DNA from: an uncultured Eubacteriales bacterium
Lineage (GTDB): Bacteria > Bacillota > Clostridia > Oscillospirales > Oscillospiraceae
Direction: 5' to 3'
DNA length: 64,000 nt
NCBI GenBank assembly: GCA_900079765.1
Contig: LT599017.1
Coordinates: forward strand, 2,015,766 to 2,079,765
Of this stretch, positions 1 through 64,000 are shown piece by piece; position 1 is the stretch's first letter, and each line of letters begins with the position of its first letter. Below the pieces are notes generated by a model. The model made no database searches. It was given only the letters and a program-made list of their open reading frames with translations, and was not told the origin of the DNA. Made by a program: the position numbers and the translations under genes.

Positions 1-619
1 TATACCGGGAGAGATACTCCTCCAGCCACTCGGTGGCGTGGAGATCCAAGTGGTTGGTAGGCTCGTCCAGGAGGAGGATGTCGGTGTCCTCCAGAATGAG
101 CCGCGCTAAGTTGACCCTGGTCTTCTCCCCGCCGGAGAGAGCGGAGAAGAGCTGGCCGCGCATCTCCTGGGGAATATCCAGGCCGTTGCAGACCTTGCCC
201 AGCTCGGTAGTGGTATCGTACCCGCCCGCCGACTCAAACTGGGCGGAGAGCTCCCCATAGCGTTTCAGGGCTGCCGGGTCGTTCTCTTGGGCCATGCGCT
301 CGGTGAGGGCGGCCATCTCAGTCTCCATGGCGTGGAGCTTTCGAAACGCGGTATTGAGCACGTCCTCCACCGTGTACGCGGGCGGATAAACGGGAATCTG
401 GGAGATGAGGCCCAAGGCCTTGCCGGGGGCCACCATCACCTGCCCGTCGTCGTAGTCCAGCTCGCCGGTGAGGATCTTAAAGAAAGTGGTCTTCCCTGCT
501 CCGTTCTTGCCCAGCAGGCCCACCCGCTCCCCCTGGTCAATCTGGAATGAGAGTCCGTCCAATATTTTACTGCCTACCTCGAACTCTTTCGTCAGGTCCG
601 AGACGGATATGTCTATCAT
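1..619 (-). CDS. ABC-F family ATP-binding protein, C-terminal part outside the window
   Basis: N-terminal 206 residues of an ABC-F ATPase. These soluble proteins carry two ABC domains and act on the ribosome, in translation-factor or antibiotic-protection roles, rather than in transport. Visible are a Walker A motif GKNGAGKTT (residues about 37-45), an LSGGE signature (about 158-163) and a Walker B/H region LLLDEPTNHLD (about 182-192). The frame stays open to the left edge. The ATG at 619 follows AGGAGAAAGACG, a good ribosome binding site. Which ABC-F subfamily it belongs to cannot be decided without the linker and second domain. No transmembrane segment is present in the visible part. Confidence 0.9.
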   Translation of the reverse strand, partial: MIDISVSDLTKEFEVGSKILDGLSFQIDQGERVGLLGKNGAGKTTFFKILTGELDYDDGQVMVAPGKALGLISQIPVYPPAYTVEDVLNTAFRKLHAMETEMAALTERMAQENDPAALKRYGELSAQFESAGGYDTTTELGKVCNGLDIPQEMRGQLFSALSGGEKTRVNLARLILEDTDILLLDEPTNHLDLHATEWLEEYLSRY

Positions 620-670
620 CGTCTTTCTCCTATCGTCGGCAGGGCGAACAAACAAGTCGGGCCCGCCCCG

Positions 671-2062
671 TCACGCTTCTGTGGTAATACTCTTTAAATA
701 CTCCACCAGCTCCTCAAAGGCCATCCCTCGGGAGGCCTTGACCAAAACGGTAGACTCCGGCGTGACCACTTGAGCCAGCACGGGCAGGGCCTCCTCCTTG
801 GTGGCGCACCAGTGCACCTCAGGCACCAGGGCCTCCTTAGCGGCGGTATAAATGTTCTCCGCCAGCGCGCCCACCGCCACGAGGCAGTCCACTCCTGCCT
901 TACCGAGGTAAGCCCCGATTCCCGTGTGGAGGGCGGGGGCCAACGCTCCCAACTCGAACATATCGCCCAGGACGGCAATCTTCCGCGTTCCCTGGCTCTT
1001 GGACAGCACCTCCACCGCCGCCCGCATGGACTGTGGGTTTGCGTTGTAGGTGTCGTTTAAAATGGTGATGCCGTCCTTGCGGCGAAGGATGTTCATACGC
1101 ATTTTGGTGGGTGCGAAGTGCCCCACGCCCCGGCGGATCTCCTCACCGGTTACACCGAAGTGCTCCCCTACCGCCGCCGCCATGAGGGTGGGGTAGATCA
1201 TATGGCTCCCTAAGGCGGGAATATCCACGTCGCAGGTCATATGCGGCGTTTTCACCTTACAACTAATTTTCTCCCGCCCATCGCTTGTGAGCTGGTCCGC
1301 CGTGTAGTCGAGGTCGGGCCTTGCCCCCACGGTCAGCACCTTGCAGGGCAGTCGGGCCGCCAAAGCCGAAAGGAGCGGGTCGTCCCCGTTGAGGACAGCG
1401 AGACAGCCTGACTTTGCGTGGCTGAAAATCTCGCACTTGGCCTTGAGAATGTTCTCACGGCTGCCCAGGAACTCGATGTGGGAGTCCCCAATGTTGGTAA
1501 TGAGGCATACGTCGGGCTCCGCGATGGCGGACATGACCTCGATCTCGCCGGGGTGGTTCATGCCCATCTCCAGCACCAGTAGCTCGGTCTCCCGGTTCAT
1601 GCGGAAGAGGGTCATGCAGGTGCCGATGTCGGTATTCAAGTTCCCCTCGGTCTTGAGCACATTGTAGTGCTCCCCCAGAACGGCGGCCACCATGTCCTTG
1701 GTGGTGGTCTTTCCCACGCTGCCGGTGATCGCAACCACGGGTACGTTAAACTTCTTCTTATAGTAAACAGCCAGCTCCCGGAGGGCCCGTGCGGTGTTTT
1801 CCACCTTGACGTAGCACTTGCCGGGGAGATAGCTCTCCCGCTCCCGCTGGGTAAGGCAGGCGGCGGCCCCACCCTCTAGGGCGGCGTTGATATAGGCGTG
1901 ACCATCAAACTGATCTCCGATGAGGGGCACAAAGAGGGAGCCCGAGCGGATGGTTCGGCTGTCGGTCTCCACCTTGGGGATCTCCATATCCAGGGTCACG
2001 AAATCGCCGAGGATTTTGCCCCCGACGGCCTCCAGTATTTCCCGTATCGTAATAGGCTCCAT
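671..2062 (-). CDS. murF: UDP-N-acetylmuramoyl-tripeptide--D-alanyl-D-alanine ligase
   Basis: Adds the D-Ala-D-Ala dipeptide to UDP-MurNAc-tripeptide, the last cytoplasmic step of peptidoglycan precursor synthesis. The 463-residue length is normal. It shows the Mur-ligase ATP loop GSVGKTT (residues 114-120) and later motifs such as LNDTYNANP and VKASRG near the C-terminus. The ATG at 2062 follows GAGGAGAATTTCT. The gene sits 20 bp downstream of ddl, which makes the dipeptide it uses, so the two are probably cotranscribed. Confidence 0.96.
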   Translation of the reverse strand: MEPITIREILEAVGGKILGDFVTLDMEIPKVETDSRTIRSGSLFVPLIGDQFDGHAYINAALEGGAAACLTQRERESYLPGKCYVKVENTARALRELAVYYKKKFNVPVVAITGSVGKTTTKDMVAAVLGEHYNVLKTEGNLNTDIGTCMTLFRMNRETELLVLEMGMNHPGEIEVMSAIAEPDVCLITNIGDSHIEFLGSRENILKAKCEIFSHAKSGCLAVLNGDDPLLSALAARLPCKVLTVGARPDLDYTADQLTSDGREKISCKVKTPHMTCDVDIPALGSHMIYPTLMAAAVGEHFGVTGEEIRRGVGHFAPTKMRMNILRRKDGITILNDTYNANPQSMRAAVEVLSKSQGTRKIAVLGDMFELGALAPALHTGIGAYLGKAGVDCLVAVGALAENIYTAAKEALVPEVHWCATKEEALPVLAQVVTPESTVLVKASRGMAFEELVEYLKSITTEA

Positions 2063-2082
2063 AGAAATTCTCCTCGTGTGGG

Positions 2083-3132
2083 TTACCGGCCCAATTTCCT
2101 AGCTACAAGGGAGGCGTCCACGATGCGCTGGCAAAGCTCTGGGTAGCTGATGCCCACCGCCGCGGCCTCCTGAGGCAGCAGGCTGGTGGGGGTCATGCCG
2201 GGCAGGGTGTTGATCTCCAGGAACCAGGGCTCCCCGTCACCGTCCAGGATAAAGTCGGCCCTGGAGTAAACCGAGAGGCCCAGCGCCTCGTATACCCGCA
2301 GGGTGGCGGCGCGTAGTTTCTCCTCCGCCTCGGGGGGAATGTCCGCAGGCGTGACCTCAAGGGCGGCGCCGGGCTGGTACTTATTTTCATAGTCATAAAA
2401 GCCTACCTTGGGGATGATCTCAATGGAGGGCAGGGCTTTGTCCTCCAGCACACCCACCTGTATCTCCCGGCCCTTGACATACTGCTCCAGAACGGTTTTG
2501 CCACCCAGGGTGAGGCCCCCGGTCAGCGCGGTACGAAGCTCCTCCGCCGAGTAGGCGATAGACACGCCGATGGAGGAGCCGCTGGCCACCGGTTTCACCA
2601 CCACGGGCAGCCGGGCAGCCCGAACAAGATCGTCGATATCTGCCTCGGTATACTCTACCGTCTTCCAGCCCGGGGTGTTCACGCTGCCCTCTACCAAGCG
2701 CTTGGTCAGGTCCTTATCCATGGCGATGGCGCTGCCCAAATAGCCCGCGCCGGTGTAGGGGATGCCCAGCAGGTCGAAGGCCGCCTGCACCTTGCCGTCC
2801 TCGCCGCAGGTGCCATGGAGTGCCAAAAAGACCACGTCGGCCCGGGCGCAGAGCCCCAGCACATTGGGACCGAACATGCTGGGGCTGTCCCCCTTCCGGC
2901 TGCGGCGCACTGCCTCCAGGTCCGGGGCCTGGCGATCCACCTTCTTGCCCGACTGGTCAATGGGTGCGCCGAAGAGGGCGTCCAGATCCTCCGCCGGCTC
3001 CACGCCGAAGAACATATCCACCAGAGCCACCTGATGTCCCCTGCTCTCCAGGGCCTCAGCCACCATGGTTCCTGTGGATAGGGAGACGTTGCGCTCCGGG
3101 GAGAGGCCCCCGGCCAGAACGACGATTTTCAT
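2083..3132 (-). CDS. ddl: D-alanine--D-alanine ligase
   Basis: ATP-grasp enzyme that joins two D-alanines for peptidoglycan synthesis. The 349-residue product starts MKIVVLAGG and contains SPERNVSLSTG, EQYVKGREIQVGV and a C-terminal WFLEINTLPGMTP metal/ATP site, all typical of Ddl. The frame is open upstream to 3177, but the ATG at 3132 is preferred because MKIVVL is the usual family start and GAGAGGAG lies 8 bp before it. It forms an operon with murF. From sequence alone I see no reason to call it a D-Ala-D-Lac ligase. Confidence 0.95.
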   Translation of the reverse strand: MKIVVLAGGLSPERNVSLSTGTMVAEALESRGHQVALVDMFFGVEPAEDLDALFGAPIDQSGKKVDRQAPDLEAVRRSRKGDSPSMFGPNVLGLCARADVVFLALHGTCGEDGKVQAAFDLLGIPYTGAGYLGSAIAMDKDLTKRLVEGSVNTPGWKTVEYTEADIDDLVRAARLPVVVKPVASGSSIGVSIAYSAEELRTALTGGLTLGGKTVLEQYVKGREIQVGVLEDKALPSIEIIPKVGFYDYENKYQPGAALEVTPADIPPEAEEKLRAATLRVYEALGLSVYSRADFILDGDGEPWFLEINTLPGMTPTSLLPQEAAAVGISYPELCQRIVDASLVARKLGR

Positions 3133-3224
3133 ATCATAAGCTCCTCTCAAGGGCAGACTTTTTATCAGTTTACGCATTCAGAGGATATTATAGCACCATT
3201 CCCTGAAATACTCAACTGAAAAAA

Positions 3225-3255
3225 CGCCCCGGCATCCATCTGGATAGCCGGGGCG
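3225..3255 (-). terminator. Intrinsic terminator after spoIVA
   Basis: GC-rich hairpin with arms CGCCCCGGC and GCCGGGGCG, followed on the minus strand by a run of six T. It lies 26 bp beyond the spoIVA stop and separates the spore-coat operon from ddl-murF. Confidence 0.9.
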
Positions 3256-3281
3256 CTTGGGTGCTTTAGGTTGAAATATTT

Positions 3282-4760
3282 CTACAAAATGATGCAGATA
3301 AGCCCGCCGGAGCCCTCGTTGATAATACGCTGTAGGGTCTCCTGAAGCTTGCCCCGGGCATCTTCAGGCATACGCATGAGCTTGGTGTGCAGGTCCTCGC
3401 TTACCAGTTCATGGAATGACTTTCCAAAGATGTTGGACTGCCAAATGGCTCTTGTGTCCCCCTCGAATTCCTGGAGGAGATAATTGATCATCTCCTCCGA
3501 CTGTTTCTCGTTGCCTACGATGGGAGAGACTTCGGTCTCGATGTCTGCACGGATCATGTGAATGCTGGGGGCGCTGGCCTTGAGGCGTACGCCGTACCGC
3601 CCGCCCTGGCGGACGATTTCGGGCTCCTCCAGGGTGAGCTCGTCGGTGCTGGGCACCACGATACCGTACCCTGTCTCCCGTACCTCTCGGAGGGCTACCG
3701 CCACCTTGTCGTACTCATGCTTGACCTGGGAGAGCTGGGTGAGGAGCTCCATCAGATCCCCGTCGTCCTGGATGGTGAACCCGGACTGCTCAGACAGGGT
3801 CTCATAGAAGAGGCTGCGTGGCAGATCGAGGGCTGCGCAGGCAAGGCCGGTACCCAGGCTCATGGAGATGATCCGCGCGCCGGAGACCCGCTCACACTCG
3901 CCTATGGCGTTCACCGCCCGGTCCACGTCCCGGATGCGGCGCATACCGGCGGCGCTCTTGCGGATGGAGGCATAGAGAGTGCATTTGATGGGGTGATCGT
4001 AGGGCAGGGCATCCACCCAGGGGGGCAGGAAAAGGTCCAGTTCCTTCACCGGGAACTCGTAGAGCACACCCTTGATGATGCCCGTCACCGCATTCTCGTC
4101 CAGCTCCAGGCAGTTGACGCATAGGCATGTCACATCGTGGCGGCTCATGATGTCGGACTGAATGGCCCTGGCCCGCTCCGAACCTGGGTTTGCCGAGTTG
4201 AGCACCACCAAAAAGGGTTTCCCCAGCTCCTTCAGCTCCGAGATGACCCGCTCCTCTGCCTCCAGGTAGTCCTCCCGGGGGATGTCGGTGATGGTACCGT
4301 CTGTGGTGACAACGATACCGATGGTGGAGTGCTCAGCGATAACCTTGCGGGTGCCGATCTCGGCGGCCTCGGTCATGGGGATTTCATGCTCAAACCAAGG
4401 GGTGGTGACCATGCGGGGCATATCGTTCTCGAGCTGTCCCGCGGCACCGGGAACCATGTAGCCCACGCAGTCGATAAGGCGAACCGAGAAACTGGCTCCG
4501 TCATCCATGGCGATGTCCACAGCTTCTTCTGGTACAAACTTGGGCTCGGCGGTCATGACGGTGCGGCCCGAGCCGCTCTGGGGCAGTTCATCACGGGCTC
4601 GCTCCCGGCGGTATACATTGTCGATGTTGGGGATTACCAGGGTCTCCATAAACCGCTTGATGAAGGTGGATTTGCCCGTGCGGACGGGGCCGACCACGCC
4701 GACGTATATGTCCCCTTCCGTACGCTGGGCAATGTCCTCATAAATTTTACGCTGTTCCAT
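3282..4760 (-). CDS. spoIVA: Stage IV sporulation protein A, spore coat basement ATPase
   Basis: Self-polymerising ATPase that coats the forespore outer membrane and is the platform on which the coat is built. The 492-residue product matches the B. subtilis SpoIVA length. It has a P-loop GPVRTGKST at residues 24-32 near the start (MEQRKIYEDIAQRTEGDIY), as the family does. The frame extends upstream to 4907 inside sipL, but the ATG at 4760 is preceded by AAGGAGGGCGCAGAG and gives the canonical N-terminus. It lies 16 bp after the SipL-like gene and close to spoVM. SpoVM anchors SpoIVA in Bacillus, and SipL binds it in Clostridioides difficile. Expression is probably SigE-driven through the promoter ahead of sipL. 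Confidence 0.97.
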   Translation of the reverse strand: MEQRKIYEDIAQRTEGDIYVGVVGPVRTGKSTFIKRFMETLVIPNIDNVYRRERARDELPQSGSGRTVMTAEPKFVPEEAVDIAMDDGASFSVRLIDCVGYMVPGAAGQLENDMPRMVTTPWFEHEIPMTEAAEIGTRKVIAEHSTIGIVVTTDGTITDIPREDYLEAEERVISELKELGKPFLVVLNSANPGSERARAIQSDIMSRHDVTCLCVNCLELDENAVTGIIKGVLYEFPVKELDLFLPPWVDALPYDHPIKCTLYASIRKSAAGMRRIRDVDRAVNAIGECERVSGARIISMSLGTGLACAALDLPRSLFYETLSEQSGFTIQDDGDLMELLTQLSQVKHEYDKVAVALREVRETGYGIVVPSTDELTLEEPEIVRQGGRYGVRLKASAPSIHMIRADIETEVSPIVGNEKQSEEMINYLLQEFEGDTRAIWQSNIFGKSFHELVSEDLHTKLMRMPEDARGKLQETLQRIINEGSGGLICIIL

Positions 4761-4776
4761 CTCTGCGCCCTCCTTC

Positions 4777-6300
4777 TTACCGTTTCCTGGGAATGAGGAG
4801 GAGCTTGCCCTCCAGGGCTCCGCCTTCCTCAAGCTCATTGGCCTGCATGATATCCGCCATGGTGGTGCGGTAGGTCTTGGCGATATCCCACAGGCGCTCC
4901 TGGCCAACGACCCTCAGCACGATGGAGGGCTCCTTCTCGCCGTCACGGACGATGGCCTCGCCCGCCTTTACCCCCGCCACTGCTGCTACCCGCTTACTGG
5001 AGAGGGCCAGATAGCGGAAGTCCAGGTCGAAGCGGATCTCGACGCCCCCAGCGGTGGGGGTAGCGAAGACCTCGCCGATGTTACGGCTCCGGCAGGAACA
5101 GGCAGAGTTCTCCGGCAACTCCACCTGGCAGGGTACGTTCACCCGGCGTGCAGCGGAGCGGACCTCGTTCTCCTCGGTGAGGTAGAGGACGGAGAGGAAG
5201 GCCTCCACTGAGAAGGTCATCCGGCTCCCCTCCCGGCTTTGGGTAACCACACCCAGACTGACCGAGGCGTCGATGGCTGTCCGGGCCATTGCCTCCGTCT
5301 CGATGATCTCCCGGGTGGTCTGGCGGCGGGAGCCCTGCTCCACAAGGTCGTTGAAGGAGTTGGACTGTATCTCGGTGGTCAGGTTGCAGGAGGTGCTGTA
5401 AATGTCGGTAAGCAGCTCGATATATCGCTCTTCGCGGATTACGGCCTGGGCCAGCAGCCCCATAGAAACCGACACCGTCCGCCCGTCCCCCGCCCCGAGG
5501 GTGCAGGAGAGCTCGGTGAGCAGGACGCTGAGCGAGCAGTCGGCATCCTCCCCTACCCCGGAAACCTCCACGATCTGGGAGAAGGGCAGTTCAAAGTCTA
5601 CCGAGCAGACGCTGTCGTCCATGGCGCGGTAGCAGATGCGCAGACTGGCCTCGCCCTTAAAGATGAGCTTGTTGCCGATGATCTTGGACTCGGTGCAGGT
5701 GAGATTGGCCCGGCATTTGAGAAGCTCGGCGGCCTCGGGTCGGCTGCCGGGGATGGACAGATCATCAGAGAATGTAAAGGGCTTTTCCTGTACGCAGGTT
5801 ACCAGGTAGGTCTTGTGACGCTCGGTCAACTGCTCCACACCGTTGGGGGCGTTGCACTCCGCGCCGGTGCAGAGGGAGGCGGTCGTGGGGCAGAACACCC
5901 GGATGTCCACCGCCAGATTGACGCGCACCAGCACCTTCCGGGGATTGAGGACCCTAGTGTCCGCGCAGAGGATCCTGGGGACAGCCACCACACTGCAGGC
6001 AGGAGAGATGCCCGCGCAGTCGGCGGTGCAGGAAAACGGGATATTTGCCTCGATACGGCGCACTCCCCGCTCCCCATCCGGGAGGTAGAGGATGGCGCAG
6101 CGGACTGCACCCGTCACCTCGGCCCGCCCTTCCATGGCCTCCTTGCTCTTGAGGCAGACGGTGCCCGCGGTGTCCACGATGCGCAGGATATCAGGGCATG
6201 CGTCGGAGACGATCATCTCCATGGTCTCTTCATGGAGGACGGTGGTGTCCAGTACCGTATCATAACAGGCCAATTGGGTGCGTGTGAGCTCGATCTCCAT
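4777..6300 (-). CDS. sipL: SipL-like SPOCS (DUF3794) and LysM coat-morphogenesis protein
   Basis: 507 residues with repeated DUF3794/SPOCS-type beta domains (roughly residues 20-110, 170-260 and 330-430). A C-terminal LysM domain (about 460-505) contains LRVVGQERLWDIAKTYRTTM and ends LLLIPRKR. This architecture and length match SipL of C. difficile, whose LysM domain binds SpoIVA and which takes the place of Bacillus SpoVID. The position between spoVM and spoIVA supports the assignment. The ATG at 6300 follows ACAAGGAGTGGAACGAT. The symbol is given by architecture and context; the alternative is a generic DUF3794/LysM spore-coat protein. Confidence 0.82.
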   Translation of the reverse strand: MEIELTRTQLACYDTVLDTTVLHEETMEMIVSDACPDILRIVDTAGTVCLKSKEAMEGRAEVTGAVRCAILYLPDGERGVRRIEANIPFSCTADCAGISPACSVVAVPRILCADTRVLNPRKVLVRVNLAVDIRVFCPTTASLCTGAECNAPNGVEQLTERHKTYLVTCVQEKPFTFSDDLSIPGSRPEAAELLKCRANLTCTESKIIGNKLIFKGEASLRICYRAMDDSVCSVDFELPFSQIVEVSGVGEDADCSLSVLLTELSCTLGAGDGRTVSVSMGLLAQAVIREERYIELLTDIYSTSCNLTTEIQSNSFNDLVEQGSRRQTTREIIETEAMARTAIDASVSLGVVTQSREGSRMTFSVEAFLSVLYLTEENEVRSAARRVNVPCQVELPENSACSCRSRNIGEVFATPTAGGVEIRFDLDFRYLALSSKRVAAVAGVKAGEAIVRDGEKEPSIVLRVVGQERLWDIAKTYRTTMADIMQANELEEGGALEGKLLLIPRKR

Positions 6301-6346
6301 ATCGTTCCACTCCTTGTACAGGCTTCCGCCCTTTTCATGCTACAAA

Positions 6347-6375
6347 ACTATATGTACAAGGGTGGAGCGATATGA
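6347..6375 (-). promoter_or_regulatory. Candidate SigE promoter for sipL-spoIVA
   Basis: Minus strand: TCATATC (-35, at 6369-6375), a 14-bp spacer, then CATATAGT (-10, at 6347-6354). This fits the mother-cell SigE consensus (KMATATT, 14-15 bp, CATACAAT). It lies in the spoVM-sipL gap, about 50 bp before the sipL start. The promoter at 53484-53512 has the same design. Confidence 0.6.
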
Positions 6376-6386
6376 CATGCCTTGGC

Positions 6387-6458
6387 TCAGCGGAGACCGA
6401 AAATAAAGCGCAGGATGCCGCGCAGGGACCTGGGGGACTTGACAACAACGATTTTCAT
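6387..6458 (-). CDS. spoVM: Stage V sporulation protein M, 23-residue amphipathic peptide
   Basis: Tiny gene for MKIVVVKSPRSLRGILRF plus five more residues. SpoVM is an amphipathic helix that recognises the convex forespore membrane and anchors SpoIVA. The product aligns with B. subtilis SpoVM without gaps over most of its length: MK start, Lys7, Pro9 (the known membrane-insertion residue), the G-I-hydrophobic-R core and a C-terminal basic residue. The ATG at 6458 is preceded by AGGAGG with a 7-bp gap. Its position after rsgA matches B. subtilis, and its partners sipL and spoIVA follow at once. It is easily missed because of its size. Confidence 0.88.
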   Translation of the reverse strand: MKIVVVKSPRSLRGILRFIFGLR

Positions 6459-6472
6459 ACCATGACCTCCTA

Positions 6473-6628
6473 TCAGTCTTGAAGATACTGCTCCAGCTTG
6501 GAGCGGCCCCAGTAGCCCAGGGCGGCCCCCAGCACCAGCACGGGAATGCTGCCGGGGACAAAGAGCAGGGCCGCTCCGGCGGCACAGGCCACCGCCGTCC
6601 AGATGGTCTTTTTCTTGGGCCAGCGCAT
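6473..6628 (-). CDS. Small membrane protein, 51 residues, unknown function
   Basis: Starts MRWPKKKTIWTAVACAAG and is followed by a hydrophobic stretch rich in Ala, Val, Leu and Gly (about residues 9-40). That gives one long or two short membrane helices, with a basic N-terminus and a charged C-terminus ending KLEQYLQD. The ATG at 6628 follows GGAGGCGGCATTTTT; the frame is open further upstream, but without such a site. It lies 14 bp before spoVM and 115 bp after rsgA. In B. subtilis this gap holds rpe and thiN. I do not recognise the family. The place beside spoVM makes a sporulation role possible but unproven. Confidence 0.65.
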   Translation of the reverse strand: MRWPKKKTIWTAVACAAGAALLFVPGSIPVLVLGAALGYWGRSKLEQYLQD

Positions 6629-6742
6629 AAAAATGCCGCCTCCTTCCTGTTTTCTGGTGTCTAAACCAGTATACGCGGAAGAAAGCGGCGTGTGCGCGCC
6701 GGAGCGCCGAAAAGACTTTTTCGACACTCCGGCAGTTTATAT

Positions 6743-7630
6743 TCACTTGTTTTCCCAGGGGTTTCGCTGGGCGGCCTGCTGGTAGAGCTTCACGTAGCTC
6801 GCGTGGCGGCTGGAGGAGATTTCGCCCTCATCCAGCGCCTCCAGTACGGCGCAGCCTTTTTCCTTAACGTGGGCGCAGCCCACGAAACGGCAGTTGTCCA
6901 GATAGGGCCCAAACTCCCGGAAGGTGCGCTCCAGCTCCTCTTTTCCGCAGCCCTCCAGCTCCTCAGTGTCGAAAGAGGAAAAACCGGGGGTATCGGCCAC
7001 GATGGCGCCATTTTTCAGCCGGAAGAGCTCCACATGTCGGGTAGTATGGCGGCCCCGGCCCAGCTTGTCGCTGACCTCCCCTACCTGCAGGTGAAACTCC
7101 GGCTCCAGGCGATTGAGAATGCTGGACTTACCCACACCTGAATTCCCTGTAAAGGCAGATACCTTTCCAGCAATCGCGGCATAGAGTTCATCCAGCCCCT
7201 CCCCTGTCTCGGCGCTGACTCGCAGGGTTTGAAACCCGGCGGCCTGATAGGTGACGAAGAGGTCCTCCGCACCGTCCAGGTCGCACTTGTTGATGCAGAT
7301 GATGGGCTCGCAGCCCTTCCACTCGGCGATGGAGACCATGCGGTCGATGAGGAACGGGTCGGTGACGGGGATGGCGCCGGAGGCAATGATGACGAGCTGG
7401 TCAATGTTCGCTACCGCCGGGCGCTGAAACTGATTTGCCCGGGGCAAAATCTCGTCCACCATGCCGGTACCGTCTGGCAGGGCGGTGAACGCCACCCGGT
7501 CCCCCACCAGGGGGTTCATTTTCTCATGGCGGAGGCGGCCCCGGCCCCGGCAGGTCACCGGGAGGGAGCCGCTTCCATCGTCCACATAATAAAACCCGCT
7601 GAGGGCTTTCAAGATGATTCCCTGGCTCAT
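6743..7630 (-). CDS. rsgA: Ribosome small-subunit biogenesis GTPase RsgA
   Basis: Circularly permuted GTPase that helps mature the 30S subunit. The 295 residues show an N-terminal OB fold, then the G4 motif NKCD (about 114-117) ahead of the G1 loop GNSGVGKSS (162-170), then G3 DTPGF. A C-terminal Cys/His zinc-binding region lies around CRFVGCAHVKEKGC. It overlaps the prkC stop by 4 bp (ATGA), so translation is probably coupled. The B. subtilis homologue (CpgA) is a substrate of PrkC, in keeping with this arrangement. Confidence 0.96.
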   Translation of the reverse strand: MSQGIILKALSGFYYVDDGSGSLPVTCRGRGRLRHEKMNPLVGDRVAFTALPDGTGMVDEILPRANQFQRPAVANIDQLVIIASGAIPVTDPFLIDRMVSIAEWKGCEPIICINKCDLDGAEDLFVTYQAAGFQTLRVSAETGEGLDELYAAIAGKVSAFTGNSGVGKSSILNRLEPEFHLQVGEVSDKLGRGRHTTRHVELFRLKNGAIVADTPGFSSFDTEELEGCGKEELERTFREFGPYLDNCRFVGCAHVKEKGCAVLEALDEGEISSSRHASYVKLYQQAAQRNPWENK

Positions 7631-9705
7631 GATCCGAAGTCTATATACTGAGTGTCAACCAAGACCCCATCGATAAAGACACAGACCTCCTGATTCAAGC
7701 CACTGCCCCAGATGGTAGGCCTGATCTTACGGAAGGAGGTAGCCAAGCTCGGATCGCTATAGCTCGTCTCTCCGGCCACAGTTATGACAACGCTGACCAA
7801 ATCCCGGTCCGTGGGCAGCTCAACCTTGATGGTCGTAGAGGTCTTCTTGGGTGTTTCGGAATTGGAGGGGGATGTCGAGGGGCTGGTGCTAGGAGAAACG
7901 CTCACATCGGGCGGGGGGCTGACGCTTGGGTCAGGACCCAAGCTGGTCTTGATGTCCACCACAGTCCCCTCCTGGACAGACACTGACACCGCCACGCTCT
8001 GCCAGATCACGGTGCCAACGGGGGCCTCCGCGTCATAGGTAGGTGTCACGCTCCCCATACTAAGGCCCAGATCATTGAGCTGTTTCTCCGCAGACTCTTG
8101 GGTAGAGCCGATGATAGAGATCATAGTGACCTGTTTCTTTTCAGGTCCGAGGCTCACCGTCAGCGTGACGGTGTCTCCCTTGTATACCGTGTTACCCTCG
8201 GGGATCGACTGGGAGATCACGTAGGTCTGAGTGACCGTCGGGTCGTTAACCTCATTAATAGTCACGTGGACCCCCCGGTTCTCCAGCGTAGCCTTCGCCA
8301 CGGAGGCGGACTTATTGTGGAAGTCCTCAATGACGAAAGAATCGCTGTCCCCGCCGGACACGTCCACCTTGATCGTAAGGCCGCCGGACTTGACTGTGGT
8401 ACCCGGTGCCGGGTCCTGACTGACGATCTGTCCCTCCGGAACATCTTTGTTGTAGAGAGTCTTACCCTTCTCAATGGTAAAGTCGCCTAGCAGGTCCTTG
8501 TCGGCCCGGGCTTCATCAATGGTGATGCCGGTGAGGAGGTCGGGGACGGTATAGGTGACGTCGGCGGGGTTGACCACCCCGGAGATGACGGTCCAGAGGA
8601 AATAAACCACCGCCAGCAGGAAGATGACGATGGCGCCCACCGCCGCGATGGCGGGGCCCGAGCTGTTCTTCCCCCGCCTGCGACGGCCATCCTCCTCGTC
8701 GTCCGGGCCGTCCTCCTCCACCCTTCTGCGGCGGACCGGGCGCTCAGCCCGATCCTCCGCCCTGGGGGGGGGCGCAGCAGCAGCACGGACAGCGCCGACG
8801 CCAGATTTGAGGACTTGGGTCGGCTCATCAGACCCGCCTAGAAGATCGGCGGAGGTGTACTCAAAGTTGATGTTGGGGTTTTTGCGGAACTCCTCCAAAT
8901 CGACCAGCATGGCATCGGCCGAGAGATAGCGCTGATCCACCTTGGGGGCCATAGCCTTCATAGTGATGGCCTCCAAAGCCTCCGGGATGTCGGGGTTGAT
9001 CTCCCGGGGCGAAAGGGGGATGGAGTTGATGTGCTGGATGGCCACCGAGATGGGAGAATCCCCCTCGTAGGGCAGGCGGCCGGTGAGCATCTCGTAGAGC
9101 ACCACGCCGGCGGAGTAGATGTCCGACCGATTATCGATGTGGCTGCCCTTTGCCTGCTCAGGGGAGATGTAGTGGACGCTGCCCAAGGCCTCCTGGGTCA
9201 GTGTATTCTGGGCGGCGGAGGCGAGGCGGGCGATGCCAAAGTCGGCCACCTTCACGCTGCCGTCCCGCAGGACCATGATATTGTGGGGCTTGATATCCCG
9301 GTGGATGATGCCCCGACTATGGGCGTGGCCCAGGGCCTTCATAATCTGCGTGATGAAGTGGAGGGATTCCCGCCAGCTCAGGGGCTCCCCTTTCTTCTGC
9401 ATATACTGCTTAAGGGTGATACCGTCGATGAGCTCCATAACGATGTAGTCCAGCTGGTCGGAGCGGGACACATCGTAGACGGCCACGATGTTGGGGTGGG
9501 ACAGCATGGCGACAGCCTGGGACTCATCGTGGAAGCGGCGGCGGAACTCGGCGTCCTGGGCGAGGTCGCTCTTCAGGATTTTAACGGCGACCAAGCGGTT
9601 TAAGCGGTGGCAGCGCGCCTTGTAGACCACGGCCATGCCGCCCGAGCCGATGCGCTCCAAGATCTCATATCGATTGTCGAGTAATTTACCTATGTATTGA
9701 TCCAT
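7627..9705 (-). CDS. prkC: Membrane Ser/Thr protein kinase with PASTA repeats
   Basis: Eukaryotic-type kinase that senses peptidoglycan and controls growth, cell-wall metabolism and spore germination. The 692 residues comprise a kinase domain (1-270) with G-loop GSGGMAVVY, catalytic lysine 42 (AVKIL), HRD 135-137 and DFG 155-157. An Arg/Asp-rich juxtamembrane segment and one membrane helix (about 350-375) follow, then three extracellular PASTA repeats. A Pro/Ser/Thr linker leads to a further domain of about 70 residues that does not look like PASTA. The ATG at 9705 follows AGGAGGATATTTACC. A C9 run in the juxtamembrane coding region (8764-8772) could slip. The cognate phosphatase gene lies just upstream. 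Confidence 0.96.
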   Translation of the reverse strand: MDQYIGKLLDNRYEILERIGSGGMAVVYKARCHRLNRLVAVKILKSDLAQDAEFRRRFHDESQAVAMLSHPNIVAVYDVSRSDQLDYIVMELIDGITLKQYMQKKGEPLSWRESLHFITQIMKALGHAHSRGIIHRDIKPHNIMVLRDGSVKVADFGIARLASAAQNTLTQEALGSVHYISPEQAKGSHIDNRSDIYSAGVVLYEMLTGRLPYEGDSPISVAIQHINSIPLSPREINPDIPEALEAITMKAMAPKVDQRYLSADAMLVDLEEFRKNPNINFEYTSADLLGGSDEPTQVLKSGVGAVRAAAAPPPRAEDRAERPVRRRRVEEDGPDDEEDGRRRRGKNSSGPAIAAVGAIVIFLLAVVYFLWTVISGVVNPADVTYTVPDLLTGITIDEARADKDLLGDFTIEKGKTLYNKDVPEGQIVSQDPAPGTTVKSGGLTIKVDVSGGDSDSFVIEDFHNKSASVAKATLENRGVHVTINEVNDPTVTQTYVISQSIPEGNTVYKGDTVTLTVSLGPEKKQVTMISIIGSTQESAEKQLNDLGLSMGSVTPTYDAEAPVGTVIWQSVAVSVSVQEGTVVDIKTSLGPDPSVSPPPDVSVSPSTSPSTSPSNSETPKKTSTTIKVELPTDRDLVSVVITVAGETSYSDPSLATSFRKIRPTIWGSGLNQEVCVFIDGVLVDTQYIDFGS

Positions 9706-9736
9706 GGTAAATATCCTCCTACTAATTTCTTCATCG

Positions 9737-10462
9737 TTATACCTGCAGCAGGACCACCGTCACGTTGTCGGGCGCGTCCCGGTCCATGGTGATTTGCAGC
9801 AACCGGGCACAGCAGCTGTCCGGCTCACCCCCGTGGATGACCTCATAGAGGATCTCCTGGTCGGTCACAACGTTACTGAGTCCGTCAGAGCAGAGGAGCA
9901 GAAACTCCCCCTCCGCCAGGTTCTGGTGGTAGAGGTCGGCACGGATATGGCCCTCAGCGCCCAGTGCCCGTGTAATCAGGTTCTTTCTGGGGTGGAGTCG
10001 GGCCTCCTCGGGGGTAATTTCGCCACGGGTCACCAAGTCCTCGACAACGGAGTGGTCACGGGTCACCTTAGTAATGCCCTTATCGGTGATGAGGTAGCAC
10101 CGGCTGTCGCCGATGTTTAGGATATGGGCGACGCCGCCCTCAATGAGTGCGGCCACCATAGTGGTACCCATGCCCAGACAGTCCGGATCCGCGCCGGAGC
10201 GGTAGAATACCGCGCCGTTGGCCTGCTCGGCAGCATCCATCAGCACCTGGTCGGGATCGGCCTGCTTTTCGGAGCTCTGACTTCGCAGTGCCTCCACAAA
10301 GGTGTCCACGGCTAAGGTGCTGGCCACGTTGCCCGCCTTCGCGCCGCCCATGCCGTCGCATACGACGGCAGCGGCCAACGCGTCCGTAATGGATAAGTAA
10401 TAGGCATCCTGATTCTGTTGTCTGACGGCGCCCTTGTCGGTCACGCCCCAACCCTTTACCAT
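9737..10462 (-). CDS. stp: PP2C-type Ser/Thr phosphatase (Stp/PrpC)
   Basis: Reverses PrkC phosphorylation. The 241-residue product has PP2C metal-site motifs: RQQNQDAY near the N-terminus, VVCDGMGG, LNIGDSRCYL, DHS and LLLCSDGLSN, then a final DNVTVVLLQV. The frame is open upstream to 10675, but the first residues resembling the family begin at the ATG at 10462 (MVKGWGVTDKG), preceded by AGAGG. The extra upstream frame belongs to a repeat-like stretch. It lies 31 bp before prkC. Confidence 0.95.
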   Translation of the reverse strand: MVKGWGVTDKGAVRQQNQDAYYLSITDALAAAVVCDGMGGAKAGNVASTLAVDTFVEALRSQSSEKQADPDQVLMDAAEQANGAVFYRSGADPDCLGMGTTMVAALIEGGVAHILNIGDSRCYLITDKGITKVTRDHSVVEDLVTRGEITPEEARLHPRKNLITRALGAEGHIRADLYHQNLAEGEFLLLCSDGLSNVVTDQEILYEVIHGGEPDSCCARLLQITMDRDAPDNVTVVLLQV

Positions 10463-10628
10463 ATCGATTGCCTCTATTCTTCGTCGTTGCAAAGTCCGCT
10501 TTATTCGCCCCAGCTTATCGTGGTCGCAAATTCTGCTTCGCTCTGGGTGACTTGACGGCCCCCTTCGCTTTGCTTCCTTGCTCCTTTTCTCCCCGCAGAA
10601 CCCTGGTTTTGTGGGGATCCCAGTGGGC
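10463..10628. other. Repeat-like intergenic stretch between rlmN and stp
   Basis: About 166 bp without a credible gene. It contains one of two similar purine-rich repeats (minus strand GGGGAGA, three variable bases, GGAGCAAGG, then AGC-rich), at 10562-10594 and 10628-10658. The second runs into the end of rlmN. All frames are rich in Arg/Lys/Glu codons and look non-coding. It resembles a dispersed intergenic element, but I cannot confirm other copies. Confidence 0.4.
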
Positions 10629-11699
10629 TCACTCCGCTCCCTTGCTCCTCCTCTCCCCACCCGATGCTGGCGCATCGCGCAGGGGCCCCATGGCCTTCCT
10701 ACGGAGCTGCCCGCAGGAAGCGTCTATGTCTCCGCCCAGCTTTCGGCGGACAGTGACCGTGATGCCATGGCTCTCCAGCCGCTTTTGAAAGGCCTCCACC
10801 CGGCGGCTGGGCTTGAACGGGCTCTCCTCCACCTCGTTAAGTGGGATTAGATTCACGTGGCCCGGCGTGCCTTTCAGGTGTTTCGCCAGAAGGTCGGCCT
10901 GCCAGTCGGAGTCATTCACCCCGTCGATCATGGCGTACTCATAGGAGATGCGCCGCCCGGTCTTCTCAAAATAGCGGCGGCAGGCGGCGAAGAGCTTTTC
11001 CACGCCCACCGAGCGGTTCACCGGCATAATAGCGCTCCTTGTCTCATCGTCAGGCGCGTGAAGGGAAACTGACAGGGTCAATTGTAACCGAAGCTCTGCC
11101 AGTTTGTCAATTTTTTCGATGAGCCCACAGGTGGAAAGGGAGATGTGCCGCATTCCGATATTGAGCCCCTCCGGGCTGTTCACAAGCTCTAAAAACCGCA
11201 GCACAGCGTCAAAATTGTCCAACGGCTCCCCGATGCCCATGAGGACGATATTGGAAATCATTGCACCTGAATCGAGTTGGGTGAAAAGCACCTGATCCAA
11301 AATCTCGGCCGAGGTCAGGTTCCGAATCTTACCTCCCAGGGTGGACGCGCAGAACGCGCACCCCATGAGGCAGCCCACCTGGGAGGAGATGCAGACAGTA
11401 TTCCCATGATGGTAGCGCATCAAAACAGTTTCGATGCAATTTCCGTCCCCCAGCCGCCAGAGGTATTTAATGGTCCCGTCCTGGGCCGACTCCTGTTTCC
11501 GCTCAACGGTAGGGACGGTAATGAAACAGGTCTGCGCCAGTTTCTCTCGCAGAGGCTTGGAGAGGTTGCTCATCTCATCAAAACTCCTCACCCCCCGGTG
11601 GAGCCACTGAAAGACCTGCTTGGCGCGGAAAGCGGGCTCCCCCAGCTCCTTGAAGAAGTCGGCCATCTCGGCCTGATTCATGGATTTAATGTCAATCAT
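10629..11699 (-). CDS. rlmN: 23S rRNA (A2503)-C2 / tRNA methyltransferase RlmN
   Basis: Radical-SAM enzyme that methylates A2503 of 23S rRNA and A37 of some tRNAs. The 356-residue product contains the cluster motif GCLMGCAFC (CX3CX2C), GIGEPLDNF and the C-terminal core DIDASCGQLRRK. About 22 residues beyond this normal end are encoded by a repeat-like stretch and may be a late extension. The start at 11699 overlaps the rsmB stop by 4 bp. It forms an operon with rsmB upstream and stp downstream, as in B. subtilis (yloN). Confidence 0.95.
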   Translation of the reverse strand: MIDIKSMNQAEMADFFKELGEPAFRAKQVFQWLHRGVRSFDEMSNLSKPLREKLAQTCFITVPTVERKQESAQDGTIKYLWRLGDGNCIETVLMRYHHGNTVCISSQVGCLMGCAFCASTLGGKIRNLTSAEILDQVLFTQLDSGAMISNIVLMGIGEPLDNFDAVLRFLELVNSPEGLNIGMRHISLSTCGLIEKIDKLAELRLQLTLSVSLHAPDDETRSAIMPVNRSVGVEKLFAACRRYFEKTGRRISYEYAMIDGVNDSDWQADLLAKHLKGTPGHVNLIPLNEVEESPFKPSRRVEAFQKRLESHGITVTVRRKLGGDIDASCGQLRRKAMGPLRDAPASGGERRSKGAE

Positions 11700-13012
11700 A
11701 CTTGTTTCCTCAATTTCGCAAAGAAAAAGCCATCGGTGCCATGGTGGTGAGGCCAGAGGGTCACAATCCCATCAGGCGCTTGCCCCACCGGGCCGGGCAG
11801 CGTCAGCGGTTCAAGTGTAAAGTCTTTATGCCTGTCAATAAAATCCCGGACAATGGCGGTGTTCTCCCGATCCAGAACAGTGCAGGTGGCGTAGAGCAGC
11901 ACCCCGCCGGGCTTAACGTATTGGCAGACGTTGTCCAGAATGGCCCTCTGGACGGAGGGCAGCCCCTCCAGAAGCTTCGGATCTTTGTAGCGGATATCCG
12001 GTTTTTTTCGGATGATGCCCAGGCCTGAGCAGGGCACGTCGGCCAGTACCGTATCAAAGGCACCGTGCCATTCGGGGCGGTCCTCCTTGGCATCCTGGGT
12101 CATGGGGACGATACAGTCGAAGCCCAGCCGCTCCGCCCCGGCCGCAATCAGTTTTTCCTTGTGGGGATGAATGTCGCAGGAGAGGACTTCTCCCCTGCCC
12201 TCCATAGCAATCGCCGCCGCAAAGGACTTGCCCCCCGGCGCAGCACAGGCATCCAGCACGCGCGTTCCCGGCTCCGGCCCGGCAGCCATCACCGCCAGCC
12301 GCGCGGCGGCGTCCTGCACATAGAAAAGGCCCTCCTGAAAGGCGGCCAGATTCTCCAGGTTGCCGGTACCTGAGAGGATAAGGCAGTCGGACAGCCAGGG
12401 ATGTGGCTCGGCGCTCACGCGGTCAGCAGCAAGGGAGATTTGGAGCTTTGCCGTCGTCACCCGCAGAGTGTTGACCTGGGCCACCATGGGAGGCTGGCTG
12501 TTGTCCGCCGCCAATAGCGCCTCTAACTCATCGTCTCCAACTGAAAGGCGTAATTCCTTTACAAGCCATTCGGGATGGCTATATCGGGTCGCCAGATCCG
12601 CGGGTTGGGGGAGGCTCTCCCCGTCGCGGACGATGCTGCGCAGGACAGCGTTCACAAGCCCCGCCGCCCTGGGATTTTTGGCGTATTTCCGGGCCAAGCT
12701 CACCGACTCATTCACCGCCGCGCTCTGGGGCACCCGGTCCATAAAACGCAGCTGATAGACGGCGACACGCAGGGCGCAGAGCACCCGGTTCTCAAGCTTT
12801 TCCGGCTTAATGGTTGAATACCGCGCGATGTAAGAATCCAGCAGCATCCGATTTTGGAGTACGCCGAAACAGACGCGGGTAGCGAAGGCAGCGTCCCGGC
12901 TGTCCAGCCCAGCTTCCCGCAGGGCCTTTTTCAGATAGCCGTCCGACCAGGCTCCCTGTTTTTCGCAAGCAGAGAGGGCCAATAATGCGATTTCACGGGC
13001 GGTCTGCGCCAT
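11696..13012 (-). CDS. rsmB: 16S rRNA (cytosine-C5)-methyltransferase RsmB
   Basis: Methylates C967 of 16S rRNA using SAM. An N-terminal NusB-like helical domain (residues 1-140) is followed by a Rossmann methyltransferase domain with LDACAAPGGKS, the catalytic motif ADVPCSGLG and ATCTVLDREN. The product has 438 residues from the ATG at 13012, which follows GGGGAGAGGGAACGC; an in-frame start at 13033 has no better site. It sits between fmt and rlmN in the conserved order. Confidence 0.95.
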   Translation of the reverse strand: MAQTAREIALLALSACEKQGAWSDGYLKKALREAGLDSRDAAFATRVCFGVLQNRMLLDSYIARYSTIKPEKLENRVLCALRVAVYQLRFMDRVPQSAAVNESVSLARKYAKNPRAAGLVNAVLRSIVRDGESLPQPADLATRYSHPEWLVKELRLSVGDDELEALLAADNSQPPMVAQVNTLRVTTAKLQISLAADRVSAEPHPWLSDCLILSGTGNLENLAAFQEGLFYVQDAAARLAVMAAGPEPGTRVLDACAAPGGKSFAAAIAMEGRGEVLSCDIHPHKEKLIAAGAERLGFDCIVPMTQDAKEDRPEWHGAFDTVLADVPCSGLGIIRKKPDIRYKDPKLLEGLPSVQRAILDNVCQYVKPGGVLLYATCTVLDRENTAIVRDFIDRHKDFTLEPLTLPGPVGQAPDGIVTLWPHHHGTDGFFFAKLRKQV

Positions 13013-13041
13013 GCGTTCCCTCTCCCCTTTCAAAAGGTAAG

Positions 13042-13962
13042 TTAAATGGCAATGGGATGGCCTCTTAAATAGTCGGCCGCCCCCATGCGCTTGCTGCCGT
13101 CGGCCTGGAGCTCGTCGATACGCAATACCGTCCCGCCGCCGCAGGCCACGCGGATACCGTTCTTGTCTGCCGCAAGGATGGTTCCGGTGGGCTTAGAGGT
13201 CTTCTCCTCCAGTACAGCGGTAGAAAAAATCTTACAGCGCACTCCGGCAAGCTCAGTCACCGCGCAGGGCCAGGGCAGCAGCCCCCGCACCTGATTATGG
13301 AGCTCCCAAGCCGTTCTGTTCCAATCCATGGGAGACAGCGCCTTGGAGAGCATGGGGGCCAGCGTGGCCGCGCCGCCGTCCTGAGGGCTGCGCGTGGCCG
13401 TACCCGCCTCGATTTCGGCCACAGTCTCGACCAGCAGCGCCCCGCCCAGCTCGGCCAGGCGGCCGTAGAGCTGGGCCGCCGTCTCATCCGGGCCGATGGA
13501 GGTGCGGGTCTGGGCGATAATGTCCCCTGTGTCCATCTCGGAGGCCAGGTGCTGGATGGTGACGCCGGTCTCGGCGTCGCCGTTGAGGACGGCCCAGTTG
13601 ATGGGGGCCGCGCCCCTGTACTTGGGCAGCAGGGACGAGTGGACATTGATGCACCCCTTAGCGGGGTAGTCCAGAATCTCGTCGGGCAAAAAGCGCCCGT
13701 AGGCCGCCACCACGATGAGCTCGGGCTCCAGCTCCCGGATCAGGGCCAGCGCCGTGCCGTCCCGCAGTTTAGTCGGTTGAAAAACCGGGATGTTTTTAGA
13801 CATGGCAAAAGCCTTTACAGGCGTTGGCTGCAATACGTTCTGGTGTCTGCCCACCGGCTTATCCGGCTGGGAGAACACACCGCAGAGCTCGTGCCCCGCA
13901 TCTGTCAGCGCTTTCAGAGAAGGCACCGCAAACTCTGGGGTGCCCATGAAGAGTATCCTCAC
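13042..13962 (-). CDS. fmt: Methionyl-tRNA formyltransferase
   Basis: Formylates initiator Met-tRNA with 10-formyl-THF. The 306 residues start MRILFMGTPEFAVPSL and carry the catalytic-site region INVHSSLLPKYRGAAP and the C-terminal OB-type domain. The start overlaps the def stop by 4 bp (ATGA), so formylation and deformylation genes are translationally coupled. Confidence 0.97.
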   Translation of the reverse strand: MRILFMGTPEFAVPSLKALTDAGHELCGVFSQPDKPVGRHQNVLQPTPVKAFAMSKNIPVFQPTKLRDGTALALIRELEPELIVVAAYGRFLPDEILDYPAKGCINVHSSLLPKYRGAAPINWAVLNGDAETGVTIQHLASEMDTGDIIAQTRTSIGPDETAAQLYGRLAELGGALLVETVAEIEAGTATRSPQDGGAATLAPMLSKALSPMDWNRTAWELHNQVRGLLPWPCAVTELAGVRCKIFSTAVLEEKTSKPTGTILAADKNGIRVACGGGTVLRIDELQADGSKRMGAADYLRGHPIAI

Positions 13963-14462
13963 TCGATCCGCTCCTCCCGATGCCGCTCCGCCATCTCGTC
14001 GATCTCCTCGGTGGTGTAGAGCCGGTCCGCCAACTCTGTGTAGAGCTGCCCATCTAAGTGGTCCAGCTCATGGCAGTAGCACCGGGCGGCCATGCCGGAG
14101 TCCTCTACCTCAAACCAATTTCCATTTCGGTCCTGGGCCTTGAGGCGCACCTTCTCGGGCCGCTTAACAAAACCCCAGTAGCCGGGTACCGACAGGCAGC
14201 CCTCCAGGCCCTCCTGCTCTCCCTCGGCAGAGAGAATAGTGGGGTTAATGAGCTCTACCACCTCGTCCTTGCTGTTGGCCACCAACACCACGGCGCGGAG
14301 GATGCCGACCTGGGGCGCAGCGAGACCCGCGCCCCCCGCGGCGTCCAAGGTCTCATGCATGTCATCCAGCAGACTGTGGAGCCTTTCATCAAACTGGGTT
14401 ACGGGATGGGCTTTCTTATTGAGCACGGGGTCGCCCCGCTTTAAAATTTCTCGCAATGCCAT
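13959..14462 (-). CDS. def: Peptide deformylase
   Basis: Metal hydrolase that removes the N-formyl group from nascent proteins. The 167 residues contain the three diagnostic motifs: GGAGLAAPQVG, EGCLSVPG and HELDHLDG (metal ligands Cys, His, His). It is preceded by GAGGAAATAAC and lies 11 bp after priA, with fmt following. Confidence 0.97.
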   Translation of the reverse strand: MALREILKRGDPVLNKKAHPVTQFDERLHSLLDDMHETLDAAGGAGLAAPQVGILRAVVLVANSKDEVVELINPTILSAEGEQEGLEGCLSVPGYWGFVKRPEKVRLKAQDRNGNWFEVEDSGMAARCYCHELDHLDGQLYTELADRLYTTEEIDEMAERHREERIE

Positions 14463-14473
14463 GTTATTTCCTC

Positions 14474-16948
14474 CTAATCCAGGGGATTCACGTCCGCAAA
14501 GACGGACACGCCCCGGTTCTCTTTGTCGGTCTGGGCGGAGCGCACCAGATAGGACGCCAGCCCCCGCAGCTCTCTGCTATTCTTTCCGATCAGCATAAGT
14601 TTATATCGGAATCGATTGTTTACCTTTGCCACTGCCGCCGGGGCGGGGCCCAGGAGCTGGAGGTCAAGCGCCTTGTACGGCTCTTTCCCAATCCAGTCCT
14701 CCACCGTGCGCCGCAGCTTCATGCATAAGCGCAGAACCTGACTCTCCTCCGTGCCCGAGGCGGTGAGGACGAATAGGTCCTGAAAGGGCGGGCAGCGGCG
14801 CAGGGAGCGCAGAGTGATCTCCTGCTCATAAAAGGCGTTGTAGTCCTGGGCAGCGGCATTGAGGACCACCTCGTTCTCAGGGGTGAAGGTCTGGATGACT
14901 GCCCGGCCCTTCTTGCCGCCCCGGCCCGCCCTGCCCACCACCTGAGTGAGAAGGGAGAAGGTCCGCTCCCCCGCCCGGTAGTCGTCCACGTAGAGGGAGA
15001 GGTCGGCGGCAATGACCCCCACCAAAGTCACGTTCTCAAAGTCCAGCCCCTTCGCCACCATCTGGGTGCCGATCAAAATGGGCACCTTTTCATGCTCAAA
15101 TCGGCCGAGGAGCTTTTCGTGGGACTGTTTGGCGGTCACTGAGTCGGCGTCCAGGCGCATGACCTCCACGCCGGGAAAGATACTCTCCAGCTCCTCCTGC
15201 ACCCGCTGGGTACCCGCGCCGATGAACTCCAGGCCCCCCCCACACTCGGGGCAGGCGTCGGGCAGACGCTCCGAGTGACCACAGTGGTGGCACATGAGCC
15301 GCCCGTTGGCCGAGTGGTATGTCAGGTAAGCCGAGCACCGGGGGCATTCGGGCACCGCTCCGCACTCCCCGCAGGAGACCATGCGGCTAGCACCCCGACG
15401 GTTGATGAAGAGAATGGCCTGTTCCCCCCGGGCGATGTTCTCCTCCAGCTCCCGGCGGAGAAGGGCGCTGATGGAGGAGCCGTTGCCCCGTTTTAACTCC
15501 CGTTTCATGTCGGCAATGAGGACCTGGGGCATGGCCTGCTCATTATAGCGCCTGCTAAGGGAAAAGAGATGGTAGACCCCGGTCTTTGCCTGGTACATGC
15601 TCTCTACCGACGGGGTGGCCGAGCCCAGAAGAAGGAGGGCACCGTTTCTCGCGCAGCGAAACTTCCCCACTTCCCTGGCGTGGTACCGGGGGACGTTTTC
15701 CGACTTATAGGTGTACTCCTGCTCTTCATCCAGGATAATGAGACCCAAATTCTGAAGGGGCGCAAAGACGGCAGAGCGGGTGCCGATGACCACCTGGGCT
15801 TTGCCCGAGCGCACCCGTTTCCACTCGTCGTACCGCTCGCCCGCCCGAAGGGAGCTGTGGAGCACTGCGATGGCGTCCCCGAAGTGGGATGAAAAGATAT
15901 GCAAAAGCTGTGGGGTGAGAGCGATCTCAGGGACCAGGACCATCGCGGTCTTCCCCCGCTCTAGTACGCTCTTGATGAGCTTGATATAGACCTGGGTCTT
16001 GCCGCTGCCGGTAACGCCGTAGAGCAACGCGGCCTGGGACTCGCCGGAGGCGCAGAGGACATTCAGGCCCTCGTAGGCCCGCTCCTGTTCCGTGTTAAGT
16101 TCTATCGGCCCCGTGGGTTCTGCCGGCTCCACCGCCACCCGGCGGAAGACCTCCTGCTTGCTCCGCTCGATGATGCCGCTCTTCTCCAAGGATTTCAACG
16201 TGGCGGCTGATGCGCCGGTAAAATAGCAGATTTCCTTGGAGGACGCCTCCCCTACTCCAGCCAGGAGCTCCACCACCGCATAACGGAGGGGGGCCGTCCT
16301 GCGCTTGGGCGCTACCAGTGCCAGGGCCTCTTCCGGCGGGACTGCAAGACAGGAGAGCTCCTCCGTCTTGTCCCCCACCCCCCGCATGGCGGTGGTCTCC
16401 AGGGTGAGAACGCCCTTATCCACCAGCAGTTTCAGCGCCGGGTTGGGGTCCTTGCTGCCAAAGGCCGCCCGGAGCTGGCCCAGCTCCACAAAGCCGCCCC
16501 CTGCATATACCGCGTCTAAAATCCGCCGCGCATGGTCCGAGCGGCCCGCCGCGTCATAGGCCCTCTCTTTGTCCGTGCCTTTGACGAGTTGGTAACGGTC
16601 CTGGAGGGCGAAGTAAAGCCCCGCCGGAAGCATGGCTCGCGCAGCGTCGTACACAGTGCAGAAATAACGATCCCGCATCCAGAGGGCCAGCTGTATGCCC
16701 TCGGCGTCCAGCACGGGCTCCTCGTCCAGCAGAGTGGTGATGGCCTTGAGCTTAGGGCCCCGTTCCCCCTCCGCGATGGCTAAAATCAGACCCTCGGTGC
16801 TCCTGTTGCCGGAGCCGAAGGGCAGCAGCACCCGCATACCGGGCCGGGCGGATTGAGCCAGGTCCCCGGGGAGGAGATAGTCGTAGGGCTTGTCAATGGC
16901 GAAAGTTGCAGCCTTGAGGGCCACCTTCGCTAATTTGACCTGCTCCAT
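14474..16948 (-). CDS. priA: Primosomal protein N', replication restart helicase PriA
   Basis: Superfamily 2 helicase that reloads the replisome at stalled forks. The 824-residue product has an N-terminal DNA-binding domain, Walker A GVTGSGKTQVY, a DEEQ box (LDEEQEYTYKSE), paired zinc-binding CxxC motifs (SCGECG, CPRC, CHHCG, CPECG) and helicase motifs IGTQMVAKGLDF and GRAGRGGK. The ATG at 16948 follows GGGAGGGAGAGGAAA and gives the familiar N-terminus; the frame extends 10 codons further upstream. A C8/G8 run lies inside the zinc region. Confidence 0.96.
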   Translation of the reverse strand: MEQVKLAKVALKAATFAIDKPYDYLLPGDLAQSARPGMRVLLPFGSGNRSTEGLILAIAEGERGPKLKAITTLLDEEPVLDAEGIQLALWMRDRYFCTVYDAARAMLPAGLYFALQDRYQLVKGTDKERAYDAAGRSDHARRILDAVYAGGGFVELGQLRAAFGSKDPNPALKLLVDKGVLTLETTAMRGVGDKTEELSCLAVPPEEALALVAPKRRTAPLRYAVVELLAGVGEASSKEICYFTGASAATLKSLEKSGIIERSKQEVFRRVAVEPAEPTGPIELNTEQERAYEGLNVLCASGESQAALLYGVTGSGKTQVYIKLIKSVLERGKTAMVLVPEIALTPQLLHIFSSHFGDAIAVLHSSLRAGERYDEWKRVRSGKAQVVIGTRSAVFAPLQNLGLIILDEEQEYTYKSENVPRYHAREVGKFRCARNGALLLLGSATPSVESMYQAKTGVYHLFSLSRRYNEQAMPQVLIADMKRELKRGNGSSISALLRRELEENIARGEQAILFINRRGASRMVSCGECGAVPECPRCSAYLTYHSANGRLMCHHCGHSERLPDACPECGGGLEFIGAGTQRVQEELESIFPGVEVMRLDADSVTAKQSHEKLLGRFEHEKVPILIGTQMVAKGLDFENVTLVGVIAADLSLYVDDYRAGERTFSLLTQVVGRAGRGGKKGRAVIQTFTPENEVVLNAAAQDYNAFYEQEITLRSLRRCPPFQDLFVLTASGTEESQVLRLCMKLRRTVEDWIGKEPYKALDLQLLGPAPAAVAKVNNRFRYKLMLIGKNSRELRGLASYLVRSAQTDKENRGVSVFADVNPLD

Positions 16949-16972
16949 TTTCCTCTCCCTCCCGTTTGAAAA

Positions 16973-17015
16973 GGGCAAGTGAAAGGGTACCGAGCCGATG
17001 CCCCCTCACTTGCCC
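16973..17015 (-). terminator. Long inverted repeat between rpoZ and priA
   Basis: Ten-base perfect arms (GGGCAAGTGA and TCACTTGCCC) around an imperfect inner stem, followed on the minus strand by TTTT. It could be a weak terminator or attenuator that lowers priA expression relative to rpoZ and gmk. The short U-run makes full termination doubtful. Confidence 0.45.
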
Positions 17016-17028
17016 TCTTTGCTCAGAT

Positions 17029-17226
17029 TTACTCCTGAACCTCAGGCACACACTTGCCCTCGGCCACCTCGCGGATCGCCATAGAGACCGGCTTATCGTC
17101 CAGCGGAATACCGGATTCCTCGGATTCGCTGGCGATCTGGCGAGCCCGCTGGGCCACCACGTTCACCAGCATATAGCGGCTGGGAATCTTATTGAGCAAT
17201 TTGTTCATGGGAGGTTCAAGCATCAT
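17029..17226 (-). CDS. rpoZ: RNA polymerase omega subunit
   Basis: Small RNA polymerase subunit that aids core assembly. The 65 residues contain the family core YMLVNVVAQRARQI, DDKPVSMAIREVAEGK and an acidic end. The start MMLEPPMNKLL follows AAAGGAACGATGCCCC. It lies directly after gmk, the usual Gram-positive neighbour. Confidence 0.93.
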   Translation of the reverse strand: MMLEPPMNKLLNKIPSRYMLVNVVAQRARQIASESEESGIPLDDKPVSMAIREVAEGKCVPEVQE

Positions 17227-17254
17227 GGGGCATCGTTCCTTTCATTTCGCATGC

Positions 17255-17866
17255 CTAGATCCCTTCGACCAGACACATGCGGTTTTTTGTTTTGCAGTCG
17301 GTAGCGGTGAGGATGGCGATGATCTCAGCCGCTGCCGTTGAGACCTTATCGTTGACGACCAGGTAATCATAGGAGGGAATCTCCTTGTACTCCTCCCTGG
17401 CTTTCTCCAGCCGCCCGGCGACGACGGCCTCCCCGTCGGTATTGCGGCCACGGAGGCGGCGTGAAAGCTCCTCAAAGGATGGGGGGATAATGAAGATGAA
17501 TACTGCGTCAGGGCAGCGGAATCGAACCTTTGCCGCACCCTGAACCTCGATGTCCAGAAGCACGTCTATCCCAGCGTCCAGGCGATCCTGGATGGCCTTG
17601 AGGGAGGTGCCGTAGTAGTTATCAACGTACTGGGCGTACTCCAGGAGCTCGCCTCGATCGATCATCCCCTCGAACTGCTCCCGGCCCACAAAGTTGTAGT
17701 TCACACCGTCCGCCTCTCCCACACGGGGTGCGCGGGTGGTGTAGGACACCGAGAAGTGGATTCCGGGTCGCTCGCTCAAAAGCTCTGAAATCACTGTGCT
17801 CTTGCCCACGCCGGAGGGGCCGGAGAGGACAATCAGCTGGCCCTTTGTCTTTTTCCTTAGTATCAT
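17255..17866 (-). CDS. gmk: Guanylate kinase
   Basis: Phosphorylates GMP to GDP. The 203 residues have P-loop [10 protein letters not shown] (residues 15-24), the GMP-binding region [17 protein letters not shown] and a [11 protein letters not shown] motif. The start overlaps remA by 4 bp. The order remA-gmk-rpoZ is the same as in B. subtilis. Confidence 0.97.
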
Positions 17867-18129
17867 GCCTCACCCTCCTCCGGATCCGCCATATCCCGCC
17901 CGGCCAGGCGGCCCGCCACCGTCTCGGGTGAGATGGCGGAGAGGATGATATGGTCGCTGTCCATGAGGAGGACGGCACGGGTCTTCCTGCCGTAGGTCGC
18001 GTCGATGAGGACACCCCGCTCTCTCGCCTCCTGGATGGTGCGCCGGATGGGCGCGGACTCCGGGCTGACGATGGCGATCAGCCGCTCGGCGGAGACCAGG
18101 TTGCCAAAGCCGATATTCAGTAATTTCAT
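17863..18129 (-). CDS. remA: Extracellular-matrix regulator RemA (DUF370)
   Basis: Small DNA-binding protein that in B. subtilis activates biofilm-matrix operons and osmoprotection genes. The 88 residues match the family: [10 protein letters not shown] start, [33 protein letters not shown] and [13 protein letters not shown]. It sits between yicC and gmk as in Bacillus. The only candidate ribosome binding site is a run of ten G just 2 bp before the ATG (18132-18141 on the plus strand as C), so changes in run length would alter spacing or strength. Confidence 0.93.
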
Positions 18130-18131
18130 GG

Positions 18132-18141
18132 CCCCCCCCCC
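18132..18141 (-). promoter_or_regulatory. G10 homopolymer forming the remA ribosome binding site
   Basis: Ten consecutive G on the minus strand, flanked by TTGA and CC-ATG. No other Shine-Dalgarno-like sequence lies within 20 bp of the remA start. Such runs change length by replication slippage, so this could be an on/off or tuning site for remA. Homopolymers are also prone to sequencing error. Confidence 0.6.
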
Positions 18142-18270
18142 TCAACTGTCACGCATCGCATCCTCACAAGCGGATAACCCCTCGGACTCGGGCAAAGCCG
18201 GCCCGCCTTTAGCGGTTCCTGTGTTTTACCCGGTCCAGGCTCCCATGCTCGGTGGCTCTGCGCTTCTCTG

Positions 18271-19149
18271 CTATTCTATATTCTGCACTTGCTCCCTGAT
18301 CTTTTCGATCTCGGCCTTGATATCCACCACCCAACGGGTAGTCTCGATATCGTTGCTCTTGGAGCCGATGGTATTGGCCTCACGGTTAAACTCCTGGATT
18401 AGAAAGTCCAACTTGCGGCCTACCGCCCCACCCTGACCCAGCATGTGGGAAAGCTGGGAGAGGTGGCTGCGCAAACGGACGGTCTCCTCATCCACGGCAA
18501 CCTTATCGGCAAAGATGGCGGCCTCAGTGAGGATGCGACTCTCGTCAAGCTGCTTGCTCTGGAGCACCTCGGCCATTTTAGCGGCCAGCTTGGCGCGGTA
18601 GTCGGCTACGATGCCGGGCGCGCGCTCCTCCACCTTGGAGGTCAGGCCCTCGATCGTCTTGGCCCGGCCGAGGATATCCTCCTCCAGCTTGCCCCCTTCA
18701 CGGGTGCGCATGGCATCAAAGTCAGCCAGGGCCAGGTCGGTTACCGCACACAGGTCGGCGGCCACCACATCCAGATCCTCCTGGCTCTTCTCCACCAGAA
18801 ACACATCGGGAAAACGGGAGAGCAGGGAGACCGAAAGGTCATCCCGAAGACCATAGGTTTCCCGCAGCTCGCACAGGGCCTTATAGTACCCATCAGCCAT
18901 GCTCCTGTTGAGGGAGACCGAGGTTTCCCCCGTCTCGGAGGGCCCGATGGTGACGAATACATCCACCTTGCCCCGGGAGATATTGCTCTGAACCCGGGAC
19001 TTAATGGCGTCCTCAGTAAAAACATAAATACGGGGCAGCTTGACAGTGCAGTCGAGATAGCGGTTGTTCACCGAGCGGACCTCCACCGTGATGGTGCGGC
19101 TGCTCTTCACCGCCTCTCCCCTGCCATAGCCGGTCATGCTCTTGACCAA
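18271..19149 (-). CDS. yicC: YicC family endoribonuclease
   Basis: YicC/YloC proteins are endoribonucleases implicated in RNA turnover. The 292-residue product starts MVKSMTGYGRGEA, has SVNNRYLDC near residue 30 and ends with the typical NREANTIGSKSND and VDIKAEIEKIREQVQNIE helices. It is the first gene of the long operon, with a strong promoter 40-70 bp upstream. A 141-bp gap follows before remA, in which I see only GC-rich sequence with no gene. Confidence 0.93.
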   Translation of the reverse strand: MVKSMTGYGRGEAVKSSRTITVEVRSVNNRYLDCTVKLPRIYVFTEDAIKSRVQSNISRGKVDVFVTIGPSETGETSVSLNRSMADGYYKALCELRETYGLRDDLSVSLLSRFPDVFLVEKSQEDLDVVAADLCAVTDLALADFDAMRTREGGKLEEDILGRAKTIEGLTSKVEERAPGIVADYRAKLAAKMAEVLQSKQLDESRILTEAAIFADKVAVDEETVRLRSHLSQLSHMLGQGGAVGRKLDFLIQEFNREANTIGSKSNDIETTRWVVDIKAEIEKIREQVQNIE

Positions 19150-19190
19150 AGGGCATCGCTCCCTTTCTGTTATCGACGTCGTATCAGGGT

Positions 19191-19219
19191 ATTATACCAA
19201 ATTTGCCGCCCCAGGGCAA
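19191..19219 (-). promoter_or_regulatory. SigA-type promoter of the yicC-remA-gmk operon
   Basis: TTGCCC (19214-19219), 17-bp spacer, TATAAT (19191-19196) on the minus strand, about 40 bp before the yicC start. It probably drives the long run of genes down towards rsgA. Confidence 0.8.
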
Positions 19220-19224
19220 GCCCT

Positions 19225-19758
19225 TTAATGGCGGCGTAGATTTTTATCTATTCGGGTGGCGTAGAGGGCGATGAGCTGGGAAAAACCGAAATCGTAGACC
19301 ACGAAGACCACATTGCCTATGAGGTAGAGCACCCATAGCTCATCAAACACGGCGGGTAAACCGCTCAGCAGGACGGGGCGGAGGAAAAGCCAGCACGCCG
19401 TGAGGGCCAGATTGAAGAAGGCCAGCTTGCACAGCCACTCCAACGGCAGCTTGCGCAGCCGCTCGATCAGGCACTTGGCCAGGGGGTAGAGCCCGAAGAA
19501 GACGAGGTAGAGCACAGCGCTCCCCTTGTCCGGCGAGAGGAGCAGGCCCAGAATGCCGGTGGCAACGTAACAAAACGCCCCGGCGGAGAGGCTGGCCGAG
19601 ACCACCGCCGCCGCGGGCATAAGCCCTGCGACGGCAACCACCCCCAACTGTCCCGTGGGGGTCAAGGCGGCCAGATAGAGAGAAATGATAGACAGTGCTG
19701 TCAAAACGCCCACCAGGGCGACCCGGCCTGCGCCGGCAGAATAACGCCCCTTATCCAT
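19225..19758 (-). CDS. Polytopic membrane protein, unknown function
   Basis: 177 residues with five or six hydrophobic helices (about 12-32, 37-60, 60-78, 82-98, 108-130 and 140-160) and basic ends (MDKGRYSAGAGR, RIDKNLRRH). I do not recognise a family with certainty; it has the size and look of small transporter subunits or lipid-related membrane proteins. It starts 6 bp after the DnaJ-like gene, without a strong ribosome binding site, which suggests coupling to it. It is the last gene before the yicC promoter. Confidence 0.75.
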   Translation of the reverse strand: MDKGRYSAGAGRVALVGVLTALSIISLYLAALTPTGQLGVVAVAGLMPAAAVVSASLSAGAFCYVATGILGLLLSPDKGSAVLYLVFFGLYPLAKCLIERLRKLPLEWLCKLAFFNLALTACWLFLRPVLLSGLPAVFDELWVLYLIGNVVFVVYDFGFSQLIALYATRIDKNLRRH

Positions 19759-19764
19759 CGGCGC

Positions 19765-20391
<627 letters not shown>

Positions 20392-21273
20392 TCAGTTTCG
20401 TTTCAGTCCAAGGTCCATTTTCTTTACCTTATGCCACTCGCCGCGGAAGACCAGTTCCTCCACAGCAGGCAGCCCCAGGTATAGGATGTTTTCTATAGCA
20501 CCGCTCCAGCAGCCGAAGTCTGCTAGGGCGAACGCGGAGCGGGACAGATTCAGGGAGTGACGGAGGGTAGTGCGTAAATATTCCCGCTCCCCCTCCTCCT
20601 CGCCCCCGAAACGGGCGTGGATGGGGTTATAGCGCCCGGCGGAAACATCCTCCGCCAAGTCGTCCCAGGCATCTACCAAATAGATCCAGCGACCCACATG
20701 GTAGAGGAGCTCACCCAGCGCCCGGTCCCGCCCTAGATCGCCCGAAGGAATGACCGCCGCGCAGAGCAGACGCGCAAAGGTATCCGCAGTGCGGTCCAGC
20801 GAGGGGCAGCCCTCCTGCTCCAGCTGCCGCAGCTCCTCCAGACAGGCGCGGACCTCTTGATCGAATTCCGGCCTCCTGGCCGCCGCCCTACGGTAGCCCC
20901 TCCGGAGGAGAAAGGACAGCACCCGTGCCCCCAGCCTTTTCCAAAATCCGCTGTCGATCACGTTGTCACGCAGTTTCCAGTAGCTTAAAATCACGCTCTC
21001 GTCGGCCGCCGCCTCCAGGCCCTCGCTGCGCGCACAGGCACATTTTTTGCGCAGCCCCAGACGCGCCGGGCAGCGGCATAGCATGGTGGAAGGCCTGTCC
21101 TCCTTTGGAGCGAGGAGCATGGCAAGGAAGACAAAGTCATAATTCAGGAGCATTCGAGCTGTAAAGCCATTTTGTTTGCCCATGGCGGCGCAGAGGCCAC
21201 AGTACATGGCCTGATAGCCCTCCAGCTCCCGTACTCTCAATTCTTCCCTGTAGGGTCTCACATATCCGAACAC
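20392..21273 (-). CDS. DUF5685 family protein
   Basis: 293 residues beginning MFGYVRPYREELRVRE, then a cysteine-rich N-terminal third with CGLC, CRCPARLGLRKKCAC and acidic/hydrophobic helices typical of this clostridial family of unknown function. The rest is helical with several Arg-rich segments. It pairs with the downstream DnaJ-like gene, 18 bp away. That J-protein also carries clustered cysteines, so a joint metal-linked or chaperone-assisted role is conceivable but unproven. Confidence 0.8.
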   Translation of the reverse strand: MFGYVRPYREELRVRELEGYQAMYCGLCAAMGKQNGFTARMLLNYDFVFLAMLLAPKEDRPSTMLCRCPARLGLRKKCACARSEGLEAAADESVILSYWKLRDNVIDSGFWKRLGARVLSFLLRRGYRRAAARRPEFDQEVRACLEELRQLEQEGCPSLDRTADTFARLLCAAVIPSGDLGRDRALGELLYHVGRWIYLVDAWDDLAEDVSAGRYNPIHARFGGEEEGEREYLRTTLRHSLNLSRSAFALADFGCWSGAIENILYLGLPAVEELVFRGEWHKVKKMDLGLKRN

Positions 21274-21285
21274 AGCCGACCCCGC

Positions 21286-22539
21286 TTAGCGGCTCAGGGA
21301 GACCGAGATGTTATAGGTCCCCACTACGCCTACGTCGCTGCTGCCATCCAGATATATTTTAGCCGGAATGTCAAACCGCCCCACTGCCGCCGCCGGGATA
21401 CCGGCGGAGACGTCTACCACGATGCGCAGCTGGGACTTGAAGACAGCCTCCACTGCGGCCTCGGGCCCACGAACTATGATAGTGCGGGACTTGGTCACCG
21501 CCTCGGCGGCGTAGCCCTCGGGGATGTTAATGAGCTGGATGTTGTCCACGCCGAATTCACGGGTAACCAGGCCCTTAATAGTAACCTGGACGGTAACCTC
21601 GGTGATACCGCTCTCGTTGGTGAGCTCCTGCCCCACGTCCAGGGGGAAGGTATATTTCTCGTTGGTCACGATCTTGGTCAGGTCGATCTGCCCGACGTAG
21701 AGCTGGCTCAGCTCCGCCAGAACGTCCTCCTCGCCGGAAACGCTGATGCTCTTGGGCTGGATGTCAATGTCCACGTAATTCTCCAGGTTCTCAGCCGTGA
21801 TACCGCCACCGTAGACCACATCCACCGCCAGAGGCACGTTCACCACCTTGACAACGGGGTAAGTGACGTGGATGGTGTCCACGCTGCTGGTGACGTCCAG
21901 CCCGGTGAGCTCCTTGCCGTCGGTGCCGATATAGACGAAGGGCAAGTCGCCGGTATAGGTGGCGTCCAGGTCCTGCTGGGTTAGGGTGACCTTGGCGTAA
22001 ACCACCTGATCCACCAGCTCCTGCTGACCGCTGATGCTGATGGTGGAGGGGGTAACCGTAATATCTCCCAACTGGTAGTCCTCCGCCACGCTGCCTACAA
22101 ATTCGGCCTTGACCGGGATTTCCTTGGCCTCGCTCTTGGCAAAGGTGACGCTGACATAGAGGTCGGCCAAGTCGCTCTCAATAGAGACGCTGCCGCTCTG
22201 CACGTTGGGCGGATAGCTGATCTGGGTCATCAGCCGTTGCTCTCCCGGCTCAGTAATCTTGGAGACATCAACCTTCACGGTAATGTTCTCCCGGCTCAGC
22301 TTGGAGAGCACGTCCAGCTTAGCTCTCACGTCCAGGTTCATAGTCTGGTCCGCCCCCTCGGAGATGATGAGGTGGCGGGTCTCCAGCACGTCGGTGCCGG
22401 TGAACGTGATGGGAATATTGTAGATGGTCTTAGGTTGGTCCGGGTTGAGCTCGTTGATGACAAATCCCCACAGGAGGACGGACATCAAAACAGAGAGAAC
22501 CACATAGAGCCATCTACTTTCTGTTATCTTTTTTAGCAT
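21286..22539 (-). CDS. cdaR: YbbR-domain protein, CdaA regulator CdaR
   Basis: Membrane-anchored extracytoplasmic protein that modulates the diadenylate cyclase CdaA. The 417 residues have one N-terminal membrane helix (about 8-28, WLYVVLSVLMSVLLWGFVIN) and then four YbbR beta domains of about 80-90 residues, each opening with VxVDV/IPVKAEF-type strands. The gene overlaps cdaA by 26 bp, so the two are co-expressed. In B. subtilis cdaA-cdaR lie ahead of glmM; glmM is not next here. Confidence 0.92.
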   Translation of the reverse strand: MLKKITESRWLYVVLSVLMSVLLWGFVINELNPDQPKTIYNIPITFTGTDVLETRHLIISEGADQTMNLDVRAKLDVLSKLSRENITVKVDVSKITEPGEQRLMTQISYPPNVQSGSVSIESDLADLYVSVTFAKSEAKEIPVKAEFVGSVAEDYQLGDITVTPSTISISGQQELVDQVVYAKVTLTQQDLDATYTGDLPFVYIGTDGKELTGLDVTSSVDTIHVTYPVVKVVNVPLAVDVVYGGGITAENLENYVDIDIQPKSISVSGEEDVLAELSQLYVGQIDLTKIVTNEKYTFPLDVGQELTNESGITEVTVQVTIKGLVTREFGVDNIQLINIPEGYAAEAVTKSRTIIVRGPEAAVEAVFKSQLRIVVDVSAGIPAAAVGRFDIPAKIYLDGSSDVGVVGTYNISVSLSR

Positions 22540-23413
22540 CTAACGGCTCTCCCTTTTTGAACTTTAATAGCCCGGTGATGGTAGCCAAGCTAAATTTGGG
22601 CTTCATCTCGGTGTCCTGCTCGGGCATCAGCTCATTGATGAGCAGGCGCTCCAGCGTGTCGGGCGCTAGGTGACGTTTGAGCATGCCGCCCACAGCCACC
22701 GAGATAGAGCCGGTCTCCTCGGAGACGATGGCCACGACGGCGTCCGAATGCTCGCTTGCGCCGATGCCCGCCCGGTGTCGCATACCCAGGTCCCGGGACA
22801 GGTTCACGTTGCCGGACAGGGGGAGCATACACCCCGCACCCACGATGCGCCCGTCCCGCACGATGACCGCCCCGTCGTGGAGGGGCGCCTTGTTCCAGAA
22901 CATATTTTTCAAAAGTTCGTTATTGACCTGGCAGTCCAGGGCAGTGCCGGTCTTAATGGCGTCGTCCAGCAGGTTTTTCCGCTCGAACACCATGAGAGCA
23001 CCCGTCTTGGTCTTTGATAGGTCCGTATAGGCGGCTACGGTCTGGGTGATGGCATTCTTTAGCTCGCCGGGGATGTCCTCCCTGACGAAGACGTTGCCGA
23101 TGCTGCTGCGGCCCATCTGCTCCAGGAACCGGCGAATCTCGGGCTGGAAAAGGATGACGAGGGCCAGAACGCCCCACTCCAGCGCACGCCCCAAAATATA
23201 GCTGAGCATATTAAAGTGCCAAAAGCTTGCCAGGGCAAAGGCCACCAAGATAATAAACACACCCTTGACGACCTGGCCCGTACTGGTTCGGCGGACCAGC
23301 ATGAGGACTTTATAGATGATGTAGGCCATGATGGCAATATCAAGAATATCGGTAATGCTTGCAGCAGGCACGTTCGTCGTTATGTTCTGCCACCACTGTA
23401 CGATCATCTCCAT
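22514..23413 (-). CDS. cdaA: Diadenylate cyclase CdaA
   Basis: Makes cyclic di-AMP from two ATP. The 299 residues have three N-terminal membrane helices (about 20-100), then a DAC domain with the catalytic motifs LHDGAVIVRDG and MRHRAGIGASE, plus a charged C-terminus. The signal controls potassium uptake and wall homeostasis. It has its own promoter about 70-100 bp upstream. Confidence 0.96.
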   Translation of the reverse strand: MEMIVQWWQNITTNVPAASITDILDIAIMAYIIYKVLMLVRRTSTGQVVKGVFIILVAFALASFWHFNMLSYILGRALEWGVLALVILFQPEIRRFLEQMGRSSIGNVFVREDIPGELKNAITQTVAAYTDLSKTKTGALMVFERKNLLDDAIKTGTALDCQVNNELLKNMFWNKAPLHDGAVIVRDGRIVGAGCMLPLSGNVNLSRDLGMRHRAGIGASEHSDAVVAIVSEETGSISVAVGGMLKRHLAPDTLERLLINELMPEQDTEMKPKFSLATITGLLKFKKGEPLDAKKDNRK

Positions 23414-23474
23414 GCCATCCTCACCCGCCTTTCCACTGGTATCACTGAAAAAAGAGACGATTCCTATTCTAAAG

Positions 23475-23503
23475 ATTATACTTTATCGCTCTACAAATGG
23501 CAA
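23475..23503 (-). promoter_or_regulatory. SigA-type promoter for cdaA-cdaR
   Basis: TTGCCA (23498-23503), 17-bp spacer, TATAAT (23475-23480) on the minus strand, with cdaA starting about 60 bp downstream. Confidence 0.8.
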
Positions 23504-23549
23504 TACGGGGAAAATGAATTTTCTATTAAAATCCTGGCGAAATAGAAAA

Positions 23550-23580
23550 ACACCGCGCCCTGAAACACAGGACACGGCGT
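23550..23580 (-). terminator. Intrinsic terminator after the cysteine desulfurase gene
   Basis: A 13-bp stem with wobble pairs (ACGCCGTGTCCTG against CAGGGCGCGGTGT), loop TGTTT, then TTTTTC on the minus strand. It begins 6 bp after the stop at 23586. Confidence 0.9.
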
Positions 23581-23585
23581 TTTCT

Positions 23586-24713
23586 TTACCTGCGGGCGAT
23601 GCGCGACACCGCGCAGACGAGGCGGTCTGCCTCCTGGGCTGTGTTGAAGGCGGAAAAGCTTGCCCGGACGGTGCCGCTCTCCAGCGTGCCCGCCGACTGG
23701 TGGGCCAGGGGCGCGCAATGGAGCCCGGAGCGTACGGCGATGTCCTCTTTCCCCAGCGTCTCCCCCACCTCCTCGCAGTCGATGCCCTGGACAGTGAAGG
23801 ACAGCACTCCCGCCTGGAGTTCCGGGCGGGGCGATACGTAAACCCGCACGCCGGGGATTCGGTCAAGGCCCGACGCCGCCCGGCGGGTGAGGTCTTGCTC
23901 GTGCTTCAGGATGGCGGCCTCGCCCCTGCTCTTTACGTAGCGCAGCCCCGCCAGGAGCCCAGCGATGCCGGGGATATTGTGGGTGCCCGCCTCCAGCCGG
24001 TCGGGTAGGAAGTCCGGCATGGTCTGCTGGGCCGAGAGACTACCCGTACCTCCCTCCAGCAGGGGTTTGACTTCCCCGGTCCCGCAGAGAAGGATTCCAG
24101 TGCCCTGGGGGCCGTAGAGCCCCTTATGGCCAGGCATGGCTGCAAAGGCCGCCCCCAGTTCCTCCATGCGGATGGGAATGGTCCCCGCCGACTGGGAGAC
24201 ATCTAAAATGAAGGGCACCCCCCTCGCCCTGCACAGGGCGGCGATGCGCTCAACAGGCAGGATATAACCAAAGACATTGGAGACGTGGTTGCACACCACG
24301 GCGGACACCTCGCCGGTCAACCCCTCAGCAAACCGGCGGTACAGCTCCTCCGGCTGGAAGAGCGGAGCCGACGCCACCTTGATAGAGACTCCCTCCATGA
24401 CGCGGAGGGGCCGGGTGACAGCGTTATGCTCGTAGCCAGAAATAAGAACCGTGTCCCCCGGCTTTACCAGGGATTTGATGGCGATGTTGAGGCCGTGGGT
24501 AGCGTTGGAAGTAAAAATCACCCGCTCCGGGTCCGAGAGACCGAACAGCTCTGCTGCCGTCTGGCGGCAGGAGAAGGCGGTGTCGGCCGCCAGCATGGCC
24601 GGGCGGTGCCCGCCCCGGCCCGGGCTCGCCATATGCCCCGTCGCGTAATAGGCCGCCTGGGGCACCGTGGGCGGTTTTTGCAGGGTAGTGGCGGCACTGT
24701 CCAAATAGATCAC
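23586..24713 (-). CDS. Cysteine desulfurase family protein (class V aminotransferase)
   Basis: PLP enzyme of the cysteine desulfurase/selenocysteine lyase group, 375 residues. It shows MIYLDSAATTLQKP at the start, SNATHGLN, VCNHVSNVFG, DVSQSAGTIP and the PLP lysine in MPGHKGLYGPQGTG. The substrate is probably cysteine or selenocysteine, releasing S or Se. It overlaps the DUF3343 gene by 4 bp. That partner family is proposed to be a Se/S carrier, so the pair may handle sulfur or selenium transfer. It is unlikely to be the main IscS or SufS because no scaffold gene is near. Confidence 0.9.
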   Translation of the reverse strand: MIYLDSAATTLQKPPTVPQAAYYATGHMASPGRGGHRPAMLAADTAFSCRQTAAELFGLSDPERVIFTSNATHGLNIAIKSLVKPGDTVLISGYEHNAVTRPLRVMEGVSIKVASAPLFQPEELYRRFAEGLTGEVSAVVCNHVSNVFGYILPVERIAALCRARGVPFILDVSQSAGTIPIRMEELGAAFAAMPGHKGLYGPQGTGILLCGTGEVKPLLEGGTGSLSAQQTMPDFLPDRLEAGTHNIPGIAGLLAGLRYVKSRGEAAILKHEQDLTRRAASGLDRIPGVRVYVSPRPELQAGVLSFTVQGIDCEEVGETLGKEDIAVRSGLHCAPLAHQSAGTLESGTVRASFSAFNTAQEADRLVCAVSRIARR

Positions 24714-24967
24714 AACAGCCGCACCTCTTTATAGCTGCCGTCGCTGTCTATGATAAAGATCTGCTTGGGCGAGAGCCCCACCCGCTTGAGGACCTGCAGC
24801 GCGTCAGAGAGATTGCGTTCGGAAATTTTTACGGCATGGCTGCATCCCTGGTCGGTGACAGCTCTGGGCGAGCGGAGGATGTGGGCGGTGATGCCCGCCC
24901 GCTCCAGGGCCTGGGCGGTACGCTGAGCGTAGGTGAGCGAACGGCATATGATAAGATAGTAGACCAT
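24710..24967 (-). CDS. DUF3343 protein, putative Se/S carrier
   Basis: 85 residues starting MVYYLIICRSLTYAQRTA. It contains a single pattern CRS near the start, GCSHAVKI around residue 45 and a C-terminal KQIFIIDSDGSYKEV. This small family usually accompanies class V aminotransferases. The ATG at 24967 has as its only ribosome binding site GAGAGGGG, which is also the 3' arm of the terminator hairpin behind ispF (24975-25008). Translation may therefore depend on that hairpin being open. Confidence 0.82.
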   Translation of the reverse strand: MVYYLIICRSLTYAQRTAQALERAGITAHILRSPRAVTDQGCSHAVKISERNLSDALQVLKRVGLSPKQIFIIDSDGSYKEVRLL

Positions 24968-24974
24968 AGTAAAA

Positions 24975-25008
24975 CGCCCCTCTCGCAACATCGTATGCGG
25001 GAGGGGCG
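24975..25008 (-). terminator. Intrinsic terminator after ispF that masks the next ribosome binding site
   Basis: Arms CGCCCCTCCCGCA and TGCGAGAGGGGCG, then TTTTAC on the minus strand. It sits just after the ispF stop (25016) and only 7 bp before the DUF3343 ATG. It works as a transcription terminator and also hides the Shine-Dalgarno sequence. Confidence 0.8.
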
Positions 25009-25015
25009 CGTTCGG

Positions 25016-25486
25016 TTATTCCATCAGGAGGCAGACAGCATGGGCGGCTATGCCGTCCCCCGTCCCCGTAAAGCCCAGGCCCTCCTCGGTGGTGGCCTTG
25101 ACGTTGACCCGGTCTATCGGCACGCCTATATGGGCGGCCAAGCCCTCCCGAATGGCAGGGATATGGGGCGCCAGCTTAGGGCGCTGGGCGATAATAGTGG
25201 CATCCACGTTTCCGACGGAGAGACCCACTCCGGAAAGCCGCTCCATCACACGGTCCAGCAGGACAAGGCTGGATATGCCTTTATACGCGGGGTCGTTGTC
25301 GGGGAAGGCCTTGCCGATATCCCCAAGCCCCGCTGCGCCCAGCAGGGCATCCATGACGGCGTGGGTGAGCACATCGGCGTCCGAGTGGCCCAGGAGGCCC
25401 TTTTCATAGGGGATCTCCACGCCACCCAAAATAAGCGCCCGCCCCCCCACCAGCTTATGCACATCGTACCCGTGGCCGATTCTCAT
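25016..25486 (-). CDS. ispF: 2-C-methyl-D-erythritol 2,4-cyclodiphosphate synthase
   Basis: MEP-pathway enzyme for isoprenoid precursors. The 156-residue product shows the metal-site start [32 protein letters not shown] and the C-terminal [24 protein letters not shown]. It overlaps ispD by 4 bp. A later MEP-pathway gene, ispH, lies nearby fused to an S1 protein. Confidence 0.97.
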
Positions 25487-26214
25487 AGCATTCCTCTCCC
25501 CTGTAAAATCGCCTCCGCTACCATCAGGTCGGTGGGGGTGGTGATTTTGATGTTCTCATAGGAGCCCTTGGTAAGGGCCACCGTCATGCCAATACGCTCC
25601 ACCGCGGCGCAGTCATCGGTGAGGGCCGCGCCGTCCTCCTCCGCCTTTTTCAGCGCGCCCAGAATGAGATCAGCGTCAAAAACTTGGGGGGTCTGGACAG
25701 CGAAGAGGCTGTCCCGATCCAAGGTGGCCTCCACAAAACCTCCGGCAGCCCGCTTGACGGTGTCCTTCAACGGCACGGCGGGGGCAGCGGCGCTGCACTC
25801 GGCAGCCCGAAGGATCACCTCGTCTATAACCTCTGGAGGCACCAAGGGCCGGGCCCCATCGTGGATGGCGATCAGGGCGGTCTGCTGCGAAACCTCCAGA
25901 ATACCTGCCAGCACCGAGCGGGTACGGGTGTCCCCTCCCACGACCACCTTAGTCACCTTAGAGAGGGCGTAATCCCGGCAAAGCTGCCCCACCGTGACGA
26001 TGAGGTCGGACCGGGTCACCACCACGATTTCGTCGATCAGGCTGCTCGCCTCCAGGGCCTTGAGGGTGTGCATCAGCACCGGCCAGTCCACCAGCGTGGA
26101 GAGGACCTTGTCCTGCCCCTCCATCCGCGTAGCAGAGCCCGCCGCAGGCACCACCGCGGCACACCAGGGCCGCGCCTCACTCTTTTTTTTGCGAAACCGG
26201 CTGAACAATCCCAT
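25483..26214 (-). CDS. ispD: 2-C-methyl-D-erythritol 4-phosphate cytidylyltransferase
   Basis: Third MEP-pathway enzyme, transferring CMP to MEP. The 243 residues include the nucleotide loop [11 protein letters not shown] (one base-contact Gly replaced by Ala/Thr relative to the common AAGxGxRM), [11 protein letters not shown] and a Lys-rich N-terminal extension ([11 protein letters not shown]). The ATG at 26214 follows GGGGGAATAGCC; the frame runs 19 codons further, but without a site. It is coupled to ispF. Confidence 0.95.
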
Positions 26215-26242
26215 GGCTATTCCCCCTGATCGATAAACGCAA

Positions 26243-26279
26243 AGGACGAATCGCCACATTCTCTGTGACAACCCGTCCT
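26243..26279 (-). terminator. Weak terminator-like hairpin after carD
   Basis: Six-base outer arms AGGACG and CGTCCT with a weak inner stem, then TTGCGTTT on the minus strand, between carD and ispD. It may only reduce read-through. Confidence 0.35.
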
Positions 26280-26301
26280 AAGAATACCGCAAAATATCTT
26301 A

Positions 26302-26778
26302 TTAGGCAAGTGCCCCGTTTATGCGCTCCTCCACTTCCTCGTAGCTGCTGCTCTGAGACAGAACGATTTCGGAAATCAAAATCTGCTTTGCGGAGTGGAG
26401 CATTTTCCGCTCCCCGGTAGAGAGTCCCCGGTCCACTTCGCGGAGCATAAGGCCCTTGACGACCTTGGCGACCTCCAGCAGGTCCCCACTCTTCAGGCGC
26501 AGCATGTTCTCCCGGTAGCGGCGGTTCCAGTTCTGGGTCATGTCCACCTCAATACCGGGGATGGCTTGGATCACGGCATCGGCCTCGTCCTTCTCAACCA
26601 CGGGGCGCACGCCGATTTCCTCACTGTTCTCCGTGGGGATCATCACCAGCATACCGTTGGCCGGCAGCTTAAGGATATAATATTCACGCACCACGCCGTT
26701 GACCTTCTTCTGCACCACGCTGTCCACGATACCCGCGCCATGCATCGGATGAGCGATCTTGTCGCCTACTTTGAACAT
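26302..26778 (-). CDS. carD: CarD family transcription factor
   Basis: CarD/CdnL-type protein that binds RNA polymerase and stabilises open promoter complexes, mainly at rRNA and growth genes. The 158 residues begin MFKVGDKIAHPMHGAGIV, the RNA polymerase-interacting Tudor-like domain, followed by a helical DNA-binding domain with NWNRRYRENMLRLKSGDLLEVAKVVKGL. The ATG at 26778 follows AGGAGGCTTAGA. It stands alone after a strong promoter and ahead of ispD-ispF, the usual clostridial order. Confidence 0.94.
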   Translation of the reverse strand: MFKVGDKIAHPMHGAGIVDSVVQKKVNGVVREYYILKLPANGMLVMIPTENSEEIGVRPVVEKDEADAVIQAIPGIEVDMTQNWNRRYRENMLRLKSGDLLEVAKVVKGLMLREVDRGLSTGERKMLHSAKQILISEIVLSQSSSYEEVEERINGALA

Positions 26779-26829
26779 TCTAAGCCTCCTGTATCTCAAA
26801 CACACCCCAAATCCAATCTTTCCTCCTCT

Positions 26830-26858
26830 ATTATAGCGAATCTTTTTACATTTTGCAA
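26830..26858 (-). promoter_or_regulatory. SigA-type promoter for carD
   Basis: TTGCAA (26853-26858), 17-bp spacer, TATAAT (26830-26835) on the minus strand, about 50 bp before the carD start. Confidence 0.85.
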
Positions 26859-26890
26859 GTAAAATTGAATTTTACATGGGTTTCACTAAA

Positions 26891-26926
26891 AAAGCTCCCC
26901 ATTTCCAAGTGGAAATGGGGAGCTTT
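26891..26926 (-). terminator. Strong intrinsic terminator after ispH-S1
   Basis: Seventeen-base perfect stem (AAAGCTCCCCATTTCCA and its complement) with a 2-base loop, followed by TTTTTT on the minus strand. It ends the cmk-plsC-ispH operon. Confidence 0.95.
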
Positions 26927-26944
26927 CAAGGCTTCTTATTTGGA

Positions 26945-28960
26945 TTACTCCGCGTCGCCCTCGAAAGCGGGAGCCACAGCGGTACCCTCGCTGTCGGAGG
27001 TGGCGACCAAGCTGTCCTCGCCCTCGGTGCTGCCGGAGCGCTGAGCCTCTTCCAGAAGCGCCCGGATGGAGAGGGAGACCTTCTTGTGCTCGTTGTCGAT
27101 CTCAGTGATCTTCACGTCCACAGCCTGGCCCTCACGCAGCGCGTCGCTGGGCTTATCGATGCGGCGGTCGGCGATCTGGGAGATATGGATGAGGCCGTCA
27201 ACGCCGGGGACAATCTCGGCAAACGCGCCGAAGGTCATTAGTTTCACGACCTTGACGGAGGCGGTATCACCCACCTGGTACTTACCGGTGAACACCGCCC
27301 AGGGGTCCTGGCCCCGGTCCTTCATGCCCAGAGAAATCTTCTTCTTCTCCTTGTCGAAGGAGATGACGTATACGCTGACCTGGTCGCCCACCTTGACCAC
27401 CTCGGCAGGGTTCTTGATGCGGCTCCAGGAGAGCTCGGAGATGTGGACCATGCCGTCCACGCCGCCGATGTCCACGAAAGCGCCGTAAGAGGTTAGGCTC
27501 TTCACCACGCCGTCGTATTTCTTGCCCTCTTCGATCTCTTCCCACACCTTGGCGGACTTCTCATAGCGCTCGGCGTCGGCCACCTTGCGGATGGAACCCA
27601 CCACGCGGTGACGGGCGCGGTTAACCTCGGTGACCACGAGGCGGACCTTCTTCTTGAGGATGTCGCTCATGGGAGCCTCGCGGGGCAGACCGGTCTGGGA
27701 GGCGGGAACAAATACGCGCACGCCCTTGATAGACACGACCACGCCACCCTTGTTCTCCTCGGTGACAATACCCTCGACGGTGGTGTGCTCCTCACAGGCG
27801 CGCTCCACGTCCTCCCAGCTCTTGACGGTGTCAAGGCGCTTTTTGGACAGGGTTACCACGCCCTCCTGGTCGTTGACGCGAACCACGAAGACCTCGACCT
27901 CCTGGCCAACCTTGACCAGGTCCTCCACCTTTACAGTAGGATCGTCGGTCAGCTCGGACACCGGTATGTAACCGGCGTGCTTTGTCCCCAGGTCGACGTA
28001 GATTTCCGTGGGCGTAATGCCAGTAACGACGCCGGTGACCTTCTCCCCTGTATTTAAAGTTTTGATCGACTTCTCCAGCAGTTCAGCAAAGGATTCTTCG
28101 ATCTCCATGATTTCGTCGCTCATTTTGTCATAGACCTCCTTTATAATCCACCCAGGCGTGGAAGCGCCCGCGGTGATTCCAACAGAAACCTTCCCGTCTA
28201 AGGCGGAAGGCTCCAGCTCCCCCGCCCCCTCGATCCACAGAACCATAGGGCAGAGCGCGCCGCATAGCTCGGCGAGACGTCTGGTGTTGGAGCTCTTTCG
28301 GTCGCCCACAACGATCATTGCGTCACATTCGGCCGCCAACTGCTGGGCCGACTGCTGCCGTTTACACGTAGCACTACATATTGTATCAAAAACTTTTAAA
28401 TTTGTACACTCTTTTTTTGCTTTTTTTACGGATTCCTCCCAAGCCGCCCGGATGGATGTGGTTTGAGAGACCATCGTGAGGGGAAGCTCCTTTCGGGTAG
28501 GGTCCTCCTCCAGCCAGGAATCCAAGGCCGCAGCGTCGGACAGGACCACCGGATGCGCGCACCAGCCCGCGATGGCGGTGATCTCAGGATGGTCAGGGGT
28601 GCCGATGATGACAGGCTGCCGCCCCTCGCCCTCGGCCCGCTCAACAAGCTTGTGGATGGCGGAGACGTTGGGGCAGGTGGCGTCCAGTATCTCAACGCCC
28701 TTCTCCCTCAGGCGGTCGTAGACCGCCTGCCCCTCTCCGTGGGAACGGATAATGACCGCCGCCCCCTCGGGCACATCCTCCACATTCTCCACCGTGCCCA
28801 CTCCCATAGCCTCCAGCCGGGCTACCACAGCGTCGTTGTGGATGAGGTGCCCCAGCATGACGCAGCTCTTCCCCTCCGCTCCAGCGCTCTCCGCAAGCTT
28901 GACAGCACGCTCCACGCCATAACAGAAACCTGCGTGCTCGGCCAGCGTTACCCGTCTCAC
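26945..28960 (-). CDS. ispH: Fused HMBPP reductase (IspH) and ribosomal protein S1-type protein
   Basis: One 671-residue protein. Residues 1-285 are IspH, the last MEP-pathway enzyme (iron-sulfur), with cluster ligands Cys13 (GFCYGVE), Cys96 (DATCPNV) and Cys195 (ICSATC). Residues 310-640 carry four S1 RNA-binding domains, each with a GxV...G.FV/FA..G..G..H.S pattern, and an acidic Ser/Thr-rich tail. This fusion is known in Clostridia, where it provides the S1-like protein. I see no stop or internal ribosome site between the halves. It overlaps plsC by 4 bp. Confidence 0.95.
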   Translation of the reverse strand: MRRVTLAEHAGFCYGVERAVKLAESAGAEGKSCVMLGHLIHNDAVVARLEAMGVGTVENVEDVPEGAAVIIRSHGEGQAVYDRLREKGVEILDATCPNVSAIHKLVERAEGEGRQPVIIGTPDHPEITAIAGWCAHPVVLSDAAALDSWLEEDPTRKELPLTMVSQTTSIRAAWEESVKKAKKECTNLKVFDTICSATCKRQQSAQQLAAECDAMIVVGDRKSSNTRRLAELCGALCPMVLWIEGAGELEPSALDGKVSVGITAGASTPGWIIKEVYDKMSDEIMEIEESFAELLEKSIKTLNTGEKVTGVVTGITPTEIYVDLGTKHAGYIPVSELTDDPTVKVEDLVKVGQEVEVFVVRVNDQEGVVTLSKKRLDTVKSWEDVERACEEHTTVEGIVTEENKGGVVVSIKGVRVFVPASQTGLPREAPMSDILKKKVRLVVTEVNRARHRVVGSIRKVADAERYEKSAKVWEEIEEGKKYDGVVKSLTSYGAFVDIGGVDGMVHISELSWSRIKNPAEVVKVGDQVSVYVISFDKEKKKISLGMKDRGQDPWAVFTGKYQVGDTASVKVVKLMTFGAFAEIVPGVDGLIHISQIADRRIDKPSDALREGQAVDVKITEIDNEHKKVSLSIRALLEEAQRSGSTEGEDSLVATSDSEGTAVAPAFEGDAE

Positions 28961-29571
28961 GCGCTCACCCCGCCCAGGGCGCGAACGCGCTCCATCAAGT
29001 TGTCGGCCACGATGCGGTAGTCCTCGGCGGTGGGTTTCTTTTCCCCGCTGGCGGCCTCCGGGTAATAGGGCTCGCCGATGACCACTGTGGTAAATCGGAA
29101 CCAGTTTTTCTTCTCGGGGATGTACACAGGCACCAACGGCACACCGGTGCGCATGGCCAGCATGGCCGCGCCGGTCTTTGCCTCGCTCTCATGCCCCTCC
29201 TTATCCAGGCCGTTCTTCACCCGGGTGCCCTCGGGAAAGAGAAGGACTTTTTCGCCGCTCTTGAGGTGTTTCATAGCGGTCTTGATGGCCCCAACGTCGG
29301 CTTTGCCCCGCTCCACGCCGAAGACCCCGGCCATTTTGAGGAGCCAGCCGATGACCGGTACGTGCATAAGTTCGGCCTTGGCCATGACCCGCATCTGGTT
29401 TCTCCGCCCGGCAGCGAAGACCAGGAAGAAGGGGTCGCTCATGGCGCTGTGGTTGCCGCAGACCACGGCGCCCCCGGCGGGCAGGTTCTCCCGCCCCACC
29501 TGGCGCACGGGATGGACCAGGTTGAAAAAGGGCCAAATCACGCTCCAGATCACCGCGTAAAATACTCTCAT
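28957..29571 (-). CDS. plsC: 1-acyl-sn-glycerol-3-phosphate acyltransferase
   Basis: Makes phosphatidic acid from lysophosphatidic acid at the membrane. The 204 residues have an N-terminal hydrophobic segment (MRVFYAVIWSVIWPFF), the HX4D motif NHSAMSDP, GVFGVERGKAD and FPEGTR. The ATG at 29571 overlaps the cmk stop (ATGA); an upstream in-frame start lies inside cmk. The order cmk-plsC-ispH is common in Clostridia. Confidence 0.95.
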   Translation of the reverse strand: MRVFYAVIWSVIWPFFNLVHPVRQVGRENLPAGGAVVCGNHSAMSDPFFLVFAAGRRNQMRVMAKAELMHVPVIGWLLKMAGVFGVERGKADVGAIKTAMKHLKSGEKVLLFPEGTRVKNGLDKEGHESEAKTGAAMLAMRTGVPLVPVYIPEKKNWFRFTTVVIGEPYYPEAASGEKKPTAEDYRIVADNLMERVRALGGVSA

Positions 29572-30245
29572 ACCTCGACCTTCTCCTTTATGACCTGGAG
29601 GAGCCCACAAAAGCTCTGCTCCAGAGAGTTGCCCGTGGTGTCTACCAGCACTGCGTCCTCCGCCATGCGCAGGGGCGCGGCGGCCCGAGAGCTGTCGTTT
29701 CTGTCCCGCTCCACGATGTCCGCGAGGACGGTGCCGAAATCGCAGGCCTGGCCTCGGGCCAGCAGCTCGGCCTGGCGGCGTTCCGCCCGGTCCTCCGGGG
29801 TGGCGGTAAGAAATATTTTCACGTCCGCGTCGGGCAGCACTACGGTGCCGATGTCCCGCCCGTCCATCACCACGTTCTGCCGCTCGGCCATGTCCCGCTG
29901 CATCTGGAGGAGAAAGGCCCGCACCGCCGGGATGGCGGAGACGGCGGAAGCGTAGCGGGATATCTCATGGCGGCGGATCTCCCCCGTCACGTCCTCCCCG
30001 TTCAGGAACATATGCTGCAGTCCGTCGTCCCCATACCTGAGGTCCACGGCGATGCCGCCGAGCAGGTCGGTAACCGCGGCGGCATCGGTGGGCTCCACCC
30101 CTTGGCGGAAGGCGCATAAGCCCACAGTGCGGTAGATGGCACCGGTATCCACATAGAGGAAACCCAGCTCCTCCGCCAGCAGCTTTGCCAGGGTGCTCTT
30201 GCCCGCGCCGGAAGGCCCATCGATGGCGATACTCTTATACTTCAT
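29568..30245 (-). CDS. cmk: Cytidylate kinase
   Basis: Phosphorylates CMP and dCMP. The 225 residues have P-loop DGPSGAGKST (9-18), YVDTGAIYRTVG, MDGRDIGTVVLPDAD and LTATPEDRAERR. It is preceded by GAGGAGCGAGCAC. It is the first of the cmk-plsC-ispH set, 11 bp downstream of the flavoprotein gene. Confidence 0.97.
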   Translation of the reverse strand: MKYKSIAIDGPSGAGKSTLAKLLAEELGFLYVDTGAIYRTVGLCAFRQGVEPTDAAAVTDLLGGIAVDLRYGDDGLQHMFLNGEDVTGEIRRHEISRYASAVSAIPAVRAFLLQMQRDMAERQNVVMDGRDIGTVVLPDADVKIFLTATPEDRAERRQAELLARGQACDFGTVLADIVERDRNDSSRAAAPLRMAEDAVLVDTTGNSLEQSFCGLLQVIKEKVEV

Positions 30246-30256
30246 GTGCTCGCTCC

Positions 30257-31495
30257 TCAGTCTCTCGTCTTTTGGGCGGCGGCCTCGCCCGCCGCATGCC
30301 CGGTGCTCCAGGCGATCTGGAGGTTAAAGCCTCCCGTATAGGCGTCGGCGTCCAGCAGCTCTCCCGCCAGGTAGAGACCGGGCAGCAGCTTAGACTCCAT
30401 CGTATTGGGGTTGACCTCGCTGGTCTTCACGCCGCCGGAGGTGATGATGGCCTCCTCCACCGGGCGGGGACCCTTGATGGTAATCTTCAGGTCCTTCAGC
30501 ACCTCCAGGAGCTTGCGGCGCTGCTCCTTGGTCACCACGTTCACCTTCGTGTACCCTGGGATGCCTGTCAGTTCCTCCAGCACAGGGGCCATGAGCCGGG
30601 GCACCAGCCCTTCCAGCACATTGTGAAAATCACGGTTGGGATTCTCCCCAAAGTCCCGCAGGAGCCTGGCATCCAGCGCCTTTTCCTCCAATGCGGGCTT
30701 GAGGTCAATGGTGACGGTGTAGCGCTCCGTGTCAAACTCCCTCATATGGGCGCTTGCACTCAAAATCAGCGGACCGGAGATGCCGAAGTGGGTAAAGAGC
30801 ATCTCCCCCAGTTCGGTGAAAATCACCTTCCCCTTCCCGTTTTTCACCTTAATCGTGACATTACGCAGGGAGAGGCCCTGCATCCTCTTGCAGACATCCC
30901 CCTCGGCCACCAGCGGCACCAGAGAAGGCTTGGGCGGCATGACGGCGTGTCCCTGCGCCTCCGCCATGCGGTACCCGTCCCCGGTGGAACCGGTAAGCGG
31001 ATAGGATACGCCACCCGTTGCAAGGATGATAGCTTTACACCTATATACCCCGTGCTCCCCTTTCACGCCGGAAACCGCTCCGTTCTCCGTGAGAATGGCC
31101 TCCGCCCTGTCCTCCAGGATGTCTACCCTGGCGCGGCGCAGCGCCATTAGGAGTGCATCGATGATGTCGGCGGACTTGTCCGACTGGGGGAAAACCCGGT
31201 TGCCCCGCTCCGTCTTCAGCGGCACGCCCAGCTCCTCAAAGAAAGCCTTAACCGAGGCCGGCGGAAAGCGGGTGACGGCGCTGGTAAGAAAACGGCCGTT
31301 GTGGGGTATATTTTTCAGCACCTCGTCGGCGGCGCTGTCGTTGGTGACGTTGCAGCGGCCCTTGCCGGTGATATAGAGCTTGCGGCCCAGCTTTGGGTTG
31401 CGCTCCAACAGCAGGACGGAGGCCCCGTGTTTTGCGGCGGTCAATGCGGCCATGCAGCCCGCTGCCCCGCCTCCGATGACAACAATATCAGCCAT
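30257..31495 (-). CDS. BaiN/HI0933 family NAD(P)/FAD-dependent oxidoreductase
   Basis: 412-residue flavoprotein with an N-terminal FAD fold VIGGGAAGCMAALTAA, LLERNPKLGRKLYITGKGRCNVTN, typical of the HI0933 family, and a C-terminal GEVNPNT-like/GLYLAGELLDADAYTGGFNLQ FAD motif. Members include BaiN, linked to bile-acid metabolism in Clostridium scindens, but the general physiological substrate is not settled. The ATG at 31495 follows GAGGAGAACC. It overlaps the RpiR-type regulator gene by 8 bp. The long upstream frame is a shadow inside that regulator. Confidence 0.9.
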   Translation of the reverse strand: MADIVVIGGGAAGCMAALTAAKHGASVLLLERNPKLGRKLYITGKGRCNVTNDSAADEVLKNIPHNGRFLTSAVTRFPPASVKAFFEELGVPLKTERGNRVFPQSDKSADIIDALLMALRRARVDILEDRAEAILTENGAVSGVKGEHGVYRCKAIILATGGVSYPLTGSTGDGYRMAEAQGHAVMPPKPSLVPLVAEGDVCKRMQGLSLRNVTIKVKNGKGKVIFTELGEMLFTHFGISGPLILSASAHMREFDTERYTVTIDLKPALEEKALDARLLRDFGENPNRDFHNVLEGLVPRLMAPVLEELTGIPGYTKVNVVTKEQRRKLLEVLKDLKITIKGPRPVEEAIITSGGVKTSEVNPNTMESKLLPGLYLAGELLDADAYTGGFNLQIAWSTGHAAGEAAAQKTRD

Positions 31496-32360
31496 GGTTC
31501 TCCTCTGCCTTCTCGTAGACCTCATACTCATCCCAAATCCGCTCCAGGGTTTCAAAGGTCTTGGAGAGGTCCTCGTTCTTCTTCCGGCCAACTGCCATAA
31601 TGAGGGCGTTGACCAAGGAAAGGGGAGCCACCAGCGAATCCACGAAGGAGGCCATGTCGCTCTTGGCCAGGAGCGCGTGGTCCGCGATGGAGGCCAAGGG
31701 CGAAGTGCTGCCGTCGGTAATCGCCACCACGGTGGCCCTGCGGTCGTGTGCAAAGTGCATCGCCCTTACAGTACGCTGTGAATATCGGGGAAAGCTGATA
31801 CCAATGACTATGTCGCCCTCCCCCACCCGCAGGATCTGCTCGAAGACCTCACTGACTGAGCTCGTATGTACGATAACCACATTCTCAAAAATCAGGTTAA
31901 AATAGAATCCCAGAAAACTTGCAAGGGCCGAGGCGGAGCGGACACCCAAAATGTAGATGCGCTTGGCCCCCACAATGGCATCCACCGTAGCGTTGAATTC
32001 TGCGCGGTCCACCTCCTCCAGAGTCATGCGGATTTTCTCAATATCCGAGTGCATGACCCGGGGCAAAATGTCCTGGGTGCCGATACGGTCGTTGGAGACT
32101 TCGATACGCTGGATCGAGGTGAGCTTGCCCCGAATCATCTCCTGCAGCGCTTTCTGCATGGCAGGGTACCCGTCGTACCCCAGCTCAGCGGCAAATCGGA
32201 CCACCGTGGACTCGCTGACGTTTACCGTCCTGCCCAGCTTGCTGGCCGTCATGAAGGCCGCCTTATCGTAGGAAGTCAGAATAAAATTGGCAATCGCCTT
32301 CTGCCCCTTGGAAAAACTCCGCATCCCACTCTGTATGGATGCCAGTATATCTTTTGACAT
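31488..32360 (-). CDS. MurR/RpiR family transcriptional regulator
   Basis: 290 residues. An N-terminal HTH_6 domain (1-77, with TASKLGRTVNVSESTVVRFAAELGYDGYP) is followed by a SIS sugar-phosphate-binding domain (about 125-260, YILGVRSASALASFLG and DIVIGISFPRYSQRTV). Such regulators respond to phosphosugars. The ATG at 32360 follows GGGAGGGTTCAGGCT. No sugar-use genes are beside it; the nearest partner is the HI0933-type flavoprotein, so the effector is unknown. Confidence 0.9.
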   Translation of the reverse strand: MSKDILASIQSGMRSFSKGQKAIANFILTSYDKAAFMTASKLGRTVNVSESTVVRFAAELGYDGYPAMQKALQEMIRGKLTSIQRIEVSNDRIGTQDILPRVMHSDIEKIRMTLEEVDRAEFNATVDAIVGAKRIYILGVRSASALASFLGFYFNLIFENVVIVHTSSVSEVFEQILRVGEGDIVIGISFPRYSQRTVRAMHFAHDRRATVVAITDGSTSPLASIADHALLAKSDMASFVDSLVAPLSLVNALIMAVGRKKNEDLSKTFETLERIWDEYEVYEKAEENHG

Positions 32361-32410
32361 AGCCTGAACCCTCCCGGAATCGCCCTGCGTGCCGCGGGGC
32401 ACTCCCTTTT

Positions 32411-32439
32411 ATCATAGCCGGATTTTCAGTTAAAAACAA
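32411..32439 (-). promoter_or_regulatory. SigA-type promoter for the RpiR-flavoprotein-cmk genes
   Basis: TTGTTT (32434-32439), 17-bp spacer, TATGAT (32411-32416) on the minus strand, about 50 bp before the regulator start. Confidence 0.65.
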
Positions 32440-32480
32440 GTCCGGCCTGCAAGAAAATGAAATTCTTCCTGCAAAAGCCC

Positions 32481-33173
32481 CTACTTCTTTAGCCCGGCCA
32501 GCTCCTCCGCCGAAAGGGGACGCCACGCCCCGGGCCTTAAGCCGCCAAGTGTCAGGCTCCCCTCCCGCACCCGTTTGAGGCGGGTAACCGTGAGGCCCGC
32601 GGCGGCGCACATGCGCCGCACCTGCCGGTTCTTCCCCTCATGAATGACGACGGAGAGGACTCCATTCCCTACTTGTTTCACCTTTGCAGGGGCCAGGGGC
32701 ACGCCGTCCAGGCCCATGGGCCCGGCCAGGATGAGCAAGGCCGCCTCTATATCACCGTTGACGGAGACATGGTACTCCTTCTCCATCTCATGGCTGGGAT
32801 GGGTGAGGAGGTTTGTGAACTCCCCGTCGTCGGTCAAAATCAGCAGACCCTCGGAGTCAAGGTCCAGCCGCCCCACAGGCCAGACCCGCGCGCCGCAGTC
32901 CGCCGTCAGCTGGGCGACAGTGGGCCGCCCCTTCTCGTCCGAGAGGGTGGTAACATAGCCCCTGGGTTTATTGAGCAGGATGTAGGTATGCTCTATAGCC
33001 CGCGCCAAGGGCACGCCATCCAGTGCCACTACGTCCCGCTCCAGGTCCGCTTTATCACCCAGCCGGGCTACGGCACCGTTGACGGTCACCCTCCCTGCCT
33101 CAATGTAACCCTCCGCCGTCCGGCGGGAGGACACGCCGCAGGCAGAGAGTAGCTTTTGCAGGCGCTCTTCCAT
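32481..33173 (-). CDS. rluB: rRNA pseudouridine synthase (RluB/RsuA type)
   Basis: Converts a specific uridine of rRNA to pseudouridine. The 230 residues have an N-terminal S4 RNA-binding domain (LLSACGVSSRRTAEGYIEAGRVTVNG), then catalytic motif WPVGRLDLDSEGLLILTDDG with the nucleophilic Asp, and a C-terminal GKNRQVRRMCAAAGL. The subfamily cannot be fixed by eye; its place near scpA/scpB fits the RluB (YpuL) group. Confidence 0.9.
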   Translation of the reverse strand: MEERLQKLLSACGVSSRRTAEGYIEAGRVTVNGAVARLGDKADLERDVVALDGVPLARAIEHTYILLNKPRGYVTTLSDEKGRPTVAQLTADCGARVWPVGRLDLDSEGLLILTDDGEFTNLLTHPSHEMEKEYHVSVNGDIEAALLILAGPMGLDGVPLAPAKVKQVGNGVLSVVIHEGKNRQVRRMCAAAGLTVTRLKRVREGSLTLGGLRPGAWRPLSAEELAGLKK

Positions 33174-33204
33174 CAGCTTCGCCTCACTCTCTCAATAACA
33201 TAGG

Positions 33205-33230
33205 TTAGGAGCGGCACTTGCCGCTCCTAA
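33205..33230 (-). terminator. Perfect hairpin at the end of dacF
   Basis: Twelve-base arms TTAGGAGCGGCA and its complement with a 2-base loop, overlapping the dacF stop. No T-run follows on either strand, so it may be an RNA-stability or processing hairpin between dacF and rluB rather than a terminator. Confidence 0.4.
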
Positions 33231-34387
33231 GCGCTGAAAGTCCCAGTCCCAAAGGCCGCCAGAAAGCTGGCCTCCTTGGGTCTGTTCAGTAAACCCCGAA
33301 TCAGCTCGATCAGGCTTCTTCCCTTGGGCTCATTGTTCGCCACGCTGGCTGCATAGACGAGGTAGGTCCTCCCGATCTCTATCCCCTCCACGTAGAAGAC
33401 CGCCTCCCCAGCCAAGCTCCCCTTGCGCACGGGCGCATGAACGCTCTCCGGCAGGATGAGCTTGGAGGATACCTTCTCCCCCTCCGCCAGCGGGTAGGAT
33501 AGGTTTTCCGCCGCGGCCACAGGCACCAAGCGCACCAGGCTGCCCGTCACGGCAAGACTGCGTATCTCTTTACCGGCAACAGCCAGCGTCTGCTGAGGGT
33601 AGGCGGCAAAGCCATAATCCAGGAGGGCGGCGTGGTCCTTCCAATCATTGGGGGCATTAAGGGTAACGACGATCAGCCGCTGCCCCGCCCGCTCTGCGCA
33701 GGAGACCAGAGTGCGCCCCGCCGCGTCGGTGTACCCCGTCTTCATACCGATACAGCCCTCATATTGCCAGAGAAGCTTGTTGTGGTTTGAAAAGCTGTGT
33801 CCGCCGATTGTAATGGTCTTGGTGGAGACGACCTTGGCTAAAACCTCGTTCTCCATCACAGCCCGGGCCAACTTTGCCATGTCGGCGGCGGTGGAGTAGT
33901 GGGTGTCGTCCGGAAGGCCGCTGGGATTGGCAAAATGGGTGTTGTCCATGCCCAGCTCGGCTGCCCAGTCGTTCATCCAGCCCACAAAGTTCTCCACCCC
34001 GCCGCCGCAGAAATCTGCGATGGCGAGGGCCGCGTCGTTGCCGGATACCATGAGGAGCCCATAGAGCAAAGTCTCCAGGGTTACCTTCTCCCCCATCTTC
34101 AGGTACATGGAGGAGCCGCCGACCAGGGTATACTCCCGTTTCACCGTCACCTCCTGAGAGAGGTCTGGCATGGAGCGGATGGCCACCAACGCGGTCATGA
34201 GCTTGGTAATACTGGCGATAGCCCGCTTCTCGTTGGAGTTCTTCTCAAAGAGCACCCGCCCGGTCCTCGCGTCCACTAAAATGGCACAGGAGGCCGACAG
34301 CTCAGGAGCCGACAAGCCTTCTGCCTTTACAAAAATAGACGAACACAAAAACAGCGCGGCAAGCATCGCCGCGACAATCCGTTTCAT
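33227..34387 (-). CDS. dacF: D-alanyl-D-alanine carboxypeptidase (DacF type)
   Basis: Secreted or membrane-bound penicillin-binding protein that trims the terminal D-Ala from peptidoglycan. The 386 residues have a signal peptide (MKRIVAAMLAALFLCSSIFVKA), the active-site SITK (S*xxK), SGN and KTG motifs of the S11 family, and a C-terminal beta domain. The start at 34387 gives a proper signal peptide. A hairpin (34388-34420) touches the start codon and includes part of the ribosome binding site. The context with gerW and a DUF2953 gene suggests a sporulation-related role. Confidence 0.93.
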   Translation of the reverse strand: MKRIVAAMLAALFLCSSIFVKAEGLSAPELSASCAILVDARTGRVLFEKNSNEKRAIASITKLMTALVAIRSMPDLSQEVTVKREYTLVGGSSMYLKMGEKVTLETLLYGLLMVSGNDAALAIADFCGGGVENFVGWMNDWAAELGMDNTHFANPSGLPDDTHYSTAADMAKLARAVMENEVLAKVVSTKTITIGGHSFSNHNKLLWQYEGCIGMKTGYTDAAGRTLVSCAERAGQRLIVVTLNAPNDWKDHAALLDYGFAAYPQQTLAVAGKEIRSLAVTGSLVRLVPVAAAENLSYPLAEGEKVSSKLILPESVHAPVRKGSLAGEAVFYVEGIEIGRTYLVYAASVANNEPKGRSLIELIRGLLNRPKEASFLAAFGTGTFSA

Positions 34388-34420
34388 ATAGCACCACCCC
34401 AAAAACCGAGATGGTGCTAT
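34388..34420 (-). promoter_or_regulatory. Hairpin over the dacF ribosome binding site
   Basis: Nine-base perfect arms ATAGCACCA and TGGTGCTAT; the second arm ends at the dacF ATG and overlaps GGGGTGG, the Shine-Dalgarno candidate. It could limit dacF translation unless gerW is being translated or the hairpin is opened. Confidence 0.5.
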
Positions 34421-34428
34421 TATGAGCC

Positions 34429-34836
34429 CTAGAACTCGTCTTTATCCTTGTCCTTTTGTTTCTCGATGAATCCGGTGACCTTGTCGATGACCTCGGGCAC
34501 CATCTCAATAACCCGATCCACACTGGTGGGCGGATAGGGGGAGACGGGGATGAGCCGCACCAGGTCGCCCTTCACCACCAGGAAGGAGACGGGGACAATA
34601 GTGACCCCAGAACCCGCGCCGCCGCCGAAAGCGTTGTCGGCGTCCGGCTTCTGGTTCTTACCCGCCCAGTCGCTGCCGCCGGACGCGAAACCAAAGCTGA
34701 CCTTGGACACAGGGATGATGGTGACCTCTCCAGCTTGGATGGGCTGGCCCACGATGGTGTTAACATCCACCATCTCTCGGATTTTCTGCATTGTGGTGCT
34801 CATGAGCTCGCCGATGGGATGCTGCTTGTTTTCCAT
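34429..34836 (-). CDS. gerW: GerW family sporulation protein (YtfJ)
   Basis: 135 residues with the YtfJ/GerW pattern: ENKQHPIGELMSTTM start, DVNTIVGQPIQAGEVTIIPVSKVSFGFASGG, then AFGGGAGSGVTIVPVSFLVV. In Bacillus this forespore protein is needed for efficient germination. The DUF2953 (YtfI-type) gene is 2 bp upstream, the same pairing as in B. subtilis. Confidence 0.93.
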   Translation of the reverse strand: MENKQHPIGELMSTTMQKIREMVDVNTIVGQPIQAGEVTIIPVSKVSFGFASGGSDWAGKNQKPDADNAFGGGAGSGVTIVPVSFLVVKGDLVRLIPVSPYPPTSVDRVIEMVPEVIDKVTGFIEKQKDKDKDEF

Positions 34837-34838
34837 TA

Positions 34839-35459
34839 CTAAACCGCCTCTTTCTCTGCGTTCTGCTTCGCCCTCCCGCGGAGGGTAAGCTTTAAAAATA
34901 AAAACAGTAATCGGACCGTGAGGGCAACGCCCTGCCCGATGGTCATTGAAAGCGCCGCATGGACGTAGATCTTGGGTTCGCTGGCATCGAAGTTCACCGC
35001 CGTGCGGACGCGTCGCTCCTTTACCTTAAAATTATGCTCGAACACAGTCAGAATCATACCGATGGCAACGTTGGCCCCTCCGTAGGCCATGGCAGCCGCC
35101 GCCGCGTCAGGCGCCGCGGCAGTAAAATCGAGACAGAGCTTGTCAATGCGCACCTTGCGCTTTAACCCCCTCGTCGCCTCTGGGATTAGGGGCAGATACT
35201 GCTTAAGCCGCTCCAGTGTGCCGCCTGGCTTGGCGGGCGGCTCCTCCTCGGGCACTTTTTCCTTTTTCTTTTTCTCTTTCTTTTCTTTCTTCGCCTTGGG
35301 CGGCTTGCGTTTCATCGGATAGAGGGTAAAATAGAGCGGCCCTACCCGCAGCTTGGCAAGCAGGCCCTCGCCGCTGTACTCGGCAAAACCGCCTACCCGT
35401 ATCAGGGACAGGAGGAACAAAGCCAGCACAACGCCCCCGAAAATCATCCACCCCGTCAT
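34839..35459 (-). CDS. DUF2953 domain protein (YtfI-like)
   Basis: 206 residues with an N-terminal membrane helix (about 3-20), a strongly basic Lys/Glu-rich segment (PKAKKEKKEKKKKEKV near residue 53), then the DUF2953 region with VRIDKLCLDFTAAAPDAAAAAMAYG and a C-terminal hydrophobic stretch. The function is unknown. It always travels with gerW in spore-formers and probably belongs to the same sporulation function. It lies between scpB (3 bp) and gerW (2 bp). Confidence 0.87.
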   Translation of the reverse strand: MTGWMIFGGVVLALFLLSLIRVGGFAEYSGEGLLAKLRVGPLYFTLYPMKRKPPKAKKEKKEKKKKEKVPEEEPPAKPGGTLERLKQYLPLIPEATRGLKRKVRIDKLCLDFTAAAPDAAAAAMAYGGANVAIGMILTVFEHNFKVKERRVRTAVNFDASEPKIYVHAALSMTIGQGVALTVRLLFLFLKLTLRGRAKQNAEKEAV

Positions 35460-35462
35460 GGG

Positions 35463-36155
35463 TCACTCCTCTTCTCCGGAGTCCTCGTGCCCGGCCTCCT
35501 GTTTCACGTACTCCACGGCAGCCGCCAAAAGCTCCTCGTCGGTGGAGACTCCCTCCGGCGTCCCCGTCTCAACCTGCTCTTGCTCGGCTTTCATGCGCTC
35601 CACCGCCATCTGCATCTCCATGGTAATCTGCCCGTCCTCCGCGCTGGCGCTTGGCAGCTCAGGCAGCTCTTCCAGGTTGGAGAGGCCGAAGGAGCGCAAA
35701 AACGTCTGGGTCGTTCGGTAGAGGATGGGTCTGCCGGGCACCGCCAGCCTCCCGCACTCCTCGATCAGATCCCGCTCCAGAAGTAGCCCCACGGTATAGG
35801 AGCTGTCCACGCCCCGGATTTGGTCCACGTAGGCCCGGGTGGCAGGCTGATAATAGGCAATGATAGCCATCACCTCCAGCGCCGACTGGGACAGCCGGGC
35901 GGGCCTGCGGCTCTCAAACGCCTTGCGGATATAATCGGCGTACTCGGGGGCAGAGCAGAGCTGATAGCTGTTCTCCAGCCGGATGAGGCGGATACCCCGG
36001 CGCTCGTAGCTATAGTAGTCGGCCAGGCGCTGGCACACCGCGTCTACCGTGGCCCGGTCCGCCTCCAGCGTCATGCAGATGCGCTCCACGCCCACAGCGT
36101 CTCCCGCGGCAAAGAGGATACCCTCGATGGCCGATTCCATTTCCTTAACTTCCAT
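35463..36155 (-). CDS. scpB: Segregation and condensation protein B
   Basis: Winged-helix subunit of the SMC-ScpAB chromosome condensation complex. The 230 residues include ESAIEGILFAAGDAV, LSQSALEVMAIIAYYQP and VDQIRGVDSSYTVGLLLERDLIEECGR. An acidic C-terminal tail of about 50 residues is longer than needed. It lies 21 bp after scpA. Confidence 0.95.
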   Translation of the reverse strand: MEVKEMESAIEGILFAAGDAVGVERICMTLEADRATVDAVCQRLADYYSYERRGIRLIRLENSYQLCSAPEYADYIRKAFESRRPARLSQSALEVMAIIAYYQPATRAYVDQIRGVDSSYTVGLLLERDLIEECGRLAVPGRPILYRTTQTFLRSFGLSNLEELPELPSASAEDGQITMEMQMAVERMKAEQEQVETGTPEGVSTDEELLAAAVEYVKQEAGHEDSGEEE

Positions 36156-36176
36156 GAAGTATTTCGTCCTCCTAAG

Positions 36177-36977
36177 TTAGTACCCCTCTGTGGAGAGCTC
36201 CAGCTCCTCTTCCCCAGCCTCCTGTGTGCTGGTGACGGTGCAGTCTTCCTCGGTGCCAGCCAGGAGGATACGCTTGGCTCGGCAGAGCTCCAGCACCGCG
36301 ATAAAGGTGGCGACAATCTCGGACCGGCTGCGGTTGCCCTGGAAGAGGGCCTTGAACCGGGTCACACCGAACTGGACCAGCCGGTCCAATATCTCCGTCG
36401 CCTTGTCTCCCACAGGGTAGGGCTCCCGGCCCACGATGCCCTCAAAGGCCGCCATGGGCGGCGGGAGCTGGTTGTCTACCCGCTCCAGCACCGAGATCAT
36501 GGCCCGGCGCAGGTCCTCTTTCTTGTGGACGTAGCGGTATACCTTGTTCACCGGAATGGCCTCAGGTACCTTGGTGATGTAGTCACGCCCGATGGCATAG
36601 TGGTCGGACAGGGCAGGCACCACGGCCTTAATACGGGTAAAGCTCTCGTGCCGCTGGTGCTCTTCCAGGGAGGCAATGAGCAGCTCCATCTCGGACAATG
36701 CCTCCTCGTCGTTAATGGAGAGGAGCATGCGGGTCTTGATGAAGACCAATTGGGCAGCCATAGTGACGAACTCGCTGGCGACCTCTAAATCGAGCTGCTG
36801 CCGCCGGGCCATCCAGGTTAGGTATTGCTCCAGGATCACAGATATCTGGATATCCTTGATCTCCATCTTGTTTTTGGAGAGGAGACTCAAAATCAAATCC
36901 AGGGGGCCGGTAAAGTCCTCCATATCCTCCGCTTTCGCCTTGACCACTTTCTCCAGGTGGAAAATAGGAGTGTCCAT
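36177..36977 (-). CDS. scpA: Segregation and condensation protein A
   Basis: Kleisin subunit that bridges SMC heads. The 266 residues begin with the N-terminal SMC-neck helix region (KAEDMEDFTGPLDLILSLLSKNKMEIKDI) and end with a winged-helix part (VATFIAVLELCRAKRI) and an acidic tail. It forms an operon with scpB and the upstream site-2 protease gene. Confidence 0.95.
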   Translation of the reverse strand: MDTPIFHLEKVVKAKAEDMEDFTGPLDLILSLLSKNKMEIKDIQISVILEQYLTWMARRQQLDLEVASEFVTMAAQLVFIKTRMLLSINDEEALSEMELLIASLEEHQRHESFTRIKAVVPALSDHYAIGRDYITKVPEAIPVNKVYRYVHKKEDLRRAMISVLERVDNQLPPPMAAFEGIVGREPYPVGDKATEILDRLVQFGVTRFKALFQGNRSRSEIVATFIAVLELCRAKRILLAGTEEDCTVTSTQEAGEEELELSTEGY

Positions 36978-37001
36978 ACGCGCCCCCCTCTCGTTATAAA
37001 G

Positions 37002-37706
37002 CTATATCAGCCGCGCGCCCAATACCGCAGCCCAGGCCGCTCCGTTCTGAAACAGATTGAGCACTGCGCTCCGCGCCGCCACCAGCGGCCCATCCAGCCA
37101 GCCCAGCCAGAGCACGAGCATCAGTCCCAGCATACCGTACCGCTCATAGCGCAGGATGGTATAAGTGATTTTGTCCGGTAAAAAGCCCTCAACCACCTTC
37201 GAGCCGTCCAGCGGCGGGAACGGGATCAGGTTGAAGATGCCTAGCCCCAAGCTTGACAGACATAGTGTCGCCAGAAAATTCACCAGATACTCCGCCCAGG
37301 CGGCTCCGGCATAGGCCAGAGGCAGGAAAAAGTTTGCGCCAACCAGGGCGACGTAGGCCAGCAGAAAATTGGTGGCCGGACCCGCCAGCGCCGTTAGCGC
37401 CAGCCCCTGCTTTGGATGCTTGAAATAACGAATATCGATGGGCACAGGCTTGGCCCAGCCAAAGCCGAATAACAGCATCATCAGAGCGCCGAAGGGGTCC
37501 AGGTGGCGCAGCGGGTTCAGAGACAGGCGGCGGCTCTTCTTCGCAGTGGGGTCCCCCAACATGTAGGCAGCCATCCCGTGTCCCAACTCATGGAGCGTCA
37601 GGCAGATTAGGACGGCAGCCGCCTGCAGCAGAAAAGAGACCAGTTTGTCCCAGTTCATCTGCTGAAAATATTCCAAAAACGTGTTCAACGTTACTCTTCC
37701 CTCCAT
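37002..37706 (-). CDS. Site-2 protease family (M50) membrane metalloprotease
   Basis: 234 residues, five to six membrane helices, zinc motif HELGH (His39, Glu40, His43) and the second motif NLIPFPPLDGSKV holding the Asp ligand. It resembles B. subtilis YwhC/YdaR-type proteases rather than the compact SpoIVFB-like protein at 51.8 kb. The substrate is unknown. It lies 24 bp before scpA. Confidence 0.9.
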   Translation of the reverse strand: MEGRVTLNTFLEYFQQMNWDKLVSFLLQAAAVLICLTLHELGHGMAAYMLGDPTAKKSRRLSLNPLRHLDPFGALMMLLFGFGWAKPVPIDIRYFKHPKQGLALTALAGPATNFLLAYVALVGANFFLPLAYAGAAWAEYLVNFLATLCLSSLGLGIFNLIPFPPLDGSKVVEGFLPDKITYTILRYERYGMLGLMLVLWLGWLDGPLVAARSAVLNLFQNGAAWAAVLGARLI

Positions 37707-37715
37707 GCGGCGGCT

Positions 37716-38408
37716 TTAATCAAGGAGCTTTGCCCTCAAGAGCGTCAGTTCCTCTTCCGTGAGCCCCGCCTCCAGCAGATAGCCGGGCACGGAGCCGTAT
37801 TTCTCTAGGAGGAGGCGCAGGCATTCGTCCATATACTCGCTCTTGGAGCGGCCTAGCCAGGCCTCCATATCGGGCACCCGAGCCGCCATCTGGCGCAGCA
37901 GCTCCATGATATAAGTCTCTGACACCTGGTAGTCCGCCAGGATGTCGGTCAGCCCCACGCCGCACAGGCTCAGCAGGAGAGCGGCAACGCAGCCGGTGCG
38001 GTCCTTTCCAGCCGTACAATGGAAGAGTACGCCGCCCGGCGCGTGGGCGATGAGGCGCATTACGGCGCAAAGAGCGTTCTTCTCATCCAGCATACGGAAG
38101 TAGCCAGACCCCACATCAGCCTCACTGTTGGGGTAGAGGCCATGGACGGCGAGGGAAACATGGTGATAGTGGAAACCGGGCAGAAACTTCAGCTCGTCGG
38201 GCCGGGCGGCGGTCTCCTCGTCGTGGCGCAGGTCGATGACCGTTGTGACGTCCCGGTCCAGCAGCCAATCCACGTCTGCCTCGGAAAAGCCCTGGGGTAC
38301 ATCTCCCCGCAAAAGCCGCTCCCAGGCGGTGATCTTTCCGTCGGTGGTGGGATGCCCTCCCAGGTCCCTCAGATTCAGCATCCTGCCCAGCGGAATATGT
38401 CTCAGCAT
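37716..38408 (-). CDS. Tyrosine-protein phosphatase (Y_phosphatase3 family)
   Basis: 230 residues beginning MLRHIPLGRMLNLRDLGG, the standard start of this family, with the CX5R catalytic loop HCTAGKDRTG. Such enzymes dephosphorylate phosphotyrosine, phosphoserine or phosphoinositides. The ATG at 38408 follows GAGGAGGACGCGCC. It has its own promoter at 38455-38483. The role here is unknown. Confidence 0.92.
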   Translation of the reverse strand: MLRHIPLGRMLNLRDLGGHPTTDGKITAWERLLRGDVPQGFSEADVDWLLDRDVTTVIDLRHDEETAARPDELKFLPGFHYHHVSLAVHGLYPNSEADVGSGYFRMLDEKNALCAVMRLIAHAPGGVLFHCTAGKDRTGCVAALLLSLCGVGLTDILADYQVSETYIMELLRQMAARVPDMEAWLGRSKSEYMDECLRLLLEKYGSVPGYLLEAGLTEEELTLLRAKLLD

Positions 38409-38454
38409 GGCGCGTCCTCCTCGAATTTGGTAAATAAACTGCGATAGATAAATG

Positions 38455-38483
38455 ATTATATCAAAAACCCACCTAAAAAACAA
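38455..38483 (-). promoter_or_regulatory. SigA-type promoter for the phosphatase-S2P-scpAB operon
   Basis: TTGTTT (38478-38483), 17-bp spacer, TATAAT (38455-38460) on the minus strand, about 45 bp before the start. Confidence 0.75.
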
Positions 38484-38682
38484 GGAGGAGACGAAAGCCC
38501 TTTCCTCCTTATTGACCGAATCCGGTTAGTCCTGGCAATCGGTGCGATACTCACCTCATGGTGCCTGATATCGGATAACACCGCTATAACCAAACACCTG
38601 CAAATCTCTGAGCTGGAGCACGCGGCAGGGTGTCCTGGCCCGGATGCACAGGGAATACGGTCAATGGATTAGAATTTAAAGC
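38484..38682. other. Non-coding gap, nothing recognised
   Basis: About 200 bp between the phosphatase promoter and the terminator of the next gene. No open frame with a start and ribosome binding site, no tRNA-like fold and no clear repeat was found. Confidence 0.5.
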
Positions 38683-38721
38683 AAGCATACCCCCAAACGC
38701 TGTGCGTTTGGGGGTATGCTT
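38683..38721 (-). terminator. Intrinsic terminator after the FAH-family gene
   Basis: Eighteen-base perfect arms (AAGCATACCCCCAAACGC and its complement), 3-base loop, then TTTAAATTC on the minus strand. It ends the lon-engB-FAH operon. Confidence 0.85.
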
Positions 38722-38725
38722 GTGG

Positions 38726-39478
38726 TCATACAATACGGTTTCTCAGCACTCCGATACCCTCGATCTCTACCTCCACGGTGTCCCCCGGTTTCATGGGGCC
38801 GATGCCCGCCGGGGTGCCGGTGGTGACCACGTCGCCCGGCTCCAGGGTCATGGACGCGGTGATGTACTCCATCAGCTTGGGCAGCCCGTGCATGAAGAGG
38901 GATGTACGGGAGGACTGGACCGTTACTCCATTGAGTCGGGTCTCAATTTTCAGATCCGCTCCGTCCACCTCGTCGGTGACCACAGGGCCCACGGGAGCGA
39001 AACCATCCATACTCTTGCCACGGGTCCACTGCCCATCAGACTTCTGTACATCCCGGGCTGTCACGTCGTTGAGGCAGGTATAGCCCAGAATATAGTCCGC
39101 AAAGTCTTCTTCCTTTACATCCTTGGCCCTCTTCTTTATCACGAAGGCCAGCTCCCCCTCGTAATCCAGCCGCTGGACGAAAGCGGGGGCGTGAACCTCT
39201 CCCTCCGGGCGGTTTAGGGTGTTGGGAGCCTTCAGGAACAGCAAGGGCGCCTCGGGCACCCCCTCCCCCATCTCCTGGGCATGATCGAAGTAGTTCTTCC
39301 CCACACAGACAATTTTACTGGGCACACAGGGCTCCAGCAGGCGGCACTCCGCCAGGGGCAGGGAGCCGCCATCGCAGAAGATGCCGTCATAGGGCGCGCG
39401 GGACAGGGTGCGCACGGCGTCCCCGCTCAGAACGCCCCACGTGGGTCCGCCCTCCTGTTCGATTCTTACAAACCTCAT
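38726..39478 (-). CDS. Fumarylacetoacetate hydrolase family protein
   Basis: 250 residues with the FAH fold: KIVCVGKNYFDHAQEMG, YEGELAFVIKKRAKDV, YTCLNDVTARDVQ (metal ligands Glu/Asp) and GDVVTTGTPAGIG. Family members cleave or decarboxylate beta-keto acids such as oxaloacetate, acylpyruvates or 2-hydroxyhepta-diene-dioates. The substrate cannot be told. The start overlaps the engB stop by 4 bp, so it is coupled to engB and lon. Confidence 0.92.
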   Translation of the reverse strand: MRFVRIEQEGGPTWGVLSGDAVRTLSRAPYDGIFCDGGSLPLAECRLLEPCVPSKIVCVGKNYFDHAQEMGEGVPEAPLLFLKAPNTLNRPEGEVHAPAFVQRLDYEGELAFVIKKRAKDVKEEDFADYILGYTCLNDVTARDVQKSDGQWTRGKSMDGFAPVGPVVTDEVDGADLKIETRLNGVTVQSSRTSLFMHGLPKLMEYITASMTLEPGDVVTTGTPAGIGPMKPGDTVEVEIEGIGVLRNRIV

Positions 39479-40074
39479 ACCGTCTCTCCCACGCTCTTTA
39501 AAATCTCGGTCAGCAGCTCCTGCCGCCCGTCCCCCTTTTCTGCCGAAAAGGGGATCACCTTTACATCATCATCTATCTCCAACGTCTCCCGGATACGGGT
39601 GAGGTTGGGCTCGATCTCGCTCTTCTTCAGCTTGTCGAGCTTATTGGCTACCACCAGAAAGGGCTTGCCGCTCTCCTTGAACCACTCAGCCATGGTGCAG
39701 TCGTCGGCGGTGGGCTTATGCCGAGCGTCCACGATCATGACCCCAAGAGTCATCAGTGTGGTATCGGCAAACCAGCTCTCAATGAGCCGGCCCCAACGGG
39801 CCTTTTCCGCCTGGGAGACCTTGGCGTACCCGTACCCCGGCAGATCCACCAGGTAGAGCTTTTCGTCCACCAGAAAATAGTTGATGTGGACCGTCTTCCC
39901 CGGCGCAGCCCCCACCCGGGCAAAGTTCTTGCGCAGGAGGAGCTTATTGATGACCGACGATTTGCCCACGTTGGACCGGCCGGAGAACACCACCTGGGAC
40001 AAGCCGTCCCTAGGGAAGTCTTTCTCCCAGGCGGCGGAGCGGATAAATTCCGTCTTCTGTAAATTCAGAGCCAC
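39475..40074 (-). CDS. engB: Ribosome biogenesis GTP-binding protein EngB/YsxC
   Basis: Essential GTPase in 50S subunit assembly. The 199 residues have G1 GRSNVGKSS, G3 DLPGYGYAK and G4 NKLDK. A GTG start at 40074 (VALNLQKTEF) is chosen: GGGAGAGG lies 7 bp before it and it gives the family's normal N-terminus. The frame is open to 40128, which would overlap lon. It lies 14 bp after lon, the arrangement seen in Bacillus. Confidence 0.93.
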   Translation of the reverse strand: MALNLQKTEFIRSAAWEKDFPRDGLSQVVFSGRSNVGKSSVINKLLLRKNFARVGAAPGKTVHINYFLVDEKLYLVDLPGYGYAKVSQAEKARWGRLIESWFADTTLMTLGVMIVDARHKPTADDCTMAEWFKESGKPFLVVANKLDKLKKSEIEPNLTRIRETLEIDDDVKVIPFSAEKGDGRQELLTEILKSVGETV

Positions 40075-40088
40075 AGTGTTTCCTCTCC

Positions 40089-42494
40089 CTACTGCTTTAA
40101 ATGGATGGCGCTCTCCGCCTTGCGGCACTCGGGCGACAGGGTGTTTTGGGGCGTGTCACTCTGGAGCGCGCGGGGGCACAGTGCCTCCGCCAAGGCGGCA
40201 TCCGCCCAGTCCACCGTCACAAAGTGCAGAGCGGAGCGGACCGTCTGGTCGATCTCCTCCAGGTCCTTTTCATTGTCCGCCGGGATGATGACGGTGCGGA
40301 TGCCGTTGCGCAGGGCTGCCATCGTCTTCTCCTTCAAGCCGCCGATTGGCAGCACTCGTCCCCGTAAAGTGATTTCACCTGTCATGGCAACGCCCCGTTT
40401 CACCGGGGTATTGCTGAGGGCCGAGACCATCGCCACCGTAATGGCGACTCCCGCAGAGGGGCCGTCCTTGGGGACCGCCCCCTCTGGAAAATGGACGTGG
40501 ATGTCCTTGGTCTTATAGAAGTCCTCTTCGACGCCCAGCTGGGTGGCCCGGCTGCGGATATAGGAGCGGGCCGCCATAGCCGATTCCTTCATCACGTCGC
40601 CCAGATTACCCGTAAGCTCCACTTTGCCCGAGCCGGGGACCACGTTGGCCTCCACCTCCAGCAGCTCGCCGCCCACGCTGGTCCAGGCAAGGCCGTTCAC
40701 CACGCCCACCTGCTCGGTCTTAGGCAGACGCTCTGGGTGAAATTTCCGCACACCAAGGTACTCTTCCAGTGAATCCCCTGTAATACTAATAGACTTTACA
40801 TCACCTGTCACAATGCGCATTGCAGCCTTTCGGCATAAGGCCCCCAGCTCCCGCTCCAGCACACGGACGCCAGACTCTCGGGTGTAGCCCACGATGAGCT
40901 CCCGTACTGCGTCGTCGGTGAGCCTGAGCTGGCTCTTCTTCAGGCCATGGCGCCCACGCTCCTTGGGGAGCAGGTGCTGCTGGGCGATCTGGAGCTTTTC
41001 CTCGTCGGTGTAGCTGGTGAGCTCGATGACCTCCATGCGGTCCAGCAGCGGGCGCGGGATAGTGTCGGTGGTATTGGCAGTGGTAATAAAGAGCACATCG
41101 GACAAATCAAAGGGCAGCTCCAGGAAATTGTCCCGGAACGTGCTGTTCTGCTCAGCGTCCAGCACCTCCAAAAGGGCCGACGAGGGGTCCCCGTGGATGT
41201 CGGAGGCCAGCTTATCGATCTCATCCAGCAAAAGCAGAGGGTTATTGCTCCCCGCCTGGCGGATAGCGGTGATGACCCGCCCCGGCATGGCCCCCACATA
41301 GGTCTTGCGGTGGCCCCGAATTTCAGCTTCGTCGTGAATGCCGCCCAGGGAGATGCGGGCCATTTTTCGGTTCATCGCTTTGGCGATGGAGGCGGCGATA
41401 GAGGTCTTACCCACGCCGGGAGGTCCCACGAGGCAGATGATCTGCCCCTTAAGTTGGGGCGCGAGCTGTTTGACCGCCAGAAACTCCAGTACACGCGCCT
41501 TGACCCTGTCAAGGCCGAAGTGGTCCGCGTCCAGCACCTTGCGTGCAGCCGCCACGTCCAGGCGCTCCTTGGTCCGCTTGCTCCAGGGCAGCTCCAGGCA
41601 CACGTCAAGATAGTTGCGGGAAACGCTGGCCTCCGCTGAGCCGGCGGGCTGCTTGCCCAGCCGTGCCAGCTCTTTGTTCAGTTTCTCTTCCACCTCTTTG
41701 GGCAGCTTAGCTGCGGCGATTTTCTGGCTGTACTCGGCAAGCTCGCTCTCGCCGTTCTGGTCCTCGCCCAGCTCTTCCTGCAAAACCTTCAACTGCTCGC
41801 GCAGGTAGTAGTCCCTCTGCCCCCGGGAGAGGCCCTCGCGAACCTTGCTCTGCATCTCCTGCTCCAGCTCCAGAATCTCCACCTCTCTCCGGAGGATTTG
41901 AGAGAGCTTTTCCAGCCGACGGACAGGCCGCAGCTCCTCAAGGATGGACTGCTTGTCGCCGGAGCGCATGATGATGTTCTGGGCGATATAGTCTGCGATA
42001 TAGCCGGGGTCCTCACTGGCGAGGACGGCCAGCAGCACATCGGAGGTCATCTTAGGGGCCAGCTCCGCGTAGCTCTCAAAGAGGTCGTAGGTCCGGCGTA
42101 TCAGCGCCTCTGTACGGGGTGAGGACTTGACGGGGGCATCGCCGGGGATCTCCTCTACCTCAGCCAGGAGGTAGGGCTCGATCTGTCCTAAGGACAGCAG
42201 CCGCCCGCGGGAGAGGCCTTCCACCATGACCCGCACGTTCCCACCCGGCATCCGTAAAATCTGCCTGACGTTGGAGATGGTGCCGATGACGAAGAGATCC
42301 CGCTGGCCCGGCTCCTCCACAGAGAGGTCCCGCTGGGCCACCAAAAAGATAGACTGCCCGGTGGACATGGCCTCGTCCAGGGCCTTGATAGAGGTCTCCC
42401 GCCCCACGTCGAAGTGGAGCAGCATATTGGGGAATATGGTCAGCCCACGCAGGGCCAGGGCCGGCATGGAGACGGAAGTATTAAATTGACTCAT
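40089..42494 (-). CDS. lon: ATP-dependent protease Lon
   Basis: Hexameric AAA+ serine protease for damaged and regulatory proteins. The 801 residues comprise an N-terminal substrate domain, Walker A GPPGVGKTS, Walker B LLLDEIDK and a protease domain with catalytic Ser in KDGPSAGVAITVAM and Lys in GLKEKTMAALRNG. The ATG at 42494 follows AAAGGAAGTGTGCAGT; a GTG three codons upstream is less likely. A terminator hairpin lies just ahead of its ribosome site, separating it from clpX. Confidence 0.97.
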   Translation of the reverse strand: MSQFNTSVSMPALALRGLTIFPNMLLHFDVGRETSIKALDEAMSTGQSIFLVAQRDLSVEEPGQRDLFVIGTISNVRQILRMPGGNVRVMVEGLSRGRLLSLGQIEPYLLAEVEEIPGDAPVKSSPRTEALIRRTYDLFESYAELAPKMTSDVLLAVLASEDPGYIADYIAQNIIMRSGDKQSILEELRPVRRLEKLSQILRREVEILELEQEMQSKVREGLSRGQRDYYLREQLKVLQEELGEDQNGESELAEYSQKIAAAKLPKEVEEKLNKELARLGKQPAGSAEASVSRNYLDVCLELPWSKRTKERLDVAAARKVLDADHFGLDRVKARVLEFLAVKQLAPQLKGQIICLVGPPGVGKTSIAASIAKAMNRKMARISLGGIHDEAEIRGHRKTYVGAMPGRVITAIRQAGSNNPLLLLDEIDKLASDIHGDPSSALLEVLDAEQNSTFRDNFLELPFDLSDVLFITTANTTDTIPRPLLDRMEVIELTSYTDEEKLQIAQQHLLPKERGRHGLKKSQLRLTDDAVRELIVGYTRESGVRVLERELGALCRKAAMRIVTGDVKSISITGDSLEEYLGVRKFHPERLPKTEQVGVVNGLAWTSVGGELLEVEANVVPGSGKVELTGNLGDVMKESAMAARSYIRSRATQLGVEEDFYKTKDIHVHFPEGAVPKDGPSAGVAITVAMVSALSNTPVKRGVAMTGEITLRGRVLPIGGLKEKTMAALRNGIRTVIIPADNEKDLEEIDQTVRSALHFVTVDWADAALAEALCPRALQSDTPQNTLSPECRKAESAIHLKQ

Positions 42495-42519
42495 ACTGCA
42501 CACTTCCTTTCAAAAAACA

Positions 42520-42541
42520 GGGCGGGGGCTTGCCCCCGCCC
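42520..42541 (-). terminator. Terminator or attenuator between clpX and lon
   Basis: Arms GGGCGGGGGC and GCCCCCGCCC, 2-base loop, then TGTTTTTTG on the minus strand. It lies 27 bp after the clpX stop and 26 bp before the lon ATG, so it either ends clpX transcripts or tunes read-through into lon. I see no separate lon promoter in the short gap. Confidence 0.85.
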
Positions 42542-42567
42542 TTTCTGGCAAAACACAATTCACATTT

Positions 42568-43887
42568 TCAGGACACATTTCCCTGGGTGGAGAGACCGCC
42601 CCGCTCCGCCCGCAGAGCAGCACCGCCCAGACGGGGGCGCTCCTTCCGGTTGCTGTCCCGCTCTATGGCAGGCTGCTCCCGGTCCCGGACACTCTCCTCG
42701 GTGATGGTCACCTTGGCAATCGTGGGGTCGGAGGGCACGTCGTACATTACCTGAGTCATGACCTCCTCCAGTACGGCACGAAGCCCCCGGGCACCGATGC
42801 CGCGCTCAATAGCCCGATCCGCCGCCGCCTCCAGGGCCTTGGGCTGGAAGTCCAGGCTCACATTGTCATACTCCAGCAGCTTTTCGTACTGCTTGACCAG
42901 GGCGTTCTTTGGCTCGGTCAGGATGCGCACCAGCTGCTCCTTGTTCAGGGACTGGAGGGCGGTGATGACGGGCAGACGGCCCACCAGCTCGGGGATAATG
43001 CCGAATTTGAGAAGGTCGTGGGGCTGGATGTCCTTCAGAATGGCCGAGGCATCCTTTTCCTTCTTGCTCTCGATCTCCGCGCCGAAACCTATGCTCTTCT
43101 TGTCCAGCCGCTGCTCGATGATCTTCTCGATGCCGTCGAAAGCGCCGCCGCAGATGAAGAGGATATTCTTGGTGTTGATCTGGATGAATTCCTGGTGGGG
43201 GTGCTTGCGCCCGCCCTGGGGCGGGACGTTGGCCACCGTGCCCTCCAGAATCTTCAGCAGGGCCTGCTGCACCCCCTCGCCGGACACATCGCGGGTGATG
43301 GAGGTATTCTCGCTCTTGCGGGCGATCTTATCCATCTCATCGATATAGATGATGCCGCGCTCGGCCAGCTCGATGTCGAAGTCGGCGGCCTGGACCAGGC
43401 GCAGGAGGATGTTCTCCACGTCGTCGCCCACGTAGCCCGCCTCGGTGAGGGTGGTGGCGTCGGCGATGGCGAAAGGCACCTTCAAAATACGGGCCAGGGT
43501 CTGGGCAAAGAGGGTCTTGCCACTGCCGGTGGGGCCCAGCAGGAGGATATTGCTCTTCTGGAGCTCCACATCATCCCCGCCACCGAAGTAGATGCGCTTA
43601 TAGTGGTTGTAAACCGCCACCGAGAGGGCCACCTTGGCCCCCTCTTGGCCGATGATATACTGGTCCAACACGTCCCGGATCTCCCGCGGGGTGGGGATCA
43701 CGTCCGGGATGTCGGGAGAGACCTGCTCTTCAGGATCATAGGTGTCATCCAGAATGCTCATGCAGAGGTGGACGCACTCGTTGCAGATATAAGCGCCCGG
43801 CCCGGCTATGATACGGTTAACCTGCTCCTGGTGCTTACCGCAGAAGGAGCAGCGGACCGATTTCTTGTCGTCAGTCTTGTTCGGCAT
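42568..43887 (-). CDS. clpX: ATP-dependent Clp protease ATP-binding subunit ClpX
   Basis: AAA+ unfoldase that feeds ClpP. The 439 residues have an N-terminal zinc finger (Cys13, Cys16, Cys35, Cys38), Walker A GPTGSGKT, pore loop [13 protein letters not shown], arginine-finger region and the ClpP-binding IGF loop (KKSIGFGAE). The ATG at 43887 follows GAGGTAATTAGT. It lies downstream of clpP, separated by a hairpin-rich leader of about 140 bp. The tail carries a short extra Arg-rich segment. Confidence 0.97.
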
Positions 43888-43930
43888 ACTAATTACCTCA
43901 TTTGTCCGCGAGTCTGCACGGACGGATAGT

Positions 43931-43987
43931 GGGCGGGGCAAACGCGCCCCATAAAAGGGGCCCCCGCGGGGCAAAGCCCCGTGGGGG
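43931..43987 (-). repeat. GC-rich hairpins in the clpP-clpX gap
   Basis: A strong hairpin (43961-43987: CCCCCGCGGGGC, AAA, GCCCCGTGGGGG) and a weaker one (43931-43949) lie between the clpP terminator-like hairpin and the clpX ribosome site. They have no T-run, so they look like RNA stability or processing elements setting the clpX:clpP ratio. Confidence 0.5.
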
Positions 43988-43989
43988 AG

Positions 43990-44020
43990 AAAGAGCGGGG
44001 ACAGTATGTCCCCGCTCTTT
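43990..44020 (-). terminator. Terminator-like hairpin after clpP
   Basis: Fourteen-base perfect arms (AAAGAGCGGGGACA and its complement), 3-base loop, starting 6 bp after the clpP stop. The following minus-strand sequence CTTTCTCC has only a short T-run, so partial termination or RNA-end protection is likely. Confidence 0.6.
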
Positions 44021-44025
44021 TGGGG

Positions 44026-44607
44026 TTATCTCTGATAGATGACCTTGTCCACCAGGCCGTAGTCCTTGGCCTCCTCAGCGGACATGAAGTTGTCTCGCTC
44101 ACAGTCGGCGGTGACGACGTCCAGGGGCTTGCCGGTGTTCTCGGACAGGATTTTGTTCATCCTGCTCTTAATGACCTCCAGGCGCTTAAGGTGAATCGCC
44201 ATGTCGGTGATCTGGCCTTGGGTGCCCGCAGAGGGCTGGTGGATCATAATCTCGGCGTTGGGCAGCACCAGACGCTTGCCCTTAGTCCCGGAGGAGAGCA
44301 GGAACGCGCCCATGCTGGCGGCCATGCCGACGCAGATGGTGGACACGTCGCACTTTACGTACTGCATGGTGTCGTAAATCGCCATACCGTCGGTAACGCT
44401 GCCGCCGGGGCTATTGATGTAAAACTGGATGTCCTTATCCGGGTCCTGAGCCTCAAGATAGAGCATCTGGGCCACGATGAGGGACGCGGTGGTGGCGTTG
44501 ACCTCCTCGCCCAGAAAGACGATGCGGTCGTTCAGAAGGCGGGAGAAAATGTCGTAGGACCGCTCCCCCCGGTTGGTCTGTTCAATGACATAAGGAACTA
44601 GGCTCAT
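44026..44607 (-). CDS. clpP: ATP-dependent Clp protease proteolytic subunit ClpP
   Basis: Serine protease core. The 193 residues have the catalytic triad Ser98 (GMAASMG), His123 (MIHQPSAG) and Asp172 ([11 protein letters not shown]). The start [11 protein letters not shown] follows AAGGAGATCATCAGCT. It stands between tig and clpX, a common bacterial arrangement. Confidence 0.98.
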
Positions 44608-44666
44608 AGCTGATGATCTCCTTTATTTGCAGTCATACTGGTACAGTATACCCTGCCGCCGGAAAC

Positions 44667-46082
44667 TTATTCCTCGGTCTTGGCCTTCTTGGGAGCCGCC
44701 TTCTTTTTAGGTTTCTCCTCGGCGGTCTCTTCGGTCTTCGCGGCAGTCTTTTTCGCGGTGGGCTTTTTGGGTTTCTCTTCCCCATCCTCGGCGGCCTTCT
44801 TCGCGGGGGCCTTGCCTACCTTCGCGGTAGAGAAGACGAGCTCACTGGCTTTCTTGCTCTTCAGGTCGGCCACCAGGTCGTCCTCATGGACGGCGGACTT
44901 TACCTGCTCGAGGGTCATGCCGTACTGCTCGGTCATGCGCTTGTACTCTTCATCCTTCTCCTCATCGGAGATCTCAATGCTCTCTGCGGCGGCGATGGCA
45001 CTCAGGGCCAAATCAACCTGCACCTGGCGGAGTGCTCCCTCACGGGCCTGGCTGCGCATATCGGCAACGGTCATCCCCATCATCTGAAGGTACTGCTCGA
45101 AAGGGATACCCTGGCTGGTGACGCGGTTGGCGTAGTCGTTGACCATCTGGTCCACCCGGTAGTCCACCATGGCGTCGGGGATCTCCACCGTCATGTTGGC
45201 GGTCACCTGCTCCAGCAGGGCGCTCTCATAGGCGCGCTGGGCGTCGGCCTCACGGCGCTCCGTCAGCTTGTCGCCCAGGTCTTTCTTGAAGTCGGCCAGG
45301 GACTCGAACTCGGAGACATCCTTAGCAAACTCGTCGTCCAGAGCGGGGGCCTGTTTCTCCTTGACCTCCAGGACCTTCACTTTGAAGACCACGGCCTTGC
45401 CGGCCAGGTCGGCGTGATAGTCCTCGGGGAAGGTGACGTCCAGATCCTTTTCGTCGCCCGCTTTGGCGCCGACGATCTGCTCCTCAAAGCCGGGGACGAA
45501 GGAGTTGGAGCCCAGCTCCAGGCCATGGCCCTCGCCCTTGCCGCCCTCAAAGGGCACGCCGTCCAGGAAGCCCTCAAAGTCGATGACCACGGTGTCGCCG
45601 TTCTTGGCCTCGCGCTCCACGGAGACAAGGCGGGTGGCACGGCTCACATAGGGTGCCAGCTCATTGTCGATGTCCTCGTCGGTGACCTTAATCGTGTCCT
45701 TGGCGGCGGTGAGGCCCTTATACTCGCCCAGCTTGACCTCGGGGCGTACGGTAACGATGGCCTTGAACGTAAAGCCGTCCTTCCCTACCTCCTGGACCTC
45801 CACATTGGGGTAGGCGACGGCGTCGATCTTCTCCTGCTCCAGCGCCTGGGCGTAGGCCGTGGGATACATCTCGTTGATGGCGTCCTCGTGGAACACGCCG
45901 ACGCCATACATGGCCTCGATAATTTTGCGGGGGGCATGGCCTTTGCGGAAACCGGGCACGTTGATCTTACCGCGCTGTTTCTGATAGACCTTGTTGACGG
46001 CGGTCTCAAACTCCGCCGCGCCCACCTCGATGACCAGCTCGACTGTGCTGTTCTCCCGTTTATCTACGCTTTTGACGTTCAT
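44667..46082 (-). CDS. tig: Trigger factor with a long lysine-rich tail
   Basis: Ribosome-bound chaperone and prolyl isomerase. The 471 residues have an N-terminal ribosome-binding domain with GFRKGHAPRKIIE, a central FKBP-like domain (about 150-240) and a C-terminal chaperone domain. The last 45 or so residues are a Lys/Ala/Glu/Pro repeat-like tail outside the usual length. The ATG at 46082 is chosen: AGGAGG precedes it with a 10-bp gap; a TTG two codons before is possible. It starts the tig-clpP-clpX-lon series. Confidence 0.95.
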   Translation of the reverse strand: MNVKSVDKRENSTVELVIEVGAAEFETAVNKVYQKQRGKINVPGFRKGHAPRKIIEAMYGVGVFHEDAINEMYPTAYAQALEQEKIDAVAYPNVEVQEVGKDGFTFKAIVTVRPEVKLGEYKGLTAAKDTIKVTDEDIDNELAPYVSRATRLVSVEREAKNGDTVVIDFEGFLDGVPFEGGKGEGHGLELGSNSFVPGFEEQIVGAKAGDEKDLDVTFPEDYHADLAGKAVVFKVKVLEVKEKQAPALDDEFAKDVSEFESLADFKKDLGDKLTERREADAQRAYESALLEQVTANMTVEIPDAMVDYRVDQMVNDYANRVTSQGIPFEQYLQMMGMTVADMRSQAREGALRQVQVDLALSAIAAAESIEISDEEKDEEYKRMTEQYGMTLEQVKSAVHEDDLVADLKSKKASELVFSTAKVGKAPAKKAAEDGEEKPKKPTAKKTAAKTEETAEEKPKKKAAPKKAKTEE

Positions 46083-46223
46083 GTACAATTTTCCTCCTGT
46101 CGCGGTCCCGCCGGCTATCTTTCCCCAGCGCCAGACCGCCCTTTCACAATATCCGATTTATACTACCAGAAAATTTCCGATATTTCCATAGTTTTTTTAA
46201 ATTATTCACGATTGTTTTTCAAT

Positions 46224-46910
46224 CTATTCATAGATTGCCTGCGGTTTAAAACCCAAATAGTCTGCTGAGACCAAATGGTACTCCACCGCGCCGTATTTTC
46301 CCTCTATGGCGAGGCGGTGGCTGCCGCCGTGCAAATGCCCATAATAGCAGCGTTTAACGTTGTAAAGCTCCAGAAGGGCGATGATCTCAGGGCAGGAATA
46401 CCCCTGGTAGAGGGGCGGGTAATGGAGAAAGCAGAGCTTTTCCCTCTGACCCGCCGCTTTGAGCGATGCCTCCAGCCGGATGAGCTCCCGGTTAAAGACC
46501 TTCTCGTTGTGCCCCCCCGCATCCTCCTCGTAAAACCAGCCCCGGGTGCCGCAGAGGGCGAGGTCACCGTAGGTCCCGCAGTTGTTATGGAGGAGGTTCA
46601 GGGTGTTAAAACCGTTTTCTGCAAAGAAGGCGTTCATCTTGGCGGCAGTGTTCCACCAGTAGTCGTGATTGCCCTTGAGGAGGTACTTCTTCCCCGGCAG
46701 GGCATCCAGAAAGGCAAAATCCTCCCTGGCCTCACCGAGGTTCATACCCCAGGAGAGGTCCCCACAGAGGACCACCGTGTCCTCCGGCCTGACGGCGGCG
46801 AACCCGGCGGTCAGCTTTTCCACGTACCCCGTCCAGCTGCCGCCGAAGACGTCCATGGGCTTGTCGCTCCCCAGTGAGAGGTGGGTGTCGCCGATTGCGT
46901 ATAGGGCCAC
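46224..46910 (-). CDS. Metallophosphoesterase
   Basis: 228 residues with all calcineurin-like metal motifs: GDTHLS, CGDLSWGMN, KGNHDYWW, LHYPP and GHLHGGS. The exact substrate is unknown; relatives are found in many Firmicutes as stand-alone phosphodiesterases. It lies 18 bp after thrC. Downstream is a 140-bp gap rich in A/T before tig, with small hairpins but no gene. Confidence 0.9.
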   Translation of the reverse strand: MALYAIGDTHLSLGSDKPMDVFGGSWTGYVEKLTAGFAAVRPEDTVVLCGDLSWGMNLGEAREDFAFLDALPGKKYLLKGNHDYWWNTAAKMNAFFAENGFNTLNLLHNNCGTYGDLALCGTRGWFYEEDAGGHNEKVFNRELIRLEASLKAAGQREKLCFLHYPPLYQGYSCPEIIALLELYNVKRCYYGHLHGGSHRLAIEGKYGAVEYHLVSADYLGFKPQAIYE

Positions 46911-46928
46911 GCTATCCCTCCGGTCCGG

Positions 46929-48416
46929 TTATTTCAGCATCTCCAGCACCTGGTCAGCCATCTGATCCTTGGCGACTGTAGTGCCGAAACGCGGTTTCTT
47001 GTCTTTGAGGGAGGCCAGGGGCGCAGGAGCGGGCACGCCGGTCTCCCGAGCCAGCTGGTCCAGAAGGTCGGTACCCTCCGCCAGCTCGGTTACGCCCAGA
47101 GCGCCCAGCACGCTATCGCAGAACTTGAAGGGGCTGGCGGTGGAAACCACAATGGCGGGGGTCTCGTCCCCGGTCTCTCCCCGATACCGCTCCAGCACGT
47201 CGAAGGCCACAGCGGTGTGAGGGTCGATCAGGTAATTGTGCTCCTTCCAGACCAGGTCGATGGCCTTCTGGGTCTGGGCGTCGTCGCAGCAGCCGGCAAC
47301 AAAGAGCTTTTGGAGCTTTGCCTTGATCTCCCAACTCACCTCGTACCTGCCGGAGACGGATAGAGACTTCATATATCCCGCAACCTCTTCGGCGTTGCAG
47401 CCCGACAGTTCGAAGAGCATCCGCTCCAGGTTGGAGGAGATGAGGATATCCATAGAGGGGGACATGGTGTTGTAGAACTTGCGGTTGCGGTCATATACGC
47501 CGGTCTTCAGGAAGTCAGTGAGGACATTGTTGCTGTTGGATGCGCAGATGAGCTTGCCGATGGGTACGCCCATCTCCTTGGCGTAATAGCCCGCCAGGAT
47601 GTTGCCGAAGTTGCCGGTGGGAACGCAGACATTCACTGTATCCCCCAGAGAAATCTTCCCATCCCGCACCAGGTCACAGTAGGCCGAGACATAATAGACC
47701 ACCTGGGGCAGCACCCGACCCCAGTTGATGGAGTTGGCGGAAGAGAAGAAATAGCCGCGCTCCTCCAATTCTGCTCTGAGTGCCTCGTCGGAGAAGAGCT
47801 TCTTCACGCCGGTCTGAGCATCGTCGAAGTTACCCACCACGGAGCAGACGCCAACGTTAGCCCCCTCCTGGGTATTCATCTGCAGCTCCTGAATGGCGGA
47901 GACCCCATCCTTGGGGTAGAAGACCAAAATGCGGGTCTTGTTCACGTCCTTAAAGCCCTCCAGCGCCGCCTTGCCGGTGTCGCCCGAGGTGGCCACCAGG
48001 ATGCAGACCGTCTTCTCCTCCGCGTTTTTCTCCAGAGAGGCGGTGAGGAGGTGAGGCAGCATCTGAAGGGCCATGTCCTTAAAGGCGCAGGTGGGTCCGT
48101 GCCAGAGCTCCAGGCAGTGGGTCTTTTCATCCACGGTGTGGACGCGTGCCACCTCCTTCACGTCGAACTTGTCAGAGCCGTAGGCCTTACTCGCATAGGT
48201 TGACAGCTCGGCGGCGGAGAAGTCCTCCAGATAGGGGTTCATCACATAGACGGCCCGCTGCTGATAAGACATGTCGGTCAGCGTGCTCAGCCCATTCTGG
48301 CTCAGCTTGGGAAAGACCTCCGGGGTCAACAGCCCGCCGTCGGCGGCCAGGCCCCGGGCGATGGCCTGGGACGCGGTGAGGCGCTCCCCGGTATTTCTCG
48401 TGCTTACATAGTACAT
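46929..48416 (-). CDS. thrC: Threonine synthase
   Basis: PLP enzyme that makes threonine from O-phosphohomoserine. The 495 residues start MYYVSTRNTGERLTASQA and carry the PLP lysine in TCAFKDMALQMLP and LVATSGDTGKAAL. It is the long form of the enzyme. It overlaps the M19 dipeptidase gene by 13 bp. No other threonine genes are in view. Confidence 0.97.
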   Translation of the reverse strand: MYYVSTRNTGERLTASQAIARGLAADGGLLTPEVFPKLSQNGLSTLTDMSYQQRAVYVMNPYLEDFSAAELSTYASKAYGSDKFDVKEVARVHTVDEKTHCLELWHGPTCAFKDMALQMLPHLLTASLEKNAEEKTVCILVATSGDTGKAALEGFKDVNKTRILVFYPKDGVSAIQELQMNTQEGANVGVCSVVGNFDDAQTGVKKLFSDEALRAELEERGYFFSSANSINWGRVLPQVVYYVSAYCDLVRDGKISLGDTVNVCVPTGNFGNILAGYYAKEMGVPIGKLICASNSNNVLTDFLKTGVYDRNRKFYNTMSPSMDILISSNLERMLFELSGCNAEEVAGYMKSLSVSGRYEVSWEIKAKLQKLFVAGCCDDAQTQKAIDLVWKEHNYLIDPHTAVAFDVLERYRGETGDETPAIVVSTASPFKFCDSVLGALGVTELAEGTDLLDQLARETGVPAPAPLASLKDKKPRFGTTVAKDQMADQVLEMLK

Positions 48417-49354
48417 ACTTCGTTCACTACTCTCATTAGATTCTCGAAAAACACGCCGCGCACCAGCGCCTCGTGATAGTTTTTCTGTAAAAGCCGCTCA
48501 TAGAGTCGGTCCATGTCACCAATACCGGTGAGTCCCCGGGGCATGGCAGAAATTCCGTCCCAGTCCCCGCCCAAGGCGATGCTCTTCTCCCCGCCCAGGG
48601 CGAGAAAGTGCTCCAGATGAGACACAACCATGTCGATGTCCGGGTCCTCCCCCAGGAAGGCGGAGTACATATTCAGCCCGGCGACCCCATGATGCTCTAT
48701 TATGGCAGTAAATTGCCCATCGGTCAAGTTCCTGCCGGCGGGAAAAATGGCGCGGGCGTTGGAATGGCTTGCGATAAAAGGTTTTTTTGCCATAGCCACT
48801 ACGTCCCAAAAGCCGGGGTCGGAGAGATGGGATACGTCCACCAACATCCCCAGTTCCTCCATCCGGCGGACGAAGGTCCGCCCGCGCTCGGTGAGGCCCC
48901 GGTCAGGCTCTTCCGCGTTGCTGCCCGAGAGGGCGTTGGCGTGGTTCCAGGTCAGGTTCACCGCACGGACGCCCATGGCGTGGGCCTGCTCAAGCCTGCC
49001 CAGATCACAGTCTATAAGCTCGGCTCCCTCCACCGAGAGAAAAGCCGCCGTCCTCCCCGACTGAAAGGCACTCCTTGCCTCCGCCCCCGTGCGGCAATGT
49101 ATCAAATATGCGCCGTTCTCCTTCAACTCCTTCTGGAAGAGGGCGTATTGCCGCTGACACAGCTCCCATAGGGGGAGGTCCGGGTGCTCGTCCTTGTCCC
49201 CGAAGATGGCGAAAAACTGGGCGTACCGGTGGAATTTCCGGGTGCGTTTCAAATCCATGTGGCCGTCATTCTCCCAGAGCCCTCCCCCCTCCTCCAGGCG
49301 GCGGGAAAGGGTGTCGCAATGGCCATCAAACAGGTCGATACATCCCATGGGCAT
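48404..49354 (-). CDS. Membrane dipeptidase (peptidase M19)
   Basis: Renal-dipeptidase family zinc hydrolase, 316 residues. Motifs: LFDGHCDTLSRRL (metal His and Asp), SVEGAELIDCDL, VDVSHLSDPGFWDV and FIASHSNARAIFP, then GGDWDG near the C-terminus. Family members cleave dipeptides including D-amino-acid ones. The start at 49354 follows AAGGAGTAGAG. No signal peptide is seen, so it is probably cytoplasmic. It overlaps thrC. Confidence 0.93.
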   Translation of the reverse strand: MPMGCIDLFDGHCDTLSRRLEEGGGLWENDGHMDLKRTRKFHRYAQFFAIFGDKDEHPDLPLWELCQRQYALFQKELKENGAYLIHCRTGAEARSAFQSGRTAAFLSVEGAELIDCDLGRLEQAHAMGVRAVNLTWNHANALSGSNAEEPDRGLTERGRTFVRRMEELGMLVDVSHLSDPGFWDVVAMAKKPFIASHSNARAIFPAGRNLTDGQFTAIIEHHGVAGLNMYSAFLGEDPDIDMVVSHLEHFLALGGEKSIALGGDWDGISAMPRGLTGIGDMDRLYERLLQKNYHEALVRGVFFENLMRVVNEVCTM

Positions 49355-49363
49355 CTCTACTCC

Positions 49364-49732
49364 TTAAAAAGCGTTCTCTAAATACACGATATGCGGCGCT
49401 CTGGTCGCCGTGCCCTGGGGAGCATATATCTCCGCCACATCAAACCGGGGCTGGAGGGTCGTGGGGTTTGCAGCCAAGTAGAGCTCGGCGGTGGTACGCA
49501 GCTTCCCCTGCTTCTTCGCGTCCACAAAGACCCGCCCTGGGGCGAAAGCGGCATCCTTCCGGAGCTTTACTTCTGTAAAGGCTATATACTTACCATTCTC
49601 CACAATCAGGTCAATTTCTCCAAACCGGCACTGATACCCAGCGGCGACGACGCGGTACCCGCGCTCCCGAAGATAGTTCGCCACTTGGGCCTCTCCCCAG
49701 CGGCCCAGCAGCTTTCTGTCTCCCCCGCTCAT
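49364..49732 (-). CDS. YraN family (UPF0102) endonuclease-like protein
   Basis: 122 residues with the nuclease-like core GRWGEAQVANYLRERGYRVVAAGYQCRFGEIDLIVENGKYIAFTEVKLRK split as GEIDLI and EVK, as in restriction-endonuclease folds. The function is unknown. It overlaps rnhB by 4 bp, the standard partner in many Firmicutes. Confidence 0.9.
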   Translation of the reverse strand: MSGGDRKLLGRWGEAQVANYLRERGYRVVAAGYQCRFGEIDLIVENGKYIAFTEVKLRKDAAFAPGRVFVDAKKQGKLRTTAELYLAANPTTLQPRFDVAEIYAPQGTATRAPHIVYLENAF

Positions 49733-50325
49733 AGATTCTTCAAAAAGGTGCGGCGGTGGATTGGACAGGGACCGTACCGCCGCAGCAGCTCATAGTGGCG
49801 CTTAGTGGGGTAGCCCTTGTGCTTGTCGAACTCATACTGAGGATACAGGGCGGCCATCTCCTCCATGTACCGGTCCCGGCTCACCTTGGCGAGGATGGAG
49901 GCCGCGGCAATGCTGGCGCTGCGGGAGTCACCCTTAATAACGACCTCGTTTGGGATGGAGATACCCCGATTGCGGTTGCCGTCGATAAGGGCGTACCCTG
50001 GGACGGGGCTAAGCATATGGATGGCCCGATCCATGGCCAGCAACCGGGCATTGAGAATATTAATTTCATCAATTTCCTTCTCGTCCGCAGAGGCTACTGC
50101 CCAGGCCATTGCCTCAGCCTGGATCAGGGGAAAAAGTTCATCACGTTTTTTCGGACTCACCTGCTTGGAGTCGTTCAGGCCATCGATGACCAGCCCGGCA
50201 GGCAAAATGACGGCGGCGGCATAGACAGCACCCGCAAGAGGGCCCGCCCCCGCCTCGTCGCAGCCGCAAACCAAAGCGAGCCCCCGGTCAAAGCAGGTTC
50301 GCTCGATTTCCCATAAATCAACCAT
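49729..50325 (-). CDS. rnhB: Ribonuclease HII
   Basis: Removes ribonucleotides from DNA and RNA/DNA hybrids. The 198 residues have CGCDEAGAGPLAGAVYAAAVIL with the first two acidic ligands, LNDSKQVSPKKRDEL, DGNRNRGI and ASILAKVSRDRYM. Two consecutive ATG codons lie at 50328 and 50325; the second is 7 bp from GGAGG and is preferred. It lies after rbgA. Confidence 0.95.
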   Translation of the reverse strand: MVDLWEIERTCFDRGLALVCGCDEAGAGPLAGAVYAAAVILPAGLVIDGLNDSKQVSPKKRDELFPLIQAEAMAWAVASADEKEIDEINILNARLLAMDRAIHMLSPVPGYALIDGNRNRGISIPNEVVIKGDSRSASIAAASILAKVSRDRYMEEMAALYPQYEFDKHKGYPTKRHYELLRRYGPCPIHRRTFLKNL

Positions 50326-50346
50326 CATGACACCTCCAGGGGCCAT

Positions 50347-51216
50347 CTATTGCGGCATTTCAAGTGTAAAGCGCCCAAGCTTGCCACCGCGGAACTCGTC
50401 CAGCAGGATTTTGGCCATACGCTCGGTGTCCACCTCGCCGCCGGAGATGAGGAAACCCCGTCTCTTCGCGGCTTGCTCCAGGAGATCGTAGCCGTAGGCG
50501 ATGCCCTCCTCGTCTTCTGCCCGGGCAGATACCTCCAACTTGTACCGCGCCTTAATAGAGGCGGGATAGCGCTCCGCAAGGGTCTCCATCAGGTGGCAGC
50601 CCAGTGTCTCCGTGTCCATGATATCGTCCTTCACCGCGCCGGTAAAGGCCAGGTGAAGGCCGGTCTGTGGATCCTCAAACTTAGGCCAGAGGATACCGGG
50701 AGTATCCAGCAGATCGAGGGACGCGTCCACTGCCACCCACTGTTTGCCACGGGTCACGCCGGGCTTGTCCCCCGCCTTAGCGGACTTGCGCCCCGCGACC
50801 TTATTGATAAAGGTGGACTTGCCCACGTTGGGGACGCCTACCACCATGGCACGCACCGGGCGGCCCACCTGACCCTTGGCGCGCCACTGCTCGATCTTCT
50901 CCTTCAGGGCGAGCTGGATAACGGCAGAGAACTGGTTCACTCCCCTGCCCTCCTTCGCATCGGTTTCCATCACCGCCCAGCCTTTGCTTTTAAACCACTC
51001 GCTCCAGACCCTGTTTCCGGCGGGGTCGGCCTGGTCAGCCCTGTTGAGGATGATAAGGCGGGGCTTGTCCCCCACCAGGCCGTCAATATCCGGGTTGCGG
51101 CTGGAAATGGGTATCCGGGCATCGATGACTTCGGCCACGATATCCACAAGCTTCAGGTTCTCGGAAATCATCCGCTGCGTCTTCTTCATATGCCCCGGGA
51201 ACCACTGGATGTCCAT
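50347..51216 (-). CDS. rbgA: Ribosome biogenesis GTPase RbgA (YlqF)
   Basis: GTPase required for late 50S assembly. The 289 residues have a circularly permuted order: G4 LNRAD (about 59-63) precedes G1 GVPNVGKST and G3 DTPG. The start MDIQWFPGHMKKT is the family hallmark. It follows GAAAGGCTGTGAACAG and the rplS terminator; a TATAAT box lies at 51262-51267 with a poor -35. The order rplS-rbgA-rnhB matches B. subtilis. Confidence 0.96.
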   Translation of the reverse strand: MDIQWFPGHMKKTQRMISENLKLVDIVAEVIDARIPISSRNPDIDGLVGDKPRLIILNRADQADPAGNRVWSEWFKSKGWAVMETDAKEGRGVNQFSAVIQLALKEKIEQWRAKGQVGRPVRAMVVGVPNVGKSTFINKVAGRKSAKAGDKPGVTRGKQWVAVDASLDLLDTPGILWPKFEDPQTGLHLAFTGAVKDDIMDTETLGCHLMETLAERYPASIKARYKLEVSARAEDEEGIAYGYDLLEQAAKRRGFLISGGEVDTERMAKILLDEFRGGKLGRFTLEMPQ

Positions 51217-51261
51217 CTGTTCACAGCCTTTCGACAAATTTCTCAAATTCATGCAGGTATT

Positions 51262-51267
51262 ATTATA
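51262..51267 (-). promoter_or_regulatory. Possible -10 box for rbgA
   Basis: TATAAT on the minus strand in an AT-rich stretch just after the rplS terminator. The -35 position holds only a T-run, so the promoter is tentative. Confidence 0.4.
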
Positions 51268-51313
51268 CACAATATATGGACAGAAAAAAAGGCCTTAGCA
51301 CTAGTTTTAGTAA

Positions 51314-51346
51314 AAAAAGAAACCGTCCTGCGGACGGTTTCTTTTT
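51314..51346 (-). terminator. Intrinsic terminator after rplS
   Basis: Fifteen-base perfect arms (AAAAAGAAACCGTCC and its complement), 3-base loop, with a long T-run on the minus strand. It starts 6 bp after the rplS stop. Confidence 0.95.
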
Positions 51347-51351
51347 CAGGT

Positions 51352-51693
51352 TTAGATTTTCTCTTTGATCTTGGCGCTCTTGCCCACGCGGTCGCGCAGA
51401 TAGTAGAGTTTCGCGCGGCGAACCTTGCCGTGACGCACCAGCTCGATGCGCTCAATGGAAGGAGCATGGATGGGAAATACCTTCTCCACGCCGACGCCGT
51501 AAGATACGCGGCGAACGGTGACAGTCTCGCTGATGCCGCCGTGCTTTTGGGCAATGACGGTACCCTCAAAAATCTGGATACGCTCGCGGCTGCCTTCCTT
51601 GACCTTGATATGGACACGGACGGTGTCGCCGACCTGGGTAACGGGGGGCTCGGCCTTGAGGTGCTTTTCGTTGAAAGCCTGCATGAGATTCAT
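51352..51693 (-). CDS. rplS: 50S ribosomal protein L19
   Basis: 113 residues with [48 protein letters not shown] and [15 protein letters not shown], all typical. The ATG follows AGGAGGAAAAGTAA. It is transcribed alone, with its own promoter and terminator, after a leader of about 95 nt. The common partners trmD and rimM are absent. Confidence 0.98.
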
Positions 51694-51788
51694 TTACTTT
51701 TCCTCCTAATTATAGGTGTTCATGCCGACCATTCAAAGGCCGCTCCGCTCGGAGCGACAGCCGCAGAGGACCACCCTTTCTTGAGACT
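51694..51788 (-). promoter_or_regulatory. Long leader of rplS, possible L19 autoregulatory leader
   Basis: Transcribed leader between the promoter and the L19 start. It contains a GC-rich hairpin (CGCTCC and GGAGCG arms, about 51740-51760) and conserved-looking bases nearer the start codon. Firmicutes rplS leaders can bind L19 for feedback control. The exact fold here is not shown, so this is a candidate only. Confidence 0.4.
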
Positions 51789-51793
51789 CAAGT

Positions 51794-51822
51794 ATGATAC
51801 CATAAGAATCCCCTGTTTGCAA
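51794..51822 (-). promoter_or_regulatory. SigA-type promoter for rplS
   Basis: TTGCAA (51817-51822), 17-bp spacer, TATCAT (51794-51799) on the minus strand. Confidence 0.75.
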
Positions 51823-51834
51823 GCAACTTTTGCA

Positions 51835-52431
51835 CTATTTTCTTCTTTTCGGCCCGTGGAGAGAAGCGGCGAGCCACATTGCCGTCACCAGCAGGGTGAA
51901 GTTGGCCCGGGTGACCCATAGGAGGACGACCCCTCCTAAAAGGAGTGCCGCCGCCATCAGTTTAGAAATCACCCTCACCGTCCGCTCCGCCGCCTGAGGC
52001 GACCAGAGCAGGGTCACCAGCTGGCCCAGCGCTTGCCCGCCGTCCAACTGCTCCATGGGCAGGAGATTAAAGGCCGCCAGGCTTAGGTTGAGTCCGGCGA
52101 AGAGAAAGGCGTCCTCCCCCAGATACGCTCCCAGCCCAGCCGATAGGCTGGCAAAGGCCAGATTTGTCACCGGCCCTGACAGCGCGGCCAGGAGCCGCGC
52201 GCCCGGCCCCAGAATCCGAGTGGCCGAGAGAGTCATCTCCGCGCCCGTTACGGAGAGCCGTAGCCGTGCGACCCGTCCGCCCAGGCCGTATATCGCCGCC
52301 AGGTGGCCCAGCTCGTGGAGCGCGGCGGCCAGCCCTGTCAAAAGAAAAAGCCCCTGGTCATCCAGATAATAAAGGACAGCCGCCAACAGCAGGAAGCCAC
52401 CCGTCACCTCCACTCTTCTCCAGCGCAGCAT
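51835..52431 (-). CDS. spoIVFB: SpoIVFB-like site-2 metalloprotease (M50)
   Basis: 198-residue polytopic membrane protease with zinc motif HELGH (His39, Glu40, His43) near the N-terminus and a second motif NLLPMEQLDGGQ (Asp130), as in SpoIVFB, the enzyme that cuts pro-SigK in the Bacillus mother cell. It follows 3 bp after an M23-domain membrane protein that looks like SpoIVFA. This two-gene pairing is the main reason for the symbol. Without it the protein would only be called an M50 peptidase. Confidence 0.75.
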   Translation of the reverse strand: MLRWRRVEVTGGFLLLAAVLYYLDDQGLFLLTGLAAALHELGHLAAIYGLGGRVARLRLSVTGAEMTLSATRILGPGARLLAALSGPVTNLAFASLSAGLGAYLGEDAFLFAGLNLSLAAFNLLPMEQLDGGQALGQLVTLLWSPQAAERTVRVISKLMAAALLLGGVVLLWVTRANFTLLVTAMWLAASLHGPKRRK

Positions 52432-52434
52432 AGG

Positions 52435-53442
52435 TCACTCCGCGTCTACATAATAGATGGGGTTCAGGAGTACGCCGTCCTTCTTGATCTCAAAGTGGAG
52501 ATGAGGGCCCAGAGCGTTGCCCGTCTCCCCCGACTCCGCGATCTCATCTCCCGCCGTCACCTTTTGCCCCTGCTGGACCAGCAGGGTGCTGCAATGGCAG
52601 TAGAAGGTGGTCACGCCGTTGTCGTGCTTGATTTGCGTATAGAGCCCGTAGATGGGACTCTCTCCGATATAGTCCACGGTACCGCTGGCGAAAGCGCGCA
52701 CCGCCGTGCCGTCGTTCACCGCCATGTCGATGCCGTTGTGGAACTTTTCTCCACCATCCACCGGGTGCTCCCGCCAGCCAAAAGCAGAGGAAAGCCACCA
52801 GTCGGACACAGGCGACACAGTCTCCCCCACGTTCAGGGTGTATTTGTCCATGGTGGCGTTATCCGGCAGGGCCGGCCCGGAGTAGTCCATATGGACTACG
52901 GCTGGCTCAATAGGCTCTATTACCTCTACAGGCGGATCGGTCTCTTTCGTCTGAACGTCCTCCGCGCTCTGGGTCGGCTCCGGCTCCGCCTGCACAGCCC
53001 CTGTGACGCCCAGCCGGTGCTCCATTAGGCTCTCCACCGTGACGGTACCGTTCAAGAAGGCGCGCTCCGCCTCATAGGAGGGCAGCTGTTTTACGGCGGC
53101 AGGCTCCGCCGACCGGGTGCCACCGAAGACCTCAACACAGAGCTCACCAAGAGTGTCCAGCACCGGCTCACCATTGGAGATAGAGCGGCCCAGGCTGGCG
53201 AAGGCGGCCCGAAAATCAGTGTCGCTCCCCATGACTTGCGTAAGGCCTTCCCGTAGGTCTACCATCTGCTCCGGGAAAATCCCCTTACCCAGGAACACTA
53301 CAAGGAAAAGCACGATACACACCCCAAGCTGTATGAGCCTCCGGCGCTCCCGGACACCGAGGGTGACCTTCGTCTTCCGTGTCGTGCCCCCGCTTCGTGG
53401 GTGGGCGCGCCTCCGCTCCCAATTGCGATATGCCGTCTCCAT
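52435..53442 (-). CDS. spoIVFA: SpoIVFA-like membrane protein with a LytM/M23 domain
   Basis: 335 residues. A basic N-terminus is followed by one membrane helix (about 36-55, LGVCIVLFLVVFLGKGIF), a long extracytoplasmic linker and a C-terminal M23 domain (about 230-330). Motifs HNGIDM, CHCSTLL and HLHFE keep the metal and catalytic residues, so it may be enzymatically active. The arrangement equals spoIVFA-spoIVFB, where SpoIVFA tethers and inhibits the protease. The ATG at 53442 follows ACGGAGGTCTGTACCT. Alternative: a general M23 endopeptidase. A SigE-like promoter lies upstream. Confidence 0.7.
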   Translation of the reverse strand: METAYRNWERRRAHPRSGGTTRKTKVTLGVRERRRLIQLGVCIVLFLVVFLGKGIFPEQMVDLREGLTQVMGSDTDFRAAFASLGRSISNGEPVLDTLGELCVEVFGGTRSAEPAAVKQLPSYEAERAFLNGTVTVESLMEHRLGVTGAVQAEPEPTQSAEDVQTKETDPPVEVIEPIEPAVVHMDYSGPALPDNATMDKYTLNVGETVSPVSDWWLSSAFGWREHPVDGGEKFHNGIDMAVNDGTAVRAFASGTVDYIGESPIYGLYTQIKHDNGVTTFYCHCSTLLVQQGQKVTAGDEIAESGETGNALGPHLHFEIKKDGVLLNPIYYVDAE

Positions 53443-53483
53443 AGGTACAGACCTCCGTTCTTTGGTGGCAAGGGATGTACCTA

Positions 53484-53512
53484 TCTATATTCGGACGGGC
53501 CGGAGGATATGC
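53484..53512 (-). promoter_or_regulatory. Candidate SigE promoter for the spoIVFA-spoIVFB pair
   Basis: GCATATC (-35, 53506-53512), 14-bp spacer, AATATAGA (-10, 53484-53491) on the minus strand, about 45 bp before the start. Same layout as the promoter ahead of sipL. Confidence 0.5.
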
Positions 53513-53557
53513 GGGCAGCCGGGCCATGGAATCATGAAGAGAAAAATAGGAATCCGC

Positions 53558-53586
53558 TTGACAAGGAGCGGGGAAATCTCTATAAT
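53558..53586 (+). promoter_or_regulatory. Strong SigA promoter of tRNA-Pro
   Basis: TTGACA (53558-53563), 17-bp spacer, TATAAT (53581-53586): a consensus match on both boxes, 12 bp before the tRNA. Confidence 0.92.
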
Positions 53587-53598
53587 AAACAAGTCTTT

Positions 53599-53675
53599 CG
53601 GGGTGTGGCGAAGTTTGGTATCGCGCTTGGTTCGGGACCAAGAGGCCTCGGGTTCGAATCCCGACACTCCGACCA
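53599..53675 (+). tRNA. tRNA-Pro, anticodon CGG
   Basis: Seventy-seven bases with an encoded CCA end. The acceptor stem CGGGGTG pairs with CACTCCG, the anticodon arm is CTTGG-TTCGGGA-CCAAG (anticodon CGG, reading CCG) and the T arm CGGGTTCGAATCCCG is canonical. The last 45 bases are repeated at 55750-55794, showing that this gene has served as an integration site. Confidence 0.95.
53631..53675 (+). repeat. Attachment-site copy 1 (3' end of tRNA-Pro)
   Basis: Forty-five bases from the anticodon loop to CCA, identical to 55750-55794. Directly repeated tRNA 3' ends are the standard footprint of tyrosine-recombinase elements. Confidence 0.9.
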
Positions 53676-53722
53676 AAAAGGCGCTAGAATCGGTTGATTG
53701 TACCGATTTTAGCGCCTTTTTC
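53676..53722 (+). terminator. Intrinsic terminator after tRNA-Pro
   Basis: Long stem (AAAAAGGCGCTAGAATCGG against CCGATTTTAGCGCCTTTTT) then CTTGCC on the plus strand. It abuts the tRNA and lies inside the element, so it probably came in with it and replaced the original terminator. Confidence 0.9.
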
Positions 53723-53762
53723 TTGCCTTTTTGTATGGGTAAGATGTGGGATAAAGTGTATT

Positions 53763-53781
53763 GCCCCATGTCTGACCCATA
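53763..53781. repeat. Imperfect direct repeat, copy 1
   Basis: GCCCCATGTCTGACCCATA, similar to the 20-base stretch at 55617-55636 (GGCCCATGTTCTGACCCATA). One copy lies about 90 bp inside the left attachment repeat and the other about 115 bp inside the right one. The meaning is unknown; they could be recombinase arm sites or leftover gene ends. Confidence 0.4.
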
Positions 53782-53991
53782 CGGGGAAAGTTTGGGAAAG
53801 TACAGAGCAGAACTGGATGGCAGTTCCACCCCGTATTTCGTTCCACTAGCCCGAGACATGAACCCTCTATCTTCTCGACAGCAGCAAGCAATGATTAAAA
53901 TCGCTAGGATCGATGTAACAATACGTTTCAAGTTTAATATCCTTCAAGTGAATCAATTATAATTTCATATTAATACCTCACAATAAAGTGC

Positions 53992-54020
53992 TTGCAGATA
54001 CTGTAAATTAGTGATAATAT
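53992..54020 (+). promoter_or_regulatory. Possible promoter for the S41-like lipoprotein gene
   Basis: TTGCAG (53992-53997), 17-bp spacer, TAATAT (54015-54020) on the plus strand, about 58 bp before the ATG. Confidence 0.4.
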
Positions 54021-54078
54021 AAACTCAACAAAATTTCTATAAATTTGCAAAAAATGCTTGTTTTTACAGGTTGGGCCT

Positions 54079-55493
54079 ATGAAGAGAATAAGAGTGGCAT
54101 TTTTAATCTCCATTATTATTGCTACACTCGTTTCTTGTAATACCACAAACAACTCCCTTGCAGGTTTTCTAAAAGATACGAACCATATGCGACAGCAGGG
54201 AGTCAGTTCTCCTTGGGAAGAATCGGAGAAGTTGCTTTTGCAGGGTTTTATCGACTCAAATACCGCTGTGGACTCAGTGTTCTCAGATACCCAACTACAA
54301 GAGCTCTGCTCACCAGGGCCTGAACAGGGGGTGGATTCCTCCCAACTCGTCGAAGATGTAGATGTTCTCTTTCAATTACTGAAGGAGACATATGGAGCCT
54401 ATTTTTATTTTGGCGGCGGTCAAACTTTCGATACCGCAAAGCAACAGATTTTAGATGAGGTACATTTATTACAGGATAGCGAAATTACACCAAGAGCCAT
54501 CGAATCGCTGCTTGCCACTCATCTTTCCTCTATTATCAAAGACTCTCATTTTGTAATTGGGTCAATCAGAATATCCACATATCCACGGGTAGTCAACTCT
54601 ATCCCTACCAAGTACCCAATCTATATTTTGATTCGCCCTTGGCCGCATACAAGGAATATATGGGGCTAACCCTTACGCCAGAGGGAATAATTAAGTATGC
54701 ATTTGTCGCGACCAGCAAAGATGGCAAAGATTTGCCTGAAACTGCTATTGTTGACCAGAAAACAATTTTCTTAGACTGGACACAAATGGAACCATTCAAG
54801 CCTTCCGAATTGTCATATTATGATACCTCGACTGTAGACGGAATTAATATAATCACTTCCCGCTCTATGCTGTATTCCTCAGAGAGCGTTGATGTCTTAG
54901 AGCAGTTTGCAAGCTCTGGAGCACAGTACCAAGATAATAGATCGTTGATTTTGGATTTGCGAGGCAATAATGGCGGTAACAGTGCCTATGCGATGTCCTG
55001 GTTACAGAATTTTCTTGGTACGGAATTTCCGGTAAAGCAAATGTTTACACAGAGAATTAGTGCCTCCTTTTGCAGCTATGTGAGTTCCCCCGGTAGCTTA
55101 TACGACTCGACCTTTTCTACTTGGATTGATAATCAACATGATCCATGGGTTTCGCAAATTATGGAAGGCAAGCAGCAAAAAAATGATTGTATCATCTTTG
55201 TTTTAGTCGATAAGAACGTTGTGTCCGCTGCCGAAGACTTTATTGCCTGGCTCAGAACATTGGAGAACGTGCTGATTGTTGGTTCAAACACAGGCGGGAC
55301 CAGTGTTTGCGGAAATATCTTTTATTTTTATCTTCCAAATTCAAAGCTGATGGTCAGATTTGGCACCAGCTTGACATTTTATGAGGGACTTGAAAATAGA
55401 GACGGTATCGGATTTTATCCTGACCTATGGGTTGACCCCTCCGTTTCGCTTGATTATGTATTAAGGCTATGCAAACAGAGCGGTTTATCTTGA
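54079..55493 (+). pseudogene. Frameshifted S41-family peptidase-like lipoprotein
   Basis: First part (54079-54669): lipoprotein signal MKRIRVAFLISIIIATLVSC with Cys as lipid site, then a helical region ending in a stop. Second part (to 55493) is in another frame and carries the S41-type core: LILDLRGNNGGNSAYA, IIFVLVDKNVVSAAEDFIAWL (Ser in the nucleophile region) and GSNTGGTSV. The two parts read on as one protein if a single-base change is assumed between about 54550 and 54640. C-terminal-processing-type peptidases have this core. It is called a pseudogene unless the shift is a sequencing error. Its AT-rich codon use differs from core genes. Confidence 0.72.
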
Positions 55494-55749
55494 TTTACAT
55501 AAGCATCCATTCTCTGTAAAAATATCTGGGACGATCAGCAGCCTTTTCTTTGTTATCCTTCTTCTTGTTAAAACATTTCCCCACCATTAGGTGGGGTGGG
55601 GGTACTACAGTCGCTTGGCCCATGTTCTGACCCATAATAGAAAATCAGTGGGTGTAGATAGTGGATCACATAGGCCTACAAAGCAATTCTAGGTGGAGAG
55701 AATATCCTCAAACGGACGTAAAGTTCCCCGGTTTTTACTCTGACGAACC
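55494..55749. other. Non-coding right part of the element
   Basis: About 255 bp between the lipoprotein remnant and the second attachment repeat. It holds a small hairpin (55579-55596, CCCCACC/GGTGGGG) and the second imperfect repeat at 55617-55636. No gene is seen. Confidence 0.5.
55617..55636. repeat. Imperfect direct repeat, copy 2
   Basis: GGCCCATGTTCTGACCCATA, the partner of 53763-53781 in the same orientation. Confidence 0.4.
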
Positions 55750-55794
55750 TTCGGGACCAAGAGGCCTCGGGTTCGAATCCCGACACTCCGACCA
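55750..55794 (+). repeat. Attachment-site copy 2 (tRNA-Pro 3' end duplicate)
   Basis: Exact copy of 53631-53675, cut off at the anticodon loop, so it cannot be a working tRNA. The base before it differs from the tRNA copy, as does the base after CCA. Confidence 0.9.
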
Positions 55795-55797
55795 TTG

Positions 55798-55830
55798 AAA
55801 AGACCGTCGACTTTTTGTCGGCGGTCTTTT
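55798..55830. terminator. Bidirectional terminator beside attachment copy 2
   Basis: AAAAGACCGTCGAC pairs with GTCGGCGGTCTTTT (one wobble). T-runs lie on both strands. It is probably the original tRNA-Pro terminator, now displaced, and it can also end the alpha/beta hydrolase gene on the minus strand. Confidence 0.8.
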
Positions 55831-55893
55831 ATCTGCCAAAGTTCATGCAGATTTGAGATATATTTAATTCTTACTTTGCGCTAAAGGGGCCAC

Positions 55894-56709
55894 CTATCTT
55901 TCGATAAACCCAATCAGCTCTTTATTAAATTTTTCACGCTGATCATAAAACAGAAAGTGTCCGCATGATTCCAGCGGGACAAGCTTGGAATTTTTTATAC
56001 TTTCATTTTGAGCTAACGCCAACGGATATAAACACACTTGATCGTTGAGACCATGAAGAATCAGCGTGGGAACATGTATTTTTTTAAGATCATTAAACAA
56101 TTCTTCTTCACCCAACCATGTGTATGCAATAGCTGCAGTAGACCAACTGGCTGCCTGCAGCCCTAATTGAAAAATCCAGTCGGACAAAGCAGCGCTGACA
56201 GGGTTAAAAAAGACCGTATTTCCAAATTCCCTTAGAGTTTGGGGTCGGTCTTTATATACCCCCTCTATTATGCTCAGCACGTCTTGTTTTTTCAAGCCGT
56301 ATGGAAAATACGGTCGCTCAATAACGCTTGGAGCCGCCGCGGCACAGAGAACAAGCTTTGACACTCCGTATCCCCTGTGTCTTGCCATATACCGGACGCA
56401 AATAGCGCCGCCTGTAGAATGGCCCAAAAGCGTAAAGTTATGTAATTTCATCGAATTGACCACGCATCGGATATCATCCGACAGACGATCATAGTCATAT
56501 CCCGTCCACGGTCTGTCAGATTGGCCGAACCCTCTGTAATCCATTCCGATACATCTGTACCCCATTTGGGGCATATAGTTAAACTGGTATTCAAACAAGT
56601 TATGGTTTCCAGGCCAGCCGTGTATGAAGAGAACCGTTTCCCTGCCTGCAGGATTGACATCTTCTACATAAACTTTTACATTGTTGTCGATACATATGTA
56701 AAATCCCAT
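55894..56709 (-). CDS. Alpha/beta hydrolase
   Basis: 271 residues. Oxyanion region FIHGWPGNHNLF, a conserved DYRGFGQSDRPW, nucleophile elbow LGHSTGGA, catalytic Asp in LHGLNDQVCLY and His in ESCGHFLFYD: the full triad is present. It resembles non-haem chloroperoxidase/esterase-type hydrolases; the substrate is unknown. The ATG at 56709 follows GGAGGCCTTAGA. Its AT-rich sequence suggests acquisition. It is convergent with the attachment repeat and divergent from the YoaK gene. Confidence 0.9.
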   Translation of the reverse strand: MGFYICIDNNVKVYVEDVNPAGRETVLFIHGWPGNHNLFEYQFNYMPQMGYRCIGMDYRGFGQSDRPWTGYDYDRLSDDIRCVVNSMKLHNFTLLGHSTGGAICVRYMARHRGYGVSKLVLCAAAAPSVIERPYFPYGLKKQDVLSIIEGVYKDRPQTLREFGNTVFFNPVSAALSDWIFQLGLQAASWSTAAIAYTWLGEEELFNDLKKIHVPTLILHGLNDQVCLYPLALAQNESIKNSKLVPLESCGHFLFYDQREKFNKELIGFIER

Positions 56710-56731
56710 TCTAAGGCCTCCGTTCATTATT

Positions 56732-56759
56732 TCTATAACTCTATTTTATTCTTTGGCAA
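56732..56759 (-). promoter_or_regulatory. Possible promoter for the alpha/beta hydrolase
   Basis: TTGCCA (56754-56759), 16-bp spacer, TATAGA (56732-56737) on the minus strand. Confidence 0.4.
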
Positions 56760-56914
56760 GGGAAATAACACACCACCAATGTGCAAGTCTCTAAAAATTA
56801 AGCTTGGAAAGGTACACCTTTTCATCAGCAATAGGAATTGCGTAATCTTCCTGTGGAAACGATTTAATTATATGTTATAATCAGAATCAGCAATTCGTAA
56901 AGAAGGCCTATAAG

Positions 56915-57613
56915 ATGAAACGTGCACATAGCGTATCTGATTCTCTTCCGCTAGCCATTACGCTGGCTTTTTCGGGCGGGCTGATGGACGCTTATTCTTA
57001 CCTGGAACGAGGACATGTCTTTGCCAATGCGCAGACGGGAAATATCGTGTTATTCAGCATCAATCTTACAACAGGAAACTTTATGCTGGCATTAACCTAT
57101 CTATTGCCTGTAGTGGCCTTTGCCATTGGTATCGCGCTTGCCTCCCTTCTACGGATTCATTATCGCGGCAGGCCACGTGTACATTGGCGGCAAATAGTTG
57201 TTCTTATCGAGGCACTTCTCTTTTTCTGTGTTGCTTTTATACCCCAGTCTTTCAATCTTCTGGCAAACAGTCTTATATCATTTGCCTGCGGCGCACAGGT
57301 GGAGAGTTTTCGCAAAGTGCAAAACAAGGAAATGGGCATAGCCACCACCATGTGTATAGGAAATTTACGATCCGGCGTGCAAGCCATATGTGAATACCAT
57401 GTCACCAAAAACAAGGCGACGCTTAAAAGAGGGCTTTATGCATTTACAATTATTATTGGATTTGCGCTGGGCGCCGTCGTATGCGGAAATTTATTGCTCA
57501 CTTTTCTGCAAGAAAAAAGTATCCTTTTATCCTGTGCATTGATGTTGGCGGCTTTCTGCGCAATGCTTATACAAGATAGAGAATGTGAATCAGAAAATAT
57601 AGTGCGGGACTGA
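56915..57613 (+). CDS. YoaK family (DUF1275) membrane protein
   Basis: 232 residues, six or so membrane helices, with the family start AITLAFSGGLMDAYSYLERGHVFANAQTGNIVLF and the mid motif MGIATTMCIGNLRSG. The function is unknown; members are widespread and sometimes linked to stress. The ATG follows AAGAAGGCCTATAAG. A TATAAT box lies about 35 bp upstream but lacks a good -35. It is plus-strand and AT-richer than the core genes, and may be acquired. Confidence 0.9.
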   Translation: MKRAHSVSDSLPLAITLAFSGGLMDAYSYLERGHVFANAQTGNIVLFSINLTTGNFMLALTYLLPVVAFAIGIALASLLRIHYRGRPRVHWRQIVVLIEALLFFCVAFIPQSFNLLANSLISFACGAQVESFRKVQNKEMGIATTMCIGNLRSGVQAICEYHVTKNKATLKRGLYAFTIIIGFALGAVVCGNLLLTFLQEKSILLSCALMLAAFCAMLIQDRECESENIVRD

Positions 57614-57638
57614 GATTCAGTCCCGCACTTGACTTTTT
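57602..57638 (+). terminator. Terminator at the end of the YoaK gene
   Basis: Twelve-base arms GTGCGGGACTGA and TCAGTCCCGCAC, 3-base loop, then TTGACTTTTT. The YoaK stop codon lies in the first arm. It may also stop minus-strand transcripts from the DUF4430 gene. Confidence 0.85.
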
Positions 57639-57659
57639 CTATAAGGAGCACCATGCGAT

Positions 57660-58592
57660 TTAACGTGCGGCATAATATCCGCCCACGTCCACGCCCAAGT
57701 CGCAGGTATAGACCCATTCAACCACATCGCCGGGCTTAAGGGCATAGCGGGAGCAGCCATAGTTGGGGAACCAGTCGTTCACCTTGTACATCCAGCCGGA
57801 GAGCTCTCCGCAGTCGAACTCGTAGAGGTTATTGATGCCCTCAATGTAGGCACTGTTATAGATGGGCGTATTCTCAAACTCCATATGAATCTTCGCCCTT
57901 TTCATCTCTCGCAGGAGGACGTTGAAGACACTCTCCCCTTCGTAGAACGTAACCTCGGTAGCGGGAAAAATTACCCCGTCCTCAGGCACGAGCTCCGCCT
58001 TGTTCGAGTCAAGCCAGTCCATATTGTTCAGGATGGTGTCGCACCGGACGGAGAGCGTGCAGGTATAGGCGGTGGCGGAGATGGTCACGTTCTGAGGCTC
58101 CACCGGGAGAGGTTTCCCCTCCGGCACCGGGTCTGTCAGATATTTATCCTTGCCGGTAGTTGGGTTTATCTCCATGCCCTGAGTTTGGGAATATTCGGCG
58201 TCCCCGTCCTGAACAGCGGCGGAAGAGCCACCGGCTATTTCGGCGGCCAGAGCCGTCTTCTCCTCCACCGTGAGCCTCCCCTCCTCCCCGCTGGGACGGG
58301 AGGCCAGACCATCCGCCGGAAACAGCGAGGGTGACGGACTAGGCTCCGCCGTTTCAGCGGGACCCGGTGTCACGGCCTCCGGCGTGGGCCCGGGAGTCTC
58401 CGTGGGCTCTGGAGTCTCGGCAGGTGCGCTGGGCCTGGGCGTAACCGCCTCCACCGATGGGCTGGGGACTGGAATGCCGACCGTCCATCCCTGCAGGCCG
58501 GGGGCGCTCCCCCCGTACCAGAAAGCAAATGCCAGCACAGCGAGAACCGCCGCAGGAAGCATCACCTTCCATTTGTTTTTCTTCCACCACAT
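57660..58592 (-). CDS. Membrane-anchored DUF4430 protein
   Basis: 310 residues. A short basic start leads into one membrane helix (about 10-28). A Pro/Thr/Ser/Glu-rich spacer (about 40-95), a mixed region and then a C-terminal DUF4430 domain (about 165-305) follow. The domain's markers are EGESVFNVLLREMKRAKI, YEFDCGELSGWMYKVND and LKPGDVVEWVYTCDLG. DUF4430 is the C-terminal domain of animal intrinsic factor and transcobalamin. The ATG at 58592 is chosen over TTG at 58604. It lies 12 bp after the SLH/toroid gene, so they form one operon. The likely role is extracellular ligand binding; the ligand is unproven. Confidence 0.85.
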   Translation of the reverse strand: MWWKKNKWKVMLPAAVLAVLAFAFWYGGSAPGLQGWTVGIPVPSPSVEAVTPRPSAPAETPEPTETPGPTPEAVTPGPAETAEPSPSPSLFPADGLASRPSGEEGRLTVEEKTALAAEIAGGSSAAVQDGDAEYSQTQGMEINPTTGKDKYLTDPVPEGKPLPVEPQNVTISATAYTCTLSVRCDTILNNMDWLDSNKAELVPEDGVIFPATEVTFYEGESVFNVLLREMKRAKIHMEFENTPIYNSAYIEGINNLYEFDCGELSGWMYKVNDWFPNYGCSRYALKPGDVVEWVYTCDLGVDVGGYYAAR

Positions 58593-58604
58593 AGCTGCCA
58601 CCAA

Positions 58605-60260
58605 TTACAGCAGATTGGCGCTGTCCAAAAGGTTGAAGAGCATCTGGGCCACCTCACCCCGGGTAACGGGTTCTGTGGGCCGGATGTCAGCGTCGCCCTG
58701 ACTTAAGATCTCCTCCCGGTAGCAGAACGCCAGAGCGGGCTGCGCCCAGGCGGCGCTCGCGGTGTAGTCCGGGAACTGGGAAAGCATATCCCGCACCGCA
58801 CCGGTATCCATAGTAATATCCATCCCGCATAGCTTGGCAGCGTTGGCTGCCATGACGGCGGTCTCCTGCCGGGAGATGGTACCCAGGGGGTTAAAGCTGC
58901 CATCGCTGCCGCCGTTGACGATGCCATAGGCGTTGGCCGCTCCCACGTAGGAGGCATACCAGGCGGCAACGGCCACATCGGGGAATTTATCGTTGGCCCC
59001 GGGCGGCAGTCCCAGCGCGACCACCACAATTTTGGCAAACTCGGAACGGGTCATGCTGCCCTCGGGGTCGAAGTTGCCGTTACTCTTGCCGTTAATGATG
59101 CCCCGGGTCGCCAGGGCCTCAATGGCAGTGATATTGGGGCTAGATACGATGTCCGCAAAGGTTTTACCTGGCGCGGTAACCGGCATTGTCTTCACGTCGG
59201 CGTGCTTGCCCCCCAGGCCCGCGCCCTTGGTGGCGCTCGCGCTCACGGCGTCTGGGATGGAAAGGGCGTCCCCCATACGGTAGAGGCTATTCTTCCCTGC
59301 CCTTCCCCGCTGCACGGCGGCCAGTGCGTAAAAGCCCTGCTCTGTAGCCATCTGGTTGCTTCCGGAGCCATCCAGCGTGTGCAGGAAACCAGCGCCCGCA
59401 CGGTAAAAGGACATTACATTGTCCAGGATGGTCTTGCCGTTCTTGACAAAGCGGCTGTCATCGATAGAGACGCCCAACTCGCACAGGGCTACCAGCATTT
59501 GCACGCTGCTCTCAAGGTTGGCGTTACCCCAGGAAGAAAAACCGCCGTCCGTACCCTGCATTTTTGACATGCACGCCAGGGCATCCTGCGTGGCTTTCGC
59601 CACCGCGCTCTGATCCTGATACTTGGCAAGCGCCTGGAGGGCCATACCGGTGATGTCGGGGTCGGACGGGGTGGCTGCCCCGCCGACGCCATTCAGGCTC
59701 CAGCCACCGTCCGCCAACTGACGGGAGAGTATCTCGTCCACGTACATCTGCCGGGTGGCCTGGGTCGCCGCACCAGGGTTTTGGGGCATGGGATAACTCC
59801 CCGCGTCCAGGGCTATAAGAGCCCAAATGGGGCCGTTTATGCCCTGCCAAATGGTCTTTTCGAAATCCCCCAGTGCCTTGGTAAGATCGTACCCTGCTAC
59901 GTTCCTGGCGTCCTTGCCGATGGATGAGAGGGCTACGATGACCCGGGAGTACTCGGTATACTTTTTCGTGTGCAGTATACCGCCGCAAGCCTTGACGTAG
60001 GCCTCCACAGTGGCGTAATAGTCCTGATAGTACTCCTTCGGCACCTCGTAGCCACTCCGGGCCAGGCCCAACACCGCCCACTCCCCGCCGATGGACCCCA
60101 CCTGTGGGCTTTTGACGGTCTTATACATGTACGCCGCCGCGTCGTCCACGGCGCTTGCCAGGGTATCATCCGATACCGCGGCGTGGGCAGGCGCACTCAC
60201 CCCTACCAGCAGTGCGGCAGCCAGCAAGAAACCGAGACCCCGCTGCTTGAAACTCTTCAT
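58605..60260 (-). CDS. Secreted alpha/alpha-toroid (prenyltransferase-like repeat) protein with three SLH domains
   Basis: 551 residues. Signal peptide cut after SAPAHA (about 28). Residues 30-330 are helical repeats of the prenyltransferase/squalene-oxidase toroid type, with QLADGGWSLNG and QGTDGGFSSWG. Three SLH domains (about 365-545) hold FADIVSSPN, FPDVAVAAWY and FPDYTASAAW with MTRSE, ISRQE and VTRGE. SLH domains bind pyruvylated wall polymer, so the protein should sit on the cell surface. The toroid equals the N-terminal domain of intrinsic factor. It is cotranscribed with the DUF4430 gene 12 bp downstream. Confidence 0.85.
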   Translation of the reverse strand: MKSFKQRGLGFLLAAALLVGVSAPAHAAVSDDTLASAVDDAAAYMYKTVKSPQVGSIGGEWAVLGLARSGYEVPKEYYQDYYATVEAYVKACGGILHTKKYTEYSRVIVALSSIGKDARNVAGYDLTKALGDFEKTIWQGINGPIWALIALDAGSYPMPQNPGAATQATRQMYVDEILSRQLADGGWSLNGVGGAATPSDPDITGMALQALAKYQDQSAVAKATQDALACMSKMQGTDGGFSSWGNANLESSVQMLVALCELGVSIDDSRFVKNGKTILDNVMSFYRAGAGFLHTLDGSGSNQMATEQGFYALAAVQRGRAGKNSLYRMGDALSIPDAVSASATKGAGLGGKHADVKTMPVTAPGKTFADIVSSPNITAIEALATRGIINGKSNGNFDPEGSMTRSEFAKIVVVALGLPPGANDKFPDVAVAAWYASYVGAANAYGIVNGGSDGSFNPLGTISRQETAVMAANAAKLCGMDITMDTGAVRDMLSQFPDYTASAAWAQPALAFCYREEILSQGDADIRPTEPVTRGEVAQMLFNLLDSANLL

Positions 60261-60370
60261 CTTTTATTCCCTCTTTCTTCCATAGCCTTTTTTGTCTGCA
60301 CTGCCTTTCCTAGCACTTCATCCTGTGGCGTGCTCCTGCCCGGTCGAGAACTGGGATACCCAAGCGGACT

Positions 60371-63300
60371 TTACTTCACAACGTTCTCGACAAACCGCAT
60401 GAGGATGGTTGCTACCTGAGCGCGGGACGCGCTATCGCCGGGGAGAAGGCCGCCAGTGGTGATTCCTGTAATCAGGCCTGCGTCCACAGCCCACTCCATA
60501 GCGCTCCGCGCATAGGGCGAGACGCCGGAGGCGTCGGAGTAGGCTGAAAGGTCGTCTGCCCCGGTGGTGTCGTAGCCCTTATAGTCTGCATAGCGGTAGA
60601 GGATCGCCGCCAGCTGCTCACGGGTCACGCTGTCGTTGGTGCCGAACATACCGCTGTCATACCCTGTTATGATACCGGTGGCGTTGGCCCAACGCACGGC
60701 GTCGGTGTACCACTGGCCGTTCTCCACATCTGTGAAGGTGGCCCCAGCGGTCACCGCAGGCTTGCCCTCCAGGCGGTAGAGCACAGTCACCAGCATGGCG
60801 CGGGACATGTCGGTCTCCGGGCCAAAGGTGGTCGTGGTGGTACCGGTAAAGAGGCCGTTCTGGACGGCGTACTTCACTGCGTCATAGTACCATGCGCCGC
60901 TCCGCACGTCGGCAAAGGAATTGGTCCAGGCATCATAGCCCACTACATAGGTGGAGAGGTGCGTGGTGGTAAAGGTGGCAAGGCCTGTGTTCTTATTGTA
61001 GGTGCAGGCCATACTCGTGAGCTTGCCCGCATCATCCAGATACCAGACCGCGACGCCGTCGGCGCTCTCGCCGGCTTTCAGCGTGTAGGGCAGGGAGATG
61101 GTGATGCTCTTGCCGTCAAAGCCGGTGATCTTCTTGCCGTCACTCAGAATGGATATGTCGAACACCGCGCTACCGCTCACAAGCACCTGCTGCTGCGCAG
61201 TCAGGGAGGTTGTTTCTATGTATTCGACGCTAATTAAAATGGTAGAGCCCGCCGTCTGGGAGACGATGGACGACAGCACGCCGTTGGGGAGGGTCACACT
61301 GCCGACCTGGGTCTGCACCATCAGGCTTACATCCGTCTGTCCGGCTACCGCGTCCAGCGCGTCCCTGGCAAGAGTGACCTGGGCCGCCGTTACCGTACCC
61401 TTGACTTTCGGCGCAATCACGATATCGCCACCGCTGGTTTTCGCACTGGCGATGGCGTCTTTCATGTCCGCCAGATCCAGGGACACACTGGCAGTTCCAC
61501 CACTGACCGTAGCTGTCGGTGTAAGGGTCGTAGTGGCAGCGGTACTACTTGAACCACTGTTCCAACTATCGCTGCCCTCTTCTACGGTATAGTCGTCAGT
61601 ATAATGGAAAACAATTTTATCGCCATTCTCCAGGAACTGCTGGGCCAGCCCCAGATTGGGATGCTTAGCGTTAAGCGTGTACATCCAACCGGACCGTGGC
61701 CCGTTGGTAAACTCGCTTAGCATCGTGCTGGTGCCAGGCACTTGCACGCCGGAGACATAAAGGGTTTTATATAGATTGTTGTCATCGCCTTCAAACTCGA
61801 GGCCTGCGTCCTTAAGCGCCTTCTTAAACACGTCGGCCGCCGTTGCGTTGATGTCCACTGTATACGAGGTCTTCTCGATCCAAGTCTTCAGATTGCTGTT
61901 TTTCAGTGTATGAACCTTTCCGTCTTTCTCGCTATCATGGATTTCGTCGCCCAGCAGCGTGAAGTACACCGTGATCGTGTCCGCTGCCACCGGTTTTTTC
62001 AGCACCGTTACGATAAACTCTGCCTTAGCAGCACCACAGGTGGCCGTCAATGTCTGCACCGCCCGCCTGCCGCTGTCAAAGCCACTGATTGTTACGCCAT
62101 CCTTACCTCCGATGGTGGGGGTGGTTATCGTTCCATCGCTCCATTTTGCAGTGAAAACAATTCCGTCAAGATTCAGCGTTTCTCCAAGATAATATTCGCC
62201 CTTGTAGTTTCCAGAAATAGCCAATTCATAGACGACAGGTTTGTCGATGTGGCTGGGGTAGCCTTCCTCGCCTTGCACCCAGTTCTTATAGCTGCCTTCG
62301 CCGTTATTAAGTGGCCCCACAAGAGAACCGTCAGCCATTTCTGCAGCAGTAACCTTTTTGCCTAACTTGTCGCTGTCGGCGCCTAACGGATCGTCTGTAC
62401 GGTTGTGATCCTTTCTGGAAACACTGGCAGGCTCCGTAGGAAGCTCAACTGAGGTATCAAAGTAGTTTTTACATAACTCCGTCTCATGGGACTTACAGCT
62501 GGTGTCCACATAATCCGCTCTGCCGATACTTCTTTCAATACCGTCCGCGCAATAATAGTTATTCTCAATGATATTTGTCTTATTTAGCGAGCGGAAATAG
62601 CCAATGATGCCCCCGGATACGCCTCCCTCACCCGTTGCTTTCAGCGTACCGCTAAAAACATTGTTGCGAACATAAGCGTTGCTCCAGTTTTGGGCGATAC
62701 CGTTTTCGCCGCCCAGAATACCGCCGACCTTATCCGTACCGGTGATATCCGCTGAGACGATACAGTTTTGAATGCTGGTACAGGGAGTATTTGGCGCAGA
62801 AATAGAGTTATAGCCTGCCGCTGCGATGCCGCCGACGCAGCTTCCAGTCCCGGTAATGGTGCCATAGAACTCACAGTTGCTGTAGGAGTAGGGGCCCATA
62901 GACTGGCCTTTCACTCCTCCTATGCCGCCCACATTGTTTACGCCGTAGACATCTGCATAGCTGACACAGTTCAGAAACTTTCCGCTTACCTCGCCCGCAA
63001 ACGAGCCTACACCGGATGAGCCGGAAGATGCACCGGTGGTCTTGTTGTAGCCGATCTTAACATTAGGCTCCACCATGCAATTTGTGAAATTGCAGACATT
63101 CCCGCCAGAGGCATAACCACCTAGGAAACCGCCCATTCTGATGATTGAGCCGCTTTTCAGGGTGACGTTAATCACGTCAAGGGTATCTGGGCAGCCTGGG
63201 GCATAGCTTCCGCCGGTGCCGCTGTTGTAATTGCCGTCCTCGCCATAGTCCACCACGTAATTGGTGAGAAGCGCATAGTCCGCTATATATGGGGCGTAGA

Positions 63301-64000
63301 TGTTCAGGTTCTGGACCGTCGCCTCCCGCGCATAGGTCAGTAGCGCCTTACCTCCTTCCGCAAAGCTAAGCGTGTGATTTTTGCCATCCAGTGTCCCGGA
63401 AAATGGGAGAATATTGGTTCCGTTACCGGCGTTTGTCGCACCGGCTTTCAGCATACCGATACCAATCCAGTCTTTCGAGAGGGCGATGTCGTTCTGCATG
63501 GCAAAATACATTCCCTCAAAGCTGTAGCCCTGTGCGACCAGGGACGCAATTGAGGCAAAATCGGCTGCAGCGGAAAGCTGATAGGGCTCCTTCTCCGTAC
63601 CGGAGCCGGTAAACGGGATTACAATAGGGGGAGTGTCATCCTCTTTTACAGTGATCGCGGCCACGCTGGAGGTCAATTGTGAACTCATTCCCTGCAGGGT
63701 GGAGGTTATGATGCAGTAATAGTACTTTGTGCCGAGCTGCGTAAGAGTACCCAAGCTGTAAGAAGTATTTGTAGCACCCGCAATGGGGGCGCCACTCACA
63801 GTACTGTCCGCCGTATTCTCATACCATTGATAAGCCACCGTGCCATAAATAGGAGATTTCAGGGCAACAGCCAAGCTGCCAGCTGTGCTACCTTGCGTAT
63901 ACTCGGCGCTTTTAGGCTGAGTGCTGATGATGTTGTCGGGCACTGCCGCCGCCTTTACGTATACATAAATATAATCGGAATCAACCGTATAGGTTTTTCC
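60371..64000 (-). CDS. Large surface protein with DUF4430 and three SLH domains, N-terminus outside the window
   Basis: At least 1209 residues, open to the right edge. From N to C as visible: an Ig-like module (VAYQWYENT, YYYCIITST), a long Gly/Asn-rich right-handed beta-helix-like part with GLUG-type repeats (GGIGGVKGQS, GGIAAAGYNS, GGILGGENG), a Big_3-like domain (FTAKWSDGTITTPTIGG), a DUF4430 domain (VYFTLLGDEIHDSEKDG to GDKIVFHYTDDYTVEEG), a further beta region and three SLH domains ending at the C-terminus. It combines adhesin-like and ligand-binding parts. It lies 110 bp before the toroid gene in the same direction. Confidence 0.85.
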   Translation of the reverse strand, partial: GKTYTVDSDYIYVYVKAAAVPDNIISTQPKSAEYTQGSTAGSLAVALKSPIYGTVAYQWYENTADSTVSGAPIAGATNTSYSLGTLTQLGTKYYYCIITSTLQGMSSQLTSSVAAITVKEDDTPPIVIPFTGSGTEKEPYQLSAAADFASIASLVAQGYSFEGMYFAMQNDIALSKDWIGIGMLKAGATNAGNGTNILPFSGTLDGKNHTLSFAEGGKALLTYAREATVQNLNIYAPYIADYALLTNYVVDYGEDGNYNSGTGGSYAPGCPDTLDVINVTLKSGSIIRMGGFLGGYASGGNVCNFTNCMVEPNVKIGYNKTTGASSGSSGVGSFAGEVSGKFLNCVSYADVYGVNNVGGIGGVKGQSMGPYSYSNCEFYGTITGTGSCVGGIAAAGYNSISAPNTPCTSIQNCIVSADITGTDKVGGILGGENGIAQNWSNAYVRNNVFSGTLKATGEGGVSGGIIGYFRSLNKTNIIENNYYCADGIERSIGRADYVDTSCKSHETELCKNYFDTSVELPTEPASVSRKDHNRTDDPLGADSDKLGKKVTAAEMADGSLVGPLNNGEGSYKNWVQGEEGYPSHIDKPVVYELAISGNYKGEYYLGETLNLDGIVFTAKWSDGTITTPTIGGKDGVTISGFDSGRRAVQTLTATCGAAKAEFIVTVLKKPVAADTITVYFTLLGDEIHDSEKDGKVHTLKNSNLKTWIEKTSYTVDINATAADVFKKALKDAGLEFEGDDNNLYKTLYVSGVQVPGTSTMLSEFTNGPRSGWMYTLNAKHPNLGLAQQFLENGDKIVFHYTDDYTVEEGSDSWNSGSSSTAATTTLTPTATVSGGTASVSLDLADMKDAIASAKTSGGDIVIAPKVKGTVTAAQVTLARDALDAVAGQTDVSLMVQTQVGSVTLPNGVLSSIVSQTAGSTILISVEYIETTSLTAQQQVLVSGSAVFDISILSDGKKITGFDGKSITISLPYTLKAGESADGVAVWYLDDAGKLTSMACTYNKNTGLATFTTTHLSTYVVGYDAWTNSFADVRSGAWYYDAVKYAVQNGLFTGTTTTTFGPETDMSRAMLVTVLYRLEGKPAVTAGATFTDVENGQWYTDAVRWANATGIITGYDSGMFGTNDSVTREQLAAILYRYADYKGYDTTGADDLSAYSDASGVSPYARSAMEWAVDAGLITGITTGGLLPGDSASRAQVATILMRFVENVVK

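Follow-up and report, generated by a model that had tools for sequence, protein, structure and literature searches.

Near the end of a 64,000-nucleotide stretch of the genome of an uncultured Eubacteriales bacterium (contig LT599017.1; the whole stretch is called the window below), three neighbouring genes encode a protein with a DUF4430 domain, a protein with an alpha/alpha toroid, and a giant protein with a DUF4430 domain of its own. What might such proteins capture, and how? The system is, very probably, a cobalamin-repressed means of capturing corrinoids at the cell surface, feeding a CbrT-like ECF importer.

Three genes and their relatives

The original prediction placed three adjacent minus-strand genes here, and the open reading frames and their Pfam domains bear this out (Table 1). 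The DUF4430 protein is called D, and the toroid protein T. Although the length in the table is counted from a TTG, D likely starts at the ATG at 58592, 12 nt past the stop codon of T. It consists of an N-terminal hydrophobic segment, a long spacer, and then DUF4430, a domain that PMC4350170 names in TCN proteins. The hydrophobic segment is present in all 63 D-type proteins of the named loci described below. T, in turn, has a signal-peptide-like start, followed by the toroid and the three SLH domains (110 bits). A second giant gene lies upstream of the first and encodes a 1917-aa DUF4430-SLH paralogue (genome 2082927-2088680).

Table 1. Features of the locus, in window coordinates unless marked as genome positions.
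Feature	Position	Strand	Evidence and remarks
DUF4430 protein D, membrane-tethered (314 aa counted from TTG)	57660..58604	-	ORF; PF14478, 62 bits (cut-off 23.8)
DUF4430 domain of D, residues 223-300	57705..57938	-	Pfam; predicted fold, by analogy with DUF4430 in the fused model of a relative
Secreted protein T, 551 aa: alpha/alpha toroid, then three SLH domains	58605..60260	-	ORF, Pfam, predicted fold
Toroid domain of T, residues 28-345	59226..60179	-	AlphaFold pLDDT 95.9, pTM 0.93
Cell-wall anchor of T (SLH), residue 368 onward	58605..59159	-	Pfam; S-layer protein matches
Giant protein 2, last 1209 aa (whole ORF 1971 aa)	60371..64000	-	Pfam; ORF runs on past the window, as far as genome 2082051
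DUF4430 domain of giant protein 2	61598..61846	-	35.1 bits (cut-off 23.8)
Big_3 Ig-like domain of giant protein 2	62003..62203	-	Pfam
SLH anchor of giant protein 2 (three SLH)	60371..60739	-	Pfam
RF00174 elements upstream of giant protein 2	genome 2082177-2082416 and 2082589-2082733		Rfam

Relatives were fetched by their toroids; from at least that many matches, 80 named loci were kept, spread among many Clostridia and some Paenibacillus. D, T and SLH were called in these with HMMs built from the window and its relatives. When the loci were read from stop to stop, every one of the 80 contained the toroid, and 67 also had SLH in its frame. At least 1200 nt of room is available in 68 of the named loci, and in 66 of these the same reading puts a DUF4430 frame immediately after T, L066 and L098 being those in which it is missing; a cruder ORF caller has D downstream of T in 56 of 62. 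The adjacency of T and D is not chance. Culture-collection strains are among the carriers, such as Sporobacter termitidis DSM 10068, where the T-SLH and D genes are adjacent.

Cobalamin riboswitches and a CbrT-like importer

The original prediction suggested a search for cobalamin riboswitches beyond 64 kb. Within the window no riboswitch reaches the gathering score; just past its end, however, two cobalamin elements stand in series before each of the two giant genes. One pair scores 53.4 and 33.6 bits against RF00174 and the other 44.9 and 23.4, so that three of the four exceed the Rfam gathering score of 31.5 and the 23.4-bit element falls below it. A terminator-like hairpin follows each element, although such hairpins are not in excess of those in shuffled sequences (2 counted, where shuffles average 1.1 and 1.0).

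Six such elements were found in the genome that holds the window: four at this locus, one before an ECF operon, and one where the eut genes end. Cobalamin riboswitches are not a general property of SLH genes, since the same genome has 140 SLH matches (57 distinct open-frame lengths) besides those six elements. Across 18 toroid-bearing genomes there are 42 RF00174 matches (E up to 0.001; 38 exceed the cut-off), and 18 of them have a DUF4430 or toroid gene no more than 8 kb downstream on the same strand, where 0.19 would be expected. The count is 14 of 36 when the window's own genome is left aside, and 16 of 38 when only matches over the cut-off are considered. Six of the 18 genomes had no cobalamin element in this genome search.

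Individual loci were also scanned. Fifty of the 80 named loci were picked for having upstream sequence, and the count rests on direct Rfam scans of 42 of them; the other eight (L065, L071, L073, L078, L090, L096, L098 and L099), covered by the genome-wide search alone, do not enter it. RF00174 was found at 27 of the 42, in 30 matches that are all on the strand of T; the other 15 had none at the gathering score (L064, L066, L067, L083, L089, L091, L103, L105, L112, L114, L125, L126, L128, L132 and L133). At three of the positive loci (L107, L109 and L127) the element overlaps the 5' end of a called ORF, whose start was probably called too early. Of 4000 control windows, 334 satisfied a regular-expression check for the riboswitch core, and the counts given here rest on the Rfam scans instead.

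The original prediction also guessed that an importer lies outside the window. One does, 1.45 Mb away and itself under a cobalamin riboswitch, in an operon that encodes CbiQ, an ABC-ABC-S fusion, CobT, CobU and CobS. The fusion is a single chain of 896 aa that holds both ATPases and the S domain. It is orthologous to genes that neighbour T and D in relatives, with 55.5-60.9% identity to them in the top 15 of 43 long matches. There, the ABC-ABC-S importer follows T and D in 38 of 44 loci, and an ECF T gene is found in 30 of 44; these importer counts, like those of giant genes, rest on a first ORF caller that missed toroids lying under longer spurious ORFs (9 of the 80 loci had no short toroid ORF). 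The S domain matches 6fnp (E 3.7e-9), whose 182-aa chain is an S component by its length. According to PMC5997447, 6fnp is an entry for ECF-CbrT, and CbrT is a proven B12 importer.

CbiC was not found in the window genome, which fits a need to import corrinoid. Import of the BtuC type under cobalamin control was considered as well and set aside: the genome has seven FecCD-type permeases, none of them near a cobalamin element. With riboswitches, a CbrT-like importer and CobT, CobU and CobS all in place, the case for a corrinoid, the ligand named first in the original proposal, has become much stronger than the sequence of the window alone could make it.

Fold, probable ligand and proposed mode of capture

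The toroid of T, taken by itself, is ambiguous. A single-sequence Pfam search returns only squalene-cyclase matches, all below their cut-offs (18.2 bits against 26.1; 16.4 against 26.2), and PF01122 is absent from the Pfam results for the window proteins up to E 0.1. Sequence profiles of T match squalene-hopene cyclase and drimenyl diphosphate synthase and, weakly, macroglobulin-type toroids; no transcobalamin or intrinsic factor chain appears among their PDB matches (profile A1, E up to 1; profile A3, E up to 10). A profile of D alone had no significant sequence match in PDB, and again no such chain. Comparison of the folded toroid with the intrinsic-factor family, proposed at the outset as a check, gave a divided answer. 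In Foldseek, rat transcobalamin ranks second (E 6.2e-5), with cyclases matching as well; a VIA fold search favours terpene cyclases and sugar epimerases (Z up to 22.6, reached with class II terpene cyclases over 256 aligned residues at rmsd 3.0). None of the 50 rows listed by VIA is an animal carrier, an absence that does not exclude them.

A fragment of the natural single-chain T-D protein of one relative, L097, was also folded. Its AlphaFold model has a pTM of 0.70, with a linker whose pLDDT is under 50. In Foldseek, ranks 1 to 15 go without exception to transcobalamin, haptocorrin and intrinsic factor (E 5.2e-10 to 5.8e-7), ahead of any cyclase, and the beta domain 5no0 is matched with a TMt of 0.69. 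What the model does not reproduce is the closed arrangement, since TMq is 0.30-0.41 and rmsd 21.9-23.4 A over the 15 carrier rows. The idea of a split transcobalamin/intrinsic factor fold closing on a corrinoid keeps its adjacent, surface-tied halves, its corrinoid context and its ECF importer, but the domains of the fused relative are not placed as they are in transcobalamin.

Could T instead be a secreted enzyme, akin to class II terpene cyclases or sugar-active, with the DUF4430 proteins as unrelated surface modules? The sequence and VIA matches just listed would say so, and a toroid resembling only squalene-cyclase-like enzymes with catalytic residues had been named as evidence against the original prediction. 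The toroid fold and repeat motifs are indeed common to both; the catalytic DxDD, however, is present at the aligned site in none of 74 (A3) and none of 28 (A1) toroids. (A D.DD string occurs elsewhere in three of the 74 and one of the 28.) The signal-peptide-like start, the SLH anchor, the riboswitches, the ECF context and the preference of the fused chain for B12 carriers all speak against an enzyme, which we regard as very improbable. A different ligand, such as haem, a siderophore, another tetrapyrrole or a metal chelate, taken up by proteins that are merely under cobalamin control, is also improbable, if less extremely so. DUF4430 is matched in the control genomes of Lactococcus lactis and Methanosarcina acetivorans; 3u7z, a solved structure that the DUF4430 part of the fused chain resembles, is titled a putative metal binding protein; and a fourth, short DUF4430 protein of the window genome (153 aa, genome 1738597) lies away from any toroid, with no cobalamin element near it. 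Against this stand CbiQ, CobT, CobU and CobS in the importer operon, the fold of the T-D chain, which is that of dedicated B12 carriers, and the match of the linked S domain to CbrT, an importer for which haemin was no competitor of B12 (PMC5997447).

For corrinoid capture, the following course is proposed. When internal corrinoid is low, transcription would continue through two successive riboswitch-terminator units, and production of the surface proteins would follow. The giant DUF4430-SLH proteins and T would be held in the cell wall by their SLH domains, while D would hang from the membrane by its long, flexible spacer. T would offer the barrel cavity and D a beta-grasp cap, the two together forming a binding unit of the transcobalamin/intrinsic factor type; corrinoid held between them near the membrane would then be handed to the ECF S domain. 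The genes for the importer and the corrinoid-salvage enzymes lie 1.45 Mb away; in most relatives with enough sequence, the importer gene is directly 3' of D. Binding of corrinoid by T and D and its hand-over to the S domain are predictions.

Here, the chance that T and D form a sandwich in trans is about even. Nearly as likely, though put forward tentatively, is the fuller reading, in which a carrier of two separately anchored halves, a wall-bound barrel and a membrane-bound cap, closes on corrinoid in trans, delivers it to the ECF importer, and is a living bacterial counterpart, perhaps the source, of animal intrinsic factor. A relay is quite possible too, at rather less than an even chance: the giants, T and D would each bind corrinoid alone and pass it inward, from wall to membrane to S domain. 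One half can bind alone, as 5np4 in the fold-match listing, the isolated beta domain of human transcobalamin, is titled as bound to cyanocobalamin. T and D have different anchors, the AlphaFold model of the L097 chain is not closed, and in some relatives a giant protein already combines T and D, so that the separate pair may differ in role. Distances of T and D correlate over 37 loci (r 0.67), but those of T and importer (0.65) and of D and importer (0.64) do so as closely. The T-D correlation nevertheless survives removal of the importer (partial 0.44; 0 of 999 permutations). Over the 21 loci with a giant, moreover, T and D follow each other (0.70) and not the giant DUF4430 (0.17 and 0.14), a noisy comparison because that domain is short and picked by best score. 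The constancy of D beside T, and the single-chain T-D proteins that adjoin homologous ECF genes in L147 and L148, likewise favour the sandwich over the relay.

The arrangement would explain how such gut bacteria catch vitamin B12 and, if true, would give a dedicated extracellular capture module to a type of transporter whose binder is the membrane S component. If T and D close on a corrinoid, they show a two-domain carrier split across a Gram-positive envelope, and bear on where animals got intrinsic factor. Named genes, their regulation and an importer are now available for testing.

Comparison with known systems

BtuF with BtuFCD, and the surface B12 binders of Gram-negative bacteria, also capture the vitamin outside the cell before import, as is proposed here; their folds are unrelated, however, and BtuF is a classical ABC binding protein. 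Animal intrinsic factor, transcobalamin and haptocorrin have an alpha/alpha toroid and a DUF4430-type beta domain, as T and D do between them. The animal proteins are one chain, whereas the window has two anchored proteins, and single-chain versions exist in relatives; no sequence match of the animal carriers to T or D was found, and their relative domain placement is not reproduced in the T-D model.

Tandem AdoCbl riboswitches are a known arrangement, with 26 doublets in PMC9481103. As at this locus, one element follows another and a terminator-like hairpin belongs to each; the genes controlled in that account differ from those here. In the open-licence literature searched, no published link of DUF4430 or the toroid to cobalamin riboswitches or CbrT was found.

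Bacterial toroid-SLBB proteins were predicted to scavenge B12 (Burroughs 2007, PMC1796856). As excerpted, that work describes secreted or surface proteins that go with CbiO/CbiQ genes and whose operons often encode a further SLBB protein. The relatives' loci resemble these in having secreted DUF4430 and toroid proteins with CbiO/CbiQ-type genes nearby (those of the window genome are 1.45 Mb away). They differ in that toroid and SLBB (DUF4430) domains are separate and wall- or membrane-anchored, with giant SLH partners. Added to that prediction are control by cobalamin riboswitches, a word absent from the excerpted text, and the S domain of CbrT type. ECF-CbrT itself, an importer of vitamin B12 and cobinamide (PMC5997447), likewise has the homologous S domain, ECF T and two ATPases; here, unlike there, both ATPases and the S domain form one chain, and extracellular capture proteins accompany the importer.

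Genes of the locus and their cobalamin riboswitches

The three adjoining minus-strand genes named in the original prediction are all present as open reading frames (Table). They encode D, a membrane-tethered DUF4430 protein, T, an SLH-anchored alpha/alpha-toroid protein, and the C-terminal part of giant 2, a DUF4430-SLH protein of 1971 amino acids. Immediately upstream stands giant 1, a 1917-aa paralogue of giant 2 with DUF4430 and SLH. In D, an N-terminal hydrophobic segment, common to 63/63 D-type proteins of the named loci, is followed by a spacer and then the DUF4430 domain. Its start is probably the ATG 12 nt past the T stop; the first possible D start lies within 30 nt of that stop in 48 of 59 relatives' loci.

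An Rfam scan found no riboswitch at gathering score (31.5 bits for RF00174) inside the 64,000-nt window. Beyond it, where cobalamin riboswitches had been proposed as a check, RF00174 elements precede both giant genes.

Table. Features of the locus
Feature	Coordinates	Strand	Evidence
D	57660-58604	-	DUF4430 (Pfam)
T	58605-60260	-	three SLH domains (Pfam)
Giant 2, C-terminal part	60371-64000	-	Big_3, DUF4430, three SLH (Pfam)
RF00174 before giant 2	genome 2082177-2082416		53.4 bits
RF00174 before giant 2, further element	genome 2082589-2082733		33.6 bits
RF00174 before giant 1	genome 2088827-2089059		44.9 bits
RF00174 before giant 1, further element	genome 2089209-2089353		23.4 bits, below gathering score

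The giant 2 leader runs from a promoter-like site through an element, a terminator-like hairpin, a second element and a 14-bp terminator-like hairpin to an AGGAGG-type ribosome-binding site and ATG; the giant 1 leader has the identical layout. The terminator-like sites, two per leader against shuffle means of 1.1 and 1.0, are not above shuffles in count, and their weight lies in their position after each element, not in their number. Doublets of AdoCbl riboswitches are already known (26 in the available text of PMC9481103).

Two more cobalamin elements lie elsewhere in the window genome. At C1:3531614-3531803 (L062:5614-5803, +), a strong cobalamin riboswitch (113.8 bits) lies 3' of genes for BMC proteins and EutH in an ethanolamine-utilisation cluster. 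Behind it, on its strand, no gene is recognisable; a 169-aa ORF there has no Pfam match. It may resemble the EutX/Rli55 type of riboswitch RNA.

Two overlapping ORFs of 203 and 284 aa at 54058-55493 (+) look like one secreted protein split by a frameshift. Directly upstream of the giant genes, on the same strand, are molybdate-type ABC transporter and molybdenum-cofactor-synthesis-like genes (L005:16574-19974, L006:1-3377; two verified by Pfam), probably an accidental neighbourhood. Away from any toroid or cobalamin element, C1:1738327-1738782 (L007:6328-6783, +) encodes a small DUF4430 protein of 151 aa, with a membrane-anchored start, whose ligand may differ.

Conservation, importer and putative corrinoid salvage

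Of 60 related genomes, 18 have a toroid match, and all 18 also have DUF4430; cobalamin elements are present in 12 of the 18, with none in 6. In these genomes, 18 of 42 RF00174 elements lie no more than 8 kb upstream of a DUF4430 or toroid that shares their strand, against 0.19 expected (16/38 when only elements above cut-off are counted; 14/36 without the window genome).

A scan of named genomes kept at least 80 toroid loci. Read stop to stop, the toroid frame is found in 80/80 named loci, with SLH in the same frame in 67, and, among the matches listed, a DUF4430 frame lies just downstream of T in 66 of the 68 with room. By an earlier ORF caller, again among the matches listed, T-D is followed, out of 44 loci, by an ABC-ABC-S importer in 38 and by ECF T in 30, and a DUF4430-SLH giant precedes T in 36 of 60. 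Direct Rfam scanning of 42 of the 80 loci gave RF00174 in 27 and none in 15; every one of the 30 hits has the orientation of T and lies ahead of a gene run with DUF4430 or toroid, or at the called start of that run. A giant of Paenibacillus plantarum (L096:15885-20897, -) carries several DUF4430 domains and a toroid, then, about 10 residues on, a beta-grasp-like stretch seen by eye and unscored by the DUF4430 model, possibly a divergent carrier-type T-D pair.

An ECF importer, one of the two types suggested to lie outside the window, does exist in this genome. The other of the two further cobalamin elements, at 3540622 (-), heads an operon of CbiQ, an 896-aa ABC-ABC-ECF S fusion, an AP_endonuc_2 protein, DUF2284, CobT, CobU, CobS and a histidine phosphatase. 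The S domain is homologous to the CbrT S component (6fnp chain A, E 3.7e-9; runner-up 0.18); 6FNP is the entry for ECF-CbrT, which, in the available text of PMC5997447, imports cobalamin and cobinamide. This importer is the orthologue of the one neighbouring T-D in relatives (55.5-60.9% identity, best 15 of 43 long matches), and its S domain was detected in 62 of 100 loci. A search for CbiC was negative in the window genome and positive in 5 of the 18 toroid-bearing genomes; with CobU, CobT and CobS present, the lack of this single ring-pathway marker suggests that cobinamide or related corrinoids are salvaged.

The AP_endonuc_2 TIM-barrel gene beside DUF2284 in the salvage operon (L062:9394-10925), with a cluster of 5 loci downstream of T-D in relatives (e.g., L043:4322-5509), is possibly an uncharacterised corrinoid-linked gene. 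Genes for BtuR/CobO corrinoid adenosyltransferase lie inside T-D loci (L073:3600-4325 and 4 more loci of the cluster). Pfam confirmed two neighbours and one BtuR gene, that of L073. In Lactobacillus delbrueckii, cbrS adjoins cbrT in the cluster nrdJ-cbrS-cbrT-pduO (PMC5997447, available text).

Carrier or enzyme, and the pairing of T with D

The fold of the toroid alone does not discriminate a carrier from an enzyme, because cyclases, epimerases and transcobalamin all match its model. AlphaFold, given the window toroid and 73 relatives, returned pLDDT 95.9 and pTM 0.93. The top Foldseek hit was squalene-hopene cyclase (E 3.8e-5), followed by rat transcobalamin (E 6.2e-5, TMq 0.55) and, further down, by more transcobalamins and prenyltransferases; in VIA-align, terpene cyclases and sugar epimerases lead (best Z 22.6). 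The sequence profiles match cyclases, but the acid motif DxDD is present at the aligned site in 0/74 (A3) and 0/28 (A1) toroids of the two alignments. D175 and T177 are invariant, and H267 is retained in 97% of A3.

Several relatives have T followed by DUF4430 within a giant protein. One such fragment, from an L097 giant whose gene lies behind a cobalamin riboswitch, was folded with 31 other rows (AlphaFold, pLDDT 88.2, pTM 0.70). A Foldseek search with this model places animal B12 carriers in each of its first 15 ranks, 12 of them chains of transcobalamin, 2 of intrinsic factor and 1 of haptocorrin, with E from 5.2e-10 to 5.8e-7. Tpn2 of the cyclase group comes next (E 4.1e-5), and the isolated transcobalamin beta domain matches at TMt 0.69. 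In this chain, the predicted likeness to animal carriers stands for each domain but not for their mutual placement: the 15 carrier rows have TMq of 0.30-0.41 with rmsd of 21.9-23.4 A, and the VIA alignment to intrinsic factor 2pmv covers 334 residues at rmsd 22.4. Because the linker has pLDDT <50, the model neither supports nor opposes closure. The modelled fold evidence for the DUF4430 half is that of this relative's chain. The DUF4430 part also matches 3u7z (RUMGNA_00854, Ruminococcus gnavus, titled putative metal binding protein; TMt 0.69).

Do separate T and D act together? Single-chain T-D proteins of 574 aa (L147) and 605 aa (L148) stand before ECF genes homologous to those of the window genome, with identities of 48% (importer) and 40% (S domain) in L147 and of 32% (ECF T) and 48% (importer) in L148; L145 joins T, DUF4430 and SLH in a single chain, with no homologous importer beside it. 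Distances in 37 loci that have T, D and importer correlate (T-D 0.67, T-importer 0.65, D-importer 0.64), and T-D remains at 0.44 with the importer partialled out, a value reached by 0/999 permutations. In 21 loci that also have a giant, T-D is 0.70 versus 0.17 for T-giant and 0.14 for D-giant; thus, T, D and importer appear to form a core, with the giants as a variable outer layer. Shared descent and joint transfer can likewise give rise to such correlations, and that T and D close over a ligand in trans is about an even call.

Comparison with known systems

The locus is very probably a corrinoid surface-capture and import system. The original prediction of such capture gains from the riboswitches and the CbrT-like importer operon; the domain placement in the relative's model was not that of the carriers.

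Burroughs et al. (2007; PMC1796856) described bacterial toroid-SLBB proteins whose operons also encode another SLBB protein and CbiO/CbiQ. They predicted that such proteins scavenge B12 and that the fused form passed to animals; the available part of that text contains none of the words riboswitch, S-layer and split. In a partial coverage of the literature, no paper was found on riboswitch control, split layout or a CbrT-type S domain of toroid/DUF4430 systems. Compared with the 2007 scavengers, then, the system here adds cobalamin riboswitch control, a split wall/membrane layout with SLH giants, an S domain of the CbrT type, and fold evidence from structure models.
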